Source of the DNA: an uncultured Rhodospirillales bacterium
GTDB lineage: Bacteria; Pseudomonadota; Alphaproteobacteria; ATCC43930; CGMCC-115725
Reading direction: 5' to 3'
Length of the DNA stretch: 64,000 nucleotides
Assembly: GCA_903828515.1 (NCBI GenBank)
Contig: CAIKMD010000007.1
Location: 310,001 to 374,000, forward strand
This document shows positions 1-64,000 of the stretch, in pieces. The notes below the pieces were generated by a model. That model searched no databases and was not told the origin of the DNA. It worked only from the letters and a program-made list of their open reading frames with translations. Made by a program: the position numbers and the translations under genes. Numbering within the stretch: position 1 is the stretch's first letter; every line of letters begins with the position of its first letter.

Positions 1-571
1 TCGTCAGGCAAAGCGAATCGACGCCACCGACGATCGCGGCGTCGCACAGGCCCGCGGCGATCATCCGTGCCGCCGTCGCGAATACCTTGGCGCTGCTGGC
101 GCATGCGGCGGAAAGCGCGGTCGCCGGCCCGGTCAGCCGAAAATAGCGGCGGGTGAAATCGGCTGCCGAAAAGCTGTTATGCGTGCCGGCGTAAACAAAA
201 TCGGCGGGAAGCGGATCGGGCGATGTACGGCGGCGATAGGCGAGTTCGGATTGCAGGATGCCGGAGGTGCTAGTGCCGAGAAAAACGCCGATCCGATCGT
301 CGCCGTATTTCTCGCGCGCCGCGGCAACGCTCTCAGCGAACCCGTCCTGCTGCAGCGCCAACTGGGCGAGCCGGTTGTTCCGGCAATCGTATTCGGCGAG
401 GTCCGGGCTGAGCACCGTGTCGTCGACACCGGCGACCTCGCCGACATAGGTCGGCAGCGTAACGGTGTCGAAGGTGCAGGGTTTGAGGCCTGTCATATCC
501 CGACGAAGGCCCGCCAAATTTGCCGCGAGTCCGGCGCCGAGGCCGGTCACGATGCAGAGCCGGCTGATCAC
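1..571 (-). CDS. beta-ketoacyl-ACP synthase, aryl-polyene type (3' part cut by window edge)
   Basis: The translation opens with a thiolase-fold signature (IVTGLGAG), then GVFLGTSTSGI, and carries the active-site cysteine in SAACASSAK followed by DAAIVGGVDSL. This is the N-terminal half of a KAS I/II-type condensing enzyme, which elongates an acyl-ACP with malonyl-ACP. The C-terminal half with the two catalytic histidines lies outside the window. No in-frame ATG exists between the upstream stop near 629 and the conserved core. I chose GTG at 571; TTG at 583 is the alternative, and neither has a good ribosome binding site. It lies about 110 bp downstream of the MMPL gene on the same strand, so it belongs to the lipid cluster that ends at 7134. 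Confidence 0.85.
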   Translation of the reverse strand, partial: MISRLCIVTGLGAGLAANLAGLRRDMTGLKPCTFDTVTLPTYVGEVAGVDDTVLSPDLAEYDCRNNRLAQLALQQDGFAESVAAAREKYGDDRIGVFLGTSTSGILQSELAYRRRTSPDPLPADFVYAGTHNSFSAADFTRRYFRLTGPATALSAACASSAKVFATAARMIAAGLCDAAIVGGVDSLCLT

Positions 572-679
572 AAGGGGCTGCAAGGTCTTGATGGCCTGGG
601 TATGAATGGGTCTTAAGGCATTGCGATGTTAGACGGGGTCACACGGGATGAAAAGGGTACCACCGTCCGCCATCGTCGA

Positions 680-3028
680 TCATCGCGCGATCGGACGTAC
701 CGAGAGGATCGCGGCGAAGATCAGGCTGAGCACCGCGCCGAGGGCAACGGTCGTTCCGATGCCGTTGAGAACGGGGATCCGCGAGAAACCCAGAACGCCG
801 AACCCGATCACGGTACAGAGATTGGCCAGAACCAGCGACGCGGTCAGCCGCTGGCGGTGTTCGATGGCGCCGGCTTCGTCCGCCGCGTTCTGACGTTCGA
901 AGAACAAGGCGTAGTTGGAGCCGACGCCGACCACCAACAGAAGCCCGACGAGGTGGAAGATCGAGAGTTTTTGACCGCTCGCGACGAGAATAGCGGTCGT
1001 CATGATGACGGCGGCAGCCAGCGGTCCCATCACCTCATAAACCCGGCGCGGCGAACGCAGGCTCAGGAATAAGAGGATCGCGATGGCGACCGTGCCGAGC
1101 AGGGCGAGGTCGACCGCCTGTCGGCGATAGCCGCGGTACAAAAGATCGGAGTCGCCTTTCAGATCGAGGAGAATGACTCTGGCCTGATCGTGTTCGGCGA
1201 CGGCGGATGCGAGGCGCGCCGGATCGGCGACGTCGTGCAGCGGCATCAGCCCGGCCCAACCGTCACCATGCGGTAACAGCAGGGAATCGATCTTCAGATC
1301 GAAGCTCGTATTGGCAAGGCTGGCGCGATCCAGCAGCGGCTGCGTGCGCGCGGCTTCGGCATCTTTGAGAAAAGGCTCGAAGAGCGCGGGCTGGAACGGC
1401 ATTCCGTCGAGCGCCTGCTGCAGATTGGCGCGTAGAACCGCCGGCTCGGGCAGGGCCGCCTGTCGCATCCGCTGGGTTGCTTGGCTGGGGAGATAACGCG
1501 CGGGGGAATCGAAGCCGCCGATGAGAGTCTGGTCGGCCAGACTTTGAAGCCAGGTCCCCAAGGCCTCGCTTTCGGTCAGTGCCTGATCGGCGCTTGGCGC
1601 GGTGACGACGAGGAGATAGCGCAGATCGGGTGCGCCAATGTCTTTGCGCAGTTGCTGATCGAGAAGCTGGGCCGCGCGGGGCACGGGGCTGAGGCTCGCC
1701 AGTTCGTCGTCCCAAATGTCGTTGTGGTGCAGGCCGATCAATCCGATGGCGGCAAGGACCGCGATCAGGAGCGGATAACGCAGGATTCCGGCGCGATGCA
1801 CGAGGCGCAGGAGCGACGGCGCGAAAATGCGCGAGGCCGGCGTGGAGAAATCGCGCGGCAGCAGCAGTGGCAAAATCCACCGCGTGACCCCGACCGCGAC
1901 GACAAGGCCGACGATGGAGAAGAGGCCGAGTTGCGCGAGACCCTGGAAGCTCGACAGCAGCATGGCGCTGAACCCGCAGACGGAGGTCAGCACGCCCAGC
2001 CGCAGCGTCGGCCAGATGCGCGGCAGGGTCTGTTCGGGCGGGGTTCCCGGCGAGGTCTGGGTGAACAGATAGATGGCATAGTCGACCGCCTCGCCGATCA
2101 AGGTGACGCCAAAACCCAGGGTGATGCCGTGGACCGACCCGAAGCCCAAGCTCACGGCGGCCAGCCCGACCAGCGCGCCGCTCGCCATCGGCAGTAAGGC
2201 CAAGACCAGCACGCGCGGCGACCGGTAGACCAGGAGGAGCAGCGCCGCGACCGCCAGAATCGCGAGCATCGAAAGCCGCGACGCATCCTGCTTGATCGTG
2301 TCGCGCGTATTGACCGTGAACACGCCGGGACCGGTCACGAGTAGATGAACACCCGCCGCACCATCGACGTGCGCTTTCGCCGCATCGAAGTCGACGTTCA
2401 GGCGCGTCAGCCCGATCTGCTGAGCATCAGCCTCGAACCCTGACGCCTTGGTCTGGACTAACAGCAAAGCGCGCGCGCCGTTGGCGGAAAACCACACGCC
2501 GTCATTCGTCATCGGTCGGACGTCGCCAGCGAGTTCGTCGAAGAGATGCAGGGCTTCGCCGGTCGGATCGTCGGACAGGGTGCGCTTGACCAGCGCCGAG
2601 GCGGCAGAACCAAGCTGGTCGAGATCGTCGTTCAATGCGTCGCGCAATCCGGCCGGCGCGAACCGTTCGGGTTTGACGGCGTCGCTCAACAGATAGCGGT
2701 GATGCCAGACGAAGTCGCCGTCGCGATCGAAGCCGGCACGCTCGCCGTTGTTCACGGCGGCGAAGCTTTCCTCCGTGCGCAGCCGGGCGGCAAGGTCCTT
2801 GCTGACCCCGGCGAGCACGGGGCTCGGTGCGCCTTCGAGCGCGACCAACAGCAGGCGCGACACCGATCCGTCGCGCAACTGTTCGACCAATATCTGTTGG
2901 GCGGGTGACGGATCGCGCGGCAGGAAGGTCGACAAATCGGCGTTGAACTGGGCGTTTTTCACCACCAGCAGGCTGGCGATGAGGGCGGCCAGCCAGAGTC
3001 CGATCCGCCATCCGCGTCCGACCGTCAC
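680..3028 (-). CDS. MMPL/RND-superfamily lipid exporter
   Basis: The 782-residue protein has the MMPL layout. One N-terminal membrane helix is followed by a large periplasmic domain, five helices around residues 250-390, a second helix and periplasmic domain, and a final group of five helices. Recognisable membrane motifs include GVTLIGEAVDYAIYLF in the first half and VVGVGSNYALFFER in the second. Such proteins in aryl-polyene clusters are thought to move the lipid product out of the inner membrane, with a LolA-like partner. The GTG start overlaps the stop of the LolA-like gene (GTGA), which implies translational coupling. The substrate is inferred from context only. Confidence 0.85.
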   Translation of the reverse strand: MTVGRGWRIGLWLAALIASLLVVKNAQFNADLSTFLPRDPSPAQQILVEQLRDGSVSRLLLVALEGAPSPVLAGVSKDLAARLRTEESFAAVNNGERAGFDRDGDFVWHHRYLLSDAVKPERFAPAGLRDALNDDLDQLGSAASALVKRTLSDDPTGEALHLFDELAGDVRPMTNDGVWFSANGARALLLVQTKASGFEADAQQIGLTRLNVDFDAAKAHVDGAAGVHLLVTGPGVFTVNTRDTIKQDASRLSMLAILAVAALLLLVYRSPRVLVLALLPMASGALVGLAAVSLGFGSVHGITLGFGVTLIGEAVDYAIYLFTQTSPGTPPEQTLPRIWPTLRLGVLTSVCGFSAMLLSSFQGLAQLGLFSIVGLVVAVGVTRWILPLLLPRDFSTPASRIFAPSLLRLVHRAGILRYPLLIAVLAAIGLIGLHHNDIWDDELASLSPVPRAAQLLDQQLRKDIGAPDLRYLLVVTAPSADQALTESEALGTWLQSLADQTLIGGFDSPARYLPSQATQRMRQAALPEPAVLRANLQQALDGMPFQPALFEPFLKDAEAARTQPLLDRASLANTSFDLKIDSLLLPHGDGWAGLMPLHDVADPARLASAVAEHDQARVILLDLKGDSDLLYRGYRRQAVDLALLGTVAIAILLFLSLRSPRRVYEVMGPLAAAVIMTTAILVASGQKLSIFHLVGLLLVVGVGSNYALFFERQNAADEAGAIEHRQRLTASLVLANLCTVIGFGVLGFSRIPVLNGIGTTVALGAVLSLIFAAILSVRPIAR

Positions 3029-3630
3029 GGATTATCCGGCGTGACGGTCATCACGGAACGGTCGCCATCGATTTCGCGAATCTCGATCGATCGAATCGCG
3101 TTGGCGCTTCCCTGGATCACGACGGAATCGATCGTCTCGTGAAGCTTTGCCAGGGTCGGTACGAGCGACAATGTCCAGGATGTTTCGTCGCCGTCGAGAT
3201 GGACGTCGTAAAAGCGCTGCAGACCGGGGAGATTGCCGGACAGGGTCGAACGAATGCTTTCGATGATGGCGCCGGCCTCGGGATAGTCGTCCAGCGACAG
3301 GAAGCGGCGTTGCCGTCCGTTATTGCTGACGGTGATGAGCTGGTCGCCCGCGATCGCGATGGTTTCGGGCTTGGGCCGCTCGGTCTTCATCTCGATCTTG
3401 TCGGGCGCGGCATAAATCAGTGCGCCCGACGATTGTAGCGGCGCGGTCAGCGCCGCGAGGTATTTGAGCTGCACGAACCGCGCGGTCGCGCTTTTGACCT
3501 GTTGCAACTCGTGCATGAGGCGCTCGATCGTCCACGGCGCCTGCGCGCGCGCGGGGGTGACCAAGAACGCGATCCCGAGAAGGACCAGAACGGCCCATCG
3601 GGTCGTGCGTCGTTCATTTCCAAAAATCAT
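3025..3630 (-). CDS. LolA-like outer-membrane lipoprotein carrier of the lipid cluster
   Basis: This protein of about 201 residues has an N-terminal hydrophobic export signal ending near ARAQA. It then has a LolA-like beta fold (SATARFVQLKYL, then SSGALIYAAPDKIEMKTERP). LolA family proteins ferry acylated molecules across the periplasm. The homologue found in aryl-polyene clusters, next to an MMPL exporter, is thought to carry the polyene lipid rather than lipoproteins. I chose ATG at 3630 because it gives a clean signal peptide. That start overlaps the acyltransferase 3' end by 17 bp. It is coupled to the MMPL gene by a GTGA overlap. Confidence 0.75.
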   Translation of the reverse strand: MIFGNERRTTRWAVLVLLGIAFLVTPARAQAPWTIERLMHELQQVKSATARFVQLKYLAALTAPLQSSGALIYAAPDKIEMKTERPKPETIAIAGDQLITVSNNGRQRRFLSLDDYPEAGAIIESIRSTLSGNLPGLQRFYDVHLDGDETSWTLSLVPTLAKLHETIDSVVIQGSANAIRSIEIREIDGDRSVMTVTPDNP

Positions 3631-4519
3631 AGAAATTGAACCAGTTATAGGGAGCCGACCGACAATAATGTTCGAGCTTTTCGACATAAAGACGGATCGC
3701 GGTTTCGACCAGAAGCGGATGGTCGGCGGCGACATCCGTCGCCGGGTCCATCAGGCGGTCGAAATGAACATCGTAGCGCCCGCCGCCGCGATAGAGCGCG
3801 ACCATCAGGATGATGGGGCACTTCAACATCGCCGCGATGCGGAAGGGGCCGAGCGGAAACGCCGCGTCGGCGCCGAGAAACGGAACCCGCATTTGCCGCT
3901 CGCCGTCGAGTCCGCGATCGGCGAGCATGCCGACGAATTCGCCCTGCGCGAGCTTGGTCTCGATCCGCAGGATTGAATCGAACTGCCCGAGGCTGATGAT
4001 TTCGATCTTGTGCGCGGGGTTGATCGCATTGAGCGCGGTGTTGATCTTGCGGGCGTTCTCTTCGTACATCACCAGCGAGACGCGCAGATCCGACCGTCGC
4101 GCGCCCAAGGCGCTGAGAACTTCGAAGCTGCCGAGATGCGCGCCGACCAGCAGACATCCGCGTCCGCTTGCCAGAATCTCGTCGGCGAAATCCTCGCCCT
4201 CGGCCCGGATATCGAGCAGACCGATCTGGTTGTTGAGCAGAAAAATCCGATCGAGGAGGCACGCGGCAAAAGCGTGATAGTGACGAAACTGGTCGACGAA
4301 GCCGGGCTTGCGACCGAGCGCCCGCGTCAGGTAATCGGACGACGCGCGGCGCGACGCGGTCGAGAAGACGAGAAAGTAAAGGCAGATCGGATAGAGCAGC
4401 GGTCGCACCGCACGGCGGCCGAGATGAAGCGCGATCCAGACAAAGGTCTTGATGACGATGGTCGCGCCGCGCTCGGGCCGGCTCATCCATTCCGGATCGG
4501 GTGCGGCCGCGGTCGTCAT
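3614..4519 (-). CDS. HtrB/LpxL-like lysophospholipid acyltransferase
   Basis: The protein (301 residues from the ATG at 4519) has an N-terminal hydrophobic segment, the catalytic HX4E motif in GAHLGSFEVL, and later GMLADRGLDGERQMRVPFLG. These are the standard blocks of the lauroyl/myristoyl acyltransferase family. It should transfer an acyl chain from ACP to a lipid acceptor at the inner membrane. In aryl-polyene clusters this enzyme is thought to join the polyene carboxyl to the anchor. The start overlaps the dehydratase stop as ATGA. It is unlikely to be the housekeeping lipid A gene, because it is embedded in this operon. Confidence 0.8.
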   Translation of the reverse strand: MTTAAAPDPEWMSRPERGATIVIKTFVWIALHLGRRAVRPLLYPICLYFLVFSTASRRASSDYLTRALGRKPGFVDQFRHYHAFAACLLDRIFLLNNQIGLLDIRAEGEDFADEILASGRGCLLVGAHLGSFEVLSALGARRSDLRVSLVMYEENARKINTALNAINPAHKIEIISLGQFDSILRIETKLAQGEFVGMLADRGLDGERQMRVPFLGADAAFPLGPFRIAAMLKCPIILMVALYRGGGRYDVHFDRLMDPATDVAADHPLLVETAIRLYVEKLEHYCRSAPYNWFNFYDFWK

Positions 4520-4848
4520 GAAGCGGCCGCGCCCAGCCTCAATGTGCCGTTCAGTACCGGCGTATCCGGAGCGAGCAATCGGCAATCGAATTTGATGCCG
4601 CCGGTCGCCGTTGCTTCCCAGGTAATGGCGACGGTGTCGCCGGGACGCACCGGGTGGAGAAACTTGGTGGAGACGATCTCGAAGATGTCGGGAGGCCGTC
4701 TGTCGCCGCCATAAATGGCGTGCAGGACCTCGCTCAGCAGCGACGCACCGGGAATGATCGGGTTGCCGGGAAAATGGCCGTCGGCCGTCGGATGGTCCAA
4801 GGCGAAAAGGTGCTCGACGCGGTGCCGCACAGGACTATTTTCCGGCAA
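4516..4848 (-). CDS. FabZ/FabA-like 3-hydroxyacyl-ACP dehydratase
   Basis: This short single hot-dog protein (110 residues) contains HPTADGHFPGNPIIPG, the FabA/FabZ active-site block, followed by a hot-dog beta sheet. It should dehydrate 3-hydroxyacyl-ACP intermediates to trans-2-enoyl-ACP, as needed to build a conjugated polyene chain. It is shorter than FabZ (about 150 residues). No in-frame ATG precedes the motif. TTG at 4848 or GTG at 4830 must start translation, overlapping the upstream ligase 3' end. The same small protein occurs next to the AMP-ligase in aryl-polyene clusters. Confidence 0.75.
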   Translation of the reverse strand: MPENSPVRHRVEHLFALDHPTADGHFPGNPIIPGASLLSEVLHAIYGGDRRPPDIFEIVSTKFLHPVRPGDTVAITWEATATGGIKFDCRLLAPDTPVLNGTLRLGAAAS

Positions 4849-6172
4849 ATTCCGCCGCCAATTTGGTCAGCGCCGCGTGCGGCAGCTTTCCCGTGGCGTT
4901 GCGCGGCAGGCAATCGACGAGGCACAGCGGGCGCGGCAGGAAGGCGGCGTCGATCCGTTGGCGCAAGGCGCTCATGATGGCGTCGGCGGTCAAGCCCGGT
5001 GCGACGACGAACGCAATCAGCCGGGTCACGGCTTCGCCGTCGTCCTCGGGCATCATGAACACGCCGTCGCGCACACCGGGGATGGAATTCAGGTGATGCG
5101 TGAGATGGACGAGGGAATTGCGTTTGCCGGCGACGTTGACCATGTCCTTGGTTCGGCCATGCAGCAGGAAACAATCGCCGCCGCGCAACTCGATCACGTC
5201 CTGGAGCAGAACGTCCGCCGCGATAACCTTGCCGCTCGCCCAGGTGCCCTGATCGTCCTGACGCAGCGCGATGTCCTTGAAGCAACGCCACTCGTCGGTT
5301 TGCGTCGTCCGCCGACTGGCGACCTGTCCGGCTTCCGAGCAGCCGTAGATTTCGTAGAGCGGTGCGTGAAAACGCGCCTCGGCCTCGATCGCAAGCTGCG
5401 GCGTCAACGGCGCTGCCGCGCTGAGCAGGAAATCGACCGCCGGCAAAACCGCTCCCGGTTCGGCGACCAGGGCACGCAGATGAATCGGCGTTGTGACCAG
5501 AACGCGGGGTCGGGGCAATTCGTCGAGGTAGGCGCAGATATCGGCCGGGAAGAAAGGTCGGCCCCCGTGGATCGCCAAACCATGCTGCAAGGCCAGCAAG
5601 ACGGTGGATTCGAATCCGTACATATGCTGTTGCGGAACGGTGGCGAGCAGGACCGCGCCCGCGAGATTGCCGACGTTGAAGCTGTCGCCGGCGGCACGCG
5701 CGCTGCGTACCAGCGATCCCCATTTTTTTAGATTGGGTACCGGTCGGCCGGTGGAACCCGAGGTGAAGACCAAGGCTGCCGGCTGCGTTTCCGGAAAATG
5801 GAGCCTGTCGGCGGACATCGCCGGCCGCTCGACGCTGTCCGGATAGTCGACGCAGGGAATCGCCGCGTGGCGGAACGATGAATCGGTCAGGCAATAAAGG
5901 TCGGGATAATCCGCGGCGACCGCCTCGATCAGATCGGATGTCTCGTTGGGCAGCAGCAGGCTGATCTGCTCGCGCATCAGCGCGGCGGCGAAGGCAACGG
6001 TGAAACGATAGCGGTCGATGCAGAGGTTGATGACGTGTCGATGGTCCGGAAGCCGCGCCGCCAACGAAGCGACATCGCCGAGGAATTCCGCGACGTGGAT
6101 CGGTTGCGCCCCCCGATAGGCCATGACGGCGTCGGGCCGCGCATCGACGATGAAGGGAAGGGAGTCCGTCAT
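4835..6172 (-). CDS. AMP-dependent acyl/aryl ligase of the aryl-polyene-like cluster
   Basis: The 445-residue adenylate-forming enzyme has the phosphate-binding loop FTSGSTGRPVP, YEIYGCSEAGQVASR in the middle, the hinge region LHGRTKDMVNVAGKR, and a C-terminal LPRNATGKLP containing the catalytic lysine. It should activate a carboxylic acid as the acyl-AMP and load it onto the ACP encoded upstream. In aryl-polyene pathways the acid is 4-hydroxybenzoate or a related starter. The reading frame stays open upstream to 6748, but that part runs antiparallel in meaning to the membrane protein gene. ATG at 6172 overlaps the preceding stop as ATGA and gives the normal family N-terminus. Confidence 0.85.
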   Translation of the reverse strand: MTDSLPFIVDARPDAVMAYRGAQPIHVAEFLGDVASLAARLPDHRHVINLCIDRYRFTVAFAAALMREQISLLLPNETSDLIEAVAADYPDLYCLTDSSFRHAAIPCVDYPDSVERPAMSADRLHFPETQPAALVFTSGSTGRPVPNLKKWGSLVRSARAAGDSFNVGNLAGAVLLATVPQQHMYGFESTVLLALQHGLAIHGGRPFFPADICAYLDELPRPRVLVTTPIHLRALVAEPGAVLPAVDFLLSAAAPLTPQLAIEAEARFHAPLYEIYGCSEAGQVASRRTTQTDEWRCFKDIALRQDDQGTWASGKVIAADVLLQDVIELRGGDCFLLHGRTKDMVNVAGKRNSLVHLTHHLNSIPGVRDGVFMMPEDDGEAVTRLIAFVVAPGLTADAIMSALRQRIDAAFLPRPLCLVDCLPRNATGKLPHAALTKLAAEFAGK

Positions 6173-6843
6173 GTGTGCGGATAACCGGAATTCGCCGGCT
6201 CCGGTGCCGCTGCTTTTTGCTGCATGAACGCTGCGATCACGTTCGCGATCGTCGAGCGGGGCCGGTTGTGAATCCGCGCCCGGCGATAGGCATATTCGCA
6301 GGCGAACATCAGGGCGACCAACGGCATGTTCAGGACATTTACAAAGAACGACCAGGTCGCCGCCGGTGCGAAAAGAAAGAGGAGAAGCGAGGTGACGAGC
6401 TGGGCGGCGAAGAACATGCACCAGGCCCAGGTGACGCGGCGCGTATAGACGACGACGTTCTCGGGCAAGGGGCGCTGGAGCCGGCCGACCGCCGCGGTGA
6501 TGATGGCCTCTTTCTGGAAGAAGAGCGACGAGCCGAAGACCGCCAGAAGCGCCGTATAGGCGATGGCGTGCGGGATGCCGGTCGTGGCGACGAGACTTTC
6601 CCGCGAGAGATTCATGAAGATCGCCAGCAAGGCCAGCATCGCGCCGCCGGCCAGCCACCAACGGTATTTGGGCGCCGAGCGCGTCAGGATAACCGCCGCG
6701 AGCAGCGCGATCTGGACGGCGCTGAGCAGCGCCGCCGACATCGTCCACCGATCCGTCGCGACGGCCTCATAAACGAAGAAGGGGGAGATGCCGAGTGCGA
6801 TCACGCCGACCATGGTCGCGGTGCGCATGACCGCCGCGCGCAT
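6169..6843 (-). CDS. COG4648-type polytopic membrane protein of the lipid cluster
   Basis: The 224-residue protein is almost entirely hydrophobic, with about six predicted membrane helices and no enzymatic motif that I recognise. A membrane protein of this size and type is a regular member of aryl-polyene clusters between the ACP and AMP-ligase genes, and its role is unknown. The ATG at 6841-6843 follows the ACP stop codon directly. The stop overlaps the ligase start, so the three genes should be translated as a coupled block. The family assignment rests mostly on context and topology. Confidence 0.7.
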   Translation of the reverse strand: MRAAVMRTATMVGVIALGISPFFVYEAVATDRWTMSAALLSAVQIALLAAVILTRSAPKYRWWLAGGAMLALLAIFMNLSRESLVATTGIPHAIAYTALLAVFGSSLFFQKEAIITAAVGRLQRPLPENVVVYTRRVTWAWCMFFAAQLVTSLLLFLFAPAATWSFFVNVLNMPLVALMFACEYAYRRARIHNRPRSTIANVIAAFMQQKAAAPEPANSGYPHT

Positions 6844-7134
6844 TTACTTTACTCGGTTCTGTTGGATGTACCGGTTGAGGCTGCGGAGCGAGCTGAAGAT
6901 CTGCACATTGTTCTTGTCGTCGGAGCGAAGCTTGAAGCCATAGGTCTGGGACACCGCCAGGGCGATCTCCAGAATGTCGATCGAATCGATACCCAATCCG
7001 TCGCCGTAGAGGGGCGCCTCGGGATCGATCTGCGACGGCTCGATCTCGAGGTTCAAGGTTCCGACGATCAGTTTCGAGAGCTCAAATTCCTGATCGGGAT
7101 TTGAAGCGCGGGTCTCAGAATTCGTGTCGCTCAT
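6844..7134 (-). CDS. acyl carrier protein
   Basis: The 96-residue acidic protein has the phosphopantetheine attachment site in GLGIDSIDILEIAL (serine near residue 51) and a four-helix ACP pattern. The N-terminal 18 residues are extra relative to AcpP. It should carry the starter and growing chain for the ligase, ketosynthase and dehydratase of the same cluster. It is the first gene of the operon, and its stop codon abuts the next start. The attachment site DSI differs from the DSL of the fatty-acid AcpP, which supports a dedicated secondary-metabolism carrier. Confidence 0.9.
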   Translation of the reverse strand: MSDTNSETRASNPDQEFELSKLIVGTLNLEIEPSQIDPEAPLYGDGLGIDSIDILEIALAVSQTYGFKLRSDDKNNVQIFSSLRSLNRYIQQNRVK

Positions 7135-7281
7135 AACGCCTCATTCACATGCGATATTACGGTCGGCAATGGAGGCAAGGTTCGGCGCAGCACAAGTGAA
7201 AGATCCCCCAAGCACCACACGTCATCAGGGTGAGTTCAATACAGAACACACGTCTTCTGCCATGATAAGAAGTGCGGACCT

Positions 7282-7311
7282 ATATAAAGGTTCCCGGATG
7301 ATTGTCATCAA
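7282..7311 (-). promoter_or_regulatory. candidate sigma70-type promoter for the lipid cluster
   Basis: Reading the minus strand, TTGATG (7306-7311) and TTATAT (7282-7287) are separated by 18 bp, in a locally AT-rich patch about 150 bp upstream of the ACP start. The region 7135-7405 holds no convincing gene. This is a sequence match only. The long leader it implies could carry further control. Confidence 0.35.
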
Positions 7312-7405
7312 TCTCCAAGTCTCCAACAGGTGTCGTCTCTTTTTTGTCTCGGCGCAACGGGCCAAGAATTGATCCGGCCTCTTTTCGGCTGCGCTCAGGC
7401 CCGCT

Positions 7406-7732
7406 TCACCGGATCGTGAATTCGAAGCCCAGTATGCTGTGCTGTTCCCGCAGCGATCGCTGGTTGGCCGCATCGATCTGGCGGCGCTGCTCGTCGCGCT
7501 TCATTTGTTCGGCCTGCAGGCGGTTGTATCGCTGATATTGTTTCGGCGGCAGCTTCTGATAGCGCTGGCGGGCGTCCTGGTCGTGGTGTTCCTGTTCCCA
7601 CCATCCGTCGACTTGCGTGATCGCCGGGTTGCCGCTGGCGACCGGCTTTTGCATGCCGGGTGCGGCAAAACCCGTCACCGGGGTGAGGCCTAAGAACAAC
7701 ACCGCGACCGATGCCGACAGGATGCGACGCAT
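7406..7732 (-). CDS. small secreted protein, unknown function
   Basis: The 108-residue product starts with a typical signal peptide (MRRILSASVAVLFLGLTPVT then GFAAPG). The mature part is a hydrophilic, Gln/Arg-rich segment (about residues 50-95) likely to form one long helix. I recognise no family. It lies upstream of the lipid cluster on the same strand but is separated by 270 bp with its own candidate promoter, so I do not assign it to that operon. Confidence 0.6.
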   Translation of the reverse strand: MRRILSASVAVLFLGLTPVTGFAAPGMQKPVASGNPAITQVDGWWEQEHHDQDARQRYQKLPPKQYQRYNRLQAEQMKRDEQRRQIDAANQRSLREQHSILGFEFTIR

Positions 7733-7871
7733 GGAATGTCCCCTTAAATATCGTTCGAACCTTGCCGACTCTATTCTCTGGCGAATACGGGGGGACAGGC
7801 TCGGAAACTACCTAGACCGAACCGGCCTGTTCCGATCGGTTGGGTAAACGTTACTTTTGTCGATTCATGGC

Positions 7872-7945
7872 TGGAGCGGGTGAAGGGAATCGAACCCTCG
7901 TCGTAAGCTTGGGAAGCTTCTGCTCTACCATTGAGCTACACCCGC
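7872..7945 (-). tRNA. tRNA-Gly(CCC)
   Basis: The 74-nt minus-strand sequence folds as a cloverleaf. It has a 7-bp acceptor stem (GCGGGTG with CACCCGC), a D arm with AGCTCAATGGTAGAGCA, and anticodon loop TTCCCAA giving anticodon CCC. The T loop is TTCGATT and the 3' CCA is encoded. The anticodon stem has four standard pairs and a G-A at its base. The spurious open frame running over it on the plus strand is a well-known translation artefact. Confidence 0.95.
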
Positions 7946-8173
7946 GATCCGATCGATCTATAACGGAGTTGCGGCTGAAGCTTCAAGGTCCGGGCCAATC
8001 CGTTGTCGGAACGACCCATTTGCGTTGCCGATGCACGGTGTCGATCGCGTCGGCATTTCCACCGCGTTACCGCTTCATTGGGCAACAGATAACTCATTGA
8101 ATACATTTAACTATTTCGATTTTTTTCTGCGATTCTTCGCAATTTCGCCAAAATTCGTGATTACATTGTCCGT

Positions 8174-8398
8174 ATGAAATCGAGAACAGATCACCAATTG
8201 CGGACTAAGGTTTTGCAGAACGAGGTTGCGGCCTACACGCAGCTTCTGACGGAGAACACGGACCCCGCCAAGGCCGCGCGCTACCTCAGTCTGCTCAACC
8301 TCGCCACGTATGAATTGCTGCATCCCGAACCGGGTGCGCGCGAGAGGGCCGTTGCCCTGCGACGTGACGAGCGTGTTGTCGAGCGGGAATCGGTCTGA
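8174..8398 (+). CDS. small hypothetical protein
   Basis: This 74-residue charged, helical product has no signal peptide or membrane segment and no family that I know. It begins after an AT-rich stretch (8095-8170) that could hold a promoter. It lies between tRNA-Gly and the convergent MaoC gene. The amino acid make-up (ENTDPAKAARYLSLLNLATY) looks protein-like rather than like a GC-rich shadow frame, but there is no clear ribosome binding site, so it could be spurious. Confidence 0.45.
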   Translation: MKSRTDHQLRTKVLQNEVAAYTQLLTENTDPAKAARYLSLLNLATYELLHPEPGARERAVALRRDERVVERESV

Positions 8399-8420
8399 CC
8401 GGATTTTCGCGGCCGCAAGC

Positions 8421-9473
8421 CTAGGCCGGTAGCGTCACTTCCGCTTCGCCGCGCGCCGCCACGCCGCGGTTGTTGTGAGCGGATATCTCGATCTTCGCCA
8501 CGCGGTCGTCCGGGCGTATCTCGATCACGCGCGCCCGCGTGGTGACGATATCGTCGGGATAGGAACTGCCGGTCATGCGGAACGGCCCGAGCTTTTTGAG
8601 CCGCCCGTCGAGGCCGATCCAGCGGCGCAGCATGGTCTCGAACTGCATCTCGTAGCTGCGCGTGTTGTAGATGATGTCCTGGAACCCCGAGGCGCGCGCC
8701 TGTTCGCGGTTGTGGTGAATGCCGGAAAACATCCGGTCGACCGCGACGCTCATCACGATGCGCTGGTAGCTCAGCCACATCGAGAAGGGCGGCACCGTGT
8801 CGCCGACCGCGACGTCGCCGAAGCGAAGCTGGCGGCTCCAGTCGAAGGTCGCCGACGTCGCCTCGGTGTCCGACCGTTCGGGCTCGCCGGATGATTCCTT
8901 GGCGCGCTTTTCCTTCTCGGTCCCCGATTTTTCTTCGTAACGAAAGCCGGTGTTCCGGTTCTTGGCGACCAGTTCGCCCGATTGCTTGAAGATCGAGGTC
9001 TCGACGGTGAGAAAGATGCCGTCGCCCAACCGCGTTTGGCGCGGCTTGATCTCGACGAGCTTCCAGTTTCCCTCGAGATGATCGCCGGGATAGAGCGGCT
9101 CGAAATATTCCCACTCGGTCGCCGTGTTGACGCCCTTGGCATAGACGACCGGCAGGTCGGTGCGGATGCCGCCGGGCTTCTGGCGTTGATCGGGTGCGTA
9201 AAACACCGGCTCGCCCGGCGTCCAATAGGCTGGCATCGCCCAGAGCGGCGTCAGCGCGACCGGCGCGACGAGGCCGCGATAACCATGCGCCTGCGCCGCC
9301 GCATCGCCATAATGGAGCGGACAATCGTTGCAATAGACCTCGAGCTTACGCCTGATGTCGTTGCGCGACACGTCGTCGGCGCCGGCGAAGCCGTGTTCGC
9401 GGCCGATCCAGCCGTGGAGTTCGTCGAGCGTGACTTTTTTCGGCTCGTCCATGGTGGCGGGAGCGTCGGTCAC
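8421..9473 (-). CDS. MaoC-family dehydratase (two hot-dog domains)
   Basis: The protein (350 residues from GTG at 9473, or 343 from ATG at 9452) has an N-terminal FAS1-like/MaoC_N hot-dog domain (about 20-175) and a C-terminal MaoC-like hot-dog domain (about 210-345). A low-complexity Lys/Glu/Ser linker joins them. Such proteins hydrate or dehydrate acyl-CoA thioesters, often in degradation pathways. The GTG overlaps the stop of the BNR-repeat gene (GTGA), indicating coupling. The substrate is unknown. The DUF35 gene two genes upstream also points to acyl-CoA chemistry. Confidence 0.75.
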   Translation of the reverse strand: MTDAPATMDEPKKVTLDELHGWIGREHGFAGADDVSRNDIRRKLEVYCNDCPLHYGDAAAQAHGYRGLVAPVALTPLWAMPAYWTPGEPVFYAPDQRQKPGGIRTDLPVVYAKGVNTATEWEYFEPLYPGDHLEGNWKLVEIKPRQTRLGDGIFLTVETSIFKQSGELVAKNRNTGFRYEEKSGTEKEKRAKESSGEPERSDTEATSATFDWSRQLRFGDVAVGDTVPPFSMWLSYQRIVMSVAVDRMFSGIHHNREQARASGFQDIIYNTRSYEMQFETMLRRWIGLDGRLKKLGPFRMTGSSYPDDIVTTRARVIEIRPDDRVAKIEISAHNNRGVAARGEAEVTLPA

Positions 9474-10606
9474 GCGTGCGGCTGCGGCCGTTCACCGCGC
9501 GACGAGACGGCGCCGGGCAACAGCAGCCGATAGTGTTCGACCTTCGATACCGGCGCCAGGTCGCTGGCGATCAGGCGCCAGTTTTCTCCGCCGTCGTCGC
9601 TGCAATAGACCGTGCCATCGGTCGCGCCGCCGAAGAGGCTGAAACCGGTGGGCCCGGCATAGAGGCACATGGCTTCGAGATTGGCCGTCATTGGGCTCGG
9701 CATGCCGTTCGATGCCGGCGCCCAGGTCGCGCCGAGATCGTGGCTCACCAGCACGGCGGCGTTCGCCGTGTGCGACTTGATCCAGGTGCCGGGATTGCTG
9801 AACGATCCGGCCATGTAAATCGTGCGGTCGTCGGTCGGCGAGAAGATCAGCTTGTCGGGATAGCCGATCGGGAAACCGTGTCGCGAGGTCACATGATCCC
9901 AGTTCTTGCCGCCGTCGAGACTGCGGTAAAGACCCATGCCGGTCGTCATATAGACTTCGTCGGGATGGTTCGGCCGCAGGACGCATTGATGGACATCGCG
10001 GTATGATTCGTCGGTGGGCTTCGAATAGGAATCGTGCTCGTACCAGGTTTTCCCGCCGTCATCGGTCTTGAACAGGCCGGCCTGTTCGACGCCGACATAG
10101 AGCTTGTTCGGATCGCGCGGATCGACCGCCAGCGACTTCGCGTGCGGGATATGCGGCGGCATCGGGAAGACCCACTTGTCTTTGCCCTTCATGTCGCGCC
10201 AGCCCGGCATTTCCTCCCAGCTCTTGCCTTCGTCGCGGCTGCGGAAAAGGTTCGGCGGCTCGGTGCCGGCATAGACGATGGGCTGGCCATTTTCGGCGGT
10301 CGAGACCAGCGAGTAGACGTGATTGATGTTGATGCCTTCGCCGCGGGCTTCCCAGGTCTTGCCGAGATCGGGGCTGTAGAAAACCGTGCCGCGATGCACC
10401 CCGGCATAGGTCCCGCCGCGCACGGGATCGATCAGCATCGAGCTGATATGCGAGCCTTCCAGCGTCGTGCCGCTGATTTTCCAGTCGCTCCCAGGCGCCT
10501 TCTCCAGCAACGTCACGCCTTTCGCGGTGCCGACCAGGAGACGCGTGCAAGGGCCATCGCCGCGATAGACGTTCATGCCATTGGGTGCGAGACAGGCTGT
10601 CGTCAT
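9470..10606 (-). CDS. BNR/Asp-box repeat beta-propeller protein
   Basis: The 378-residue protein contains at least six Asp-box repeats: SPDLGKTWE, SRDEGKSWE, TDDGGKTWY, SLDGGKNWD, SHDLGATWA and SDDGGENWR. This pattern marks sialidase- or sortilin-type propellers. I see no signal peptide, so the protein appears cytoplasmic. No sialidase catalytic set is evident, and the fold may serve as a binding or scaffold domain. A good ribosome binding site (GGGAGG) precedes ATG at 10606. It is coupled to the MaoC gene downstream, an unusual partnership whose meaning is unknown. Confidence 0.75.
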   Translation of the reverse strand: MTTACLAPNGMNVYRGDGPCTRLLVGTAKGVTLLEKAPGSDWKISGTTLEGSHISSMLIDPVRGGTYAGVHRGTVFYSPDLGKTWEARGEGININHVYSLVSTAENGQPIVYAGTEPPNLFRSRDEGKSWEEMPGWRDMKGKDKWVFPMPPHIPHAKSLAVDPRDPNKLYVGVEQAGLFKTDDGGKTWYEHDSYSKPTDESYRDVHQCVLRPNHPDEVYMTTGMGLYRSLDGGKNWDHVTSRHGFPIGYPDKLIFSPTDDRTIYMAGSFSNPGTWIKSHTANAAVLVSHDLGATWAPASNGMPSPMTANLEAMCLYAGPTGFSLFGGATDGTVYCSDDGGENWRLIASDLAPVSKVEHYRLLLPGAVSSRGERPQPHA

Positions 10607-10734
10607 GGGAAACCTCCCGTTGTGCTTTGCCGCTATTCTAAGAGGCGCGCAGGCCGGGGCAAGAAATTAGGCGCATCACGCGCGGCGTTTTCCCTATGCG
10701 TAAATTTCTCTATCCGTAAAAGACACGCCTCGGT

Positions 10735-11148
10735 TCAGGTGTTTCCCGTGCGCCGCCGAAACAGCGGCAATTTTGTCGTGCCGTCGAGTTCCTCGAAAAT
10801 CACCTCGACCGGCATCCCGATGGTGACGGCTTCCGGTTCGACATTCGTGAGGTTGGACAGCATGCGTGGCCCTTCCTCAAGCTCGATCACCGCGACGACG
10901 TAGGGAACCATCTTGTCCCAGCCGCGGGCACGTGACTCGCGAACGACGACGAACGTATAGACCGCGCCGCGCCCGCTCGCCGGAACCCATGCGTGCCGAT
11001 CGCTCAGGCAATTCGGACAGATCGGCGCCGGCGGGTGGCGATAGGCATGGCACGACGCGCATTGCTGCAGCAGCAGCTCGTCCCGCAAGCAGCCATCCCA
11101 GAACGGCTTGGTGTCGGCGTTCGCCGCTGGAATCACAGGTCGCGTCAT
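10735..11148 (-). CDS. DUF35 zinc-ribbon/OB-fold acyl-CoA-associated protein
   Basis: The 137-residue protein has an N-terminal helix (FWDGCLRDELLLQQC), a four-cysteine rubredoxin-like zinc ribbon (CASCHAYRHPPAPICPNC) and a C-terminal OB fold. DUF35 proteins partner thiolase-like or acyl-CoA-binding enzymes, but no thiolase lies in the window. I chose ATG at 11148. An upstream extension to 11247 reads as an arginine/serine-rich shadow over the preceding gene. It follows the solute-binding protein gene by 13 bp, so the two are probably co-transcribed. Confidence 0.85.
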   Translation of the reverse strand: MTRPVIPAANADTKPFWDGCLRDELLLQQCASCHAYRHPPAPICPNCLSDRHAWVPASGRGAVYTFVVVRESRARGWDKMVPYVVAVIELEEGPRMLSNLTNVEPEAVTIGMPVEVIFEELDGTTKLPLFRRRTGNT

Positions 11149-11161
11149 CGGTGCCGGCACC

Positions 11162-12148
11162 TCAACTCTTCGGCAGGAATTCGGTGGTGTAGAGCTTCGA
11201 CATCTCGATCGACGGGTCGAGAATTTTGAGGTCGACGAACGAGGCATGCAGCTTCTCGAGCGCCTTCGCCTCGAATTTTCCGTCGCTCGACAATTGCGGC
11301 ATCAGACGATCATACATGCGATTGGCGACGCCCGGCGTGTAGCCCGCGGTTTCGACCGACAACTGCACGGTCTCGGCCTTGTGGCTTTTCATGAAGGCGA
11401 CCGCTTCGTACCAGCCTTTGAGGAAGCGGCGCACCGCATCGGGGTTTTGCTGAATGATCGCGGTGCTCGCGAACGTCACGAACAGTTCGATGTCCTTCAC
11501 ATAAGCGGTGAGATCGACCAGCAGCCGGCCGGCGTGTTCTTCCTCGAGCTGATAGCCGACCTGCAGGCCGCCGATGCTCGCATCGACCTGCCCGGTCTTG
11601 ATCGCCGCGAACTGCGTCGGCGGCGCGCCGCCGATCGCGATCGGAATCGCCCGATCGGCATCGCTGGTCCAGCCTTTGACCCGGTTCAATTCGTCGACCA
11701 GCCAATAGGTCAGCGAGCCCGCGCTGGTCACCGCGATCTTCTTGCCCTTCAGATCGTCGAGGGTCTGGGCGGTCGACTGGCTGCCGATCGCGATGCCCAT
11801 GAAGGCCGGCGACGAGGTGATCGAGGCGACTGCGATCTCGGGCGCGCCCTTGGCGGTGAACGCCATGTCGGGGCCCGCACTCAGAGTCATGTCGATCGCG
11901 CCCGCGGTAAGGGCCTGCGCCAGGCCCGAGCCGCTGACGAAATTGATCTCCTCGACCTCGATGCCGTTCTTTTCAAAGAAGCCGTATTTCATGCCGATGT
12001 TCAGCGGCACGAAGCTGAACACCTGGGCCACCGCTTTGCCGACCCGCATCTTGTCGGCGGCCTTCGCTGCTGATACCGGCAAGCCCAGGACCGCGAGCGA
12101 GCCGCCCACCAGAGTCAGCGCATCGCGACGTGTCAGTACGGAAGCCAT
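11162..12148 (-). CDS. ABC transporter substrate-binding protein (NMT1/SsuA-like)
   Basis: The 328-residue protein has a signal sequence with a twin-arginine-like start (LTRRDALTLVGGS) ending near SAAKAAD. It then has the periplasmic-binding fold of the nitrate/sulfonate/taurine class, including GSGLAQALTAGAIDM, LKGKKIAVTSAGS and YDRLMPQL. It should capture a small organic ligand in the periplasm. No permease or ATPase gene is adjacent, so it either serves a transporter encoded elsewhere or is an orphan. ATG at 12148 is preceded by a G-rich ribosome binding site; a TTG 15 bp upstream is possible. Confidence 0.85.
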   Translation of the reverse strand: MASVLTRRDALTLVGGSLAVLGLPVSAAKAADKMRVGKAVAQVFSFVPLNIGMKYGFFEKNGIEVEEINFVSGSGLAQALTAGAIDMTLSAGPDMAFTAKGAPEIAVASITSSPAFMGIAIGSQSTAQTLDDLKGKKIAVTSAGSLTYWLVDELNRVKGWTSDADRAIPIAIGGAPPTQFAAIKTGQVDASIGGLQVGYQLEEEHAGRLLVDLTAYVKDIELFVTFASTAIIQQNPDAVRRFLKGWYEAVAFMKSHKAETVQLSVETAGYTPGVANRMYDRLMPQLSSDGKFEAKALEKLHASFVDLKILDPSIEMSKLYTTEFLPKS

Positions 12149-12384
12149 CCGAAATCCCCCCAATTATTGCGAACCACGCCAGGCGGCGGTCGCGTTTGGT
12201 GCCGAACGTTAGCATCAACCTCGCGCCATCATCCAGCCTTTACCCATTGAGAAAAACGGGCGTTGAAGAGGACGGGACAACGGCGAAGGGCATTCTCTTT
12301 TGTGCCGACTGATATTAGAATTGAAGGATAAATTCAGTCGTACCAGCCATGTTTGCGCTCGGCGATTTACCGCGGAGGATCGCG

Positions 12385-13515
12385 ATGACCCCTGAAGAAA
12401 ACGAAATGCTGACCCGTGTCGGTCCCGGAACGCCGGGTGGCGAGATGCTGCGGCGCTATTGGTGGCCGGTCGGCTTCGCCGAGGAAATCAAGAACAAGCC
12501 CGTGCCGGTGACCCATCTCGGCGAGAAGTTCGTCCTCTTTCGCGACGGCGCCGGCAAGATCGGCATGGTCGACATCATCTGCGCGCATCGCCGCGCATCG
12601 CTCGAATTCGGACGCGTCGAAGCGGGCGGCATTCGCTGCTGCTATCACGGCTGGCTTTACGATGCGTGCGGGCAATGCACCGAAATGCCCGCCGAGCCGG
12701 CGGGCAGCCGATTGCACGAAGAGGTCAAACTGCGCGCGGCGGTCGTTCAGGAGAAGGCCGGATTGATCTTCGCCTATCTCGGTCCGCTCCCCGCGCCGGT
12801 TCTGCCGCGCTACGACCTGCTCGAACTCGAGGATTGCGATCGCGCGATCTGGGCCAGCGACGATCATTGCAACTGGGCGCAACGCGCCGAGAACGGCGTC
12901 GATGTCTTTCACAGCATGGCGCTCCACGCCTCGGTCTATCCCTCGATCGCGTTGAAGCGGCCGGAAGTCGAATTCACCCCGACCTGGTACGGCTTTCGCA
13001 CCCAGTCCGAATATCCCGGCGGCGGCCGCAACATTGTGCACGACATCTTTCCGTCGTCGACGCGGCGCTACAACGCGCGCGCCGGCAGCATCCCGAGCCA
13101 ATTCCTGCATATCCGCGTGCCGATCGACGATGGCACCACGATGACCTATCTGATCGAATGCCGGTTCAAGCCGAACGGTCCTTACAAGCGCGAATGCCGC
13201 GGCTTCAAGCTGAACGTGCCCGGCGTCTACAACCGCGTCGAAGACGGTTGGTGGGGCATCGCCTCCGAGGATCAGGACCGCGCCGCGCAGGAAAGCCAAG
13301 GCGTGATCCACGACCGCACGAAGGAATTCCTCGGCACCTCCGATCGCGGCGTGGTGATGTGGCGCAAGGTCGCGTTCGATTCGATCAAGGCGGTGCAGGA
13401 AGGCCGCGATCCGCACGGCGTCGTCCGCGATGCCGGCACGAACGACGTCATCCGGTTCGACGCGGGCAAGAATTTCACCGATCACGAAAAGTCGCCGGTC
13501 CTCGCCGGCCAATAA
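12385..13515 (+). CDS. Rieske non-heme iron oxygenase, large subunit
   Basis: The protein (376 residues from the ATG at 12385) begins with a Rieske domain. CAHRRASLEFG supplies the first Cys-His pair, and CCYHGW the second. It ends with an oxygenase catalytic domain whose iron site is expected at ENGVDVFHSMALH (two His; the nearby Asp is typical for the family). It should hydroxylate or demethylate an aromatic or related substrate, using electrons from a reductase not encoded here. A strong GGAGG lies 7-11 bp before the start. It is divergent from the solute-binding gene and 38 bp ahead of a second one, suggesting uptake plus oxidation of a shared substrate. Confidence 0.88.
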   Translation: MTPEENEMLTRVGPGTPGGEMLRRYWWPVGFAEEIKNKPVPVTHLGEKFVLFRDGAGKIGMVDIICAHRRASLEFGRVEAGGIRCCYHGWLYDACGQCTEMPAEPAGSRLHEEVKLRAAVVQEKAGLIFAYLGPLPAPVLPRYDLLELEDCDRAIWASDDHCNWAQRAENGVDVFHSMALHASVYPSIALKRPEVEFTPTWYGFRTQSEYPGGGRNIVHDIFPSSTRRYNARAGSIPSQFLHIRVPIDDGTTMTYLIECRFKPNGPYKRECRGFKLNVPGVYNRVEDGWWGIASEDQDRAAQESQGVIHDRTKEFLGTSDRGVVMWRKVAFDSIKAVQEGRDPHGVVRDAGTNDVIRFDAGKNFTDHEKSPVLAGQ

Positions 13516-13553
13516 AGACGCCGCGGTTTGACCGCGGCGCAGGAGGAAACGAC

Positions 13554-14630
13554 ATGAGACCCTGGTCTCGTCGGCTCGCCGTACTCGTCGCGGTGGCGTT
13601 TCTCGTGGCCGTCGCCGGTGCGCGCGCCGCCGAGCCGAGCCCGGCCCTGGCGCCGGTGATCGAGGCTGCGAAGAAAGAAGGCAAGCTCAACCTCGAATGG
13701 GGCGCCGGCATCATCGGCGGCGACGAGGGCATCCGGCAAATGATCGACGGCATGAACGCGATGTTCGGCACGAAGATCGTCTACCGCTTCACGCCGGGGC
13801 CTTCGCTGCCTGAAGTCGTCGGCCAGGTCATCGTCGCGATGAACGCCGGTCAACCGTCGCCGAGCGACGCCGTTATCGGTTCGGATCAGCACGCGGCCGA
13901 TCTTGCCCAGAAAAACGCGTCGGTGCCGGTCGATTGGGTTTCGCTTCTGCCGCAACGGATCGAACCGTCATCGGTCGATGCCGGTGGGCGCGCGATCCGC
14001 ATCTATACGACGATGCCGGGCGGTATCGACTACAACCCGAAGCTCGCGCCGATGAAACCGACCAAGCTGATCGACATGCTGCGACCGGAATGGAAAGGCA
14101 AGATCGCTTCGACGCCCTATGCCGGTTCGTGGGAATTGCTCACCGGTTCCGATGTCTGGGGCGAGCGCGGCGTCGATTTCGCGCGCGATCTCTCGCCGCA
14201 ACTCGCCGGGCTGATCCGCTGCAACGAACTGGACCGTCTCGCCTCGGGCGAGTTCGTCGGTTTCCTGATGGACTGCACCGGCCGCGAATGGGTCGACATG
14301 AAGCGCAAGGGCGCGCCGGTCGAACATGTCGTGGCTTCCGATTTCGCCGCCGTCCGCTTCTATTACTTTTCGATCGCCAAGAACGCGGCCAATCCCAACG
14401 CCGCGAAACTCTTCGTGACCTATCTCGAAACCTCGGAAGGTCAAAGGCTGATCTGGAAATACGCGGATACCGATCTCCACACCTATCCCGATTCGCAACT
14501 CGCGCCGGAAGTCCATGCCTACGAAAAAGCGGGCATCGCCTTCCACCCGTTCACGATCCAGTGGCATCTCGATCATCCCGAAGGTCAGGTGGGCCTGGCC
14601 AAAGCCGTGCGCTTGCTGGCGGGAAACTGA
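13554..14630 (+). CDS. ABC transporter substrate-binding protein, family 1 (PotD/iron-like)
   Basis: The 358-residue protein has a clear signal peptide (cleavage near ARAAE) and a family-1 extracellular solute-binding fold (LNLEWGAGIIGG, TTMPGGIDYNPKL, RPEWKGKIASTPY). It should bind a ligand in the periplasm for an ABC importer. The membrane and ATPase subunits are not nearby. A GGAGG ribosome binding site lies 8 bp before ATG at 13554. A much longer open frame upstream in the same phase is a shadow of the Rieske gene. It is probably co-transcribed with the oxygenase. Confidence 0.85.
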   Translation: MRPWSRRLAVLVAVAFLVAVAGARAAEPSPALAPVIEAAKKEGKLNLEWGAGIIGGDEGIRQMIDGMNAMFGTKIVYRFTPGPSLPEVVGQVIVAMNAGQPSPSDAVIGSDQHAADLAQKNASVPVDWVSLLPQRIEPSSVDAGGRAIRIYTTMPGGIDYNPKLAPMKPTKLIDMLRPEWKGKIASTPYAGSWELLTGSDVWGERGVDFARDLSPQLAGLIRCNELDRLASGEFVGFLMDCTGREWVDMKRKGAPVEHVVASDFAAVRFYYFSIAKNAANPNAAKLFVTYLETSEGQRLIWKYADTDLHTYPDSQLAPEVHAYEKAGIAFHPFTIQWHLDHPEGQVGLAKAVRLLAGN

Positions 14631-14697
14631 CCATGACGTGGCGATCGAACGCGCGGCGTTCGACGCGATAGAGAGCGCAACAACGGATTAACAGCCC

Positions 14698-15957
14698 ATG
14701 GCGCTCGATCCCCTCGTCATCAAGCTGGGCCTCGCCCTCGGCCTCTCGCTGTTCTTTGGTCTGGCGTTCGAGGAACTGCGCGCCAAGGCGTTACAGGCGC
14801 GGCCCGGCGGGATCCGCACCTTTCCGCTCCTGACGCTGATGGGCGCGTTGCTTTATCTGATCGAGCCCGATCGCAAGCTTGCCTTCATCGCGGGGTTGCT
14901 GGTGCTCGGCGCGTGGCTTCTGACATTTTACCGGCGTCAGATCGAGGCGGGCGAGACCGAAGCCCATGTCGAATTGGTGCCGCCGATCTGCAACCTGCTG
15001 GCCTATCTCATCGGTGCCGCGGCGTTGGCGCAGCCGGCCTGGGTCGCGGTCGCTGCGACCGTGGTGTCGGTGCTGCTGCTGACCGGGCGCGAACAGTTGC
15101 ATGCGCTGGCGCAAAAAGTCGAATTGGCGGAAATCACCACCGCGGCGAAATTCCTTATTCTTACCGGCATCGTCCTGCCGCTCTTGCCCAACGAGCCGGT
15201 CACCACACTGACGGCGCTGACGCCGATGAAGGCGTGGCTGGCGCTGCTCGCCGTCTGCACCTTGTCCTATGTGAGCTATCTGCTGCAGCGGTTTTTCGCC
15301 TCGGCCGACAGCGATCTCGCCGTCGCGTTTCTCGGCGGGCTTTATTCGTCGACCGCGACGACGGTCGTGCTGGCCCGTGCGGCCGCCGCCGAACCGTCGG
15401 GCAACGCGGTCGCCCAGGCGGGGATCATCCTTGCCACCGGTGTGATGTATCTGCGCTTGTTGGCGGTCGTCGCGGTGTTCGATCTGGCTTTGGCGGCGCG
15501 GCTCGGGCCCGCGTTGCTCGTCCTGTCGCTGGCGGGGCTTTTGATGGCCGGGGTGCAATACCGGCGCGCGCATGGCCAGGTCTCGGCGGCACGCGGGACC
15601 ACGCCGCGCAATCCGCTCGAGATTTCGACCGCGGCGATCTTCGCCGTGCTGTTCGTCGTCATCTCGATCGCGACGGTCTGGGTCCGTGCCCATTTCGGCG
15701 CGCTGGGTCTCGACGCGCTGGCGCTGGTCGTCGGTTTCACCGACATCGATCCGTTCGTCTTAAGTCTCGCCCAGGGCAGCACCGGCGCCATGCCGGTGGC
15801 GACCGCGATGGCCGCGATCCTCTTTGCCACCGCGTCGAACAATATTCTCAAGGCGATCTATACGATCAGCTTTGCCGGCTGGCGCGCGAGCCTGCCGGCG
15901 GCGGGCGCGTTGATCGCTCTCGCCGCGGCGGGCATCGCGGTGGCCGTGTTCGCGTAA
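14698..15957 (+). CDS. MgtC/SapB-DUF4010 family membrane protein
   Basis: The 419-residue, very hydrophobic protein has around twelve predicted helices. The N-terminal part is MgtC/SapB-like (GLAFEELRAKALQARPGGIRT), and the C-terminal part is DUF4010-like (FLGGLYSSTATTVVLAR, FTDIDPFVLSLAQG, ATASNNILKAIY). Members are linked to ion or metal homeostasis, but no activity is established. It ends 14 bp from the convergent CBS-domain gene, with no terminator visible between them. Confidence 0.85.
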   Translation: MALDPLVIKLGLALGLSLFFGLAFEELRAKALQARPGGIRTFPLLTLMGALLYLIEPDRKLAFIAGLLVLGAWLLTFYRRQIEAGETEAHVELVPPICNLLAYLIGAAALAQPAWVAVAATVVSVLLLTGREQLHALAQKVELAEITTAAKFLILTGIVLPLLPNEPVTTLTALTPMKAWLALLAVCTLSYVSYLLQRFFASADSDLAVAFLGGLYSSTATTVVLARAAAAEPSGNAVAQAGIILATGVMYLRLLAVVAVFDLALAARLGPALLVLSLAGLLMAGVQYRRAHGQVSAARGTTPRNPLEISTAAIFAVLFVVISIATVWVRAHFGALGLDALALVVGFTDIDPFVLSLAQGSTGAMPVATAMAAILFATASNNILKAIYTISFAGWRASLPAAGALIALAAAGIAVAVFA

Positions 15958-15971
15958 AGCCGTTCCGGCGA

Positions 15972-16403
15972 TCAGGCGCCGGCGATGAACTCGCGCATCG
16001 ACACGGCTTCGCCCTCGATCTCGTCGAGCCGGTTTTTCACGACGTCGCCGATGCTGACCATGCCGGCGAGGACGCCGTTGCGCAGGACCGGCAAATGGCG
16101 AATGCGCCGGTCGGTCATCAGGGACATCAGATCGGCGACGCTATCGTCCGGTCCACAGGTGACCACGCGCCGCGTCATGATCTCGGAAACCGCAAGCGTC
16201 AGCGCCGCAACGCCGTGCCCGGCAAAGGCATGAACGATGTCGCGCTCGGACAGCAGGCCTTCGATGTTGAGATCGTCGCTGCTGACGATGACCGCGCCGA
16301 TATCGTGCCGGCGCAACAGGGCGATCGCGGCCTCGATATGCGCATCGGGCTTGATCGTCACCACGCTTCGTCCCTTGGCTCGTAAGATGGATTCGACATT
16401 CAT
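15972..16403 (-). CDS. tandem CBS-domain protein
   Basis: The 143-residue protein consists of two CBS motifs. The first runs over about residues 8-60 (GLLSERDIVHAFAGHG) and the second over about 75-135 (SLMTDRRIRHLPVLRNG, then MVSIGDVVKNRL). Stand-alone CBS pairs bind adenine nucleotides and act as sensors. The partner is not evident. It is transcribed divergently from the rhodanese-like gene across a 150-bp region containing a perfect 12-bp palindrome. Confidence 0.9.
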   Translation of the reverse strand: MNVESILRAKGRSVVTIKPDAHIEAAIALLRRHDIGAVIVSSDDLNIEGLLSERDIVHAFAGHGVAALTLAVSEIMTRRVVTCGPDDSVADLMSLMTDRRIRHLPVLRNGVLAGMVSIGDVVKNRLDEIEGEAVSMREFIAGA

Positions 16404-16450
16404 GGCCGTCTCCTTTCTCCACGGGCCGGCCTTATCGAGGACCGGCTTAC

Positions 16451-16462
16451 CTTACATGTAAG
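16451..16462. promoter_or_regulatory. 12-bp palindrome in a divergent promoter region
   Basis: CTTACATGTAAG is a perfect palindrome midway between the CBS gene and the rhodanese-like gene. It could be an operator for either, but nothing else in the sequence identifies the regulator. Confidence 0.25.
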
Positions 16463-16553
16463 CAGGATTGGGGCGTTTCCAAGGCGGGGTCCCGGGCGAT
16501 TTCGATTCCCGGAATTCTCGGCTAATATTGCGTTGCAACGAGGGAGAACAACC

Positions 16554-16991
16554 ATGGCCGCGCCGACCAAGATCAACGATCAGCTCAGCGTCACCGGACA
16601 GATCGCATTGGCCGAAATCGCGCAATTCAAGAAAGACGGTTTCGTCACCATCATCAATCAGCGTCCCGACGACGAAGAGCCGGGACAACTCAATCACCAG
16701 GCCGCCGAAGCCGAGGCCAAGAAGCAGGGGCTCGATTACCGCTATCAGCCGATCGTCACGCCGGCGATTTCGCGCAAGGATGTGGTCGAGTTCAAGAACC
16801 TGCTCGGCTCCGAAGGCAAGCCGATCCTCGCCCATTGCCGCAGCGGCACGCGTTGCTACCTGATGTATGCGCTCACCCGCGCGGTGTTCGATGGCGAAAG
16901 CCCGATGGCGCTCGTCGCCGAGGCGGCGGCCAAGGGCTACGACATTCGCGCGTTGCCGATGTTCCTCGAAAGAATCGAAGCCGAAAAGTAA
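16554..16991 (+). CDS. TIGR01244-type sulfur transferase / DSP-like phosphatase
   Basis: The 145-residue protein matches the TIGR01244 family. It has an N-terminal dual-specificity-phosphatase-like fold (FVTIINQRPDDEEPGQ) and the active loop HCRSGTRCYLM, where Cys begins a rhodanese-type CX4R loop. Related proteins occur in sulfide detoxification as BLH-type domains. A GGGAGA ribosome binding site precedes ATG at 16554. It stands alone and converges on the aldo/keto reductase with a 13-bp gap. Confidence 0.8.
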   Translation: MAAPTKINDQLSVTGQIALAEIAQFKKDGFVTIINQRPDDEEPGQLNHQAAEAEAKKQGLDYRYQPIVTPAISRKDVVEFKNLLGSEGKPILAHCRSGTRCYLMYALTRAVFDGESPMALVAEAAAKGYDIRALPMFLERIEAEK

Positions 16992-17004
16992 GCGGCGCGG
17001 CGGC

Positions 17005-17832
17005 TTACGCGCGATCCCAATCAGGCGCGTAGCCGCCCCATTCGACCAGGCGTTCGCCGTCGGCGAGCGCGTCGATGGCGGCGCGATCGTCCGGCGTCAG
17101 GCGGAAATCGAAGATGTCGATATTCGCCGCGGCGTGCTCGCGCCGCGCCGCTTTCGGCACCGCCGCGACATTCTTCTGGTCGAGCAGCCAGCGCAACGCG
17201 ACCTGGGCGGCCGATTTGCCGTGTTGGCGGCCGATTGCGACGAGGGTCTTGTCGTCGAACACCCGGCCGCGCGCGACCGGCGCGTAGGCCGTGAGCATCA
17301 TGTCGTAGCCGTTCAGCGCCTGCCGCACCGCCCGCTGCGCCAGGAACGGATGATATTCGATCTGGTTGCAGAACAGATCGGCGCCGTGCCGTTCGACCGC
17401 TTCGGTCAGCAGCCGGACGGTGAAATTGCTGACGCCGATCAGACGCGTCTTGCCCTCCGCCCGAAGTTGAGCGAGCGCTGTCAGCGTTTCGCCGACCGGC
17501 ACCGCCGCGTTGGGCCAATGCACCAAAAGAAGATCGACGCAGTCGAGGCCGAGACGGCGCAGGCTTTCCTCATGCGAGCGTTTGGCGGCGCCGGCATGCA
17601 GATTGGCCGGCGATACTTTGGTGGTGAGAAAGATGTCCCCACGCGCGATGCCGCTGTCCTTGATGGCGCGGCCGATCTCAGTTTCGTTGCCGTAGATCTG
17701 CGCGGTGTCGATGTGGCGATAGCCGAGATCGAGCGCCTGGCGAGTCGCCTCATAGGCGGCGCGCCCATTCAGCGCCCAGGTGCCGAAGCCCAGGGCGGGC
17801 ACGCGAATATCCTTAACGGAAACATAATCCAT
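17005..17832 (-). CDS. aldo/keto reductase
   Basis: The 275-residue TIM-barrel enzyme shows the catalytic tetrad: Asp and Tyr in DTAQIYGNE, Lys in TTKVSPANL and His in LLLVHWP. It also has the NADPH-binding end LPAVPKAA-type segment (read here as AAVPKAARREHA). It should reduce aldehydes or ketones with NADPH in the cytoplasm. I chose ATG at 17832; an in-frame extension to 17898 lacks family similarity. The physiological substrate is unknown. Confidence 0.88.
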   Translation of the reverse strand: MDYVSVKDIRVPALGFGTWALNGRAAYEATRQALDLGYRHIDTAQIYGNETEIGRAIKDSGIARGDIFLTTKVSPANLHAGAAKRSHEESLRRLGLDCVDLLLVHWPNAAVPVGETLTALAQLRAEGKTRLIGVSNFTVRLLTEAVERHGADLFCNQIEYHPFLAQRAVRQALNGYDMMLTAYAPVARGRVFDDKTLVAIGRQHGKSAAQVALRWLLDQKNVAAVPKAARREHAAANIDIFDFRLTPDDRAAIDALADGERLVEWGGYAPDWDRA

Positions 17833-17952
17833 CGGGATTTTTAGCGCCGGCGTTAAGCGTTGCCTAGCAACTGAGGGGATAGGGTAAACGGTTCGCAAAC
17901 GTGGCGTTCGCGCTGCGTCGCGGTATAATCAGTGGTCGGTCGGGGACGCAGG

Positions 17953-19524
17953 ATGCATGTGACGAATACGGGGGTTGGCTCTTTTCGCCGATTCGTGGCG
18001 ATTCTGGCGATTTGCGGCGCCGGAGCCTTCGCCGTCCCGGCCTTGGCGGATACCCAGCCGGTGGCCATTCAGGCGGCGCTTCAGGGCAATGGTCCCCTGG
18101 TGCTGGTGGGCCGGACGCTTGATCGGGCCCAACTCCAAACAGCCTATGAAAAACGCGGCTTTGCCCCGATCTGGGACGAGGCGCATCAACAATCCTGGTT
18201 CCGCGCGCTGGAAGAGGCCGATTCGCACGGGCTCGATCACGCCCGTTACGAAGTCCCCCAGACGCGGGATGTCGATCGCGAATTGATGCTGAGCGACGCG
18301 TTCCTGCGCTATGCGTCGGCGCTGGCGCGCGGCCGTGTCGCGCCGGCGTCGTTCGAAACCGATTGGCGCATCGCCGCGCCGGATTTCGATGCGATCAAGG
18401 CTCTTGCCGCGGCGGGCGACGGCGATGTCGCGACCGTGCTCGCCAATCTCGCGCCGCACGATCCGGCCTATGCGCGACTACGCGAAGCGCTTAACCGCTA
18501 TCTCGTGTTGTCGCAAAAAAGCTGGCACGCGTTTTTCACGCCCAACACGATCCGGCCCGGCGAACGCGAAGAGATCGTCAGTCAGCTGCGCGATCGACTG
18601 GCGCTCGAAGGCTATGTCGATCCGACCGTGCCGGTCGCCGATCCGTTGCTTTATGACGACGCGCTGGCCGCCGCGGTATCGCGGTTCCAGACCACCCACG
18701 GTATTGCGCCCGACGGCGCGGTCGGCCGCGCGACTTTGGCCGCGCTCAATGTTTCGCCGTCGCTGCGCGTCCGCCAGATCCGCTGGAACCTCGAACGCTG
18801 GCATTCGCTGCCGCGGGTCGACGATGTGCCGCTGCGGATCGAAGTCAATGTGCCGGCGGCGACCGCGACGCTCTATCAGGATGGTGCCGCGCCCCGCGTG
18901 ATGCGGACGATCGTCGGCGCCGTCGTTCATCCGACACCGGTGTTACGCGCGCGTATGACGAGCGTGCTGTTCAACCCGGCCTGGCACGTGCCCAATTCGA
19001 TCATCCAGAACGAAATCCGGCCGATGCTCCAGCGCGATCCGGGTTATCTCAAGCGCTTCGGTTTCGCGTATCAGGATACGCCGAATGGCGGCAAGCAATT
19101 GGTACAGCTTCCCGGTGCCACCAACTCGCTCGGCCGCGTGAAGTTCGAGATGCCCAATTCCGACGACATCTATATGCACGACACGCCCGAACGCGGGCTG
19201 TTCGGATTGGCGCGACGCTATATCAGCCATGGCTGCGTGCGCGTCGAGGATCCGCGCGAACTGGCGCGCATCCTCTTGGCATCCGATCAATGGTCGCGGG
19301 ATACGATCAACGATACGATCGACGCCGGTGCCAGCAAAAGCGTGCCGTTGAAACGCTCGCTGCCGGTCTATATTCTCTACTGGACTGCGTTCGTCGATGC
19401 CGATGGCACCGTGGAATTCCGCGATGACATCTACAGCCGCGATCGTCGTCTCGCCGAGGCTTTGGCGGCACGCGATGCGGCGGATCATCTGTCGGTGACG
19501 GCGAATAACGGCAAAAGCGGCTGA
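17953..19524 (+). CDS. L,D-transpeptidase of the YcbB (LdtD) type
   Basis: The 523-residue protein has an export signal (cleavage near PALAD). Next come a scaffold domain, a peptidoglycan-binding-like domain around residues 215-265 (LAAAVSRFQTTHGIAPDGAVG) and a YkuD catalytic domain with ISHGCVRVEDP, whose Cys is the nucleophile. It should form 3-3 meso-DAP cross-links or attach proteins to peptidoglycan in the periplasm. It is followed 43 bp later by a YcbK-type peptidase, the conserved pairing also seen in Enterobacteria. ATG at 17953 is chosen over a GTG/TTG-type extension. Confidence 0.92.
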   Translation: MHVTNTGVGSFRRFVAILAICGAGAFAVPALADTQPVAIQAALQGNGPLVLVGRTLDRAQLQTAYEKRGFAPIWDEAHQQSWFRALEEADSHGLDHARYEVPQTRDVDRELMLSDAFLRYASALARGRVAPASFETDWRIAAPDFDAIKALAAAGDGDVATVLANLAPHDPAYARLREALNRYLVLSQKSWHAFFTPNTIRPGEREEIVSQLRDRLALEGYVDPTVPVADPLLYDDALAAAVSRFQTTHGIAPDGAVGRATLAALNVSPSLRVRQIRWNLERWHSLPRVDDVPLRIEVNVPAATATLYQDGAAPRVMRTIVGAVVHPTPVLRARMTSVLFNPAWHVPNSIIQNEIRPMLQRDPGYLKRFGFAYQDTPNGGKQLVQLPGATNSLGRVKFEMPNSDDIYMHDTPERGLFGLARRYISHGCVRVEDPRELARILLASDQWSRDTINDTIDAGASKSVPLKRSLPVYILYWTAFVDADGTVEFRDDIYSRDRRLAEALAARDAADHLSVTANNGKSG

Positions 19525-19567
19525 CTGGCGTTCAAGCCGGCGGTCGACTTGGAGGGGGCTCGAAAGG

Positions 19568-20116
19568 ATGCGAGAGGCGAAGCGCCACGCGCGGCGCGAC
19601 TTTATTCGTTTGGCCGCGGTCGCCGCGTCCGGACTGATCGCGGCGCCGGCTTTCGCGATGCCGCTATTGCCGCCGAAACGCTTCGTGTCGTTTCATCACA
19701 TCGACACCGGTGAATCGCTCAGCGTCGAATATTTCGAAAACGGACAATATTTACCCGATGCGGCGAGCCGCATCGCCCATGTCCTGCGCGATTACCGCGC
19801 CGACGAGGCGCATCCGATCGACCCGAAATTGCTCGATCTGCTATCGCGGCTGCACGACAGTCTCGGCGCCGGTGCACCTTTCACCGTGATCTGCGGCTAT
19901 CGCTCGCCCGCCACCAACGCGATGCGGCGTGCCGAAACCAAAGGCGTCGCGGCCAACAGCCTGCACATGGAGGGACGCGCTATCGATCTGCGGGTACCGG
20001 GCATCAGGCTTGGCGCGGTCCGCAAAGCGGCGATTGCCCTCAAGGCGGGCGGCGTCGGCTATTATCCCCGCTCCGATTTCGTCCATCTCGACGTCGGCCC
20101 GGTTCGACACTGGTAG
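19568..20116 (+). CDS. DUF882 / YcbK (MepK-like) murein endopeptidase
   Basis: The 182-residue protein begins with a twin-arginine signal (RRDFIRLAA), so it is probably exported folded by Tat. The mature part has the M15-like zinc site. HMEGRAID supplies the first His and Asp, and FVHLDVGP the last His. Members such as MepK cleave 3-3 peptidoglycan cross-links. Its neighbour makes exactly such links, which gives a coherent make-and-cut pair. The neighbour lies 43 bp upstream on the same strand. Confidence 0.9.
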   Translation: MREAKRHARRDFIRLAAVAASGLIAAPAFAMPLLPPKRFVSFHHIDTGESLSVEYFENGQYLPDAASRIAHVLRDYRADEAHPIDPKLLDLLSRLHDSLGAGAPFTVICGYRSPATNAMRRAETKGVAANSLHMEGRAIDLRVPGIRLGAVRKAAIALKAGGVGYYPRSDFVHLDVGPVRHW

Positions 20117-20146
20117 GCGCCGTCCCCTTTTTTCAGGAGAGAGACC

Positions 20147-20710
20147 ATGAGCGACCCCACACCGTTGAAGGTGATGGCCATGTCCGGCAGCCTGCGCAAA
20201 GGCTCCTTCAACACGCTGTCGATCCGCGCGGCCCAGGAACTGGCGCCTGCCGGCATGAGCATCGAGCTTTACGATCTTGCGTCGTTGCCGTTTTATAACG
20301 ACGACATCCGCGCCGCGGGCTATCCGCCCGAGGTGCAGAAATTTCGCGCCGCGGTGGCCGCCGCCGACGCGTTCCTCTTCGCCAGCCCCGAATTCAACTA
20401 TTCGGTCTCGGGTGTTTTGAAGAACGCGATCGACTGGGCGTCGCGCGCGCCGAACATGCCGTTCGCCGGCAAGACGGCAGCGGTGATGGGCGCCTCGGCC
20501 GGCGCGCTCGGCACCGCGCGCAGCCAGCACACGCTGCGCTGGATCATGTCCGGGCTCGACGTCTATGTGGTCAACCTGCCGCATATCTATATCGGCAGCG
20601 CGAGCCAGAAATTCGACGCGTCGGGCGCGCTCACCGATCAGCCGACGCGCGATTTCCTCAAGCAGTTGCTGGAAAACCTGCGCGTTCTCACGTTGAAGCT
20701 GAAGGCCTAG
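20147..20710 (+). CDS. NADPH-dependent FMN reductase (ChrR/ArsH-like flavodoxin fold)
   Basis: The 187-residue protein has the FMN phosphate loop GSLRKGSFN and the motif SPEFNYSVSGVLKNAIDW, standard for NADPH:FMN/quinone reductases. It should reduce flavin, quinones or chromate in the cytoplasm. A GGAGAGA ribosome binding site precedes ATG at 20147. Its TAG stop overlaps the first of two inverted repeats that separate it from the convergent propeller gene. Confidence 0.9.
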   Translation: MSDPTPLKVMAMSGSLRKGSFNTLSIRAAQELAPAGMSIELYDLASLPFYNDDIRAAGYPPEVQKFRAAVAAADAFLFASPEFNYSVSGVLKNAIDWASRAPNMPFAGKTAAVMGASAGALGTARSQHTLRWIMSGLDVYVVNLPHIYIGSASQKFDASGALTDQPTRDFLKQLLENLRVLTLKLKA

Positions 20711-20758
20711 AGCAAGATCGCATCAGGTTGAATCAACCTGATGCGTGAATCTTGCTCT
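20709..20758. repeat. inverted repeat 1 between convergent genes
   Basis: AGAGCAAGAT at 20709-20718 pairs with ATCTTGCTCT at 20749-20758. An inner palindrome, CATCAGGTTGA with TCAACCTGATG, fills 20721-20742. The element starts inside the reductase stop codon. It probably forms a long stem that ends transcription in both directions. Elements of this look are scattered in many alphaproteobacterial genomes. Confidence 0.8.
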
Positions 20759-20770
20759 GATTCTTGAATT

Positions 20771-20822
20771 TAGAGCCTGATTCACGTCGCGCATCGTTTC
20801 GATGCGTGACGATCAGGCTCTA
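20771..20822. repeat. inverted repeat 2 between convergent genes
   Basis: TAGAGCCTGAT at 20771-20781 pairs with ATCAGGCTCTA at 20812-20822. An inner stem, CGCATCG with CGATGCG, lies between. The right arm contains the stop codon of the minus-strand propeller gene, mirroring repeat 1 at the other gene. Together they leave almost no other sequence between the two coding regions. Confidence 0.8.
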
Positions 20823-22004
20823 GGGAACCGAGCTTCGCAGCGAGGCCGGGTGGCCCGGCAGCTTGATCTCGCCGACCGACATCAGTTTGGTGCCCTGTAA
20901 CCGCAGAATCCCGATCGTGCCGGCGAGGAAATTGCCGACATAGAGAAACCGTCCGTCGGGACTGAAGGCGATCGCCTGCGCGCCGGCGCCGGCATCGGTC
21001 TCGCCGACCTTGCGGACCTTCTTGCCGTCGATGCGCAACAGCACGATCGCCGCGTGCTCGTGCCGGTAAAAGGCATTCTTGGCGCTGACCGAGCCGTTGA
21101 GCGTCAGCGCCGCGGCAAAGCCGCCGGCCGGGCTGATGGCGAGGCCGCGCGGACCGTCGCCGACCGCGACCTGATCGATGACGCGCGGCGGATTTTCCTC
21201 GAGATCGATCACCGAGACGGTATCGACCTGTCCGTCCGACACGGCATTGCCGCGATTGGCGACCAGCGCGAACTTGCCGTCGAACGCGATCTGCACGTTA
21301 TAAGGCGCGAGGCCCGTGGTCATCGCGTAACCGCTGTCGCTCACGCTGTCGCCCGAAATATTCATCACTGCGACTTTGTTGGCGCGGGTCAGGGTCACCA
21401 GCGCGCGCCGCCCGTCCGGCGTGATGGCGACCGAGGTCGGATCGCCGTTCTTGATCGCGAGCGCGATGGTACCGACCGTCGTCACGTCCTTGCCGTGGAT
21501 CGCGAGGACGCTGAGGGAATTGTCGGCGCGATTGGTGACGATCGCGAGATTGCCGCGCTTGTTGATGGCAAGGCCCGAGGGCTGGCGGCCGACGGTCAGG
21601 GTGCTCACGACTTGCGGCGTCGCGGCTTCGATGTCGATCACCGTGAGCTTGTTGTCGGGTACGCCCTGCCATGCGCCGTCCTTGTTCACCCAGTCGAGCG
21701 AATTGGCGACGAGGGCCAGCGTGTTGTTGCCGGTGACCGCGAGATTGGTCGGCGGTCCGGAAATCGAATTCATCAGCGGCAGGTTGGCGACCACGCGCGG
21801 CTGGGCGCGGTCGCGGATATCGATGATCGAGACCGTGTCCTTGCCCGGCGGCAGGGTCGCAACGACGCCGTTCTCGTCCCAGGTGCGTTTCTCGTCGTTG
21901 CCGGCGATGAGGAATTGCGCGCGCGCCGGCGTCGCCTGCAACAGCGCCGCCACGGCCAGCGCCGTCCACGCTGCGATCCTCCCCGATCGTCCGGTCATTT
22001 TCAT
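20820..22004 (-). CDS. periplasmic YVTN-type beta-propeller protein
   Basis: The 394-residue protein (start ATG at 22004) has a signal peptide cleaved near ARAQF. It is built from repeating blades such as VSIIDIRDRAQPRVV, LTVIDIEAATPQVV, GRQPSGLAINKRGNLAIVTN, DGPRGLAISPAGGFAA and AQAIAFSPDGRFLYVGN. This YVTN/lactonase-like propeller is probably periplasmic and may bind proteins or metals. No catalytic set is evident. Its stop codon lies within inverted repeat 2. Confidence 0.8.
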   Translation of the reverse strand: MKMTGRSGRIAAWTALAVAALLQATPARAQFLIAGNDEKRTWDENGVVATLPPGKDTVSIIDIRDRAQPRVVANLPLMNSISGPPTNLAVTGNNTLALVANSLDWVNKDGAWQGVPDNKLTVIDIEAATPQVVSTLTVGRQPSGLAINKRGNLAIVTNRADNSLSVLAIHGKDVTTVGTIALAIKNGDPTSVAITPDGRRALVTLTRANKVAVMNISGDSVSDSGYAMTTGLAPYNVQIAFDGKFALVANRGNAVSDGQVDTVSVIDLEENPPRVIDQVAVGDGPRGLAISPAGGFAAALTLNGSVSAKNAFYRHEHAAIVLLRIDGKKVRKVGETDAGAGAQAIAFSPDGRFLYVGNFLAGTIGILRLQGTKLMSVGEIKLPGHPASLRSSVP

Positions 22005-22072
22005 CACCACGCCACTGTGCCACGCACCGGCCGGGGATTTCCACCGCCGACCGGCCCGTCTATGATGGCGCG

Positions 22073-22420
22073 ATGGCACCGAAACGCAATCCGCTCAATC
22101 TCAACCCGCTGCAACTCAAGACCCTGACCCTGCTGCAGGCGATCGCGCGCATCCCCGATCTCAGCCGCAAAGAGGGCGACGGGATGCTGGTCAGCAATCT
22201 CGGCCAGCCGCACGGCGATCATTTTCATCTGGGCGATGCGCTGGTCAATACGCGCGACGCGACCGGCCTGTTCAACGAAGCGGCGTGGATCGCGCTCGAG
22301 CGCAAGGGCCTGATCAAGTCGATGTTCCCGAACGCCGCGGTGCTGACGCCCGAGGGCCTCGCCTACGAAACCGGCCTGGCCGACGCGATCCTCAATCACG
22401 CGGATCACGGCGGGCACTAA
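22073..22420 (+). CDS. conserved hypothetical protein
   Basis: The 115-residue soluble protein reads as a compact helical domain (LNPLQLKTLTLLQAIARIP, then WIALERKGLIKSMFPNAAVL) with a winged-helix feel and a His-rich tail. I do not recognise a named family. It is transcribed divergently from the propeller gene (68 bp between starts) and converges on the HAD gene with 13 bp between stops. Composition and codon use match the neighbours, so I believe it is real. Confidence 0.7.
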   Translation: MAPKRNPLNLNPLQLKTLTLLQAIARIPDLSRKEGDGMLVSNLGQPHGDHFHLGDALVNTRDATGLFNEAAWIALERKGLIKSMFPNAAVLTPEGLAYETGLADAILNHADHGGH

Positions 22421-22433
22421 GCGCCGACCGGAA

Positions 22434-23312
22434 CTACCAGCGCAGTTCCGCCATCGCGCCCATCGGCGTGGCGCCGGCCTGGGTCACCGCGGCGGTGACA
22501 TTGGCGATGTGCGGGTGGCCGTCTTCGTTTTGGCCGAATTCGTCGAAATGAATCCCCGAGGCGACGACGATCGACGCAATGCCCGCGCCGTTGGCGCCGG
22601 CGATATCGGTCCGGAGACTGTCGCCGAGCGCGAGAATGCGCCCGCGATCACCGACATCGAGCAAGGCCAGCGCGCGCTTATAGACGTCGGCATGCGGTTT
22701 GCCGTGCCAGCGTACCGAGCCGCCCAGCGTCTCGTAACGTTGTGCGATGGCGCCGGCACAGATCGCACGCCGGCCCTGATGATGCACGACGAGATCGGGG
22801 TTGGCGCACACCATCGGCAATCGGCGCGCGATCGCGCTTTGCAGCATCGATTCATAACGCGCCGTGTCTTCGTCCCAACCCCAGGGACCGGTGTTGAGGA
22901 TGAACTCGGCGTTTGCCATGTCGTCGACCTGCTTGAGGTCGAGGCCTTCGAGCACGTCGTTGTCGCGCGGCGGCGCGATCAGATAGACCGCGCGCCCCAG
23001 CGATTCATAAAACGGCTCGTCGCGGCGCTTCAGATGCTGCCAGGTCTCTTCGCCCGAGGTATGGATATGGTCGTAGAGCGTGGGCGGAATGCCGATCTCG
23101 GTCAGGCGCCGGCCGACCGGTATCGCCCGGCGCGGCGCGTTCGACAGCACGACACTGCGCTTGCCGGCCGCTTTCAAGCGATGAAGCACGTCGAGCACGC
23201 CGGGAAACGGCTTCAACCCGTCATGGAGCACGCCCCACACATCGAGGATGAACCCGTCATAGGCATCGGCGACGTCGCCGAGGCCTTTGATCAGCCGGAC
23301 TTCAGAGGCCAT
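22434..23312 (-). CDS. TIGR01459-family HAD hydrolase
   Basis: The 292-residue protein has HAD motif I in FILDVWGVLHDG, motif II in VVLSNAPRR, the lysine region in WHGKPHADVY and motif III/IV in LALGDSLRTDIAGANGAG. This is a NagD-like class IIA phosphatase; TIGR01459 is its alphaproteobacterial subgroup. It should dephosphorylate a small phosphorylated metabolite in the cytoplasm. Its 5' end overlaps the 3' end of pyrD by 11 bp, so the two are co-transcribed. Confidence 0.9.
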   Translation of the reverse strand: MASEVRLIKGLGDVADAYDGFILDVWGVLHDGLKPFPGVLDVLHRLKAAGKRSVVLSNAPRRAIPVGRRLTEIGIPPTLYDHIHTSGEETWQHLKRRDEPFYESLGRAVYLIAPPRDNDVLEGLDLKQVDDMANAEFILNTGPWGWDEDTARYESMLQSAIARRLPMVCANPDLVVHHQGRRAICAGAIAQRYETLGGSVRWHGKPHADVYKRALALLDVGDRGRILALGDSLRTDIAGANGAGIASIVVASGIHFDEFGQNEDGHPHIANVTAAVTQAGATPMGAMAELRW

Positions 23313-24390
23313 GCGGCGTGGTCGATGGCAGATGTGCGTCGGCGCCGATGGCGGCGCTCACCGAGGTGAACCCGTCGCGCGTCAGCAACTCCACGAGTTC
23401 GCGCTTGATGCTTTCGACCAAAGCCGGTCCATGGAAGACGAGGGCGCTGTAAAGCTGGACGAGGCTCGCGCCGGCGCGGATCTTGCGATAGGCATCGGCG
23501 CCCGAGGCGATGCCGCCGACGCCGACGATCGGAATCTTGCCGCTCGTCAAGCGATACATGTCGGCGAGCATTTCGGTCGAGGGCTCGAACAATGGCTTGC
23601 CGCTGAGGCCGCCGGGCTCGTGCGCCGAGCGGCTGATCAGGCTGGCCGGTCGCGCCACCGTGGTGTTGGCGACGATCAACCCGTCGAGACCCGAACTCAA
23701 AGCCGCTTCCGCGATATCGACGCGTTCTTCGGCGGTGAGGTCCGGCGCGATCTTCAGCAGCAGCGGCGGCGGGTCGTTCGGCGACGCGACGCTGCGTGCT
23801 TCGAGCAGACGCGCGATCAACCGCTTCACGGTACTCTTGCGCTGCAGGTCGCGCAGGCCCGGCGTATTGGGCGAGGAAATATTGACGGTCAGATAGTCGA
23901 CCAGCGGGGCGAGGACGCGCACACCTTCGACGTAATCGCCGATGTCGTCATGGGTGTCGCGGTTCTTGCCGATATTGGCGCCGACGATGCCGCCGCGATT
24001 GCGCCGCGCCATCAGGGCGCGGGCGCCGACCTCGAGGCCTTCGCTGTTGAAGCCGAGGCGGTTGATGACCGCTTCATCCTCGGTCAGCCGGAACAGCCGG
24101 GGCTTCGGGTTGCCCGGCTGCGAGCGCGGCGTGATCGTGCCGACTTCGACGAAACCGAAGCCCAAGGCGAGCATCGCATCGGGCACTTCGCCGTCCTTGT
24201 CGAAGCCGGCGGCGAGACCGACCGGATTGGGAAAGCGCCGTTGCCAGACCCGCGCGGCGAGACAGGGTGGGTCGGCGACGCGCGGCCGCGACGCCAGGCC
24301 AAGCTTCAGCGCGGTGATCGTGGCGCGGTGCGCCGTCTCGGGCGACAGCAGGCGCAGCAACGGCATCGCATGATCGAAGAACGCGGGCAT
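23302..24390 (-). CDS. pyrD: dihydroorotate dehydrogenase, quinone-dependent (class 2)
   Basis: The 362-residue protein has the class 2 N-terminal membrane-associating helices, FMN-binding FPNPVGLAAGFDKDGE, the catalytic loop NISSPNTPGLRDLQ with Ser as base, and IPIVGVGGIASG near the end. It oxidises dihydroorotate to orotate at the inner membrane in pyrimidine synthesis, passing electrons to quinone. The length matches the class. It is transcribed divergently from the helicase gene, with 77 bp between starts. Confidence 0.95.
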   Translation of the reverse strand: MPAFFDHAMPLLRLLSPETAHRATITALKLGLASRPRVADPPCLAARVWQRRFPNPVGLAAGFDKDGEVPDAMLALGFGFVEVGTITPRSQPGNPKPRLFRLTEDEAVINRLGFNSEGLEVGARALMARRNRGGIVGANIGKNRDTHDDIGDYVEGVRVLAPLVDYLTVNISSPNTPGLRDLQRKSTVKRLIARLLEARSVASPNDPPPLLLKIAPDLTAEERVDIAEAALSSGLDGLIVANTTVARPASLISRSAHEPGGLSGKPLFEPSTEMLADMYRLTSGKIPIVGVGGIASGADAYRKIRAGASLVQLYSALVFHGPALVESIKRELVELLTRDGFTSVSAAIGADAHLPSTTPHGL

Positions 24391-24467
24391 CCGGCAACGC
24401 TAGCGCAGGGGCCGCGTCCCGGACAAGAGGCCGCGACAACGCGGCGCGAACCCTCTATATCCGCGCC

Positions 24468-27248
24468 ATGTCTGTCCCCCCATCGGTTCGGCAAAGCGTG
24501 GTGCTGCCGCGAGCGCCCGCGTTGGTCGCCGGCGCCGTCACGGCCGTGTGGCTGACCGATGAGGGCGAGATCGAAATTCTCTCCCATGCCGCGGCGGGGA
24601 AACGCGCGAAAGCAGCACCCCCCTATCTCTGCCACGCGCGCGCGACGGCACGCCGCCTCGGGACAGCGCCTTTCGCCGCGCTCGATCTGCTCGAACTTTA
24701 TGCGTTCGCGCGACCGGCGCGATTCTGCTTGCCGACTCCGCGCGGCCTCGCCCAGGCGCTGCAATTACCGTTGCCCCAGAGCCCCGAAGACGAGGCGCTG
24801 ACGCTCGTTGCGGCGGCCGAGGTGCTGCTGGGCGAGTTGAGCCGCGCCACCGATGCGGATGCGCGGGCAATTGCGTCGGCGATGGAAAAGGGCGGCTGGG
24901 GCTGGGCGGGCGCGGTGCTTGCGGCATTGCCGGTCCTGTCGGCGGAAACCGCCGGCCTCGCGCAATGGCGTCGCATCGGCGAATGGGCCGACGCCGCGCC
25001 CGAGCCGCCGCCATCGAATTTTCCGGTCGAGGAGGCCGAGGCGCGTGTGCGTCTCGCCGCGTTGCTGGGCGACGATGCCGAGCCTCGGCCGCAACAGGCC
25101 GACTACGCGGCGGCGGTGAGCGCGGCTTTCCGTCCGCGCGATGTGCCGGACGCGCCGCATCTCGTGCTGGCCGAGGCCGGCACCGGCGTCGGCAAGACCT
25201 TGGGCTATATCGCGCCGGCGAGCCTGTGGGCCGAAAAGAACGAGGGCGCGGTCTGGGTCTCGACCTATACCCGCAATCTCCAGCATCAGATCGCCGCCGA
25301 ACTCGCGCGGCTCTATCCGGATCCGGCCGAGCGCAATCGCCGCATCGTCGTGCGCAAGGGCCGCGAGAATTATCTCTGCCTGTTGAATTACGAGGAAGGC
25401 ATCGCGCAACTGTCGATGCGTCCCTACGACACGGTCGCGCTTGGGCTGATGGCGCGGTGGATCGGTGCGACGCGCGACGGCGACATGGCGGGCGGCGATC
25501 TGCCCGGCTGGCTGCCCGAGGTCGCGGGCCGTGCGCAAACTTTGGCGCTGGCTGATCGGCGCGGCGAATGCATTCACTCGGCTTGTCCGCATTATCATCG
25601 TTGTTTCATCGAAAAAAGCGTGCGCCGCGCGCGCCGTGCCAGCATCGTCGTCGCCAACCATGCGCTGGTCATGATCCAGGCGGCGCTCGGTGGCATCGAC
25701 GACAATTCACACCCGACCCGTTACGTCTTCGATGAAGGCCATCATCTCTTTGATGCCGCCGACAGCGCCTTCTCGCTCGAATTGTCGGGACGGGAAGGGG
25801 CCGAATTGCGGCGCTGGCTGCTGGGTGCCGAAACCCGCGGACGGTCGCGCGCGCGCGGACTGCGCCGCCGGATCGAGGATCTCGTCGCGGGCGACGCGAC
25901 GCGCGAAAAGGCGCTCGACGAAGCCCTGATGGCGGCGCGCGTGCTGCCCGGCGAAGGCTGGCCGCAACGCCTCGCTGACGACCGGCCGCAAGGCGCGTTC
26001 GAGGCGTTTCTGGCGCTGGTCCGCCAACAAATTCTGGCGCGCGCCACCGGTCGCGAACAAGGCTACAGCCTCGAGACTGATCTGCGCCCGTGCCTGCCGG
26101 GCCTGGGCGAGGCCGCGGTGACGCTGGCGCGCGAACTGGCCGAGATCGAAAAGCCGATCCGAACCTTGGCCGCCAATTTGGCAAAGCGTCTCGAGGACGA
26201 GGCGGGTGAACTCGACACCGGTGAACGTATCCGGATCGAGGCGGCCGTGCGCGGCCTCGCGCGGCGCGGCGTGATCGAGATCGGCGGCTGGCGCTCGATG
26301 CTCGCGGCGGTGACGGCCGAAGGCTCGGCGGAATTCGTCGATTGGCTCGCGCTCGACAAGATCGACGCCAATGAATTCGATGTCGGCATGCGCCGCCACT
26401 GGGCCGATCCGACCAAGCCGCTGGCCGAACACGTTCTGGCCGATGCGCAAGGCGCATTGGTCACCTCGGCGACGCTGACCGACGGCAGCGGCGATCCGGT
26501 GCGCGATTGGGAAACCGCCGAGGCGCGCACCGGCGCGCGCCATCTCGCCGGCAAACCATTGCGCGTGCGCGTGCCGTCGCCGTTCGATTACGCGTCGCAA
26601 ACCCGCATCTTCATCGTCAACGACCTGCGGCGCGAGGATCCGGCCCAAGTCGCCGGCGCCTATCGCGCCTTGTTCGAAGCCTCGGGCGGCGGCGCGCTTG
26701 GCCTCTTTACCGCCATCGCGCGGTTGCGCGCCGTGCATGAACGCATCGCGCCGCATCTGGCGCAAAAAGGCATGATGCTGCTATCGCAGCACGTCGATGC
26801 GATGGATACGGCGACGCTCGTGGATATTTTTCGCGCCGAAGAAGATGCGTGCCTGCTCGGGACCGATGCATTGAGGGACGGCATCGACGTGCCGGGCCGC
26901 TCGCTGCGCCTCATCGTCTTCGATCGCGTGCCGTGGCCGCGTCCCGATATTCTTCATAAAGCCCGTCGCGCGCAATTCGGCGGCGCGCTCTACGACGATA
27001 GCCTGACCCGGCTGCGCCTGCGCCAGGCCTTCGGGCGTCTCGTGCGCCGCGGCGACGATTGCGGCGTGTTCGTGCTGCTCGACCGCGCGATGCCGTCGCG
27101 CCTCCTCGGTGCCTTCCCCGAGGGCGTTCCGGTCGAGCGGATCGGATTGAAGGACGTGGTGGCGAAGACGTCGGCGTTTTTGAGTGGCGGACCTCGTCCC
27201 CTTCCAATTCCCTCCCCCCTTGAGGGGGAGGGTCAGGGTGGGGGGTAG
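24468..27248 (+). CDS. DinG/XPD-like ATP-dependent DNA helicase
   Basis: The 926-residue SF2 helicase has Walker A in AEAGTGVGKTLGYIAP and motif II DEGHH. Four cysteines are compatible with an iron-sulfur cluster: one in YLCLLNYEE and three in CIHSACPHYHRC. The C-terminal motifs include TSATLTDGSG and LRQAFGRLVRRGDDCG (motif VI). An N-terminal domain of about 200 residues precedes the helicase core, as in alphaproteobacterial DinG-like proteins. The last 15 or so residues (PIPSPLEGEGQGGG) are encoded by an intergenic-type GC-rich repeat, so the native C-terminus has been altered. Confidence 0.9.
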   Translation: MSVPPSVRQSVVLPRAPALVAGAVTAVWLTDEGEIEILSHAAAGKRAKAAPPYLCHARATARRLGTAPFAALDLLELYAFARPARFCLPTPRGLAQALQLPLPQSPEDEALTLVAAAEVLLGELSRATDADARAIASAMEKGGWGWAGAVLAALPVLSAETAGLAQWRRIGEWADAAPEPPPSNFPVEEAEARVRLAALLGDDAEPRPQQADYAAAVSAAFRPRDVPDAPHLVLAEAGTGVGKTLGYIAPASLWAEKNEGAVWVSTYTRNLQHQIAAELARLYPDPAERNRRIVVRKGRENYLCLLNYEEGIAQLSMRPYDTVALGLMARWIGATRDGDMAGGDLPGWLPEVAGRAQTLALADRRGECIHSACPHYHRCFIEKSVRRARRASIVVANHALVMIQAALGGIDDNSHPTRYVFDEGHHLFDAADSAFSLELSGREGAELRRWLLGAETRGRSRARGLRRRIEDLVAGDATREKALDEALMAARVLPGEGWPQRLADDRPQGAFEAFLALVRQQILARATGREQGYSLETDLRPCLPGLGEAAVTLARELAEIEKPIRTLAANLAKRLEDEAGELDTGERIRIEAAVRGLARRGVIEIGGWRSMLAAVTAEGSAEFVDWLALDKIDANEFDVGMRRHWADPTKPLAEHVLADAQGALVTSATLTDGSGDPVRDWETAEARTGARHLAGKPLRVRVPSPFDYASQTRIFIVNDLRREDPAQVAGAYRALFEASGGGALGLFTAIARLRAVHERIAPHLAQKGMMLLSQHVDAMDTATLVDIFRAEEDACLLGTDALRDGIDVPGRSLRLIVFDRVPWPRPDILHKARRAQFGGALYDDSLTRLRLRQAFGRLVRRGDDCGVFVLLDRAMPSRLLGAFPEGVPVERIGLKDVVAKTSAFLSGGPRPLPIPSPLEGEGQGGG
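27211..27247 (+). repeat. GC-rich repeat element, copy 1 (inside helicase 3' end)
   Basis: A G/C-run hairpin (CCTCCCCC with GGGGGAGG around TTGA) is followed by a G-rich tail. The same element occurs inverted at 27321-27357. Copy 1 supplies the last codons and the stop of the helicase gene. Such elements are common as dispersed intergenic repeats in GC-rich proteobacteria. Confidence 0.75.
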
Positions 27249-27320
27249 ATACCGCGCGCGATCGAGAAACAAACGCGCGATCGATGTGTCGATCGCTTTC
27301 GTGCAGCGTCGAACTGGTCA

Positions 27321-27357
27321 CCCCCCACCCAAGCCCTCCCCCTCAAGGGGGGGAGGG
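27321..27357 (-). repeat. GC-rich repeat element, copy 2, inverted
   Basis: This is the reverse complement of copy 1 with small differences. The two copies flank 73 bp of ordinary sequence and could pair with one another. Confidence 0.75.
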
Positions 27358-27366
27358 TTTTTTTAA
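27335..27366 (+). terminator. rho-independent terminator after the helicase gene
   Basis: CCCTCCCCCTC and GGGGGGGAGGG form a strong stem within repeat copy 2, followed directly by seven T residues. It ends plus-strand transcription ahead of the convergent lipoprotein gene. Confidence 0.7.
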
Positions 27367-27376
27367 GGGTGTCTGA

Positions 27377-27925
27377 TCAGCGCTTGATCGGTTGGCCGCC
27401 CTGGCAATTGCTGAGCGAGCCGACTTTGAAGCAATCCGATGCGTTGAGCGGCGGCGTGACGCCACCGCTGAGCGACGGCAGTCCGGCGGTCAGCGACGAA
27501 AGCGGGATATCGGCCGCGGCCCCCGTGGTTTTGACGCGCACGTCGATCCGGCGTTGCGCTTCTTCGTTGATGCGCTTCTCCAGTTCGGCGAGATCCCGAT
27601 TGACCGCGTCCTCGGTCTGGGTCCCGACATCGATCTGGGTCGCGCCGTTCATCCGTTCGATGATGTCGAACTGAACGAGATCGAGGAACGGATAGCCGGC
27701 CGACTGATAGGCCTGCATCACGCGTTCGCCCGCGCATTGCACGGCCTGGCGGTGGCTGGTCAACCGGCCGCTCCGCAATTGCGCGTTGCAATCCGCATAG
27801 ACGGCAGCGGCCCTGACGTCGGCGTCGTGAACCGCCGCCGAGGAGATGTAGGCCGCCTCGCAACCGCCAAGCAGAACAGCAAAAAGCGGCGAGAAGATGG
27901 CGGCACGGCGCATATTGTGATTCAT
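27377..27925 (-). CDS. lipoprotein, unknown function
   Basis: The 182-residue product (ATG at 27925) has a lipoprotein signal with lipobox LLGGC near residue 22. The mature part is about 160 residues with paired cysteines (VYADCNAQL, AVQCAGERV, DCFKVGSLSNC) and a helical middle (RDLAELEKRINEEAQRRI). I do not recognise the family. It should sit in the inner or outer membrane leaflet facing the periplasm. The terminator hairpin of the convergent helicase lies just beyond its stop. Confidence 0.75.
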   Translation of the reverse strand: MNHNMRRAAIFSPLFAVLLGGCEAAYISSAAVHDADVRAAAVYADCNAQLRSGRLTSHRQAVQCAGERVMQAYQSAGYPFLDLVQFDIIERMNGATQIDVGTQTEDAVNRDLAELEKRINEEAQRRIDVRVKTTGAAADIPLSSLTAGLPSLSGGVTPPLNASDCFKVGSLSNCQGGQPIKR

Positions 27926-28023
27926 GATGTCGTGAATGCTAGCCGATCCGGTCCGTGCTTGACAGTGGCCGCGCGGTTCATGGCACTGTGCTGCTTTCAC
28001 GAGACGTGTACGGAGAATTTTCG

Positions 28024-28428
28024 ATGATCGATGCCCAAGCTGCCCTGATCTATATCATGGTCATGGTATCCGCCGCCGATAGCGATATGGCCGATGCCGA
28101 ACTGCGCATCATCGGCGACATCGTCAATCATCTGCCGATCTTCGCCGAGTACGACAAGAAGCGCCTGGCAAAAGACCTGCGCGACTGTGCCGCTTTGCTG
28201 GGCCGCGAGGCCGGGCTGGAAGAGGCGCTGAAATCGGTGAAGACCGCGCTGCCGGCGAAACTGCGCGAAACCGCTTACGGCATCGCCTGCGACGTGGCGG
28301 CGGCGGGTGGCGAACTCAGCCAGGAAACCCTGCGCTTGCTGGAATTGGTGCGCCACCGTCTCGGCATCGATCGGCTGATCGCGGCTGCGCTCGAGCGCGG
28401 CGCCCGCGCGCGTTTCGCCCGCGGCTGA
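28024..28428 (+). CDS. TerB-like (tellurite resistance family) protein
   Basis: The 134-residue all-helical protein contains MVSAADSDMADAELRIIGDI, the acidic helix pair of the TerB family, which binds metal at acidic residues in characterised members. A GGAG ribosome binding site precedes ATG at 28024. Its stop overlaps the start of the heme A synthase gene (TGATG), so both are translated from one message. A role alongside heme A synthesis is not established. Confidence 0.8.
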   Translation: MIDAQAALIYIMVMVSAADSDMADAELRIIGDIVNHLPIFAEYDKKRLAKDLRDCAALLGREAGLEEALKSVKTALPAKLRETAYGIACDVAAAGGELSQETLRLLELVRHRLGIDRLIAAALERGARARFARG

Positions 28429-29459
28429 TGGCGCTCGCGGCGGTTCGATCCGGCACGCACGACGGCGACCGCGCGATCGCGGTCTGGCTGCTGTTCTGCT
28501 GCATGATGATTTTTCTCATGGTCGTGATCGGTGGGGTAACGCGGCTGACCGAATCGGGCCTCTCGATCACCGAGTGGCAACCGATCGAAGGCGCGTTGCC
28601 GCCGTTGAACGATGCGCAATGGAATGCCGCCTTCGACGCCTATCGCGCGATCCCGCAATACGCGGCGATCCATGCCGACATGACGCTCGATCAGTTCAAG
28701 GGCATCTATTTCTGGGAATATCTTCATCGTCTGTGGGGCCGGATCATCGGTGCCGCCTTCGCGCTGCCTTTTCTTTATTTCCTCGCGCGCGGACAGGTTT
28801 CGCGCGCGCTGGCGCCGAAGCTCGCCGGGCTGTTCGTGCTGGGCGGGCTTCAGGGCGCGCTCGGCTGGTACATGGTCGAAAGCGGGCTCGAAACGCGCAT
28901 CGAAGTGAGCCAGTACCGCCTCGCCGCGCATCTCGCGATGGCCGTGGTGATCTATCTCGCGATGCTCTGGGTGGCGCTCGATTTGTTGCGATCCCGGTCG
29001 CGCCACGGCGCACCGGGTTTGAAGCGCGCCGCTGGTGCGGTCCTGATCCTCGTCTTCACCACGCTGGTCGCCGGCGCCTTTGTCGCCGGTACCCGCGCGG
29101 GCTATCTCGACAACACGTTTCCGCTGATGGAAGGCGTCTTCGTGCCGCCGGATTACTGGCACCTGACGCCGTTCTGGCGCAACTGGTTCGAGAACCTGAC
29201 CAGCGTGCAGTTCGATCATCGCGTGTTGGCCGAGACGAGCCTCGTGGCGGTGACGGCGCTATGGCTGGCGTCGTTCAAAGCCCCGCTGCCGGCCTATCCG
29301 CGCAACGCGCTCCATGCGCTGATGGCGGCGGCCTGGCTTCAGGTCGCGCTCGGCATCGCGACGCTGCTGTCAGTCGTCTACCTGCCCGTCGCGGTGTCGC
29401 ATCAGGCCGGGGCGTTGCTGCTTCTGACCGCTGCCTTGGTGGCCCTGCACGCGCTATAA
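28428..29459 (+). CDS. ctaA: heme A synthase, COX15/CtaA family
   Basis: The 343-residue protein has eight predicted membrane helices and the family blocks [46 protein letters not shown] and RLAAHLAMA. Conserved histidines in helices 2, 4, 6 and 8 should hold heme (for example LHRLWG, AAHLAM, FDHRVL and VSHQAG). It oxidises the heme O methyl group to give heme A for cytochrome oxidase. The length matches type-2 alphaproteobacterial enzymes. It overlaps the TerB-like gene by one base. Confidence 0.93.
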
Positions 29460-29466
29460 TCCGCTG

Positions 29467-31614
29467 ATGGCGGATTTTCCCGAGAAGACGCTCGCCGACT
29501 GGCAGGTGCTCGCGGCCAAGGAACTCGGCGGCAAAAGCGCCGACGCCATCGAATGGCGCACGCCGGAAGGCCTAACGGTCAAGCCGCTCTATACCGAGGC
29601 CGATCTCGAAAACCTCGACACGCTCGGCACGCTGCCGGGGTTCCCGCCCTATCTGCGCGGCGTGCGCGCGACCATGTTCGCCAACCGGCCGTGGACGCTG
29701 CGGCAATATTCGGGCTTCTCGACTGCCGAGGATTCGAACGCGTTCTATCGCGAGAATTTGCGCCAGGGCCAGATGGGCCTGTCGATCGCCTTCGATCTCG
29801 CCACCCATCGCGGTTACGACAGCGACCACCCGCGCGTCGTCGGCGATGTCGGCAAGGCCGGCGTCGCGGTCGATACCGTCGAGGACATGAAGATCCTCTT
29901 CGACGGCATTCCGCTCGACAAGATGAGCGTGTCGATGACGATGAACGGCGCGGTGCTGCCGATCCTCGCCGCCTATGTCGTCGCCGGCGAGGAACAGGGC
30001 GTGCCGCCGGAAAAACTCACCGGGACCATCCAGAACGACATCCTCAAGGAGTTCATGGTCCGCAACACCTATATCTATCCGCCCGAGCCCTCGATGCGGA
30101 TCGTCGCCGACATCATCGAATACACGACGAAGCGCATGCCGCGCTTCAACTCGATCTCGATCTCCGGCTATCACATGCAGGAGGCCGGAGCGACGGCGGT
30201 TCAGGAATTGGCCTTTACGCTGGCCGATGGGCTCGACTATGTCCGCGCCGCGCTGAAGAAGGGCCTCGGTATCGACGATTTCGCGCCGCGCCTCTCCTTC
30301 TTCTTCTGCATCGGCATGAATTTTTTCATGGAGGTGGCAAAGCTGCGCGCGGCGCGCATCCTTTGGGCGCGGCTGATGCTGCCCTTCGCGCCGCAAAATC
30401 CGGCCTCGCTTGCCCTCCGGATGCATTGTCAGACCTCGGGGGTCAGCCTCACCGAGCAGGACCCGATCAACAACGTGGTGCGCACCGCGATCGAGGCGAT
30501 GGCCGGTGTTCTGGGCGGCACCAACTCGCTGCACACGAATTCGTTCGACGAGGCGATGGGCCTGCCCACGGAATTTTCAGCGCGGATCGCGCGCAACACG
30601 CAGCTCATCCTTGCTGAAGAATCGGGTGTGGCGCGTGTCGTCGATCCGCTGGGCGGGTCCTATTACGTCGAAAGCCTGACCCATTCGCTGGTCGAGGCGG
30701 CGGGCACGCTGATTGCCGAGATCGAGGCGATGGGCGGCATGACAAAGGCGACCGCCGAAGGATTGCCCAAATTGAAGATCGAGGAAGCCGCCGCAAGGCG
30801 TCAGGCCCGCGTTGATCGCGGCGAGGATGTGATCGTCGGCGTCAACAAATACAAAAGCGACGGCGCGTCCTCGATCGAAATCCGCGACATCGACAACACG
30901 GCCGTGCGCGAGAGCCAGGTCGCGCGCCTCAAAGCCGTGCGCGCCGCGCGCAACGAAGATCGCGTGAAAGAAGCGCTCGACGCCCTGGCGTCGGCCGCGC
31001 GGAGCGGCCAACAGAACATGCTCGACCGCGCGATCGAGGCGATGCGGGTGCGCGCCACGGTCGGCGAGGTGTCGGACGCGCTCGAAAGCGTGTTCACCCG
31101 CCATCGCGCGGTGATCCGCTCGGTCTCGGGCGTCTATGGCGGCGCCTATGCCGGCGACGAAGGCTACGCGCGGATTCAGGCCGAGGTCGCGGCCTTCGCG
31201 CAAAAACACGGAAGGCCGCCGTCGATGGCGGTGGTGAAACTCGGCCAGGACGGCCACGACCGCGGCGCCAAGGTGATCGCCTCGGCCTTCGCCGATCTGG
31301 GTTTCAAGGTCGAAGTGGCGCCGCTATTCGACACGCCCGAGGAAGCGGCCAAACAGGCGATCGCCGGCGGCGTCGATGTGATCGGCGTCTCATCTCAGGC
31401 GGCGGGGCACAAGACCTTGGTCCCCGCCTTGATCGCGGCGTTGCGCGCGCAGGGGGGCGAAAACATCCTCGTCGTGGTCGGCGGCGTAATCCCGCCCCAG
31501 GATTACGCGTTCCTGCAGGAAGCGGGCGTCGCCGCGGTCTACGGGCCGGGCACGAACATCCCGCTTGCGGCGAGCGAGGTGCTGAAGCTTATCGCGGCGC
31601 GGAGCGCGGCATAA
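29467..31614 (+). CDS. scpA: methylmalonyl-CoA mutase
   Basis: The 715-residue protein holds the catalytic TIM barrel ([36 protein letters not shown]) and the C-terminal cobalamin-binding domain. That domain carries the base-off motif [10 protein letters not shown] (DxHxxG), followed by [14 protein letters not shown]. It interconverts methylmalonyl-CoA and succinyl-CoA with adenosylcobalamin. The length equals that of the single-chain E. coli or large-subunit type. It starts 8 bp after ctaA, so it may share its transcript. No partner chaperone gene is adjacent. Confidence 0.96.
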
Positions 31615-31685
31615 ATTTTACCGCTCATGCGTTAGAACTTAAGGTAGCCCGTGTCATCCGATTGCGCCGGGTATAGAGTTTCGGA

Positions 31686-32567
31686 ATGCGGGCGTTTCTT
31701 CGAGTCATCGGGAACATTATTGGCTTCGCTTTTAACCTGCTTGGTTTTGCAGGAAGTAGCGATGAAATGGCCGCGTGGAGCAACTTGTTTTCGGTGGCTC
31801 ATCGATATTTCGGAAATCCTTTTATTTATCTCCCCGTGACGCTAATCGGCTGTTTGATTTTAGCAGCGACATGGGGAGAAGGATTCGCGCACTGGAAAAT
31901 ATCCAGGGCGGGTGGAATTACAAAAAAGGAATTTCCAGCACACTTGCGGCAATGGCGCGACGTACAAAACTTTCCTACTTGGCAGTTGGCTTGGCTTTGG
32001 AATGATCTCGAGCCACAAAAAGGAGATACGGAAGGCACGACCGCTTACGCGACCTTTAGACTTCTCAAGGAGCATCTTGATAAAGGCTACATTAAAGGCG
32101 CGGCACGCATCGACGGTAGTTGGTTGGAAACCCCTTTATCTCGACAGCAACTTATCGACTACGCTCTAAAGATTGGCGCGCGCCCCAAATTTCTATTTTT
32201 CAGGCGCCATTCGTGGATTGGAAATTTCTATTTCAAATTAGCCCATCAAGTTGTTCAGCCATCGGAAGTTAATGGTTACATGGAATTAAGCAATTTTACA
32301 TTGTCCTTGTACGGATATCTCAAAGAACACGGCCAAGAAAATAATTTCACTGCCGAAAAGGAAAAATTCTTTCGCAACGAATTCTTAAATGGCAATTGGA
32401 TTGCAATCGGCAGATTGAAAATTGACGGCTATTTGTACGAGCATGAGATCATTCCGCAATGGAAATGGGAATTTTTTGAGAGTGCTTGGGCGGGTGCCAA
32501 TCTTGGTGGCGACGAGTTTTCCGATGTTCGCATTAAGCAGAAGAAGAAGAAAGGCGATCGAGTGTGA
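31686..32567 (+). CDS. orphan membrane-anchored protein of unknown function, low GC
   Basis: The 293-residue protein has two hydrophobic N-terminal segments (about residues 5-25 and 45-65). A large cytosolic part follows, with aromatic-rich stretches (WQLAWLWNDLEPQKG, KFLFFRRHSWIGNFYFKL) and a lysine-rich tail. I recognise no family. The base composition is far lower in GC than the flanks, and codon choice is AT-rich, so the gene was probably acquired recently. It sits next to a toxin-antitoxin-like pair with 8 bp between convergent stops. The upstream 70 bp holds no strong ribosome binding site. Confidence 0.75.
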   Translation: MRAFLRVIGNIIGFAFNLLGFAGSSDEMAAWSNLFSVAHRYFGNPFIYLPVTLIGCLILAATWGEGFAHWKISRAGGITKKEFPAHLRQWRDVQNFPTWQLAWLWNDLEPQKGDTEGTTAYATFRLLKEHLDKGYIKGAARIDGSWLETPLSRQQLIDYALKIGARPKFLFFRRHSWIGNFYFKLAHQVVQPSEVNGYMELSNFTLSLYGYLKEHGQENNFTAEKEKFFRNEFLNGNWIAIGRLKIDGYLYEHEIIPQWKWEFFESAWAGANLGGDEFSDVRIKQKKKKGDRV

Positions 32568-32575
32568 TGTGACAA

Positions 32576-33100
32576 TTAGCGGCCGTGTCCCGTAGCGGGA
32601 TGCCCCGCCAACGCACTCTCCACCGCACCCGGATCAGCCTGAATCACTTTAAAAAATGATCGCACCGCAATCTCCGGCACGGTGCGTTGCTGTTCCCAAT
32701 TCCGCAGCGACGCCGCGTCGAAGCCGAAGCGCATCGCGAATTCTTCCTGGGACAGGCCGAGGCGCTCGCGAATCTCTTTCACGTTCACGGCGGCGGGCGG
32801 ATCGCGCCGTTCGGCGATGATGCCCAGGCGTTTGAGGTCCTGTTCGAAAGCAATGAAGTCTTCGACGGTCGGGATTTCGACGGCAATGCTTTCGCCCTTC
32901 GCGAGCCGCGTCGCGATTCGTTTGGCTTGCAATAGGGTGAGGCCGCGTTTCGCCAACGTCTCCGCTGCGGTGACGGTGCGATGAAAGTCAGAATCAGCCT
33001 TCAGGACGTATCTTGCGGGTGAACCGGAGGGGACGCGGGCGATATCCCGGATTGGCACCCGAGGTCCGAACTTCGCCCTCAACTCTGATTTCGTCGACAT
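32576..33100 (-). CDS. XRE-family helix-turn-helix protein, antitoxin-like
   Basis: The 174-residue protein (ATG at 33100) has an N-terminal region of unknown fold (SDFHRTVTAAETLAKRGL). A C-terminal HTH follows at about residues 105-160 (IRERLGLSQEEFAMRFGF, then LRNWEQQRTVPE), as in HigA/NadS-type antitoxins. It is the second gene of a two-gene unit and overlaps the first gene by 107 bp in another frame. It most likely represses the unit through the 11-bp inverted repeat at 33345-33369. The antitoxin role is inferred from arrangement only. Confidence 0.75.
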   Translation of the reverse strand: MSTKSELRAKFGPRVPIRDIARVPSGSPARYVLKADSDFHRTVTAAETLAKRGLTLLQAKRIATRLAKGESIAVEIPTVEDFIAFEQDLKRLGIIAERRDPPAAVNVKEIRERLGLSQEEFAMRFGFDAASLRNWEQQRTVPEIAVRSFFKVIQADPGAVESALAGHPATGHGR

Positions 33101-33335
33101 CGAACATCTCCATTGCCGCTTGCGCGAGCCAGCGCAATTGACGCGCGCCGAATTCGTTGGGGCCGATATCCTCGCCATGCATGTGGTAGCCGTGCAGGAT
33201 CAGCGTCCGGCCGTTTCGTTCCGGCTCCGCCATGGCGCGCAGCGTTCCCGCGGGCGTGACGATTTCCGCCGTGACGACGGGATCGTCCGTGATGTCGGTC
33301 ACCAGCTCGATCCGAATATCGGCGGCGGTCCACAT
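32994..33335 (-). CDS. small protein preceding the HTH gene, possible toxin
   Basis: The 113-residue protein reads as a beta-rich N-terminal half (IRIELVTDITDDPVVTAEIV, LILHGYHMHGEDIGPNEFG) and a helix-strand C-terminal half (LRWLAQAAMEMFDVDEIRVE). It ends in a basic tail (RPRPLRFTRKI). It does not resemble RelE, MazF or VapC to my eye. ATG at 33335 lies only about 6-8 bp after the -10 element, so its message should be nearly leaderless. It overlaps the antitoxin-like gene by 107 bp. A toxin role is a guess from gene order and operator layout. Confidence 0.7.
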   Translation of the reverse strand: MWTAADIRIELVTDITDDPVVTAEIVTPAGTLRAMAEPERNGRTLILHGYHMHGEDIGPNEFGARQLRWLAQAAMEMFDVDEIRVEGEVRTSGANPGYRPRPLRFTRKIRPEG

Positions 33336-33341
33336 GCGGTT

Positions 33342-33372
33342 ATTATATATACGCTGATAGCGTATATATCAA
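33342..33372 (-). promoter_or_regulatory. sigma70-type promoter of the two-gene module
   Basis: On the minus strand, TTGATA (33367-33372) is followed after 17 bp by TATATA (33344-33349); TATAAT (33342-33347) with a 19-bp gap is the alternative. Transcription should begin at or within a few bases of the ATG at 33335. Confidence 0.7.
33345..33369. promoter_or_regulatory. operator: perfect 11-bp inverted repeat
   Basis: ATATATACGCT and AGCGTATATAT are perfectly inverted around GAT and cover the spacer and parts of both promoter elements. A dimeric HTH protein bound here would block RNA polymerase. The downstream HTH gene is the obvious candidate regulator. Confidence 0.75.
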
Positions 33373-33474
33373 GGGTTCCGATTCAGGAGCTTGGAAGGCG
33401 CGCGGACCCGTGATCGCATGGTTGCGCTATCACCCTGTTTTGCCGCGCCAATCCGCGCTAAATAGGCGCCCCGC

Positions 33475-34656
33475 ATGTTTGTCCTTCTCCTCATCGTTTT
33501 CATCGATCTGGTCGGCTTCGGAATCGTCATTCCGTTGCTGCCGTATTACGCGTTGCATTTTCAGGCCTCGCCGCTCGCGCTGACCTCGTTGATGGCGTGC
33601 TATTCCTTCGCGCAGTTTTTCTCGTCGCCGATCCTCGGGCGGTTGTCGGACAAGCTCGGGCGGCGGCCGGTCCTGCTGGCGAGTCTCTGCTGCTCGGTCC
33701 TCTCTTATATCTGGCTCGGCATGGCCGACACGTTGTGGATGCTGTTCGCAGCAAGGCTTCTGGCCGGCGCCGGCGCCGGCAACATCGCGGCGGCGCAGGC
33801 TTACATCACCGACGTGACCGCGCCCGAAGATCGCGCCAAGGGCATGGGCATGATCGGGGCCGCGTTCGGGTTGGGCTTCACCATCGGTCCGGCGATCGGC
33901 GGCTTGCTCGCGGGTTCCGATCCTGATGCCGCGGCGCTGGCGCGGCCGGCTTTCGCGGCGGCGGCGTTTTCGGCGGCGGCGCTTTTGCTCGCCATCGTCA
34001 TCCTCAAGGAAAGCCTCGCGCCCGCCTTGCGCCACGCGGCTGATCGTCCGGGGCGGATCGCGTTGGCGCAGGACGCTTTCGCGCGGCCCCAATTGCGCGG
34101 GCTGATCGTTCTTTTCTTCCTTACCACCTGCGCCTTCGCCGGGCTCGAGACCACCTTTGCGTTGTGGGCGAATACCGTGTTCGGCTGGGGTCCGTTTCAG
34201 GTCGGCTGGATCTTCTTCTATATCGGGATTCTGCTCGCGGCCTTGCAGGGCGGGCTGATCGGCCGGTTGTCGCGCCGCCATGGTGAGGCGCGACTCGTCG
34301 CCGCCGGGGCGCTGCTGCTGGTGGTCGGATTGCTCGGACTGCCTTTCGCGGGATCGCTCGCGTCGGTGCTCGTCGTCATGGGTGTGCTGGCGGTCGGGCT
34401 CGGGCTGCTCAATCCGTCGGTGACCAGCCTGGTTTCGCGCGCCGCCGCGGCGACCGAGCGCGGCGGCATCCTCGGGGTCAACCAATCGGCCCAAAGCCTG
34501 GCGCGAATTGTGGGTCCTCTGATCGCCGGCCTCGTCTACACTTGGGACGGGCGCGACGCTCCTTATTATGTAGGGGCGGCGATCATGATGGTGGTGGTGG
34601 CAATGGCCCTCCGACTGCCCCGTGAAAAATTGCCGGCCGGGGAGAAGACGACTTGA
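33475..34656 (+). CDS. MFS transporter, TetA-like drug/metabolite efflux family
   Basis: The 393-residue protein has twelve predicted helices. It carries the MFS signature between helices 2 and 3 (GRLSDKLGRRPVLL), helix-4 RLLAGAGAGNIAAAQAYI and motif C GAAFGLGFTIGPAIGG in helix 5, as in TetA-type antiporters. It should export a small molecule using the proton gradient. No TetR-type regulator is adjacent, so its substrate is uncertain. Its stop precedes the Atm1-like gene start by 2 bp, suggesting co-transcription. Confidence 0.88.
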   Translation: MFVLLLIVFIDLVGFGIVIPLLPYYALHFQASPLALTSLMACYSFAQFFSSPILGRLSDKLGRRPVLLASLCCSVLSYIWLGMADTLWMLFAARLLAGAGAGNIAAAQAYITDVTAPEDRAKGMGMIGAAFGLGFTIGPAIGGLLAGSDPDAAALARPAFAAAAFSAAALLLAIVILKESLAPALRHAADRPGRIALAQDAFARPQLRGLIVLFFLTTCAFAGLETTFALWANTVFGWGPFQVGWIFFYIGILLAALQGGLIGRLSRRHGEARLVAAGALLLVVGLLGLPFAGSLASVLVVMGVLAVGLGLLNPSVTSLVSRAAAATERGGILGVNQSAQSLARIVGPLIAGLVYTWDGRDAPYYVGAAIMMVVVAMALRLPREKLPAGEKTT

Positions 34657-34658
34657 GC

Positions 34659-36566
34659 ATGAGTAGGGACCGCGGCGGTCAGCGGAAGCGCATCGACAAA
34701 AAGACCGAAGTCGGATTCAAGCAGGAACTGAGCGCGGTTTTGAACCTGCTGCCCTTCCTGTGGCCGCGCGACAATTGGGAATTGCGCATCCGGGTGATCG
34801 TGGCGGTCGCTCTGCTCATCGGCGCCAAGTCGATCAACGTCTATGTCCCGATGATCTACAAGCACGCGGTCGACATGCTGACGCCGGGCAAGGCGGCGCT
34901 GATCGCCGTGCCGGTCTTCCTCATCATCAGCTATGGCGTGGCGCGGGTCTGCGCGCAGCTTTTCGCCGAATCGCGCGATGCGGTTTTCGCCAAGGTCGGT
35001 CAGCGCGCGGTGCGTCAGGTCGCGCTCACCACCTTCCGTCATCTCCACAATCTCTCGCTGCGCTTCCACCTGGAGCGCCAGACCGGTGGGCTGTCGCGCG
35101 CAGTCGAGCGCGGCATTCGCGGTACCGAATTCCTGCTGGATTATTTCCTGTTCAGTTTCGTGCCGACGATGTTCGAAATCTTGCTGGTGTGCGCGATCCT
35201 GTGGGGTTTGTTCGAATGGACGCTGGCGGCGGTCACGATCGCGACGATCGTCGCTTATGTCGTCTTCACCTTCCTCATCACCGATTGGCGCATGCAGTAC
35301 CGCCGCGAGATGAACGAGCGCGATGCCGAGGCCAATACCAAGGCGATCGACGCGCTGCTCAATTACGAGACGGTGAAATACTTCGCCAACGAAAATCACG
35401 AGGCGCAGCGCTTCGACCGCGCGCTTCAGGCTTATGAGATCGCCGCGGTCAAAAGCCAGCAGACGCTGTCGTTCCTCAACATCGGCCAGGGCGCGATCAT
35501 CGCCTGCGGCCTCGTCGGCGTGATGCTCTTGGCGGGCAACGGCGTTGCCGAGGGCCGCATGACGGTCGGCGATTTCGTCATGGTCAACGCCTATCTGGTT
35601 CAGCTCTATCAGCCGCTCAACCAGCTCGGCATGGTCTACCGCAACATCAAACAGTCGCTCACCGATCTCGAATCGATGTTCCGGCTTCTGGCGGTGACGC
35701 CCGAGGTTCAGGACAAGCCGGGCGCCACGACGCTCAGCGTGACCAGCGGCGAGATCGTGTTCGATCACGTCTCCTTCGCTTACGATCCGCGCCGGCCGAT
35801 TTTGAAGGACGTGTCGTTCCGCGTCCCGCCCGGCGGCACGCTCGCCATCGTCGGGCATTCGGGCGCCGGCAAATCGACCGTGTCGCGCCTGCTGTTCCGG
35901 TTTTACGACGTGAACGAAGGCGCCATCCGTATCGACGGGCAGGATTTGCGCGACGTGACCCAGGACAGCGTGCGCCGCGCCATCGGCGTGGTGCCGCAGG
36001 ACACCGTGCTGTTCAATGATTCGGTCTATTACAACATCGCTTATGGCCGGCCGGGCGCCAGCCGCGACGAGGTCGAAGGGGCGGCGCGTCATGCCAGCAT
36101 CGACAATTTCATCAAATCCTTGCCCGATGGCTATGACAGTCCGGTTGGCGAGCGCGGCCTGAAACTGTCGGGCGGCGAAAAACAGCGCGTCGCCATCGCC
36201 CGCGTGATCCTCAAGGAACCGAAAATCCTGCTGTTCGACGAGGCGACCTCGGCGCTCGACACCAAGACCGAGCGCGAAATCCAGGCGAGCCTCGACGAGG
36301 TTTCGGTCAATCGCACGACGGTGATGATCGCGCACCGGCTCTCGACCGTGATCCATGCCGACGAAATCCTGGTCATGGATGCCGGCCAGATCATCGAGCG
36401 CGGCAATCACGCCGTCCTGATTGCGGCGAACGGCGTCTATGCCGACATGTGGAAACGCCAGCAGGAAGCCGACGCCCGCGCCGCGGCGCTGGCCGCCGCC
36501 GGCGGGATCGCGGGGTCTCCGGTCAAGGTTCCGGTCCCGATCGTCCCCGTCGAGGTTGCCGAATAA
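34659..36566 (+). CDS. Atm1-type ABC exporter (membrane and ATPase domains fused)
   Basis: The protein (635 residues from ATG at 34659) has six membrane helices over about residues 35-320. The nucleotide-binding domain has Walker A GHSGAGKST, signature KLSGGEKQRVAIAR and Walker B ILLFDEATSALD. RMQYRREMNERDAEAN and ALLNYETVKYFANE are typical of the Atm1/HMT1 class. Members export glutathione-linked compounds, important for metal tolerance and iron-sulfur maturation. TTG at 34653 is an alternative start. It is essentially contiguous with the MFS gene. Confidence 0.92.
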   Translation: MSRDRGGQRKRIDKKTEVGFKQELSAVLNLLPFLWPRDNWELRIRVIVAVALLIGAKSINVYVPMIYKHAVDMLTPGKAALIAVPVFLIISYGVARVCAQLFAESRDAVFAKVGQRAVRQVALTTFRHLHNLSLRFHLERQTGGLSRAVERGIRGTEFLLDYFLFSFVPTMFEILLVCAILWGLFEWTLAAVTIATIVAYVVFTFLITDWRMQYRREMNERDAEANTKAIDALLNYETVKYFANENHEAQRFDRALQAYEIAAVKSQQTLSFLNIGQGAIIACGLVGVMLLAGNGVAEGRMTVGDFVMVNAYLVQLYQPLNQLGMVYRNIKQSLTDLESMFRLLAVTPEVQDKPGATTLSVTSGEIVFDHVSFAYDPRRPILKDVSFRVPPGGTLAIVGHSGAGKSTVSRLLFRFYDVNEGAIRIDGQDLRDVTQDSVRRAIGVVPQDTVLFNDSVYYNIAYGRPGASRDEVEGAARHASIDNFIKSLPDGYDSPVGERGLKLSGGEKQRVAIARVILKEPKILLFDEATSALDTKTEREIQASLDEVSVNRTTVMIAHRLSTVIHADEILVMDAGQIIERGNHAVLIAANGVYADMWKRQQEADARAAALAAAGGIAGSPVKVPVPIVPVEVAE

Positions 36567-36666
36567 GCCTTGCCGAACGGTGGTTTAGGTCTCGGGCCGG
36601 CGACTTCCCCTTGACCCAAGCCCTGCATTGCCTTAGAAAACCGCCTTCCAATTCCGGGGTTAGATT

Positions 36667-36966
36667 ATGTCGCGACGTTGCAGCATCACGGGTAAAGGCG
36701 TTCAGGTTGGCAACAATGTCAGCCACGCCAACAACAAGACGCGGCGGCGTTTCCTGCCCAATCTTCAGGAAACCTCGTTGTTGTCCGATATTCTGGGGCA
36801 ATCGGTTCGGTTGCGCCTGACCACGGCCGCGATCCGCACCATCGAACATAATGGCGGGCTCGATGCCTTCCTGCTCGACACGTCGAATTCCAAACTGACG
36901 GTCGACGCCGTGCGCCTGAAACGCCGCATCGCATCCGCCAAGGCCAAGCGCGCCGCGCACGCCTAA
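36667..36966 (+). CDS. rpmB: 50S ribosomal protein L28
   Basis: The 99-residue basic protein begins [20 protein letters not shown] and continues [13 protein letters not shown], the standard L28 sequence. The length is typical for Alphaproteobacteria (about 97-102). It stands alone and is followed 28 bp later by a clear terminator. Confidence 0.97.
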
Positions 36967-36994
36967 CCTCGCCGACCAAAGTTTTCGAAAAGCC

Positions 36995-37030
36995 GGGGCT
37001 GTCATCCAACGATGACGGCCCCGTTTCTAT
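36995..37030 (+). terminator. terminator of rpmB
   Basis: GGGGCTGTCATC (36995-37006) and GATGACGGCCCC (37011-37022) form a 12-bp stem with one G-T pair around a CAAC loop. A T-rich tail (GTTTCTATTTT) follows. Confidence 0.8.
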
Positions 37031-37792
37031 TTTGCGTCTTGTCCGTTCTTCCGCATCGGCACCGGTCCCGCCTCACCGAAGGGTGGGCGGTAAGGGGTGA
37101 TGCGACCTCACGCTCATCGAACGTGAGGCGACGCCATCGCATCGGATGATGTTCGATCCGAATTTCTGTCGGTCCTGCCGAATGTGTCGTGTATCGCGCA
37201 CGACAACCGCGTCTCCGGTTCGATCTCGCGCTGAAGATCGTGCGATTCACATCGCGTGCGGCCATGACGTCGCGTCACTGGGGCGTCTTCGTCACGCGAA
37301 CGAATGAAGTGCCGCATCCGGTCCGCGCTTCGACGATGACAAAACTTGCGGTGACGCGTCCGAGAGCGGAAGCGATCCACGATTTTATGGCCGATAACCC
37401 CCTTTTCCCCGCGAGTCGCGATTTGCGGGGGAAATTCGCCCGTCCCGCATGAATCGCGCAACGATGCGTGAGCGACGATCGCGCGCGCTTTTTTCGGCGA
37501 CGTGATGTTCGATGCGCGCGTCGATTTTTCATCGCGCGCGTATCGATCGCGCGATGTCGCGCATCGCATCGGCGTGTCGCGCGACGCGAAAAAAATATCG
37601 CGATGCGGGTGCGATGACGGTGCGACGACGCGCGCGCGATGATGATGTCGTGCGACACGAAGCGTCGCGCATCGGAATGCGAAAAAACCTTGGATTTATG
37701 CGGATTTTTGCGAGGTCGGCGGGGAGTGGAAAGCGCCGGGATGATGATCGATGGCGCGGGGGCAAAATGGAAAACCATGGCCCCAAAATGCT
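37023..37792. other. gene-poor region of unusual composition
   Basis: I find no credible gene in this stretch. Open frames on the minus strand give Arg/Ser-rich, low-complexity products typical of random GC-rich sequence. Visible structure includes an inverted repeat at 37106-37128 (CCTCACG with CGTGAGG) and a hairpin at about 37404-37437 (TTTTCCCCGC with GCGGGGGAAA). From about 37440 to 37690 the sequence is dominated by GCGCGC, CGATG and ATCGCG words with A-runs, unlike the rest of the window. It may hold an RNA gene or be a decayed region. Confidence 0.5.
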
Positions 37793-37834
37793 GGCGGGGC
37801 TGCCCCCGGCTTTTAAGCCGGGAGCAGCCCCGCC
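37793..37834 (-). terminator. strong hairpin downstream of the lysine-rich microprotein gene
   Basis: Two 20-bp arms (37793-37812 and 37815-37834) pair with a single mismatch around a two-base gap (TT). The sequence lies 22 bp after the microprotein stop on the minus strand. A short T-run follows (CATTTTGG). It could terminate or protect that transcript. Confidence 0.6.
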
Positions 37835-37856
37835 ATGGGTAGAAGGTAGAAGAAGA

Positions 37857-37916
37857 CTACTTCTTCTTCTTCTTTGCCTTTTTGGCTTTCTTCTTAGCCT
37901 TTTTCTTCGCTGCCAT
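37857..37916 (-). CDS. 19-residue lysine-rich microprotein
   Basis: The minus strand encodes MAAKKKAKKKAKKAKKKKK followed by TAG. ATG at 37914-37916 is preceded by AAGAGGAA at a spacing of about 8 bp, a good ribosome binding site. Codons alternate AAG and AAA with GCN, as in the lysine-rich tails of histone H1-like and phasin-like proteins, and a strong hairpin follows the stop. A peptide of such charge should bind nucleic acid or polyphosphate. It is shorter than usual annotation limits. It lies divergently from pstS with 474 bp between starts. Nothing else identifies it, and it might also be a relic of a longer gene's tail. Confidence 0.55.
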   Translation of the reverse strand: MAAKKKAKKKAKKAKKKKK

Positions 37917-38264
37917 TTGAATGTTCCTCTTAGCGGCGGGTTGTGCATCGGCCCATCCAATGCATCACCCAGCATTAAAAAGGTAACATTAAACCAACTC
38001 GTTGTGTAGCCAGAATGTCGGACGGCTATATCTGGGGTGTGGATAACTCATTCGGACAGAAAGTTTCACCCACGCAAGAGATGGTGGGCACGGATAAGAA
38101 TTCCGTCTGGTGTTACTCGCTGCTGTATTCGGTTCTTCACGGTGCCGTTGTTTCTTGGTCGGCCGAGGACTCCCGGCCGCCGCCCGGCGGTCGCGGAGAA
38201 GAGCTTTTGTCTTGTGGTGTATCGGCCCCGGTCCCACCTGCCGCTGGCGGGCCCGTTGCCCCCG

Positions 38265-38293
38265 ATGTCACGAAACTGACACTCAAGTGTCAC
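38265..38293 (+). promoter_or_regulatory. Pho box (three half-sites) upstream of pstS
   Basis: ATGTCAC (38265), CTGACAC (38276) and GTGTCAC (38287) are 7-mers spaced exactly 11 bp apart. This is the period of PhoB half-sites (consensus CTGTCAT/C with 4-bp gaps). The array ends 97 bp before the pstS start. It predicts induction of pstS at low phosphate. The surrounding 37917-38390 holds no other gene that I can support. Confidence 0.75.
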
Positions 38294-38390
38294 GCCGGTG
38301 AAACGGGGGCCGCCTACGGTCCCGTTGCCTTCGACAGCGCGCGAGGGGCGCGCCGCTGCGAAACTCTTCGAAATCTCTTAAGGAGCGAAT

Positions 38391-39458
38391 ATGCAAAACA
38401 TGGGACGCACGGTGCTTCGGATGGCGTCGGCAGCGGTGATCGCAATCGCCGTCGCGCAATCCGCAAATGCGGCGGACATGACGGGCGCGGGTTCGACCTT
38501 CGCCTTTCCGATTCTGGCCAAATGGGCCGAGGCCTATAAGGCGTCGACCGGTTCCAATCTCAATTATCAATCGATCGGTTCGGGCGGCGGCATCAATCAG
38601 ATCGAAGCCAAGACCGTCGATTTCGGCGCGACCGACAAGCCGCTGAGCGCGGCCGATCTGGAAAAGAACGGCCTCACCCAATTCCCGTTCATCATGGGCG
38701 GCATCGTGCTGATCATCAATTTGCCCGGCGTCGAGAAGGGTCAATTGACCCTCGACGGGGCGGCCCTCGCGAATATCTATCTCGGCAAGATCACCAAATG
38801 GAATGACGCGGCGATCGCCAAGCTCAATCCGGGCCTGAAGTTGCCGGCGACCGATATCGCGACCGTCACCCGTTCGGACGGATCGGGCACGACCTTCAAT
38901 TTCACCGATTACCTCTCGAAGATGAGCCCGGAATGGAAGGACAAGGTCGGCGAGGACACCGCCGTGCAATGGCCGGTCGCCGGTCTCGGTGGCAAGGGCA
39001 ATGAAGGCGTGGCGGCGCTGGCTTCTCGCACGGTCGGTGCGATCGGCTATGTCGAATATGCCTACGCGCTGCAGAACAACCTGACCTACACCAAGCTGCT
39101 CAACAAGGACGGCAAGGCGGTCGCGCCGAGCCTCGAGACCTTCGCCTCCGCGGCGGCGAATGCCGATTGGAAAAGCGCTCCTGGGTTCAATCTCGTGATC
39201 ACCGATCAGCCGGGCGCCAATTCCTGGCCGATCACCGCCTCGACCTGGGCGCTCATGCAGATGAAGACCGACAAGGCCGAGAACGCGAAGCAGGTTCTCA
39301 ACTTCTTCGCCTGGGCCTACAAGAACGGCAAGCCGATGGCGGACGCGCTCGCTTACGTCGCGATGCCGACGCCGGTCATGCCGGTCATCGAAGACAGCTG
39401 GAAGGCGAACATCAAAGACATGAGCGGCAAGCCGGTCTGGTCGGGCCCCAGCTCCTAA
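38391..39458 (+). CDS. pstS: phosphate ABC transporter substrate-binding protein
   Basis: The 355-residue protein has a signal peptide cleaved near ANAAD. The PstS phosphate-binding blocks follow: [15 protein letters not shown] near the N-terminus, [20 protein letters not shown] and [11 protein letters not shown]. It captures phosphate in the periplasm for PstCAB. No pstCAB genes follow; a terminator closes the unit, so it is a single-gene transcript. A good AAGGAG precedes the ATG at 38391. Upstream Pho boxes imply PhoB control. Confidence 0.95.
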
Positions 39459-39484
39459 CGCATCGTCTCCTCTTAACGCCGATG

Positions 39485-39520
39485 GGCGGTGCGGCTTCGG
39501 CCGCGCCGCCTTTTTCTTTT
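39485..39520 (+). terminator. terminator of pstS
   Basis: GGCGGTGCGGC and GCCGCGCCGCC pair around a TTCG tetraloop (39485-39510). TTTTTCTTTT follows. This is a textbook rho-independent terminator. Confidence 0.93.
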
Positions 39521-39593
39521 CTGGACCCGCCGCAGCGGCTAGCATCCGGCCGCCCGCGCATTCGGGGCCAAGCAAGAACGGGAGAGAGAGACG

Positions 39594-40073
39594 ATGGATG
39601 AGCTGAAAATTCGCCGCGTGGTGACGGGGCACGATGCCAACGGCAAGGCGGTCGTGCTTTTCGACGAAATCGGTGCCGAGGTCGCGGTCACCCGCCCGGG
39701 CGCCACGTCGTTGGTCGCCTGGAGCACCGAAGGTTTTCCGGTGAACAACGACGGCTCCGCCGACGAAGCCAAACGCAAGGTCGGGACGTATCACGACAAC
39801 GGCACGGTGTTCCGCATCGTCCGTTTCAATCCTGGCGTCAGCCCGCGCAACCACCGCACCGATTCGATCGACTACGCGGTGGTCATGTCGGGCGAGATCG
39901 ACATGGAGATGGACGATACCGTGGTTCACCTCAAGGCCGGCGATGTGCTGATCCAGCGCGGCACGGTTCACAACTGGTTTAATCGCGGCACCGTGCCGTG
40001 CCTCATCGCCTTCTCGCTGATTTCGGCCAAGCCCGTGATGATCGACGGCAAGGCCCTGAAGGCGCACGGCTAG
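39594..40073 (+). CDS. cupin-domain protein
   Basis: The 159-residue protein carries a single cupin. NHRTDSIDYAVVMSGEIDME begins the first metal motif and GDVLIQRGTVHNWFNRG forms the second. Proteins of this type bind a metal through His/Glu residues and act as sensors or small enzymes. A GGGAGAGAG ribosome binding site precedes ATG at 39594. It stands ahead of an FMN-dependent hydroxy-acid oxidase, from which it is separated by a hairpin. Confidence 0.85.
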   Translation: MDELKIRRVVTGHDANGKAVVLFDEIGAEVAVTRPGATSLVAWSTEGFPVNNDGSADEAKRKVGTYHDNGTVFRIVRFNPGVSPRNHRTDSIDYAVVMSGEIDMEMDDTVVHLKAGDVLIQRGTVHNWFNRGTVPCLIAFSLISAKPVMIDGKALKAHG

Positions 40074-40088
40074 GTCTGGCCTCCCTCG

Positions 40089-40129
40089 GCCGTCGCGGCT
40101 AGGCTTTATCGGTAAGAAGCCGCGACGGC
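40089..40129. repeat. stem-loop between cupin and oxidase genes
   Basis: GCCGTCGCGGCT (40089-40100) and AGCCGCGACGGC (40118-40129) are perfectly complementary around a 17-base loop. It may attenuate read-through or stabilise the upstream mRNA. There is no T-run after it. Confidence 0.55.
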
Positions 40130-40147
40130 GGCAAGGGGAGGAATGCG

Positions 40148-41269
40148 ATGGCGGAGCAGGCTAATTCCAGCGGGCTCGAGGACGAATTCGCGACGCTGCA
40201 CGAATTCGTCAAAGCGGCAAAAATGAAGCTGTCGCCCGAACGCTGGGACTATGTCGTCGGCGCTGCTGAAACCGAAACCACCCTGAAGCGCAACCGCTAC
40301 GCCATCGACTCGATGGCGTTTCGTCCGCGCGTGCTGCGCGACATTTCGGCGATCCAATGCACGGCCCCGGTGATGGGGAAGAAGGCGCGGCTGCCGGTGA
40401 TGCTGGCGCCGGTGGGTGGTCTTGAGCGGCTGGATCCTGACGGCGCCGCGGCGGCGGCCAAGGGTGCCGGTCTCTTCGGCGTGCCCCAGATGCTGAGTTC
40501 GGTCAGCGCGCCCGGCTTGGAAGCCACCGCCAAGGCGTCGAGTGGGCGGAAATTTTTCCAGCTCTATCGCCGCGGCAATGACCAGGCGACCGACGAGATC
40601 GTCGATCGTGCGGTCGATGCCGGATTCGAGGCGTTCTGCTACACGATCGACAGCGCTTTCTATGGCCGGCGCGAGCGCGATATTTCCCGTCGCGTTTCCA
40701 ATCGCTCGATCATCGACGATGGCGGCGATTACCGGCAGCAATCGCTGAGCTGGTCCGAGGTCAAACGCTACAAGGACAAGCACGGGCACAAACTGCCGCT
40801 GATCCTGAAGGGGATTCAGACCGGCGAGGACGCGGCGATCGCCTGCGATCACGGCGTCGATGGAATCTACGTCACCAATCACGGCGGGCGACAACTCGAT
40901 CACGTTCGCGGCACGCTCGATACCCTGCCCGAAGTCGTCGATGCGGTGCGCGGGCGCGCGCAGGTCATCATCGATGGCGGTTTCTATCGCGGCACCGACA
41001 TCGTCAAGGCGCTGGCGCTCGGCGCCGACACGGTGGCGATCGGCCGTCTCTATCTCTATGGCCTCGCCGCCGCGTCGAGCATGGGCGTCGCGCGCGTGCT
41101 CGAAATTCTCGAACACGAGATCAAGACCTGCCTCGGTCTGCTGGGGCTCGATGGTTTCGCCGGGATCGACAAGAGCTTCGTCCACCCGGCGCCGTCGCTG
41201 ACGATGCCGCACGTTCACAGCGCCTTCCCGCTGCTGAACCTCGCCGACGAGGGCTATGGCGGGCGCTGA
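40148..41269 (+). CDS. FMN-dependent alpha-hydroxy-acid dehydrogenase/oxidase
   Basis: The 373-residue TIM-barrel enzyme belongs to the lactate/glycolate/mandelate oxidase family. It shows MLAPVGGLERLDPDG, PLILKGIQTGEDA and the catalytic His in YVTNHGGRQLDH, with FMN-binding IIDGGFYRGTDIVKALALGA. It should oxidise a 2-hydroxy acid to the 2-oxo acid. N-terminal residues 1-30 are more variable than in LldD. A GGGGAGG precedes ATG at 40148. The exact substrate cannot be read from the sequence. Confidence 0.9.
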   Translation: MAEQANSSGLEDEFATLHEFVKAAKMKLSPERWDYVVGAAETETTLKRNRYAIDSMAFRPRVLRDISAIQCTAPVMGKKARLPVMLAPVGGLERLDPDGAAAAAKGAGLFGVPQMLSSVSAPGLEATAKASSGRKFFQLYRRGNDQATDEIVDRAVDAGFEAFCYTIDSAFYGRRERDISRRVSNRSIIDDGGDYRQQSLSWSEVKRYKDKHGHKLPLILKGIQTGEDAAIACDHGVDGIYVTNHGGRQLDHVRGTLDTLPEVVDAVRGRAQVIIDGGFYRGTDIVKALALGADTVAIGRLYLYGLAAASSMGVARVLEILEHEIKTCLGLLGLDGFAGIDKSFVHPAPSLTMPHVHSAFPLLNLADEGYGGR

Positions 41270-41299
41270 GCCCGGCGTTCGCGCCGGTTCGTCAAACGC

Positions 41300-41465
41300 G
41301 CCGACAGAGGCTTAAGATTAACGATATTTCTTTACAGTTAATCAATATTAAGTCATTGAATTAACTATGTTTTTCTTGATTTTAAAAAATCGCGAGCCTA
41401 GTTTGCCGCATTAACCTTAACGCGATGGCATGCCCCTCGGGCACGCGATCCAGGGATGGGCAACG
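41300..41465 (+). promoter_or_regulatory. AT-rich promoter region upstream of a small membrane protein gene
   Basis: This 165-bp stretch is strikingly AT-rich and contains seven TTAA words (41312, 41318, 41338, 41348, 41361, 41411 and 41417). A possible promoter is TTGATT near 41377 followed after 17 bp by TAGTTT. The TTAAC repeats could be half-sites for a regulator such as CtrA, but none has the canonical 7-bp spacing. Confidence 0.35.
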
Positions 41466-41852
41466 ATGAGCAAGCATTCTTCGACCTCGGTGGGCGAACT
41501 CCTCGTCTATGGGGTGTTCGGTTTTCTCTCGGTCTTTGTCGCGGCGATCGTGGTGACGTTTTTCATGGTCGCGACGGCGCCGCTGGTCGCGGCCTATCCG
41601 GCCGATTCCGGCTTGCAGGAGATCGTGTTTGCGGTCTCGATGCTGTGGGGTGTCGTGGTCGGCTGCCTCGTCGCCGTGCTGACGATCGGTCCCTGGCATC
41701 GTCATCGCGTGCGCGGGAGCGCCATGATGTTCGATGACATCGACGACGATCGCCTCAACATCCCGATGCCGCGCCACGCCTATTACAAGCCGGCGGGCAC
41801 CGAGCCCAAATCCGTTCGCACGCCGCGCCGCGTCAGCGCCTACGCCGAATAG
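41466..41852 (+). CDS. small two-helix membrane protein, unknown
   Basis: The 128-residue protein (ATG at 41466) has two membrane helices, about residues 12-42 and 52-78. A hydrophilic C-terminal tail follows (MMFDDIDDDRLNIPMPRHAYY). I recognise no family. It stands alone behind a long AT-rich upstream region, suggesting dedicated control. It converges on the RidA gene. Confidence 0.7.
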   Translation: MSKHSSTSVGELLVYGVFGFLSVFVAAIVVTFFMVATAPLVAAYPADSGLQEIVFAVSMLWGVVVGCLVAVLTIGPWHRHRVRGSAMMFDDIDDDRLNIPMPRHAYYKPAGTEPKSVRTPRRVSAYAE

Positions 41853-41877
41853 CGCCGAACGCGCGCGACGCCGGCGC

Positions 41878-42258
41878 TTACTCTTTCGCCGCGACCACCT
41901 CGACCTCGACCAGCGCATCGGGGGCCGCCAGGCCCGAGATGAACAAGGCCGTCGAGGCTGGTGCGTGGTTGCCGAGGAACTGCGACCGGACGGTGCGATA
42001 GACCGGAAAATCGGCGGGGCGGGTCAGGTAATGCGTCACCCGCACGATGTTCTCATAGCCCATGCCCTGTGAGGCGAGGATGGCGCCGATGTTGCGCCAA
42101 GCCTGCTCGGCCTGTCCCTTGAAGTCGGGTGCCAGCTTGCCGTCCGGCGTCGAGCCGAGTTGGCCGGCGAGAAAGAACAGCCGCGCATTGGCGGGTACTT
42201 CGGCGGCGTGGCTGTAACCGGTCGGGGCCGAGACGGTAGGCGGATTGTGCAGTTTCAT
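41878..42258 (-). CDS. RidA/YjgF-family protein
   Basis: The 126-residue protein has the RidA fold (LFFLAGQLGSTPDG, QAEQAWRNIGAILASQGMGY, TRPADFPVYRTVRSQFLGN, APDALVEVEVVAAKE). The conserved arginine that marks true 2-iminoacid deaminases is not evident in the usual place, so it may be another subgroup. It probably acts in the cytoplasm on reactive enamines or a related small molecule. ATG at 42258 is chosen over upstream in-frame codons. Confidence 0.88.
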   Translation of the reverse strand: MKLHNPPTVSAPTGYSHAAEVPANARLFFLAGQLGSTPDGKLAPDFKGQAEQAWRNIGAILASQGMGYENIVRVTHYLTRPADFPVYRTVRSQFLGNHAPASTALFISGLAAPDALVEVEVVAAKE

Positions 42259-42419
42259 GGCGATTCTCCATTGGTTTGGCTTCCCTGCCCGGCAATGTCG
42301 GACATAACGTCCGCGCAGGCAACCGGTCGGGGACGAAATCGGCGTTTTGGTGCCGGGGGCCACCTGCGATATACTTTCGATCCGACAGGGAAGGCCCAAA
42401 GGGCCAGGAAGGTAACGCG

Positions 42420-43271
42420 ATGAGGACGCTGCTGACCGTCGTCGCCGACGGCACTGCCGGGCCGGTACTCGAAACCGCATTGCTGGCCGCACGCAAATTC
42501 GACGGCCGGATCATCGGTCTCAACGCGCTGACCACCGAATACGCCGTGGTGTTCGGCGGCGAGATGGGATTTTCGGTTTCATCCGAGGTCGATCGCACGC
42601 TGGAGCGCGAAGGTCACGATCGCCGGATCGAGGCACGCCGCCTGTTCGATGAATTCATGCGTCGCAACAGCATTCCGATCACCGCGTCGGAATCGGCGCC
42701 CGAAAGTGGCGCAAGCGCCGAGTGGCGCGAAGAGTCGGGACGCCAGAACGCGGTGGTCGGCTCGCTCGGCCGCGTCTTCGACCTGATCGTGGTCGAGCGT
42801 CCCGCGAAGCTGGCCTCGCTCGCCGAGGCGACGCTCGAAGACGCGTTGTTCGAAAGCGGCCGGCCGGTGCTGATGGCGCCGCCGAAGCCCCCGTCGACGA
42901 TCGGCGAAAGCATCGTGATCGCGTGGAACGGCAGCACCGAAACCGCCCGCACCGTGGCGCTCACCACGCCTTATCTCGCGCTGGCGCGCCGCGTGCAGGT
43001 TTTCTCGGTCGATGGCGCGATGCAGCCGGGTCCATCAGCCGACGATCTCGCCGCGGCCTTGCGCCGACGCGGCATCGCCGCGACGTCGCGCATCATCAAC
43101 GCGTCCAACAGCCAGGCCGGCGAGGCGTTTCTCACCGAGGCGCGCAAGAGCGGTTGCGATCTGATGATCAAGGGCGCCTATACCCAAAGCCGCCTGCGTC
43201 AGATGATTTTCGGCGGCGCCACGCGCCACATCATCATGGAAGCCGATATTCCGGTCATTCTCGCGCACTGA
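42420..43271 (+). CDS. universal stress protein (tandem UspA fold)
   Basis: The 283-residue protein has two Usp-like halves. The C-terminal half (IVIAWNGSTETARTVALTTP, then CDLMIKGAYTQSRLRQMIFGG) matches the UspA ATP-binding region, although the usual G-2x-G-9x-G-S/T motif is altered. The N-terminal half is more diverged. It should be a cytoplasmic stress-responsive nucleotide-binding protein. ATG at 42420 follows GGAAGG. It is probably an independent unit. Confidence 0.85.
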   Translation: MRTLLTVVADGTAGPVLETALLAARKFDGRIIGLNALTTEYAVVFGGEMGFSVSSEVDRTLEREGHDRRIEARRLFDEFMRRNSIPITASESAPESGASAEWREESGRQNAVVGSLGRVFDLIVVERPAKLASLAEATLEDALFESGRPVLMAPPKPPSTIGESIVIAWNGSTETARTVALTTPYLALARRVQVFSVDGAMQPGPSADDLAAALRRRGIAATSRIINASNSQAGEAFLTEARKSGCDLMIKGAYTQSRLRQMIFGGATRHIIMEADIPVILAH

Positions 43272-43333
43272 AAAGACGTAGGGTCGATACGCGCGGTAAG
43301 TGCGGCGTCCTGTCACGACGGAGGGAGGACGGA

Positions 43334-44011
43334 ATGAGCACCGCCAATCTGCGCCTGATCGAAGACCAATTGCCGCCGGGCGGCGAGCCGGTCTTTTTGC
43401 CGGCGCTGGCGCGCACCGTCTATGTCGTCGCCGGCGACATCACGATCGAAGATTCGCAGAGCGCGACACATCAGGCGCCGGGCTCGGCCTTTATCGGCGA
43501 GCAATCCGTCGCGCTCTTGCCCGGCGCGATAGGCGCGCGTCTCTTGCGCTTCGAACTCACGCGTGCGGATGCCGTGGATCGTGGTGTTTTGCGTGCGGCG
43601 CCACGCTGTGAATCGACTCAAAAGCTCGCCGTCGATGTGCAGCTCGATGACGGGTTCGACTGGCTGATGCGCTGCGACCTCGTCGGATTCCCGAAAGGCG
43701 GCATCGCCTACACGCATATCCATCAAGGCCCCGGCATCCGCTATTGCCTCGAAGGCGGTATCCGCATCGAGAGCGACGGCGCGGCGCATGCCTACGGGCC
43801 GGGCGAGGCGTGGTTCGAAAGCGGCGCCGCGCCGGTTCTGGCGCCAACCTCGAACGAGAGCGAGACCAGTTTTCTGCGCTGTTTCATCCTGCCGCGCGCC
43901 TCAAAGGGCCGTTCCTCGATTCGTTATGTGAAGTCTGAGGACATGTCGCGCCCGAAGCCGCAACGCTACAAAGTGCTGGGCGAACGCTTCCTCGCGCTGC
44001 CGACGGGTTAA
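43334..44011 (+). CDS. cupin-fold protein (two-domain)
   Basis: The 225-residue protein has a degenerate N-terminal cupin (about 15-85) and a C-terminal cupin with THIHQGPGIRYCLEGGIRIE and YGPGEAWFE, the usual metal-site region. Its role is unknown; related proteins occur near metabolic enzymes as sensors. A GGGAGGACGG ribosome binding site precedes ATG at 43334. A terminator follows at 44043. Confidence 0.8.
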   Translation: MSTANLRLIEDQLPPGGEPVFLPALARTVYVVAGDITIEDSQSATHQAPGSAFIGEQSVALLPGAIGARLLRFELTRADAVDRGVLRAAPRCESTQKLAVDVQLDDGFDWLMRCDLVGFPKGGIAYTHIHQGPGIRYCLEGGIRIESDGAAHAYGPGEAWFESGAAPVLAPTSNESETSFLRCFILPRASKGRSSIRYVKSEDMSRPKPQRYKVLGERFLALPTG

Positions 44012-44042
44012 GTCGCGCGGCGATACCGAACCGAAAAGAAAA

Positions 44043-44075
44043 GGCCCGTCGCTTGCGCGGCGGGCCTCGTCTTTT
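44043..44075 (+). terminator. terminator of the cupin gene
   Basis: GGCCCGTCGC and GCGGCGGGCC pair around TTGC (44043-44066, one G-T pair). TCGTCTTTTTC follows. It also separates the convergent OmpA-like gene. Confidence 0.88.
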
Positions 44076-44101
44076 TCAGCGCCGAAGCGCGATCGATGAC
44101 G

Positions 44102-44992
44102 CTAGTGCAGGGTGATTTCCGCGACGCGGTTGCGCGGTTCGCGAACGCCCTTGGCCGTGGCGACCGGTGGCTGCTTGTCGCCGACCCATTGCGCGGTGAC
44201 GCGGTTCTTGGCGATGCCGTCCTTGATCAGTTCGGCCTGGACGCGTTCGGCGCGACGGCGGGCGACGGCCATGTTGGTGGCGCCGGAGCCGGTGAGATCG
44301 GCCTTGCCGACGATGGTGACGGTGGCGCCGGGCCGCGCCTTCAACTGAGCGGACAGTTGCTGGATGATCGCCTGCGCCTCGGGGGTCAGGTTCGACTTGT
44401 TGAAGTCGAAATAGACATTGATCAGCGGCGAAGCGGGGGCCGCCGCTGTCGCGGGCTTGGCCTCGATCTGATCCATCATCGAAAGGAATTCGCTGCGGCA
44501 GGTTCCGCTCGCGGCCGCCTGATAGTTCTTTTCGGTGCTCTCGACCCAGCAATCGTAACGCGCCTGCGCGCGAGCGGCGAGTGCCGGCACGCGGTCACGG
44601 GCGCCGCCATCGAGCGCGGCCATGAGTCGTGTGCGCCCCTGGGCAAGTTGGGTGCGAACGCCGAGCGGCGATTCCATCGGGATCGCCCAATTCGCATTGT
44701 CCTCGGGCGGCACGACCGTTCCCGCCTCGGCGGCGATGGCCTTGCGGGCGAAATAGTCGGCGTCAGCGACATCGCCTTGCTTGTCGAGCGCAGTGGCGAA
44801 GGTCGTGTATTCGGTGCCCAAAGCTTGCACGAAGGTGGCCGGACTCGCCGCGGCGCCCGATTTCGCCGACGACAGGTTCCAGCTTTCGGTGTGCAGGTTG
44901 CCGCGGATCGACGGCGACCAGGTGGAACATCCGGTCAGCAGAAGCCCCGCCGCCAGCGTCAAATAGACGCCGAGTGTTTTGAATTGGCTCAT
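44102..44992 (-). CDS. OmpA-family outer-membrane lipoprotein
   Basis: The 296-residue protein (ATG at 44992) has a lipoprotein signal with lipobox LLTGC near residue 22, a helical middle domain and a C-terminal OmpA-like peptidoglycan-binding domain. That domain includes VYFDFNKSNLTPEAQ, KADLTGSGATNMAVARRRAE and NRVAEITLH. It should link the outer membrane to peptidoglycan. The usual GHTD is GKAD here. Upstream in-frame sequence to 45193 is not part of the protein. Confidence 0.88.
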   Translation of the reverse strand: MSQFKTLGVYLTLAAGLLLTGCSTWSPSIRGNLHTESWNLSSAKSGAAASPATFVQALGTEYTTFATALDKQGDVADADYFARKAIAAEAGTVVPPEDNANWAIPMESPLGVRTQLAQGRTRLMAALDGGARDRVPALAARAQARYDCWVESTEKNYQAAASGTCRSEFLSMMDQIEAKPATAAAPASPLINVYFDFNKSNLTPEAQAIIQQLSAQLKARPGATVTIVGKADLTGSGATNMAVARRRAERVQAELIKDGIAKNRVTAQWVGDKQPPVATAKGVREPRNRVAEITLH

Positions 44993-45258
44993 CGCGTTCC
45001 CCCGTCGGCACCAATCTCGATCGATGAGGATCGAGCGTGCCACTTCAATGTGCTGCGCCAAAGCAATAGCGCCCCGCCGCACTATCGCACGGGCCGCCCG
45101 CCCGGTCCAGCCAAGCCCGCCGGTAGCGATGGCTTGGGCGCTTCCGACCGGGCCGCCCGCCCGACGGGCCGATGGGATTGACGACGCGGGCAAGTGTTAC
45201 CTATCAACCGGAGGGCTCGCCGGACGGTGATGCGGGCCCTGAATACGAGGAGCACGAC

Positions 45259-45711
45259 ATGCGGATGCTGATTTCAAGCGCACTGGCCGGCGTCATCCTG
45301 ACGGCGGTTGCCGCGTCGGCATCGGCGCAAGTGGTCAACGATCCGACCCTGATCCGCAGTTGTCTGTGCGAGCAGGATTCCGTCTCGGCGCTGCGCGATA
45401 CGGTGCAGGAGCGGCAACAGAATTACGATCAAAGCCAGAAGGCGCTGGCCTCGCTCGTCAATCAGGCGGCGACACGGCGCGCGCAGATCAACGTCTACAA
45501 TGACGGCGAGGTCCAGGCGTACAAGCAACTGCTCGCGCAACGCGACGCGGCACAGACGGCGTTTGCCGGCGCGACGACCGATAGCTACGAAGCCGCGGTC
45601 GAGCGCTACAACAGCGCGGTCGCCAACTACAATGCACGTTGTGCCGGACGCTCCTACGATCAGACCGTCGTGACGCAGGTGCGGCTCACGCAATCCTGTC
45701 CCAAGCCCTAA
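45259..45711 (+). CDS. small secreted coiled-coil protein, unknown
   Basis: The 150-residue product has a signal peptide cleaved near SASAQ and four cysteines (SCLCEQDS near the mature N-terminus, one in ARCAGR, one in QSCPKP) that could form disulfides. A long helical middle (RDTVQERQQNYDQSQKALAS and RRAQINVYNDGEVQAYKQLL) lies between them. I do not recognise the family. It should be periplasmic or surface-exposed. It is divergent from the OmpA-like gene, with 266 bp between starts. Confidence 0.75.
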   Translation: MRMLISSALAGVILTAVAASASAQVVNDPTLIRSCLCEQDSVSALRDTVQERQQNYDQSQKALASLVNQAATRRAQINVYNDGEVQAYKQLLAQRDAAQTAFAGATTDSYEAAVERYNSAVANYNARCAGRSYDQTVVTQVRLTQSCPKP

Positions 45712-45726
45712 GGCGGGCTTAAAAAC

Positions 45727-46110
45727 CTAGGCGATCGTCGTGAGTTCGCTGCCGCGCGCGGCCCGATAAAAACAACTGTGCTCGCCGGTGTGGCACGCGG
45801 GGCCGGTCTGATCGACGCGCAACAGCACCGCATCGCCGTCGCAATCGACGCGCATCTCGATGAGGCGTTGGAAGTGACCCGAGGTTTCGCCCTTGCGCCA
45901 CAGCGATCGGCGTGAGCGCGACCAGTAGCAGACTTGTCCGGTCGCCAACGTCTCTTCCACGGCATCGCGATTCATCCAGGCCAGCATCAGGACCTCACCG
46001 GTATCGTGCTGCTGCGCCACCGCGGCAACCAGACCGTCGCTGTTGAAGGATAACGCGGCCAGAACGGCGGTCGCCGCGTCGGGCTGGGCGACGCCAGGAG
46101 TCGGGCTCAT
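45727..46110 (-). CDS. hisI: phosphoribosyl-AMP cyclohydrolase
   Basis: The 127-residue protein holds all HisI motifs: [18 protein letters not shown], the metal site DCDGDAVLL and [11 protein letters not shown] with zinc-binding cysteines. It opens the adenine ring of PR-AMP, step three of histidine synthesis. The stand-alone form lacks the HisE half. ATG at 46110 follows GGAAAGG-like sequence. It lies 87 bp downstream of a Rieske oxygenase gene, away from the rest of the his pathway. Confidence 0.94.
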
Positions 46111-46197
46111 GACACTCTCCGGAAAGGAGCGGAAACAGGGGATAAATCTGGGCTTTCGCGACCGCTTTCGCAAGCGGCCGCCTACGCGACGTGCCGC

Positions 46198-47235
46198 TTA
46201 ACTGCGCCAGTAAAGCGTGCGTTCCTTGACCGGATTGTCGAATGGGCGACCTTCCGTCTTGGCGCGGACATATTCGTTCTTCAGACGGAAATACCACTTC
46301 GCCTGCACGTCGACGTCGTCGATCAGCATCAGCGTCGGCTGATGACGTAAACCCACGCGCTGTTTCTCGAGAACGCGGCGATCCTGATCGATGAAGTTGT
46401 GCAGGGCCCATTGCACCACGGGCTTTGCCAGGGTGATCCAGGGCGCCGTCCAATAGGCGGCATAATTCATCTCGATCTCGCCCTCGGCCAACGGCGTTAC
46501 CGCGTTGAGGGTATAGATGGAGTGGCGGCCGAAACGGGTGATCTCGATCCGTGTGCTCGGCAGGCGAAAGATGATCTCGGTCTCGGGCACGCCGAGGATT
46601 TTATAGGGCAGCAGGTTGGTCGACGGCTTGTGCCGCAGCATCGAGAACCCATAGGGCGTCGGACCGAAGGCCTTGGCCTTATCGTAGACTCCGCCCGAAC
46701 GGCGCCACCACGGCGAGACATGGACATAAGGATTGTGCGACGGGTCCATCTGTCCATAAACCGCATCGTCGAAGCCGCATTTGGCGGCAAGGCTATAGAT
46801 GAGTTGCGGCTTGCGCTCGCCGATATCGGGCAGGACCGGAATCTCGGGCGCGGTCGCGGGATCCTCGCCGAAGAACACCCAGATGCTGCCCTGGACCTCG
46901 CGCGCCGGATAGGCCGCGACCTTGATCTTGCCGACATCGGTGCTCTTTTGCTGCGGCGTGAGCGACGGGATCGAGGTGCAGCGCCCGGCGCTGTTGAACC
47001 GCCAGCCGTGAAAGCAGCATTCGACGTCGTCGTCGCACATCCGGCCGAAGCTCAGGGGGATGCCGCGATGCGGGCAGATGTCGCGCAGCGCGAAGACGGA
47101 ACCGTCGCTCTTGCGGCCGAGGACGATGGGCTCGCCGAGCATGGTCTTGGGCAGCAGCTTGCCGGGCTTGAGGCGGCTTCCCGCCACCGCGTAGTACCAC
47201 ATCTCGCGCAAGGGAGCGCCGCTATTGGGTTCCAC
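46198..47235 (-). CDS. Rieske-domain oxygenase (PaO/dicamba-demethylase-like)
   Basis: The 345-residue protein (GTG at 47235, preceded by TTGGAG) has a Rieske centre in CPHRGIPLSFG and CCFHGWRFN. A catalytic domain follows with iron-site candidates in MDPSHNPYVHVSPWW (two His). Family members demethylate or hydroxylate aromatic or sterol-like substrates using external reductase. The open frame extends far upstream but that part is a shadow of the divergent MaoC gene. The substrate is unknown. It is not close in sequence to the oxygenase at 12385. Confidence 0.85.
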   Translation of the reverse strand: MEPNSGAPLREMWYYAVAGSRLKPGKLLPKTMLGEPIVLGRKSDGSVFALRDICPHRGIPLSFGRMCDDDVECCFHGWRFNSAGRCTSIPSLTPQQKSTDVGKIKVAAYPAREVQGSIWVFFGEDPATAPEIPVLPDIGERKPQLIYSLAAKCGFDDAVYGQMDPSHNPYVHVSPWWRRSGGVYDKAKAFGPTPYGFSMLRHKPSTNLLPYKILGVPETEIIFRLPSTRIEITRFGRHSIYTLNAVTPLAEGEIEMNYAAYWTAPWITLAKPVVQWALHNFIDQDRRVLEKQRVGLRHQPTLMLIDDVDVQAKWYFRLKNEYVRAKTEGRPFDNPVKERTLYWRS

Positions 47236-47364
47236 GGGATTTCCACTCCAATTCGGTCGGATTGATACATAGCCGCAGGGGTCAGACGGGGGAAGGGGCG
47301 GCTTGTGATTGCACCCCTTCGTGTTAAGGTGCGGCGCGTCAAAACGCCCCATGCCGAGGTCCCG

Positions 47365-47799
47365 ATGTCCGATCTTCCGTCGCGCGGCTACACGATCGAC
47401 GAGCTGTCGCCGGGCATGACCGCATCTTACGAGCGCGTCGTGACCATCGCCGACATCGAGGCCTTCGCCGAAGTCTCGGGCGATCACAATCCTGTGCATC
47501 TCGACGACGCCTATGCGAAGACGACGCGGTTCAAGGGCCGGATCGCCCACGGCATGCTCGGCGCGAGTTTCATCTCGACCGTGCTGGCCTCGACGCTGCC
47601 CGGACCGGGTACCGTCTATCTGGCGCAAAGTCTTTCCTTCAAGGCACCGGTGCGTCCCGGCGACAAGCTCGAGGCACGCGTCACGATCACCGAAGTCATT
47701 CGCGACAAGAAGCAGGCGAAGCTCGCGACCCAGTGCCGCGTCGGCGAGACGCTCGTCATCGATGGCGAGGCCACCGTGCTGGTGACGCAGCAAGCCTGA
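47365..47799 (+). CDS. MaoC-family (R)-specific enoyl-CoA hydratase (PhaJ-like)
   Basis: The 144-residue single hot-dog protein carries the hydratase-2 motif SGDHNPVHLDDAYA with catalytic Asp and His, and GRIAHGMLGASFIS. It should hydrate trans-2-enoyl-CoA to (R)-3-hydroxyacyl-CoA, possibly feeding PHA synthesis. It ends 4 bp before ribF and starts the core block that runs to mutL. Confidence 0.88.
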   Translation: MSDLPSRGYTIDELSPGMTASYERVVTIADIEAFAEVSGDHNPVHLDDAYAKTTRFKGRIAHGMLGASFISTVLASTLPGPGTVYLAQSLSFKAPVRPGDKLEARVTITEVIRDKKQAKLATQCRVGETLVIDGEATVLVTQQA

Positions 47800-47803
47800 G
47801 ACG

Positions 47804-48733
47804 ATGCGAGTCTTCCGCCATACGTCGGCTACCGGAGACGATCGCGGCGCGGTCGTCGTCGTCGGTAATTTCGACGGCGTTCATCTCGGTCACCAGGCCG
47901 TGCTGGAAGCCGCGCGTCGCGATGCCGATGCGTCGAAGCGTCCGCTCGCCGTGCTCACCTTCGAGCCGCATCCGCGTAGCGTGTTTCAGCCCGGCGCGCC
48001 GCCGTTCCGGCTGACGCCGTTTCGCGGCAAGGCGCGCGCGCTCGAAAGTTTCGGCATCGATCTCCTGTTCACGCTGCATTTCGATCTCGACTTCGCGAAA
48101 AAGAGCGCCGAGGAATTCGTCGCCGAGGCGCTGGTCGCGGGATTGGGCGCGAGCCAGGTCGTGGTCGGTTACGATTTCGTCTTCGGCAACAAGCGGCGCG
48201 GCACGCCCGCCCTGTTGAAGACCGAAGGCGCCAAGCACGGCTTCGGTGTCCATGTCGTGGCGCCGGTCGCCCAAGCCGGCGGCACCGTCTATTCCTCGAC
48301 CCAGATTCGCGAAGACCTCGTCGACGGCAATCCGCGCGCCGCCGCGGCGCTCCTCGGGCGGCCGTGGGAGATCGAGGGGCGGGTCGAAACCGGTGCCAAG
48401 CTCGGCCGCACGATCGGTTTCCCGACCGCCAATGTCATGCTCGCCGATTACCTGCGTCCGGCGCCCGGCGTCTATGCCGTGCGGGCCGCGGTCGACGAGC
48501 CGGTGCCGCGCTGGTTCGACGGCGCCGCCAATCTCGGCTTCCGCCCGACCGTCGGCGGCACCGACCTGCGGCTCGAGGCGCATCTGTTCGATTTCGACGG
48601 CGATCTCTATGGCAAGCATCTGCGCGTCCGTTTCATCGAGCGCCTGCGGCCGGAACAGCGCTTCGATGGCCTCGATGCCCTGAAAGCGCAGATTGCGGTC
48701 GATTGCGCCAAGGCGCGCGAAATCCTGCTATAG
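47804..48733 (+). CDS. ribF: bifunctional riboflavin kinase/FMN adenylyltransferase
   Basis: The 309-residue protein has the adenylyltransferase motif GNFDGVHLGHQAVLE and GYDFVFGNKRRGT, then STQIREDLVDG. The C-terminal riboflavin kinase domain has KLGRTIGFPTANV and GAANLGFRPTVGG. It makes FMN and FAD. It lies 8 bp before ileS, the common ribF-ileS-lspA order. No FMN riboswitch is seen upstream. Confidence 0.96.
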   Translation: MRVFRHTSATGDDRGAVVVVGNFDGVHLGHQAVLEAARRDADASKRPLAVLTFEPHPRSVFQPGAPPFRLTPFRGKARALESFGIDLLFTLHFDLDFAKKSAEEFVAEALVAGLGASQVVVGYDFVFGNKRRGTPALLKTEGAKHGFGVHVVAPVAQAGGTVYSSTQIREDLVDGNPRAAAALLGRPWEIEGRVETGAKLGRTIGFPTANVMLADYLRPAPGVYAVRAAVDEPVPRWFDGAANLGFRPTVGGTDLRLEAHLFDFDGDLYGKHLRVRFIERLRPEQRFDGLDALKAQIAVDCAKAREILL

Positions 48734-48741
48734 ACCCACCC

Positions 48742-51582
48742 ATGGCCGCCGATTACCGCCCGACCGTTTTCCTGCCGCAGACCGATTTTCCGATGCGCGG
48801 CGATTTGCCCAAGCGCGAACCCGTGCTCCTCGAGCGCTGGGCGAAGATGAAGCTGTTCGAGCGCCAGCGCGCGGCCTCGAAAGGCCACGAGAAATACGTG
48901 CTCCATGACGGGCCGCCTTACGCCAACGGCAATCTTCATATCGGCCACGCCCTCAACAAGATCCTCAAAGACGTGATCACCCGGTCGCAGCAGATGCTCG
49001 GCAAAGATTCGATCTATGTGCCGGGCTGGGACTGCCACGGCCTGCCGATCGAATGGAAGATCGAAGAGGAATACCGCGCCAAGAAACGCTCCAAGGACGA
49101 CGTGCCGATCATCGAGTTCCGCAAGGAATGCCGCGATTTCGCCGCGCATTGGGTCGAGGTTCAGCGCGAGGAGTTCAAGCGCCTCGGCGTGATCGGCGAT
49201 TGGGACCATCCCTATACGACGATGGCCTATCCCGCCGAGGCGCAGATCGTGCGCGAGATCGGCAAGTTCCTGATGAACGGCGGATTGTTCCGCGGCGCCA
49301 AGCCGGTGATGTGGTCGGTGGTCGAACAAACCGCGCTCGCCGAAGCCGAGATCGAATATCACGACCACACCTCGACGCAGGTCTGGGTGAAGTTTCCCGT
49401 CGCGACGACGAACGTGTCGGCGCTGCAAGGTGCATCGGTCGTCATCTGGACGACCACGCCGTGGACGCTGCCGGGCAACCGCGCGATCGCGTTCAACGAA
49501 ACGCTCGACTATGTCGTCATCGACGTGACCAGCGTGCGCGAGGGAAGCCTGGCGCAAGTCGGCGAGAAACTCGTCGTCGCGGCGCCGCTCGAAGTGAACT
49601 TCGCTGAAGTCGCCAAGCTCGGCGGCAAGGCCGAACTCGTGTCGGGCAAGTTTCTCGCCGGCACCATCTGCCATCATCCGCTGCACGGACAGGGTTACGA
49701 TTTCCCGGTGCCGCTGCTGGCCGGCGATTTCGTCACCGCGACCGACGGCACCGGTTTCGTCCATATCGCGCCGGGCCACGGGCAGGACGATTTCGAACTC
49801 GGCCAGAAGCATGGCATCCCCGTGCCGCAGACCGTGGCGGGTGATGGGACCTATTATGAAACCGTGCCGCTCTTTGCCGGCAAGCATGTGTATTGGCCGA
49901 ACGGCAAGACCGGCGACGCCAACAAGGCGGTGCTGGCGGCGCTGACCGAGGCGCACGCGCTGCTGGGTCAGGCGCCGCTCGTTCACTCTTATCCGCATTC
50001 CTGGCGTTCGAAGGCGCCGCTGATCTTCCGCACCACGCCGCAATGGTTCATCGGCATGGAGCGCAACGATCTGCGCGCCAAGGCGCTGGCCGCGATCGAC
50101 GTGACGAAATGGTATCCGCCGCAGGGTCAGAACCGCATCCGCGCGATGATCGAGACGCGTCCCGATTGGTGCATCTCGCGCCAGCGCGCCTGGGGTGTAC
50201 CGATCGCCGTCTTCGTCGACAAGAAAACCGGCGAGGTGTTGCGCGATCAGGGCGTGGTCGATCGCGTCGCCGCTGCCTTCGAGCAATCGGGCGCCGACGC
50301 TTGGTATGCGATGGATCCCGCCGTGTTTCTCGGGCCCGGCCGCGATCCCGCCGATTACGAACAGGTCAAAGACGTCGTCGATGTCTGGTTCGATTCCGGC
50401 TGCACGCACGCTTTCGTTTTGGAACAGCGCCCCGATCTCAAATGGCCGGCCTCGCTCTATCTCGAAGGTTCGGACCAGCATCGCGGCTGGTTTCATTCGT
50501 CGCTGCTTGAATCGTGCGGGACGCGGGGCCGCGCGCCCTATGACGCGGTGCTGACCCACGGGTTCGTGCTCGACGAGCAGGGCCGCAAGATGTCGAAGTC
50601 CTTGGGCAACGTGGTGGCGCCGCAGGACGTCATCGCGCAAAGCGGCGCCGATATTCTGCGCCTCTGGGTGGTGGCGTCGGATTATTCCGAAGATCTGCGC
50701 ATCGGTCCCGAGATCCTGAAATATCAGGCTGACGTCTATCGCCGCCTGCGCAACACGCTGCGTTATCTCCTCGGCGCGCTGTCAGGTTTCAGCGAAGCCG
50801 AACGGGTCGAACCCGCGTCGATGCCCGAGCTCGAACGCTGGGTGCTGCATCGCCTTTCCGAGATGGATGCGCTGATCCGCGACTGCATCGCGACCTACGA
50901 TTTCCACGCCATGTTCACCGCGCTGCATAATTTCTGCGCGGTCGATCTCTCGGCGTTCTATTTCGACGTCAGCAAGGACACGCTCTATTGCGATCTGCCT
51001 TCGGCGCCGCAGCGTCGCGCGGTCCGCACCGTGCTCGATCACGTCTTCGAAAGTCTGGTGCGCTGGTTGGCGCCGGTGCTCGCCTTCACCGCCGAGGAAT
51101 CCTGGCTGACCCGTCATGGCGACGCCGAAGATTCCAGCGTCCATCTGCAAACCTTCCGCGACCTGCCGCCGTCATGGCGCGACGATGCGCTCGCGGCGAA
51201 ATGGGCAAAGCTGCGCGACCTGCGCCGCGTGATCACGGGCGCGCTGGAACTGGAGCGCGCGCAAAAGCGCATCGGCGCGAGTCTTCAGGCGCATGTCGAT
51301 GTCGTGGCGCCCGCCGAGTATGTGGCGGCTGCCGCCGGCGTCGATCTCGCTCCGGTGTGCATTACCTCGTCGGGCAATCTCGCCGTTGGAAGTCCGACCG
51401 AGGGCAGCTTCACGTTGCCCGATGTGCCCGGCGTCGGCGTGCGTGTCACCCTGGCGGCCGGCGAGAAATGCCAGCGCTGCTGGCGCGTGCTCACCGAGGT
51501 CGGCGAGGACAAGGCGCATCCCGATCTCTGCCATCGCTGCGCGGCGGCGGTCGGCGTTCTGGCTGTGGCGGGGAATTCCTGA
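48742..51582 (+). CDS. ileS: isoleucyl-tRNA synthetase
   Basis: The 946-residue class I synthetase has HIGH in ANGNLHIGHALNKI, KMSKS in QGRKMSKSLGNV, the CP1 editing domain in the middle, and a C-terminal zinc finger (CQRCWRVL and CHRCAA). It charges tRNA-Ile. The frame extends upstream through ribF, but ATG at 48742 gives the family N-terminus. Its stop overlaps the lspA start (TGATG). Confidence 0.97.
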   Translation: MAADYRPTVFLPQTDFPMRGDLPKREPVLLERWAKMKLFERQRAASKGHEKYVLHDGPPYANGNLHIGHALNKILKDVITRSQQMLGKDSIYVPGWDCHGLPIEWKIEEEYRAKKRSKDDVPIIEFRKECRDFAAHWVEVQREEFKRLGVIGDWDHPYTTMAYPAEAQIVREIGKFLMNGGLFRGAKPVMWSVVEQTALAEAEIEYHDHTSTQVWVKFPVATTNVSALQGASVVIWTTTPWTLPGNRAIAFNETLDYVVIDVTSVREGSLAQVGEKLVVAAPLEVNFAEVAKLGGKAELVSGKFLAGTICHHPLHGQGYDFPVPLLAGDFVTATDGTGFVHIAPGHGQDDFELGQKHGIPVPQTVAGDGTYYETVPLFAGKHVYWPNGKTGDANKAVLAALTEAHALLGQAPLVHSYPHSWRSKAPLIFRTTPQWFIGMERNDLRAKALAAIDVTKWYPPQGQNRIRAMIETRPDWCISRQRAWGVPIAVFVDKKTGEVLRDQGVVDRVAAAFEQSGADAWYAMDPAVFLGPGRDPADYEQVKDVVDVWFDSGCTHAFVLEQRPDLKWPASLYLEGSDQHRGWFHSSLLESCGTRGRAPYDAVLTHGFVLDEQGRKMSKSLGNVVAPQDVIAQSGADILRLWVVASDYSEDLRIGPEILKYQADVYRRLRNTLRYLLGALSGFSEAERVEPASMPELERWVLHRLSEMDALIRDCIATYDFHAMFTALHNFCAVDLSAFYFDVSKDTLYCDLPSAPQRRAVRTVLDHVFESLVRWLAPVLAFTAEESWLTRHGDAEDSSVHLQTFRDLPPSWRDDALAAKWAKLRDLRRVITGALELERAQKRIGASLQAHVDVVAPAEYVAAAAGVDLAPVCITSSGNLAVGSPTEGSFTLPDVPGVGVRVTLAAGEKCQRCWRVLTEVGEDKAHPDLCHRCAAAVGVLAVAGNS

Positions 51583-52061
51583 TGGGTCTCGGGCTTATTG
51601 CCGCGGTGCTGGTCGCGGTCGTCGATCAGCTCACGAAATACTGGGTACTTGGGTTTTTCGCGGCGCGGGGCGGTGTGCCGGTGGTCGAGGTCACCTCGTT
51701 CTTCAATCTCGTGCTGACCGGGAACCGGGGCGTGAGCTTCGGCCTGTTCAACAACGATTCGGGCATGAACATCGCGATCTTTACCGTGGTGGCCGCCGCG
51801 ATCGTCGTGGGGCTGCTGGTTTGGCTGCGCCGGGCCGAATCCGCTCTCCTTCGGATCGCCATCGGGATGGTGATTGGCGGGGCGATCGGCAACGTCGCTG
51901 ACCGGCTGATGCCGAGCCGCGGCGCGGTGGTGGATTTCCTCGATTTCCACCTCGGCGACTGGCACTGGTTCGCCTTTAATATTGCCGATTCGGCGATCTG
52001 CCTGGGGGTTGCCGCCCTCCTGATAGACGGCTTGCTTGGACGCCGCGAAACGCGTAGATAA
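51582..52061 (+). CDS. lspA: lipoprotein signal peptidase II
   Basis: The 159-residue protein has four membrane helices and the LspA motifs VDQLTKYWV, NRGVSFGLF, GGAIGNVADRL (catalytic Asp) and FNIADSAICLG (second catalytic Asp). It removes signal peptides from prolipoproteins, including several encoded in this window. It is coupled to ileS by a one-base overlap. Confidence 0.96.
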   Translation: MGLGLIAAVLVAVVDQLTKYWVLGFFAARGGVPVVEVTSFFNLVLTGNRGVSFGLFNNDSGMNIAIFTVVAAAIVVGLLVWLRRAESALLRIAIGMVIGGAIGNVADRLMPSRGAVVDFLDFHLGDWHWFAFNIADSAICLGVAALLIDGLLGRRETRR

Positions 52062-52086
52062 GGCTCGTGCAGGGAGCAGGGATTCC

Positions 52087-52695
52087 GTGCTTAACCGTTC
52101 ATACTTAACGACTTTCGGATTGTTGGCATGCGCCTCGCTCGCGTTGGGCGGGTGCGACAGCCTCAGCCGCGCCATGGGCAAGACGCGGGTGATCCCGGAC
52201 GAGTTTCAGGTCGTCTCCAACACGCCCTTGGCGATTCCGCCCGATTACACGCTGCGTCCGCCCCGCATCGGCGGCGGCAACGACCGGCAGCAATCGCCGA
52301 CCGAACAGGCGCGCGAAACCGTGTTCCGCGCCGGCGACAATCAGCAGGCGAGCCTGCCGCCATCGGCGAACACGCGCAGTGCCGGTGAAGACGACATTCT
52401 GCGTCAGACCGGCGCCGACAGCGCGCCGTCCGATATCCGTAAACAGGTCGATGCCGATCCGAAGGCCGGCATCCCGTTCGAGCGTAGCCTGGTCGACAAG
52501 ATCGTGAATTGGGATCCGGCCACGACGCCACCCTCGGACGACGTGCTCAATCCCGGCAGCGAGGCGAACCGGCTGCGCCAGTCGCAATCCGTGGCCAAGA
52601 CCGGCGGTCCGACCCCGGTCGCTTCGACCGGCGCGGGCGCGCCGACGTTCGAGCGGACGACCGGCAAGTCGTCGCACTGGTTCTGGCCGTTTTAA
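52087..52695 (+). CDS. DUF3035-family lipoprotein
   Basis: The 202-residue protein (GTG at 52087, after GGGAGCAGGGA) has a lipobox LALGGC near residue 20. The DUF3035 signature follows: VIPDEFQVVSNTPLAIPP, then DYTLRPPR. Members are common in Alphaproteobacteria downstream of lspA and probably act at the outer membrane, function unknown. The C-terminal half is Pro/Ala/Thr-rich and low in complexity. It ends in aromatic residues (HWFWPF), which suggests an interaction tail. Confidence 0.85.
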   Translation: MLNRSYLTTFGLLACASLALGGCDSLSRAMGKTRVIPDEFQVVSNTPLAIPPDYTLRPPRIGGGNDRQQSPTEQARETVFRAGDNQQASLPPSANTRSAGEDDILRQTGADSAPSDIRKQVDADPKAGIPFERSLVDKIVNWDPATTPPSDDVLNPGSEANRLRQSQSVAKTGGPTPVASTGAGAPTFERTTGKSSHWFWPF

Positions 52696-52778
52696 GCCTG
52701 CTTCCACCGCATTCGAACCGGTGCCGATCGCACCGTCAAAAACTCGCTCCGATAAAGCCTAGGGGAGGGCGCAAGACG

Positions 52779-54125
52779 ATGATGTCGCTGCGACGCGGAT
52801 TGGCGTTCCTGTCTCTGGCGTTCGTCGCGGTGGCGGCAATGCCGCCGGCACAGGCCGAATTGTTCGAGGCGCATCGCTTCGTTCTGAAAAACGGTCTCGA
52901 AGTGGTGGTGATCCCCAATCACCGCGCGCCGATCGTCACCCAGATGGTGTGGTACAAGGTCGGCGCCGCCGACGAGACCATCGGTAAATCGGGCGAAGCG
53001 CATTTCCTCGAACATCTGATGTTCCGCGGCACCAAGACCGTGGCGCCCGGCGCGTTCTCGCGGTTGATCGCGCAGAACGGCGGCCGCGACAACGCCTTCA
53101 CCAATCACGACGAGACCGCTTATTTCCAGGATGTGGCTGCCGACCGGCTTGAACTGGTGATGAAGCTCGAAGCCGACCGCATGGCGAACCTCGTGATCAA
53201 CGATAAGGTCGTGCTGCCCGAACGCGACGTGATCATCGAAGAGCGCCGGATGCGGATCGGCAACAACCCGGCCGCGCTGTTCGACGAGCAGTTGCAGACC
53301 GGGCTCTTCCTCCATCATCCCTATCGCATTCCGGTGATCGGCTGGGAAAGCGAAATGCACGGGCTGACCGCCGCCGACGAACAGGAATTCTATCGCCGCT
53401 GGTATGCGCCCAACAACGCGGTCGTGGTGATCGCCGGCGACGCCGATCCGGCCAAGGTGAAGGCGCTGGCCGAAAAATATTACGGACCGATCGCGTCGCG
53501 CGCGGTGCCCGAGCGCAAGCGGGTGGCGGAACCCCCGAAGGTCGCGGCCGTCGAGTTCACCATGCATAGCCCCCGCGTCACCGCGACCAATTGGAGCCGC
53601 CAGTATCTGGCGCCGTCCTATCGCGCCGGCGAAACCAAATACGCTTATGCGCTTCAGGTCCTGGCCGAGGTGCTGGGCGGCAGCGCCGCCTCGCCGCTCT
53701 ATAAGGGCCTCGTCGTCGATCATCCGCTCGCGCTGCAGGCGAGCGCGTTCTACGACGCGGACGAATACGATCTCGGCACGTTCGGATTTGCCGCGACGCT
53801 GAAGAACGGCGTGTCGGTCGCGGATTTTGAGGCCGCGCTCGCTGCTATCGTCAAGACGGCGCTCGAAGGCGGCATCACCGAGGACCAGGTCGCGCGCGCC
53901 AAGGCGCGGATGCAATCGGCGGCGGCCTACGCGCGTGACAGTCTTTCGGGACCGGCGCGATTGGTCGGCCAGGCCCTGGTGACCGGACGCAGTCTCGACG
54001 AGTTGCAGGCCTGGCCCGACCGCATCGGCGCGGTCACCGCCGACCAGGTGCGCGACGCCGCGCGCTTTGTCATTCACGACGATGTCGCGGTGACGGGCAT
54101 CCTGATGCCGGGGCCGACGACATGA
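52779..54125 (+). CDS. M16 zinc metallopeptidase, catalytic subunit
   Basis: The 448-residue exported protein has a signal peptide ending near PAQAE and the inverted zinc motif HFLEH, with a downstream Glu in the family position. It should degrade small peptides in the periplasm. It is paired with a second M16 protein lacking the metal motif, as in bacterial heterodimeric peptidases. ATG at 52779 or the adjacent one at 52782 starts it. It overlaps the second gene by 4 bp. Confidence 0.92.
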   Translation: MMSLRRGLAFLSLAFVAVAAMPPAQAELFEAHRFVLKNGLEVVVIPNHRAPIVTQMVWYKVGAADETIGKSGEAHFLEHLMFRGTKTVAPGAFSRLIAQNGGRDNAFTNHDETAYFQDVAADRLELVMKLEADRMANLVINDKVVLPERDVIIEERRMRIGNNPAALFDEQLQTGLFLHHPYRIPVIGWESEMHGLTAADEQEFYRRWYAPNNAVVVIAGDADPAKVKALAEKYYGPIASRAVPERKRVAEPPKVAAVEFTMHSPRVTATNWSRQYLAPSYRAGETKYAYALQVLAEVLGGSAASPLYKGLVVDHPLALQASAFYDADEYDLGTFGFAATLKNGVSVADFEAALAAIVKTALEGGITEDQVARAKARMQSAAAYARDSLSGPARLVGQALVTGRSLDELQAWPDRIGAVTADQVRDAARFVIHDDVAVTGILMPGPTT

Positions 54126-55459
54126 TCCGCGCCACGTTTCTTGCCGCCTTCGCGCTGTTGCTCGCTGCGCCGGTTCATGCGGCGGCGCCGATCAAGGAAG
54201 TCAAAAGTCCGGGCGGCATTACCGCCTGGCTGATCGAGGATCGCACGGTTCCGGTGGTCTCGCTCGAGGTCGCGTTTCGCGGCGGCGGCGTTACCTTCGG
54301 TTCCGATGCCAAGGCCGGGCTCGCCAGCCTCGCCGCCGGATTGCTCGACGAAGGCGCGGGCGATCTCGATACCACCGCCTATCAGACGCGCCTCGAGGAT
54401 CTCGCTTCCTCGCTGAGCTTTCGCGCCGGCCAGGATAATTTCTCGGTCAATTTGCGCTCGCTCGCCGCCAACCTCGCGCCGACGCTCGATCTGCTGTCGA
54501 TGGCCTTGACCAGCCCACGCTTCGACGAGGCGCCGCTGGCGCGCGAACGCAGCGCCACGCTCGACGCCTTGTCGCGCGAGTTGAAACAGCCCAATTCGAT
54601 CGCGATGCGTACCTGGTGGCGCCAGGAATATCCCGGCCTGCCCTATGGCCGGTCCGGTCGCGGCACGCCGGACTCGGTGAATTCGATCACCGCTGACGAT
54701 CTGCGTGGCTTCGTCAAACAGCGTCTCGCCCGCGACCAGATGGTGATCGCCGTGGTCGGCGATATCGACGCGGGGACCTTGGGCCCCTTGCTCGACAAAA
54801 CCTTCGGCGCGCTTACACGCGAAGGCGTGCCCGACACGATGCCCGAGGTCGCGGCGAAGCCGCTTCATCAGTTGCTGCTCGCCACGCTGCCGATTCCGCA
54901 AAGTGTCGTCGTCTTCGGCCAGCCGGGGATCAAGCGTGCCGATCCCGATTGGTACGCGGCGCTCGCGGTTCTCAACATCCTGAGTTCGGGCGGGCTCACC
55001 TCGCGCGTGGCGCTCGAAGTGCGCGAGGAGCGCGGTCTTGCCTATTCGGTCTCCGCCTCGCTCAATCCTTTGCGCCACACCGGCGTGATCCTCGGCCAGG
55101 TCGGCAGCCAGAATGCCAAGGTGGGGCAGGCGATCGATCTCATCCGCGGCGAGTGGAAACGCATGCACGACGATGGTCCGACCGCCAAGGAACTGGCGGA
55201 TGCGAAGACCTATCTCACCGGGTCGTTTCCGCTGGGTCTCGATTCGACCGGCCGCATCGCCGCCACCCTGATTGCGATCCAGCTCGATCATCTCGGCATC
55301 GACTACCTCGCCAAACGCGACGCGCTGATCGAGAAAGTCACCCTCGCCGATGCCAAGCGCGTGGCCAAACGCGTGCTCGATCCCGACAATCTGTTCTTCG
55401 TCGTGGTGGGGTCGCCACCGAGCCTCGCCGGCGCCGAAATGGTCACGCCGGGCGGCTGA
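54122..55459 (+). CDS. M16 family peptidase, non-catalytic partner
   Basis: The 445-residue exported protein (signal cleaved near VHAAA) has the M16 fold (SLEVAFRGGGVTFGSDAKAG, EVREERGLAYSVSASL). It lacks HxxEH: the equivalent stretch reads LASLAAGLLDEGAG. Such proteins form the second half of the chamber with a catalytic M16 subunit. The start overlaps its partner's stop (ATGA), consistent with equal expression. Confidence 0.93.
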   Translation: MIRATFLAAFALLLAAPVHAAAPIKEVKSPGGITAWLIEDRTVPVVSLEVAFRGGGVTFGSDAKAGLASLAAGLLDEGAGDLDTTAYQTRLEDLASSLSFRAGQDNFSVNLRSLAANLAPTLDLLSMALTSPRFDEAPLARERSATLDALSRELKQPNSIAMRTWWRQEYPGLPYGRSGRGTPDSVNSITADDLRGFVKQRLARDQMVIAVVGDIDAGTLGPLLDKTFGALTREGVPDTMPEVAAKPLHQLLLATLPIPQSVVVFGQPGIKRADPDWYAALAVLNILSSGGLTSRVALEVREERGLAYSVSASLNPLRHTGVILGQVGSQNAKVGQAIDLIRGEWKRMHDDGPTAKELADAKTYLTGSFPLGLDSTGRIAATLIAIQLDHLGIDYLAKRDALIEKVTLADAKRVAKRVLDPDNLFFVVVGSPPSLAGAEMVTPGG

Positions 55460-55462
55460 TCG

Positions 55463-56776
55463 ATGACGTACACGCAGGACATCGCGGGCTGCCTCGCCGG
55501 AAAGATCGGCGATCATGGTTTGTCGCAAGCCGAACTCGACGCTGCGTTGGCGCGCGCGGTGCCGGCCCTTGAATCGATTCGCCGCCGTCACAAGGACGGC
55601 AGCCTGCCCCTGTTGCGCGTGGCTCAGCGGCGCGACGACATCGTTGCCGCCAAACGCGCGCTCAAGGGCTTTCGCGCCGGACCGCGCCAACGCTTTCGCG
55701 ATGTATTGATCCTCGGCACCGGCGGATCGAGCCTCGGCGGCCAGACGCTCTATGCGCTGGCGGATCAATCGAAGACCCCGCGCCTCCATTTCATGGACAA
55801 TATCGATCCGGCGACGTTTGCGGCGCTGTTCGCGTCGCTCGATCCGGCGCGTACCGGCTTCATCGCGATCTCGAAATCCGGCGGCACCGCCGAGACCCTG
55901 ACTCAATTCACCATCGGCCTTGATTGGTTGCGTCAGACGGTTCCGGCTGACGCGCTGGCCGCGCATGCGCTCGCGATCACCGAACCCAAAGACAACGTGC
56001 TGCGCCGGCTCTGCACACGGCTCGGCATCGCCATGCTCGACCACGATCCCGATATCGGTGGGCGCTATTCGGTGCTCTCCAATGTCGGCCTCGTGCCGGC
56101 GTTGCTCGCGGGGATCGATGTCGCCGCGTTGCGCGCCGGTGCGGCCGAAGTGATGGATGCGGTGCTCGCGGCCAAGACGCCGGCCGATGCGCCGCCGGCC
56201 TTGGGCGCGGCGCTCAGCGTGGCGCTCGCCGAACATCGCGCCATCGCCGCCACGGTAATCATGCCCTATGCCGACCGGCTCGGGCATTTCGGCCTGTGGT
56301 TCCGTCAGCTCTGGGCGGAGAGTCTGGGCAAGGACGGCAAGGGCACGCTGCCGGTACGCGCGCTCGGCACCGTCGATCAGCACAGTCAGTTGCAGCTCTA
56401 TCTCGCGGGTCCCCGCGACAAGATGTTCACCATCATCACGACGGACGTCGCGGGCGAGGGCGCAGTCGTGCCGTCCGATCTCGCCGGCGATCCGGCGCTT
56501 GCCTATCTTGCCGGCACGCGCATGGGCGACCTGCTCGACGCCGAACAGCGCGCGACGTCGGCGACGCTCATCCGCAATGGCCGGCCGACGCGACTCGTCC
56601 ATGTGCCGCGACTCGACGCGAAAGCTTTGGGCGCGCTGCTGATGCACTTCATGCTCGAAACCATCGTCGCCGCCGAACTCCTTGGCGTCGATGCGTTCGA
56701 CCAGCCGGCGGTCGAAGAGGGCAAGGTGCTCGCACGCCAATACCTTGGCGAAAGAGGCGCGGCCAAGGCACAATAG
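55463..56776 (+). CDS. pgi: glucose-6-phosphate isomerase
   Basis: The 437-residue protein has the sugar-isomerase phosphate loop [24 protein letters not shown] and [18 protein letters not shown] (PGI signature region). The active-site Glu is likely in [11 protein letters not shown] and the His in DQHSQLQLY. It interconverts glucose-6-phosphate and fructose-6-phosphate. It is shorter than the 550-residue E. coli type. It lies between the M16 pair and mutL with very short gaps, so the run from 52779 to 58584 may be one transcript. Confidence 0.93.
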
Positions 56777-56781
56777 GCGTC

Positions 56782-58584
56782 ATGCCGATCCGCCAGCTCC
56801 CCTCCGTCGTCGTCAACCGCATCGCCGCGGGCGAAGTGGTCGAGCGCCCGGCCTCAGCCGTCAAGGAACTCGTCGAGAATGCGATCGACGCCGGCGCCAC
56901 CCGCATCGACGTGACCCTGCGCGACGGCGGCCAGAGCCTGATCATCGTCGCTGATGACGGCATGGGGATGAGCGCCGACGAACTCTCGATGGCGGTCGAG
57001 CGTCACTGCACCTCGAAACTCCCCGACGACGACCTGTTGCAGATCGCGACCCTCGGTTTTCGTGGCGAGGCCCTGCCGTCGATCGGCGCGGTCAGCCGGC
57101 TATCGATTTTGAGCCGCAGGCGCGGCAGCGACGCGGCGTGGTCGATCGCCGTCGAAGGCGGCGAAAAACACGCGCCGCAACCCGCTGCGCTCACCGCGGG
57201 CACGCGGGTCGAAGTGCGCGACCTTTTCTACGCGACGCCCGCGCGTTTGAAATTCCTCAAATCCGCGCGCGCCGAGCGCGAGGCCGCGATCGACGCGATC
57301 GAGCGCCTCGCCATGGCCTATCCTCAAATCGCCTTCACCGTCGCGGTCGACGAAGATCGCGTGATGCGGCGCTTCACTGCCGCCGCGAACGATCTCGCCG
57401 GCGGCGATGCGCGGCGCGAACGGCTCGCCGCGATCCTCGGCGCCGACTTCGCCGACAACGCGCTCGCCATCCATGCCGAACGTGAAGGTTTTCGCCTCAC
57501 GGGTCTCGCCGGATTGCCGACGCTCAACCGGGCGACGGCGCGCGACCAGTATCTTTTCGTCAACGGTCGCCCGGTGCGCGACAAGCTCCTGGTTGGCGCG
57601 GTGCGCGGCGCCTATCAGGATTTTCTCGCCCGCGACCGCCATCCGATGGTCGTGCTGTTCCTCGACGGCGAAACGGAATCGATCGACGTGAACGTTCATC
57701 CCGCCAAAGCCGAGGTGCGCTTTCGCGATGCCGCCATGGTGCGCGGCCTCATCGTCGGCGCGCTGCGCCAGGCCCTGAACGCGGCCGGCCATCGCGCCTC
57801 GACCACGGTGGCCGAAACCGCGCTCGCCGCGTTCCGCCCCGGCGGCGGGGGCGGCGGCATTCATTACCCGCCGGCGTCGTCCTTCCATCACGCGCCGAGC
57901 TTGCTCGCCGAGGAAGTCGCCGAATACCAAGCGCCACTTGCGTCGCGCGATTTGGCCGCACCCGCCGCGCGTCATGCGCCGGGCGCCGAAGCGGCGGCGA
58001 CGGCATTCCCGTTGGGCGCCGCGGTTGGGCAATTGCACGAAACCTATGTCGTGGCGCAAACCGCCACCGGCATCGTGATCGTCGACCAGCACGCGGCGCA
58101 TGAGCGCCTCGTTTACGAGCGGATGAAAGCGGCGATCGAGAGCACCGGCGTGGCGCGTCAGATCCTGCTCTTGCCCGAGGTGGTCGAACTCGACGAGGAC
58201 GCGGTCGCGCGCCTCGTCAAACGCACCGGCGAACTCGCCGAACTGGGCCTCGTCATCGAGGCCTTCGGGCCGGGCGCCGTCGTCGTGCGCGAAGTGCCGG
58301 CATTGCTGGGTGAGATGGACGTGCAGGGCCTTATCCGCGATCTCGCTGACGAGCTGGCCGAACTCGGCAATGCGCTCTCATTGAAGGAACGCCTCGAGGA
58401 AGTCTCCGGCACCATGGCCTGCCACGGCTCGGTCCGCGCCGGACGGCGACTTCTACCGGAAGAAATGAACGCCTTGCTCCGTCAGATGGAAGCCACCCCC
58501 CATTCCGGCCAATGCAACCACGGCCGCCCGACCTATGTCGAACTGAAGCTCGAGGACATCGAGAAACTGTTCGGACGGCGGTAG
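56782..58584 (+). CDS. mutL: DNA mismatch repair protein MutL
   Basis: The 600-residue protein has the GHKL ATPase motifs [18 protein letters not shown] and [16 protein letters not shown]. The C-terminal region has the endonuclease motif [12 protein letters not shown] plus ACHGSVRAG and NHGRPTY, so it is the nicking type of MutL. An Ala/Pro/Gly-rich linker joins the halves. It coordinates mismatch repair with MutS. It ends the core block; hicAB follows. Confidence 0.96.
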
Positions 58585-58625
58585 GCGGTGTCGCCCTCAT
58601 AGGGCAAAAAGCCCCCATCTTTCGG

Positions 58626-58656
58626 TTGCAAATAGGTCATTTTTGTCCTATATATA
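58626..58656 (+). promoter_or_regulatory. promoter of hicAB with overlapping inverted repeat
   Basis: TTGCAA (58626-58631) and TATATA (58649-58654) are separated by 17 bp, and the hicA ATG comes 6 bp after the -10. ATAGGTCA (58632) and TGTCCTAT (58644) form an imperfect inverted repeat in the spacer and could bind HicB. Transcription should begin close to the ATG. Confidence 0.65.
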
Positions 58657-58660
58657 GACG

Positions 58661-58876
58661 ATGCGCGGGAGCGAATTCATCCAGAAGATCGAACGCCTCG
58701 GCCGTTCGCGCGGCGTCGCGGTGATCTTCGACAAGCGCCACGGCAAGGGCAGTCACGGAACCCTGATCTACGGCGGTCGCAAGACCGTGGTGAAGGACCG
58801 CAAGAAAGAACTCGGCCCCGGCCTGTTGCACAAGATGTTGAGCGATCTCGGCCTCGGCCGGGACGATATTTCCTAA
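58661..58876 (+). CDS. hicA: HicA family mRNA interferase toxin
   Basis: The 71-residue protein is a typical HicA. It has a dsRBD-like fold with the catalytic His in GKGSHGTLIYGG and a C-terminal helix (LGPGLLHKMLSDLGLG). HicA cleaves mRNA and slows growth when free. It precedes hicB by 14 bp, the standard toxin-first order. The start lies nearly at the predicted transcription start, so translation may be leaderless. Confidence 0.92.
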   Translation: MRGSEFIQKIERLGRSRGVAVIFDKRHGKGSHGTLIYGGRKTVVKDRKKELGPGLLHKMLSDLGLGRDDIS

Positions 58877-58890
58877 AAGGAGCGGCAGCG

Positions 58891-59430
58891 ATGCTGACGA
58901 AATTCGAATACCCGATCGAAGTAAAGCAGGATGCGGCGGGATTCTATCTGGTGACGTTCCCCGATCTGCCGGAGGCCGCGACGGACGGCAAGACGCTCGA
59001 GGAAGCGTTGCGCGAAGCCGCCGATTGTCTCGCTGAGGCCTTGGCGGGCCGCATCGTCGATGCCGAGCCGATCCCCGAACCCTCGCCGGTGCGCCGTGGC
59101 CAATACCAGATCGCACCTGAGGCGACGCTCGCGCTGAAGATCGCGCTCAACCAGGGCCTTGCCGCACGCAAGATGAAGGCGGCCGACCTGGCTCGCTTAC
59201 TCGATTGCGATCATAAGGAGGCGCGGCGCCTTCTCGATCCGCGCGAGGCGAGCAAGGAGCCCCGGCTTGCCGAAGCGCTCGCCGCGCTCGGCTACGGTGT
59301 CCGTATGGCGCTTTACGATGCGACGAAGAACGAGCGCTTGCTGTCGGCGCCGGTCGCGCGCGTGCCGCATCGCGAGAAGTGGGGCAAGACGGTGCGTGTC
59401 GAGGGAAAGCGCAAACCGGCGGCAGCGTAA
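58891..59430 (+). CDS. hicB: HicB family antitoxin with HTH domain
   Basis: The 179-residue protein has the partial RNase H-like HicB fold (YPIEVKQDAAGFYLVTFPDL, DCLAEALAGRI). A C-terminal XRE-like DNA-binding part follows (AADLARLLDCDHKEARRLLD), then a basic tail. It neutralises HicA and represses the operon. AAAGGAG precedes the ATG by about 9 bp. It is longer than the common 130-150-residue form because of the tail (RVEGKRKPAAA). Confidence 0.92.
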   Translation: MLTKFEYPIEVKQDAAGFYLVTFPDLPEAATDGKTLEEALREAADCLAEALAGRIVDAEPIPEPSPVRRGQYQIAPEATLALKIALNQGLAARKMKAADLARLLDCDHKEARRLLDPREASKEPRLAEALAALGYGVRMALYDATKNERLLSAPVARVPHREKWGKTVRVEGKRKPAAA

Positions 59431-59466
59431 GAGAGCGGAATATAGCCCATATCAAGATGATGACGC

Positions 59467-60180
59467 ATGGATGATAGAGAGGCCCTCTTAAAGAAGCTCA
59501 TAGTGGCCGAACAGCAATTCCGGTTGGCGTGCACCGTGAATCTTGCCGTGTCAAATAACGTGCAGACATTTGATGTTCCTGTCGAGTGGACCTTCGGCAA
59601 ACATCGCGTTTCATACGAAGACTTTGGGCTTCGCGCAGATCAAGCGGAGCTTGCGGCATCACATTTAGAAATGACCGCAACGTTCGTTATTTGCGCAGCG
59701 ATTCGAGACGCTCTCATTGGGTATTTTTCGGATCCCAAAAGTCACGCGAACGAAAGTGTGGTTGCTGCATTTCAAATCGGTCGGATGCTGCGGAATGCAT
59801 TCAGTCATTCGATGATCTCTCCTGTGTGGTCTATCGATAAAGATTGCCAAAATTGCATCTTTACGATTGAAGAAATTATTTCGCTGAATACGACCGGCCT
59901 GCAAAATAAATCCGTTGATTGGCGTGACTACGGCGGACCACTGGCGATTTTTAAATTCGGCCGATTTGTTCGCGAAAACCTACTCGACAACAAGGTTGAT
60001 CCAAACCGAGAAAAGCCGCCTTTCCCGACGGTTGCCTGCTATCAGCAAGGCCGCCTTATTCTGCGTCGAATTGATGAATTACCGACGGGTGCGGTCAAGC
60101 TTGCGGAAGCTGGAGCCGGTGAAAGCCTTAACTTAGGGAATGGCCATCACATTCGAATTCGCTCTGACGGCGAGACGTAA
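59467..60180 (+). CDS. HEPN-like orphan protein, low GC
   Basis: The 237-residue protein has a helical middle with MLRNAFSHSMISP. This fits the HEPN RNase motif R(N)x3H, although that motif is short and can occur by chance. The N-terminal 60 and C-terminal 70 residues do not resemble anything I know. Base composition and codon use are AT-rich compared with the flanks, which points to transfer. It follows hicB by 36 bp on the same strand, so it could be co-transcribed or be an extra defence-type gene in the same insertion. No partner nucleotidyltransferase is adjacent. Confidence 0.7.
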   Translation: MDDREALLKKLIVAEQQFRLACTVNLAVSNNVQTFDVPVEWTFGKHRVSYEDFGLRADQAELAASHLEMTATFVICAAIRDALIGYFSDPKSHANESVVAAFQIGRMLRNAFSHSMISPVWSIDKDCQNCIFTIEEIISLNTTGLQNKSVDWRDYGGPLAIFKFGRFVRENLLDNKVDPNREKPPFPTVACYQQGRLILRRIDELPTGAVKLAEAGAGESLNLGNGHHIRIRSDGET

Positions 60181-60206
60181 TTAGTCGTGGTATAACTACG
60201 GGATTC

Positions 60207-60305
60207 TCAAATCGTGTGTCGCAGAAACACGAACTTCGCCCTGCTATAGCGGCGTTCTTTAAGGAAGCTGAAACTTCGCGAGAAATCGAACTCGCCGAGC
60301 TGCGC
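60207..60305 (-). pseudogene. decayed duplicate of the rsmD 3' end
   Basis: The minus-strand translation of these 33 codons (ending TGA at 60207-60209) aligns without gaps to the last 32 residues of RsmD and its stop. Fifteen residues are identical, including AKFVFLR. The fragment begins 5 bp after the glsA stop codon, and the rest of rsmD is absent. It is therefore a relic of an rsmD copy, left when glsA came to lie beside it, or carried in with glsA. It has no start codon and should not be made as a protein. Confidence 0.75.
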
Positions 60306-60310
60306 GTCCG

Positions 60311-61300
60311 TCACGGATCGAGCAGCGGCGTCACGAAACTCGAACCGACATTGGTGCAGTCGAAGACGTGAAGGCCGAGTTCGTCGGCGATTTCCGTGAA
60401 GGCGGCGATGCCGCGCACGGAATTGCCCTTGGCGTCAAGGCGCGGCGAGAACGTGCCGATGCCGAGCTGGCGATTGACGACGCCCAGAATGCCGCCGCCG
60501 ACGCCGCTCTTGGCCGGCACCCCGACGTCATAGGCCCAATTGCCCGAATGGTCGTACATGCCGCAGGTGAACATCACCGCCAGGGTGTTGCGCACGGCGG
60601 CTAGATCGAAGACGTGCCGGCCGGTCACCGGGTTCTGGCCGATATGAGCGAGCGTCGCGCCCATGCGCGCGATGTCGGCGGCGGTGACCAGGATCGAGCA
60701 CTGGCGGAAATAGAGGTCGACGACGTCGTCGACCGCTCCGTGCAGCGCGCCGACATTGCGCAGGAGATGGCCGATCCCGCGATTGCGATGTCCGGTCGCG
60801 GCCTCGGAGCGATAGACCGCCTCGTCCATCGCGAGGTCGCGTCCGGCCGCCAGGGAAAGCCGCTCGAGAATGAGATCGAAAGCGCTCGCGCCGGCGACGT
60901 CGTGGACCATGCCCGCGACGGTGATCGCGCCCGCGTTGACCATCGGGTTGAACGGCCGGTTGGTGTGGGGATCGAAGACGATGGCGTTGAAGGCATCGCC
61001 GCTCGGCTCGACCCCGACGCGGGCCAGCACTTCGTCGCGGCCGACCAGTTCGAGCGCCAGGCAATAGACGAACGCCTTCGAGATCGACTGGATGGTGAAT
61101 GCCTGCGTCGTGTCGCCGATCTCGAACAGCTTGCCGCCGACCGTGGCGATGGCGATGCCGAAACGGTCGGGCTCGACGGCGGCGAGTTCCGGGATGTAGT
61201 CGGCGAGGGCGCCGTCGTCGTGGTCGCGGTGACGGGCATGGGCGGAAGCGAGGACGCTGTCGATTCCGAAACGTGTCGACGCGACCGGCGGCTTGTCCAT
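60311..61300 (-). CDS. glsA: glutaminase A
   Basis: The 329-residue serine-dependent glutaminase has the beta-lactamase-like SxxK in SISKAFVYCLAL, FNPMVNAGAI, and MYDHSGNWAYDVGVPAKSGVGGG with conserved Tyr and Ser/Gly loop. It hydrolyses glutamine to glutamate and ammonia. The length fits the family (about 305-330). ATG at 61300 is chosen; an upstream in-frame ATG/GTG near 61345 is possible. It lies between intact rsmD and a relic of the rsmD tail, which suggests that it was inserted there. Confidence 0.93.
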   Translation of the reverse strand: MDKPPVASTRFGIDSVLASAHARHRDHDDGALADYIPELAAVEPDRFGIAIATVGGKLFEIGDTTQAFTIQSISKAFVYCLALELVGRDEVLARVGVEPSGDAFNAIVFDPHTNRPFNPMVNAGAITVAGMVHDVAGASAFDLILERLSLAAGRDLAMDEAVYRSEAATGHRNRGIGHLLRNVGALHGAVDDVVDLYFRQCSILVTAADIARMGATLAHIGQNPVTGRHVFDLAAVRNTLAVMFTCGMYDHSGNWAYDVGVPAKSGVGGGILGVVNRQLGIGTFSPRLDAKGNSVRGIAAFTEIADELGLHVFDCTNVGSSFVTPLLDP

Positions 61301-61353
61301 GACGACCCGTTTGATGATGCTAGTCCCCGCGGGGAACGATAGCATCCGCCCCT

Positions 61354-61914
61354 TCAGGTCGCGTAGCGCAAAAACACGAACTTCGCCGCGCCATAGGTGC
61401 GGTCTTCGAGGAAGGTGAAGCCGTCCGGCAGGTCGAGCTTGTCGAGCGCGGCAAGCTCGGCCACGACCAGCGCGCCCGGCGCGAACCAGCCGCTCTGCGC
61501 CAAGCCCTTCAGCGCGGGCGCGGCCAGTTCTTCGCGATAGGGCGGATCGAGGAAGGCGAGATCGGCGGGGCTGGCGGCGCGCGGCGGCCGCGTCGCGTCG
61601 CCCGACAGGATCGTGCAAGCCTTCGTCTCGCCGAACTTCGTCACGTTCTGTTCGAGAATGTTGCGCGCCGCGCGGTCTTTTTCGAGAAAGGTGACATAGC
61701 GCGCGCCGCGCGACAGCGCTTCGAGGCCAAACGCGCCGGTACCGGCAAACGCGTCGAGCACGATCGCGTCGCGGCAGCAATCCTGCTCGGCGAAACGCCC
61801 ATGGGCGAGGAGATCGAACAGCGCCTCGCGGGCCCGCGCGCTGGTCGGGCGCACGGCGGTGCCCGGCGGCGCGTCGATGCTGCGCCCGCGATGCTTACCG
61901 GCGACGATGCGCAT
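61354..61914 (-). CDS. rsmD: 16S rRNA (guanine-966-N2)-methyltransferase
   Basis: The 186-residue protein has the N-terminal MRIVAGKHRGR and RPTSARAREALFDLL, the SAM motif VLDAFAGTGAFGLEAL and the catalytic DPPY in AFLDPPYREE. It methylates G966 of 16S rRNA. It overlaps rluB by 20 bp and follows it on the minus strand. Its last 32 codons have a diverged second copy beyond glsA. Confidence 0.94.
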   Translation of the reverse strand: MRIVAGKHRGRSIDAPPGTAVRPTSARAREALFDLLAHGRFAEQDCCRDAIVLDAFAGTGAFGLEALSRGARYVTFLEKDRAARNILEQNVTKFGETKACTILSGDATRPPRAASPADLAFLDPPYREELAAPALKGLAQSGWFAPGALVVAELAALDKLDLPDGFTFLEDRTYGAAKFVFLRYAT

Positions 61915-62683
61915 TTTGCTTTGTCGTGTCGGATTTTCTCTTGGCCGTGTCGTCCTGGCTGAGTTGCTCGCGCAGGACGCGCTGGTTCACTTCCTCGATT
62001 CCGCCGCGCTCCAGGAGGCCCAATTGAAACGGCCCGTAGGCGACGCGGATCAGTCGGCTTACCGGCAGATTCAGATGCGCCATCACCTTGCGGATTTCGC
62101 GGTTGCGGCCTTCCTTGAGGCTGACGATGAGCCAGGCATTGTCGCCCTTCTGGCGTTCCAGCTCGGCATGGATCGGCCCGTAGGAAATTCCCTCGACGGT
62201 GACGCCGTTTTCCAGCGTCTTCAGTTTCGCCGGATCGATCACGCCGTTGACGCGCACCTTGTAACGACGCAGCCACCCGTTGGCCGGCAGTTCGAGGCGC
62301 CGCGCCAATTCGCCGTCATTGGTGAGCAGCAGCAAGCCTTCGGAGTTCAGATCGAGCCGCCCGATCGAGATGAGGCGCGGCAGGTGCTTGGGCAATTTCT
62401 CGAACACCGTGTCGCGACCCTTCTCGTCGCGATGAGTGGTGACCAGCCCGGCGGGCTTGTGATAGCGCCACAGCCGCGTCTTATCGGCGGTCGGCAAAGG
62501 CTTGCCGTCGACGGTCAACTCGCCGGGGTCGGTCACGTTGATCGCCGGCGATGTCAGCTTTTCGCCGCGCAGGCTGACGCGACCTTCGGCGATCCATTTC
62601 TCGGCGTCGCGGCGCGAGCAGAGTCCCGCACGCGCCAAGACCTTGGCGACTCGCTCGCCTTTTTCCGTCGTGACGTCGCTCAC
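61895..62683 (-). CDS. rluB: 23S rRNA pseudouridine synthase, RluB/RsuA family
   Basis: The 262-residue protein has an N-terminal S4 domain (RVAKVLARAGLCSRRDAEKW) and the catalytic block ISIGRLDLNSEGLLLLTNDG with the essential Asp, followed by EGRNREIRKVMAHL. It modifies a uridine in the large rRNA; the exact position is inferred. The C-terminus is charged. GTG at 62683 overlaps the stop of the amidotransferase gene (GTGA). Confidence 0.92.
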   Translation of the reverse strand: MSDVTTEKGERVAKVLARAGLCSRRDAEKWIAEGRVSLRGEKLTSPAINVTDPGELTVDGKPLPTADKTRLWRYHKPAGLVTTHRDEKGRDTVFEKLPKHLPRLISIGRLDLNSEGLLLLTNDGELARRLELPANGWLRRYKVRVNGVIDPAKLKTLENGVTVEGISYGPIHAELERQKGDNAWLIVSLKEGRNREIRKVMAHLNLPVSRLIRVAYGPFQLGLLERGGIEEVNQRVLREQLSQDDTAKRKSDTTKQNAHRRR

Positions 62684-63393
62684 TGGGCGGCCGCGATGAA
62701 GGCGGCGAAGAGCCGCTTGTCGCCCGCGCTCAAGCCGTATTCGGGATGCCATTGCACCCCGATGCAGAATTTTTGTCGCGGGTCCTCGATGCCCTCGATC
62801 ACGCCATCGGGCGCGACCGCGTCGATCACGAGGCCCGGCGCCACCGCTTTCACCGCCTGGTGATGCGCGCTGTTCACCGCCATTTCGTCGCTTTGGGTGA
62901 TGCGATGGAGGAGCGTGCCGGGCGTGATCGCAACGGTGTGGCCCGGTTCGGTGCGCGGGTTGGGCTGTTCATGCGCCAGCGAATTGGCGATCTCGTCGGG
63001 AATGTGCTGGATGAGCGTTCCGCCCAGTGCGACGTTCAGCAATTGCTGCCCGCCGCAAATCCCGAAGACCGGCTTGTCGGCGGCGAGCGCGCCTTTTGTG
63101 ATGGCGAGTTCAAAAGCCGTGCGGCGGTCCTTAGTGATGACGGTCGCGTGACGACTTGAGGCCCCGAACAGCGCCGGATCGACGTCGAACGCGCCGCCGG
63201 TGACGATCAGCCCGGCGATCAGGCCGAGATAATCCCCGGCGCGTTCCGGCTCGTGCGGCAGCATGATCGGTAACCCGCCCGCCTCGACCACGGCGGTGCA
63301 GTAATTCTCGCGCAGCGCGTACCACGGATGGGTCTTCGAATAGCCGCCGGGCGGCTCCGAATCGAGCGTGAGGCCGATAACAGGTTGTGCCAT
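62680..63393 (-). CDS. class-I glutamine amidotransferase-like hydrolase (PuuD-like)
   Basis: The 237-residue protein has the nucleophile elbow FGICGGQQLLNVALGG and the His-Glu pair in VQWHPEYGL, as in gamma-glutamyl-GABA hydrolase (peptidase C26). It should cleave gamma-glutamyl bonds in polyamine breakdown or a related pathway. It is coupled to rluB. No puuA or puuC gene lies in the window. Confidence 0.9.
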   Translation of the reverse strand: MAQPVIGLTLDSEPPGGYSKTHPWYALRENYCTAVVEAGGLPIMLPHEPERAGDYLGLIAGLIVTGGAFDVDPALFGASSRHATVITKDRRTAFELAITKGALAADKPVFGICGGQQLLNVALGGTLIQHIPDEIANSLAHEQPNPRTEPGHTVAITPGTLLHRITQSDEMAVNSAHHQAVKAVAPGLVIDAVAPDGVIEGIEDPRQKFCIGVQWHPEYGLSAGDKRLFAAFIAAAQ

Positions 63394-63440
63394 GGTGGGG
63401 TTGTAAGACGCGCAAGGATGCGCGGCAAGGAAGGCCGGAA

Positions 63441-63887
63441 ATGCCCTCGCCCATGGAACTCGCGTTGATCGAGGCCGAAGCCGCTGCCGCGATGGGCGAA
63501 GTGCCGGTCGGCGCCGTGCTGGTCGATGGGAGCACCGGTGCCCTCATCGCTGCTGCCGGCAATCGCGTCGAATCGTTGAACGATCCGACCGCGCACGCCG
63601 AAATGCTAGTGCTGCGCGAGGCCGCCGCCCATCGAAAGAGCCCGCGGCTCGAGGATTGCGATCTCTATGTCACGCTCGAGCCCTGCGCGATGTGCGCGGC
63701 GGCGATCTCGTTCGCGCGGGTGCGGCGGCTTTATTTCGGCGCCTATGACCCCAAGGGCGGCGCGGTCGAGCATGGCGCGCGGTTCTTCGACCTCGCGACG
63801 TGTCACCACAAGCCCGAACTCTACGGCGGCATCGACGAAGCGCGCGCCTCGGCGTTGCTGAAGGACTTCTTCGCGCGCCGCCGTTAG
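63441..63887 (+). CDS. tadA: tRNA adenosine(34) deaminase
   Basis: The 148-residue zinc deaminase has HAEM with the catalytic Glu and the zinc pair in PCAMCAAAI. FGAYDPKGGAVEHG and a basic C-terminus follow, all typical of TadA. It converts A34 of tRNA-Arg to inosine. ATG at 63441 gives a normal N-terminus. The last 4 bp overlap the stop of the convergent permease gene. Confidence 0.92.
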   Translation: MPSPMELALIEAEAAAAMGEVPVGAVLVDGSTGALIAAAGNRVESLNDPTAHAEMLVLREAAAHRKSPRLEDCDLYVTLEPCAMCAAAISFARVRRLYFGAYDPKGGAVEHGARFFDLATCHHKPELYGGIDEARASALLKDFFARRR

Positions 63888-64000
63888 GCCGGTTGCGGGA
63901 TCGCCTTCGCGTCGGCCGGTTCGAGGATGCCCTTCGGCACCAGCATCATCAGCACCACGCCGATCACCAGCAGGCCGGCGATCGCGAGTTGCGGCACCGC
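63884..64000 (-). CDS. C-terminus of an ABC permease (LivM-like), cut by window edge
   Basis: The final 38 residues read as one hydrophobic helix (QLAIAGLLVIGVVLMMLVP) followed by KGILEPADAKA. This ending is typical of branched-chain amino acid ABC transporter permeases. The rest lies beyond the window, so the family is a best guess. Its stop overlaps tadA by 3-4 bp. Confidence 0.45.
   Translation of the reverse strand, partial: AVPQLAIAGLLVIGVVLMMLVPKGILEPADAKAIPQPA

Follow-up and report, generated by a model that had tools for sequence, protein, structure and literature searches.

The closest described systems to the gene analysed here are the H1-like tails, exemplified by the C-terminal domains of AlgP and PhaF, by Chlamydia Hc2 (PF07382) and by the hist_H1_lk_Burk family (NF038053), which are rich in Lys and Ala, of low complexity, strongly cationic and expected to be disordered. 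As far as the excerpts of the respective papers go, the KPAA tail of AlgP is required for the spacing of polyphosphate (polyP) granules, KPAA peptides bind DNA and the use of trypsin causes AlgP-like proteins to be undercounted (PMC9239181); in E. coli, polyP binds to disordered stretches that are rich in Lys (PMC12345225), and a polyP-lysine interaction is described for P. aeruginosa (PMC12077175). In the excerpted text of a study of the S. meliloti small proteome, the smallest protein detected had 20 amino acids, and trypsin had failed to cover six of the 30 proteins identified without digestion (PMC10117765).

We analysed a window, that is the whole stretch of 64,000 nucleotides (64 kb) at its full length, in which a sequence-only reading had proposed a real microgene with a ribosome binding site and a hairpin. 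Minus-strand translation from the ATG at 37916 to the TAG ending at 37857 gives MAAKKKAKKKAKKAKKKKK, a 19-residue product that is two thirds Lys and has a computed charge of +12.5 at pH 7. The proposed signals are present (Table 1), with a palindrome beginning 21 nt after the stop. No other ATG frame of 15–40 amino acids on either strand of the 64 kb has at least 30% Lys, and 60 dinucleotide shuffles yielded none that was comparable. A 148-residue minus-strand frame (37529-37975) overlaps the microgene and is broken in a congener. The usual minimum length of gene callers is 90 nt, and it is plausible, as had been claimed, that standard annotation would overlook a frame of 60 bp.

Table 1 Features of the microgene and its surroundings, in window coordinates.
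Feature	Position	Strand	Basis
rpmB (L28), convergent neighbour	36667..36966	+	TIGR00009 and PF00830
Terminator-like hairpin	37792..37835	-	self-complementary match, fold, six-ortholog stem
Microprotein frame and TAG stop	37857..37916	-	sequence; coding-type variation in six orthologs
Ribosome binding site GAGGAA	37924..37929	-	sequence, 7 nt before ATG; purine-rich site kept in orthologs
5'-leader hairpin GCATTGG-ATGGG-CCGATGC	37945..37963	-	alignment of six orthologs
Promoter-like element TGGCTA-N18-TGTTAC	37983..38012	-	ortholog comparison
PHO-box-like half-sites TGTCAC...TGTCAC, beside pstS	38266..38293	+	sequence
pstS, divergent neighbour	38391..39458	+	NCBIfam NF008171, 436.8 bits

Using BLASTN with the 101-bp region, we found matches in four of the 39 genomes of the family, 36 of which have pstS; among the matches listed, five of 30 pstS loci in the family carry the microgene. 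Including the BLASTN match in genome G030, six genomes have it, namely two of genus g1 and four of genus g8, the full number in each case, and strong matches were found neither in the family's nine remaining genera nor in the four genomes of the order's second family. The microgene was thus found in only two of the 11 genera of its own family and is therefore dispensable. Its orthologous products are MAAKKKAKKKAKKAKKKKK, MAAKKKAKKVVKKKKAAKKKKK, MAAKKKAKAKPAKRAAKKKK, MAAKKKAKPAKKTAKRKKK (in two genomes) and MVAKKKAKPVKKTAKRKKK, encoded by 19, 20 or 22 codons, all lengths that keep the frame. Within codons 2–8 of the six orthologs, every third position is variable (7/7), compared with one of the 14 first and second positions (Fisher p 7e-5, for rows that are related). 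This pattern of variation, read from the alignment, demonstrates that the two genera have conserved the frame as coding sequence, and bears out the expectation that relatives would keep it with synonymous changes. Neither of the two signs named by the sequence-only reading as speaking against a gene, frame-breaking changes in the Lys codons and a simple-sequence AAG/AAA expansion lacking a start codon elsewhere, was seen in the six orthologs. From these comparisons it is well supported that the locus is a real, conserved gene and not a simple-sequence accident; the gene very probably codes for protein, judging from its substitutions, and we infer that it is translated.

The microgene is flanked by signals of its own. 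A promoter-like motif (NNGCTR-N18-TGNTAV) keeps its spacing and lies 59–66 nt upstream of the ATG in all five orthologs with enough upstream DNA and matches once in the 64 kb, having been derived from the same ortholog rows on which it was scored. Downstream, the 44-base palindrome is 91% self-complementary, and the RNA of the 75 nt that follow the stop folds into 24 pairs at -51.9 kcal/mol, beginning 17 nt after the stop. The 201 nt from 37760 to 37960 have a folding z of -6.65, and none of 200 dinucleotide shuffles was equally stable. A consensus terminator scan did not list this minus-strand hairpin, which is followed by a T-run of no more than ATTTT. Of the terminator-like sites which that scan placed outside the microgene, most fall between rpmB and the hairpin (37000-37790), a stretch of about 0.8 kb without a likely gene and with many CGCG and GATCG palindromes.

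Conservation of structure raises the question of whether the transcript acts mainly as a structured small regulatory RNA, with a frame that is secondary or with a dual function. In the six orthologs, 92.9% of the cells of the leader hairpin are paired and one of its seven pairs shows two-sided change, as do four of the 14 pairs of the terminator-like stem. Taken together, two-sided change affects five of 21 pairs; the 500 shuffles averaged 2.1 and none reached five, the structure having been drawn from the rows on which it was tested, which favours it. However, variation is concentrated at third codon positions, the ten Rfam matches found in 36900-38500 up to E 1 all lie far below the gathering score, and the look-alike genes described below preserve the frame and not the sequence of leader or stem. 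We therefore regard a mainly regulatory RNA as unlikely.

A second alternative is that the peptide is specific for polyP or phosphate, is Pho-controlled and works with pstS, the divergent arrangement with which had been pointed out from the sequence and is confirmed here. The microgene is divergent from pstS in five of the six genomes, the contig of G030 ending just upstream, so that the two adjoin in all five testable orthologs, even though pstS of g1 and pstS of g8 belong to different clades (33-row tree; at least two label changes forced). As the same microgene adjoins the pstS of both clades, the pair may have moved together, or pstS may have been replaced. Lys-rich stretches bind polyP, according to the excerpted text of PMC12345225, which would also suit such a peptide. 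Nevertheless, TGTCAY half-sites, searched for on both strands of the 400 nt upstream of the five pstS-linked orthologs, gave no conserved site near the microgene: the window has two, at -355 and -377, beside pstS, G029 has one at -145 and the other three have none. The window's own half-sites beside pstS are ones which we take to be PHO-box-like from the PHO consensus. Look-alike genes elsewhere have other neighbours, and the suggested phosphate control of the microgene is not borne out. Because no conserved Pho site lies nearby and look-alike frames stand beside unrelated genes, the pstS setting looks incidental as far as these loci indicate, and we consider a Pho-controlled partner of pstS improbable.

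The gene on the far side of the microgene is rpmB in the window and in G001, and another gene, patatin-like by eye, in G029 and G030. Among plasmid records the window's L28 is nearest to that of Azospirillum (76%), followed by Sphingomonas and Sinorhizobium; the ABC transporter at 34653-36566 is likewise nearest to Azospirillum (66%), so that the class is probably Alphaproteobacteria. A 16S rRNA gene was looked for in the window's own genome, and none was found. Frames of 12–80 amino acids with 25% Lys were absent within 5 kb of rpmB in both Azospirillum regions examined. A search for remnants beside pstS in other genera, using a covariance model with filters off on 25 pstS loci, gave six weak matches (best E 0.1). 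Frames of 12–45 amino acids with 45% Lys were not found near pstS, in flanks of up to 3 kb, among the 80 matches listed, which are not close relatives (best pstS identity 61% among the matches listed).

In order to place the microgene within its class, we searched 385 genomes with the covariance model, which contains the Lys codons and the hairpin and is thus biased towards such loci, and obtained 62 matches in 53 genomes at E 0.01. Sixty of these, leaving out the own-strand complement and one further match in G046, were put to a frame test (an ATG frame no longer than 50 residues and with a Lys content of 38% or more). Thirty-one passed, in 31 genomes of 18 families with the window's own included, three of them doubtful for lack of a convincing ribosome site (L156, L157, L200). 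The 29 failures comprise two short Lys-rich frames beyond the limits of the test (L204, 36 amino acids; L213, 44), two borderline cases (L184 and L187, 45 and 49 amino acids) and otherwise longer Lys-rich proteins or frames that are not Lys-rich. The exact pattern MAAKKKAK, which is free of the hairpin bias, matched 13 times in 12 of the 385 genomes (reversed-pattern control, 0), and all but one of these matches, of 137 residues, are frames of 16–29 amino acids. Behind the short ones, the DNA folds at z -2.3 or lower in nine of the 11 cases with sufficient downstream sequence (50 mononucleotide shuffles) and does not in two. Within the order, five of 43 genomes gave six matches, of which five are microgenes and the sixth a longer protein. 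MAAKKKAAKK occurred in seven of 265 genomes, at places already in the covariance-model list, five of them short and two (family f98) longer. A profile search with the peptide alignment found nothing in the 385 genomes and likewise missed the window's own gene, so that its negative result carries no information.

Across the phylum, MAAKKKAK was found in two of 398 genomes, the window's own included, the other match heading a 120-residue protein. At least 120 stretches of viral contigs match it; of the 80 viral stretches among the matches listed, 79 are complete frames, 72 of which exceed 50 residues and seven do not. The viral and phylum matches are mostly long, and therefore shortness follows the class and not the start motif. 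At these viral loci (L222-L301) the eight-residue start mostly heads longer proteins, several with a YPSAYANAWL motif.

In a set of 39 loci, most of them chosen by the hairpin model and counted without a shuffled control, a simple match to a ribosome site occurs at 33, and a hairpin that reaches -15 kcal/mol or lower at 38. Upstream motifs were counted against shuffle means: sigma-70-like promoters at six loci (mean 2.8), CtrA-like motifs at two (0.26) and TGTCAY at four (3.0); stress- and heat-shock-type promoter motifs were found at none of the 39. Neighbours vary by family and include, by eye, ftsY, malate dehydrogenase, a B12-type ribonucleotide reductase and truA. Equal-length pairs in seven ortholog groups, one of them identical, differ by 52 substitutions, 26 of which fall in the third codon position (binomial p 0.009 with one third expected, for pairs that are not independent), and their changed codons are 20 synonymous and 18 non-synonymous. 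Judging from these substitutions, protein-level selection across the other groups is loose. Make-up is better kept than exact sequence, which would fit a disordered peptide acting by charge but is also weak evidence for per-residue selection.

The 36 distinct peptides contain 56% Lys, 29% Ala, 3% Pro and 0.6% Ser, and none has an acidic, aromatic, Gly, Cys, His or Asn residue; the longest fully tryptic piece is six residues. They share the composition, charge and expected disorder of H1-like tails, and unlike these they are 16–44 residues long and carry no other domain. The window's 19-mer is too short for a family scan, and eight look-alike or orthologous microproteins of the 36 reached no Pfam or NCBIfam cut-off; each library gave one sub-threshold H1-like match, both from the 44-residue L213 (HC2, 10.2 bits, cut-off 40; NF038053, 11.9, cut-off 80). 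With the polyP-binding Lys-rich and PASK stretches, as excerpted from PMC12345225 and PMC12077175, they have in common dense lysines that could bind polyP, but they are stand-alone genes and, because they have no acidic residues (neither Asp nor Glu) and almost no Ser, they are not PASK. The literature searched, in which subscription journals and preprints are thinly covered, yielded no description of stand-alone Lys/Ala microproteins and no occurrence of five of the peptide strings.

Short basic ribosomal proteins are also known, namely bTHX and bL37. That the microgene encodes a small ribosomal or rRNA-binding protein of this kind would agree with its size and charge and with its proximity to rpmB in the window, but the eight look-alikes match no family, the distribution is patchy and rpmB is not a neighbour in G029 and G030, so that we find this explanation still harder to accept. 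A chance frame within a simple AAG/AAA run, to which low-complexity sequence and the lack of an annotated family might point, is contradicted by the shuffles, which were empty, and by start and stop codons, leader and stem that are conserved in both genera, and is very improbable. The leader peptide of a lysine-sensing attenuator, suggested by a short Lys-rich frame followed by a hairpin, is scarcely credible, as the gene after the hairpin is convergent and not co-directional at the four loci examined (window, G001, G029 and G030).

We give about even weight to the reading of the product as a tail-only analogue of the H1-like tails of AlgP, Hc2 and PhaF, neutralising and condensing DNA, RNA or polyP. 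A free-standing mRNA of perhaps 200 nt, composed of the promoter-like element, the hairpin leader, the 60-nt frame and the terminator-like hairpin, would yield a 19-residue cationic peptide equivalent to an H1-like tail without a folded domain. Being disordered and acting by charge, the peptide would bind and neutralise polyanions, DNA or RNA first and polyP second, and would help to compact or tether them; such binding is deduced solely from charge and precedent. Counting against this reading are the dispensability of the microgene, the loose selection in the other ortholog groups and the single sub-threshold H1-like score per library. The look-alikes of different families would presumably do the same job, low-complexity sequence being unable to show homology between families.

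Recurrence of look-alikes in relatives suggests, at the level of their sequences, an overlooked class of very small cationic proteins. More tentatively, many Alphaproteobacteria may carry unnamed stand-alone genes for near-pure Lys/Ala proteins of 16–44 residues, each gene equipped with a ribosome site and a terminator of its own. The products would be tail-only linker-histone analogues and the smallest proteins condensing chromatin or polyP, largely evading gene callers and trypsin proteomics and arising or moving independently of folded domains. Provided that they are translated, they would rank among the smallest proteins to bind DNA, RNA or polyP autonomously, and would belong to a class which both annotation pipelines and tryptic mass spectrometry are designed to overlook. 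An H1-like tail would then be useful as a gene product in its own right, with implications for how bacterial linker-histone-like proteins originate.

Further Lys-rich frames were seen at other places. The window's own genome has a longer one of about 88 amino acids (L003, contig C6, ~798060-798330), with a Pro-rich start, an H1-like tail and a ribosome-site-like stretch before its ATG, and a longer frame follows a similar stretch in genus g6 (L128). Genus g8 has a second Lys/Ala microgene (L008, 1499-1558; L135; L139), flanked in L008 by TonB-receptor-like and OmpA/MotB-like frames, by eye. In family f98 (L189, L193, L205) a Lys-rich frame runs on in frame from an apparent malate dehydrogenase C-terminus, and the f114 microgene lies directly behind mdh. 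Inverted repeats resembling regulator binding sites lie upstream of the microgenes of f6 (TTGCATT...AATGCAA; L150, L164, L168) and f94 (CGAGAAACATTTCTCG; L166, L167).
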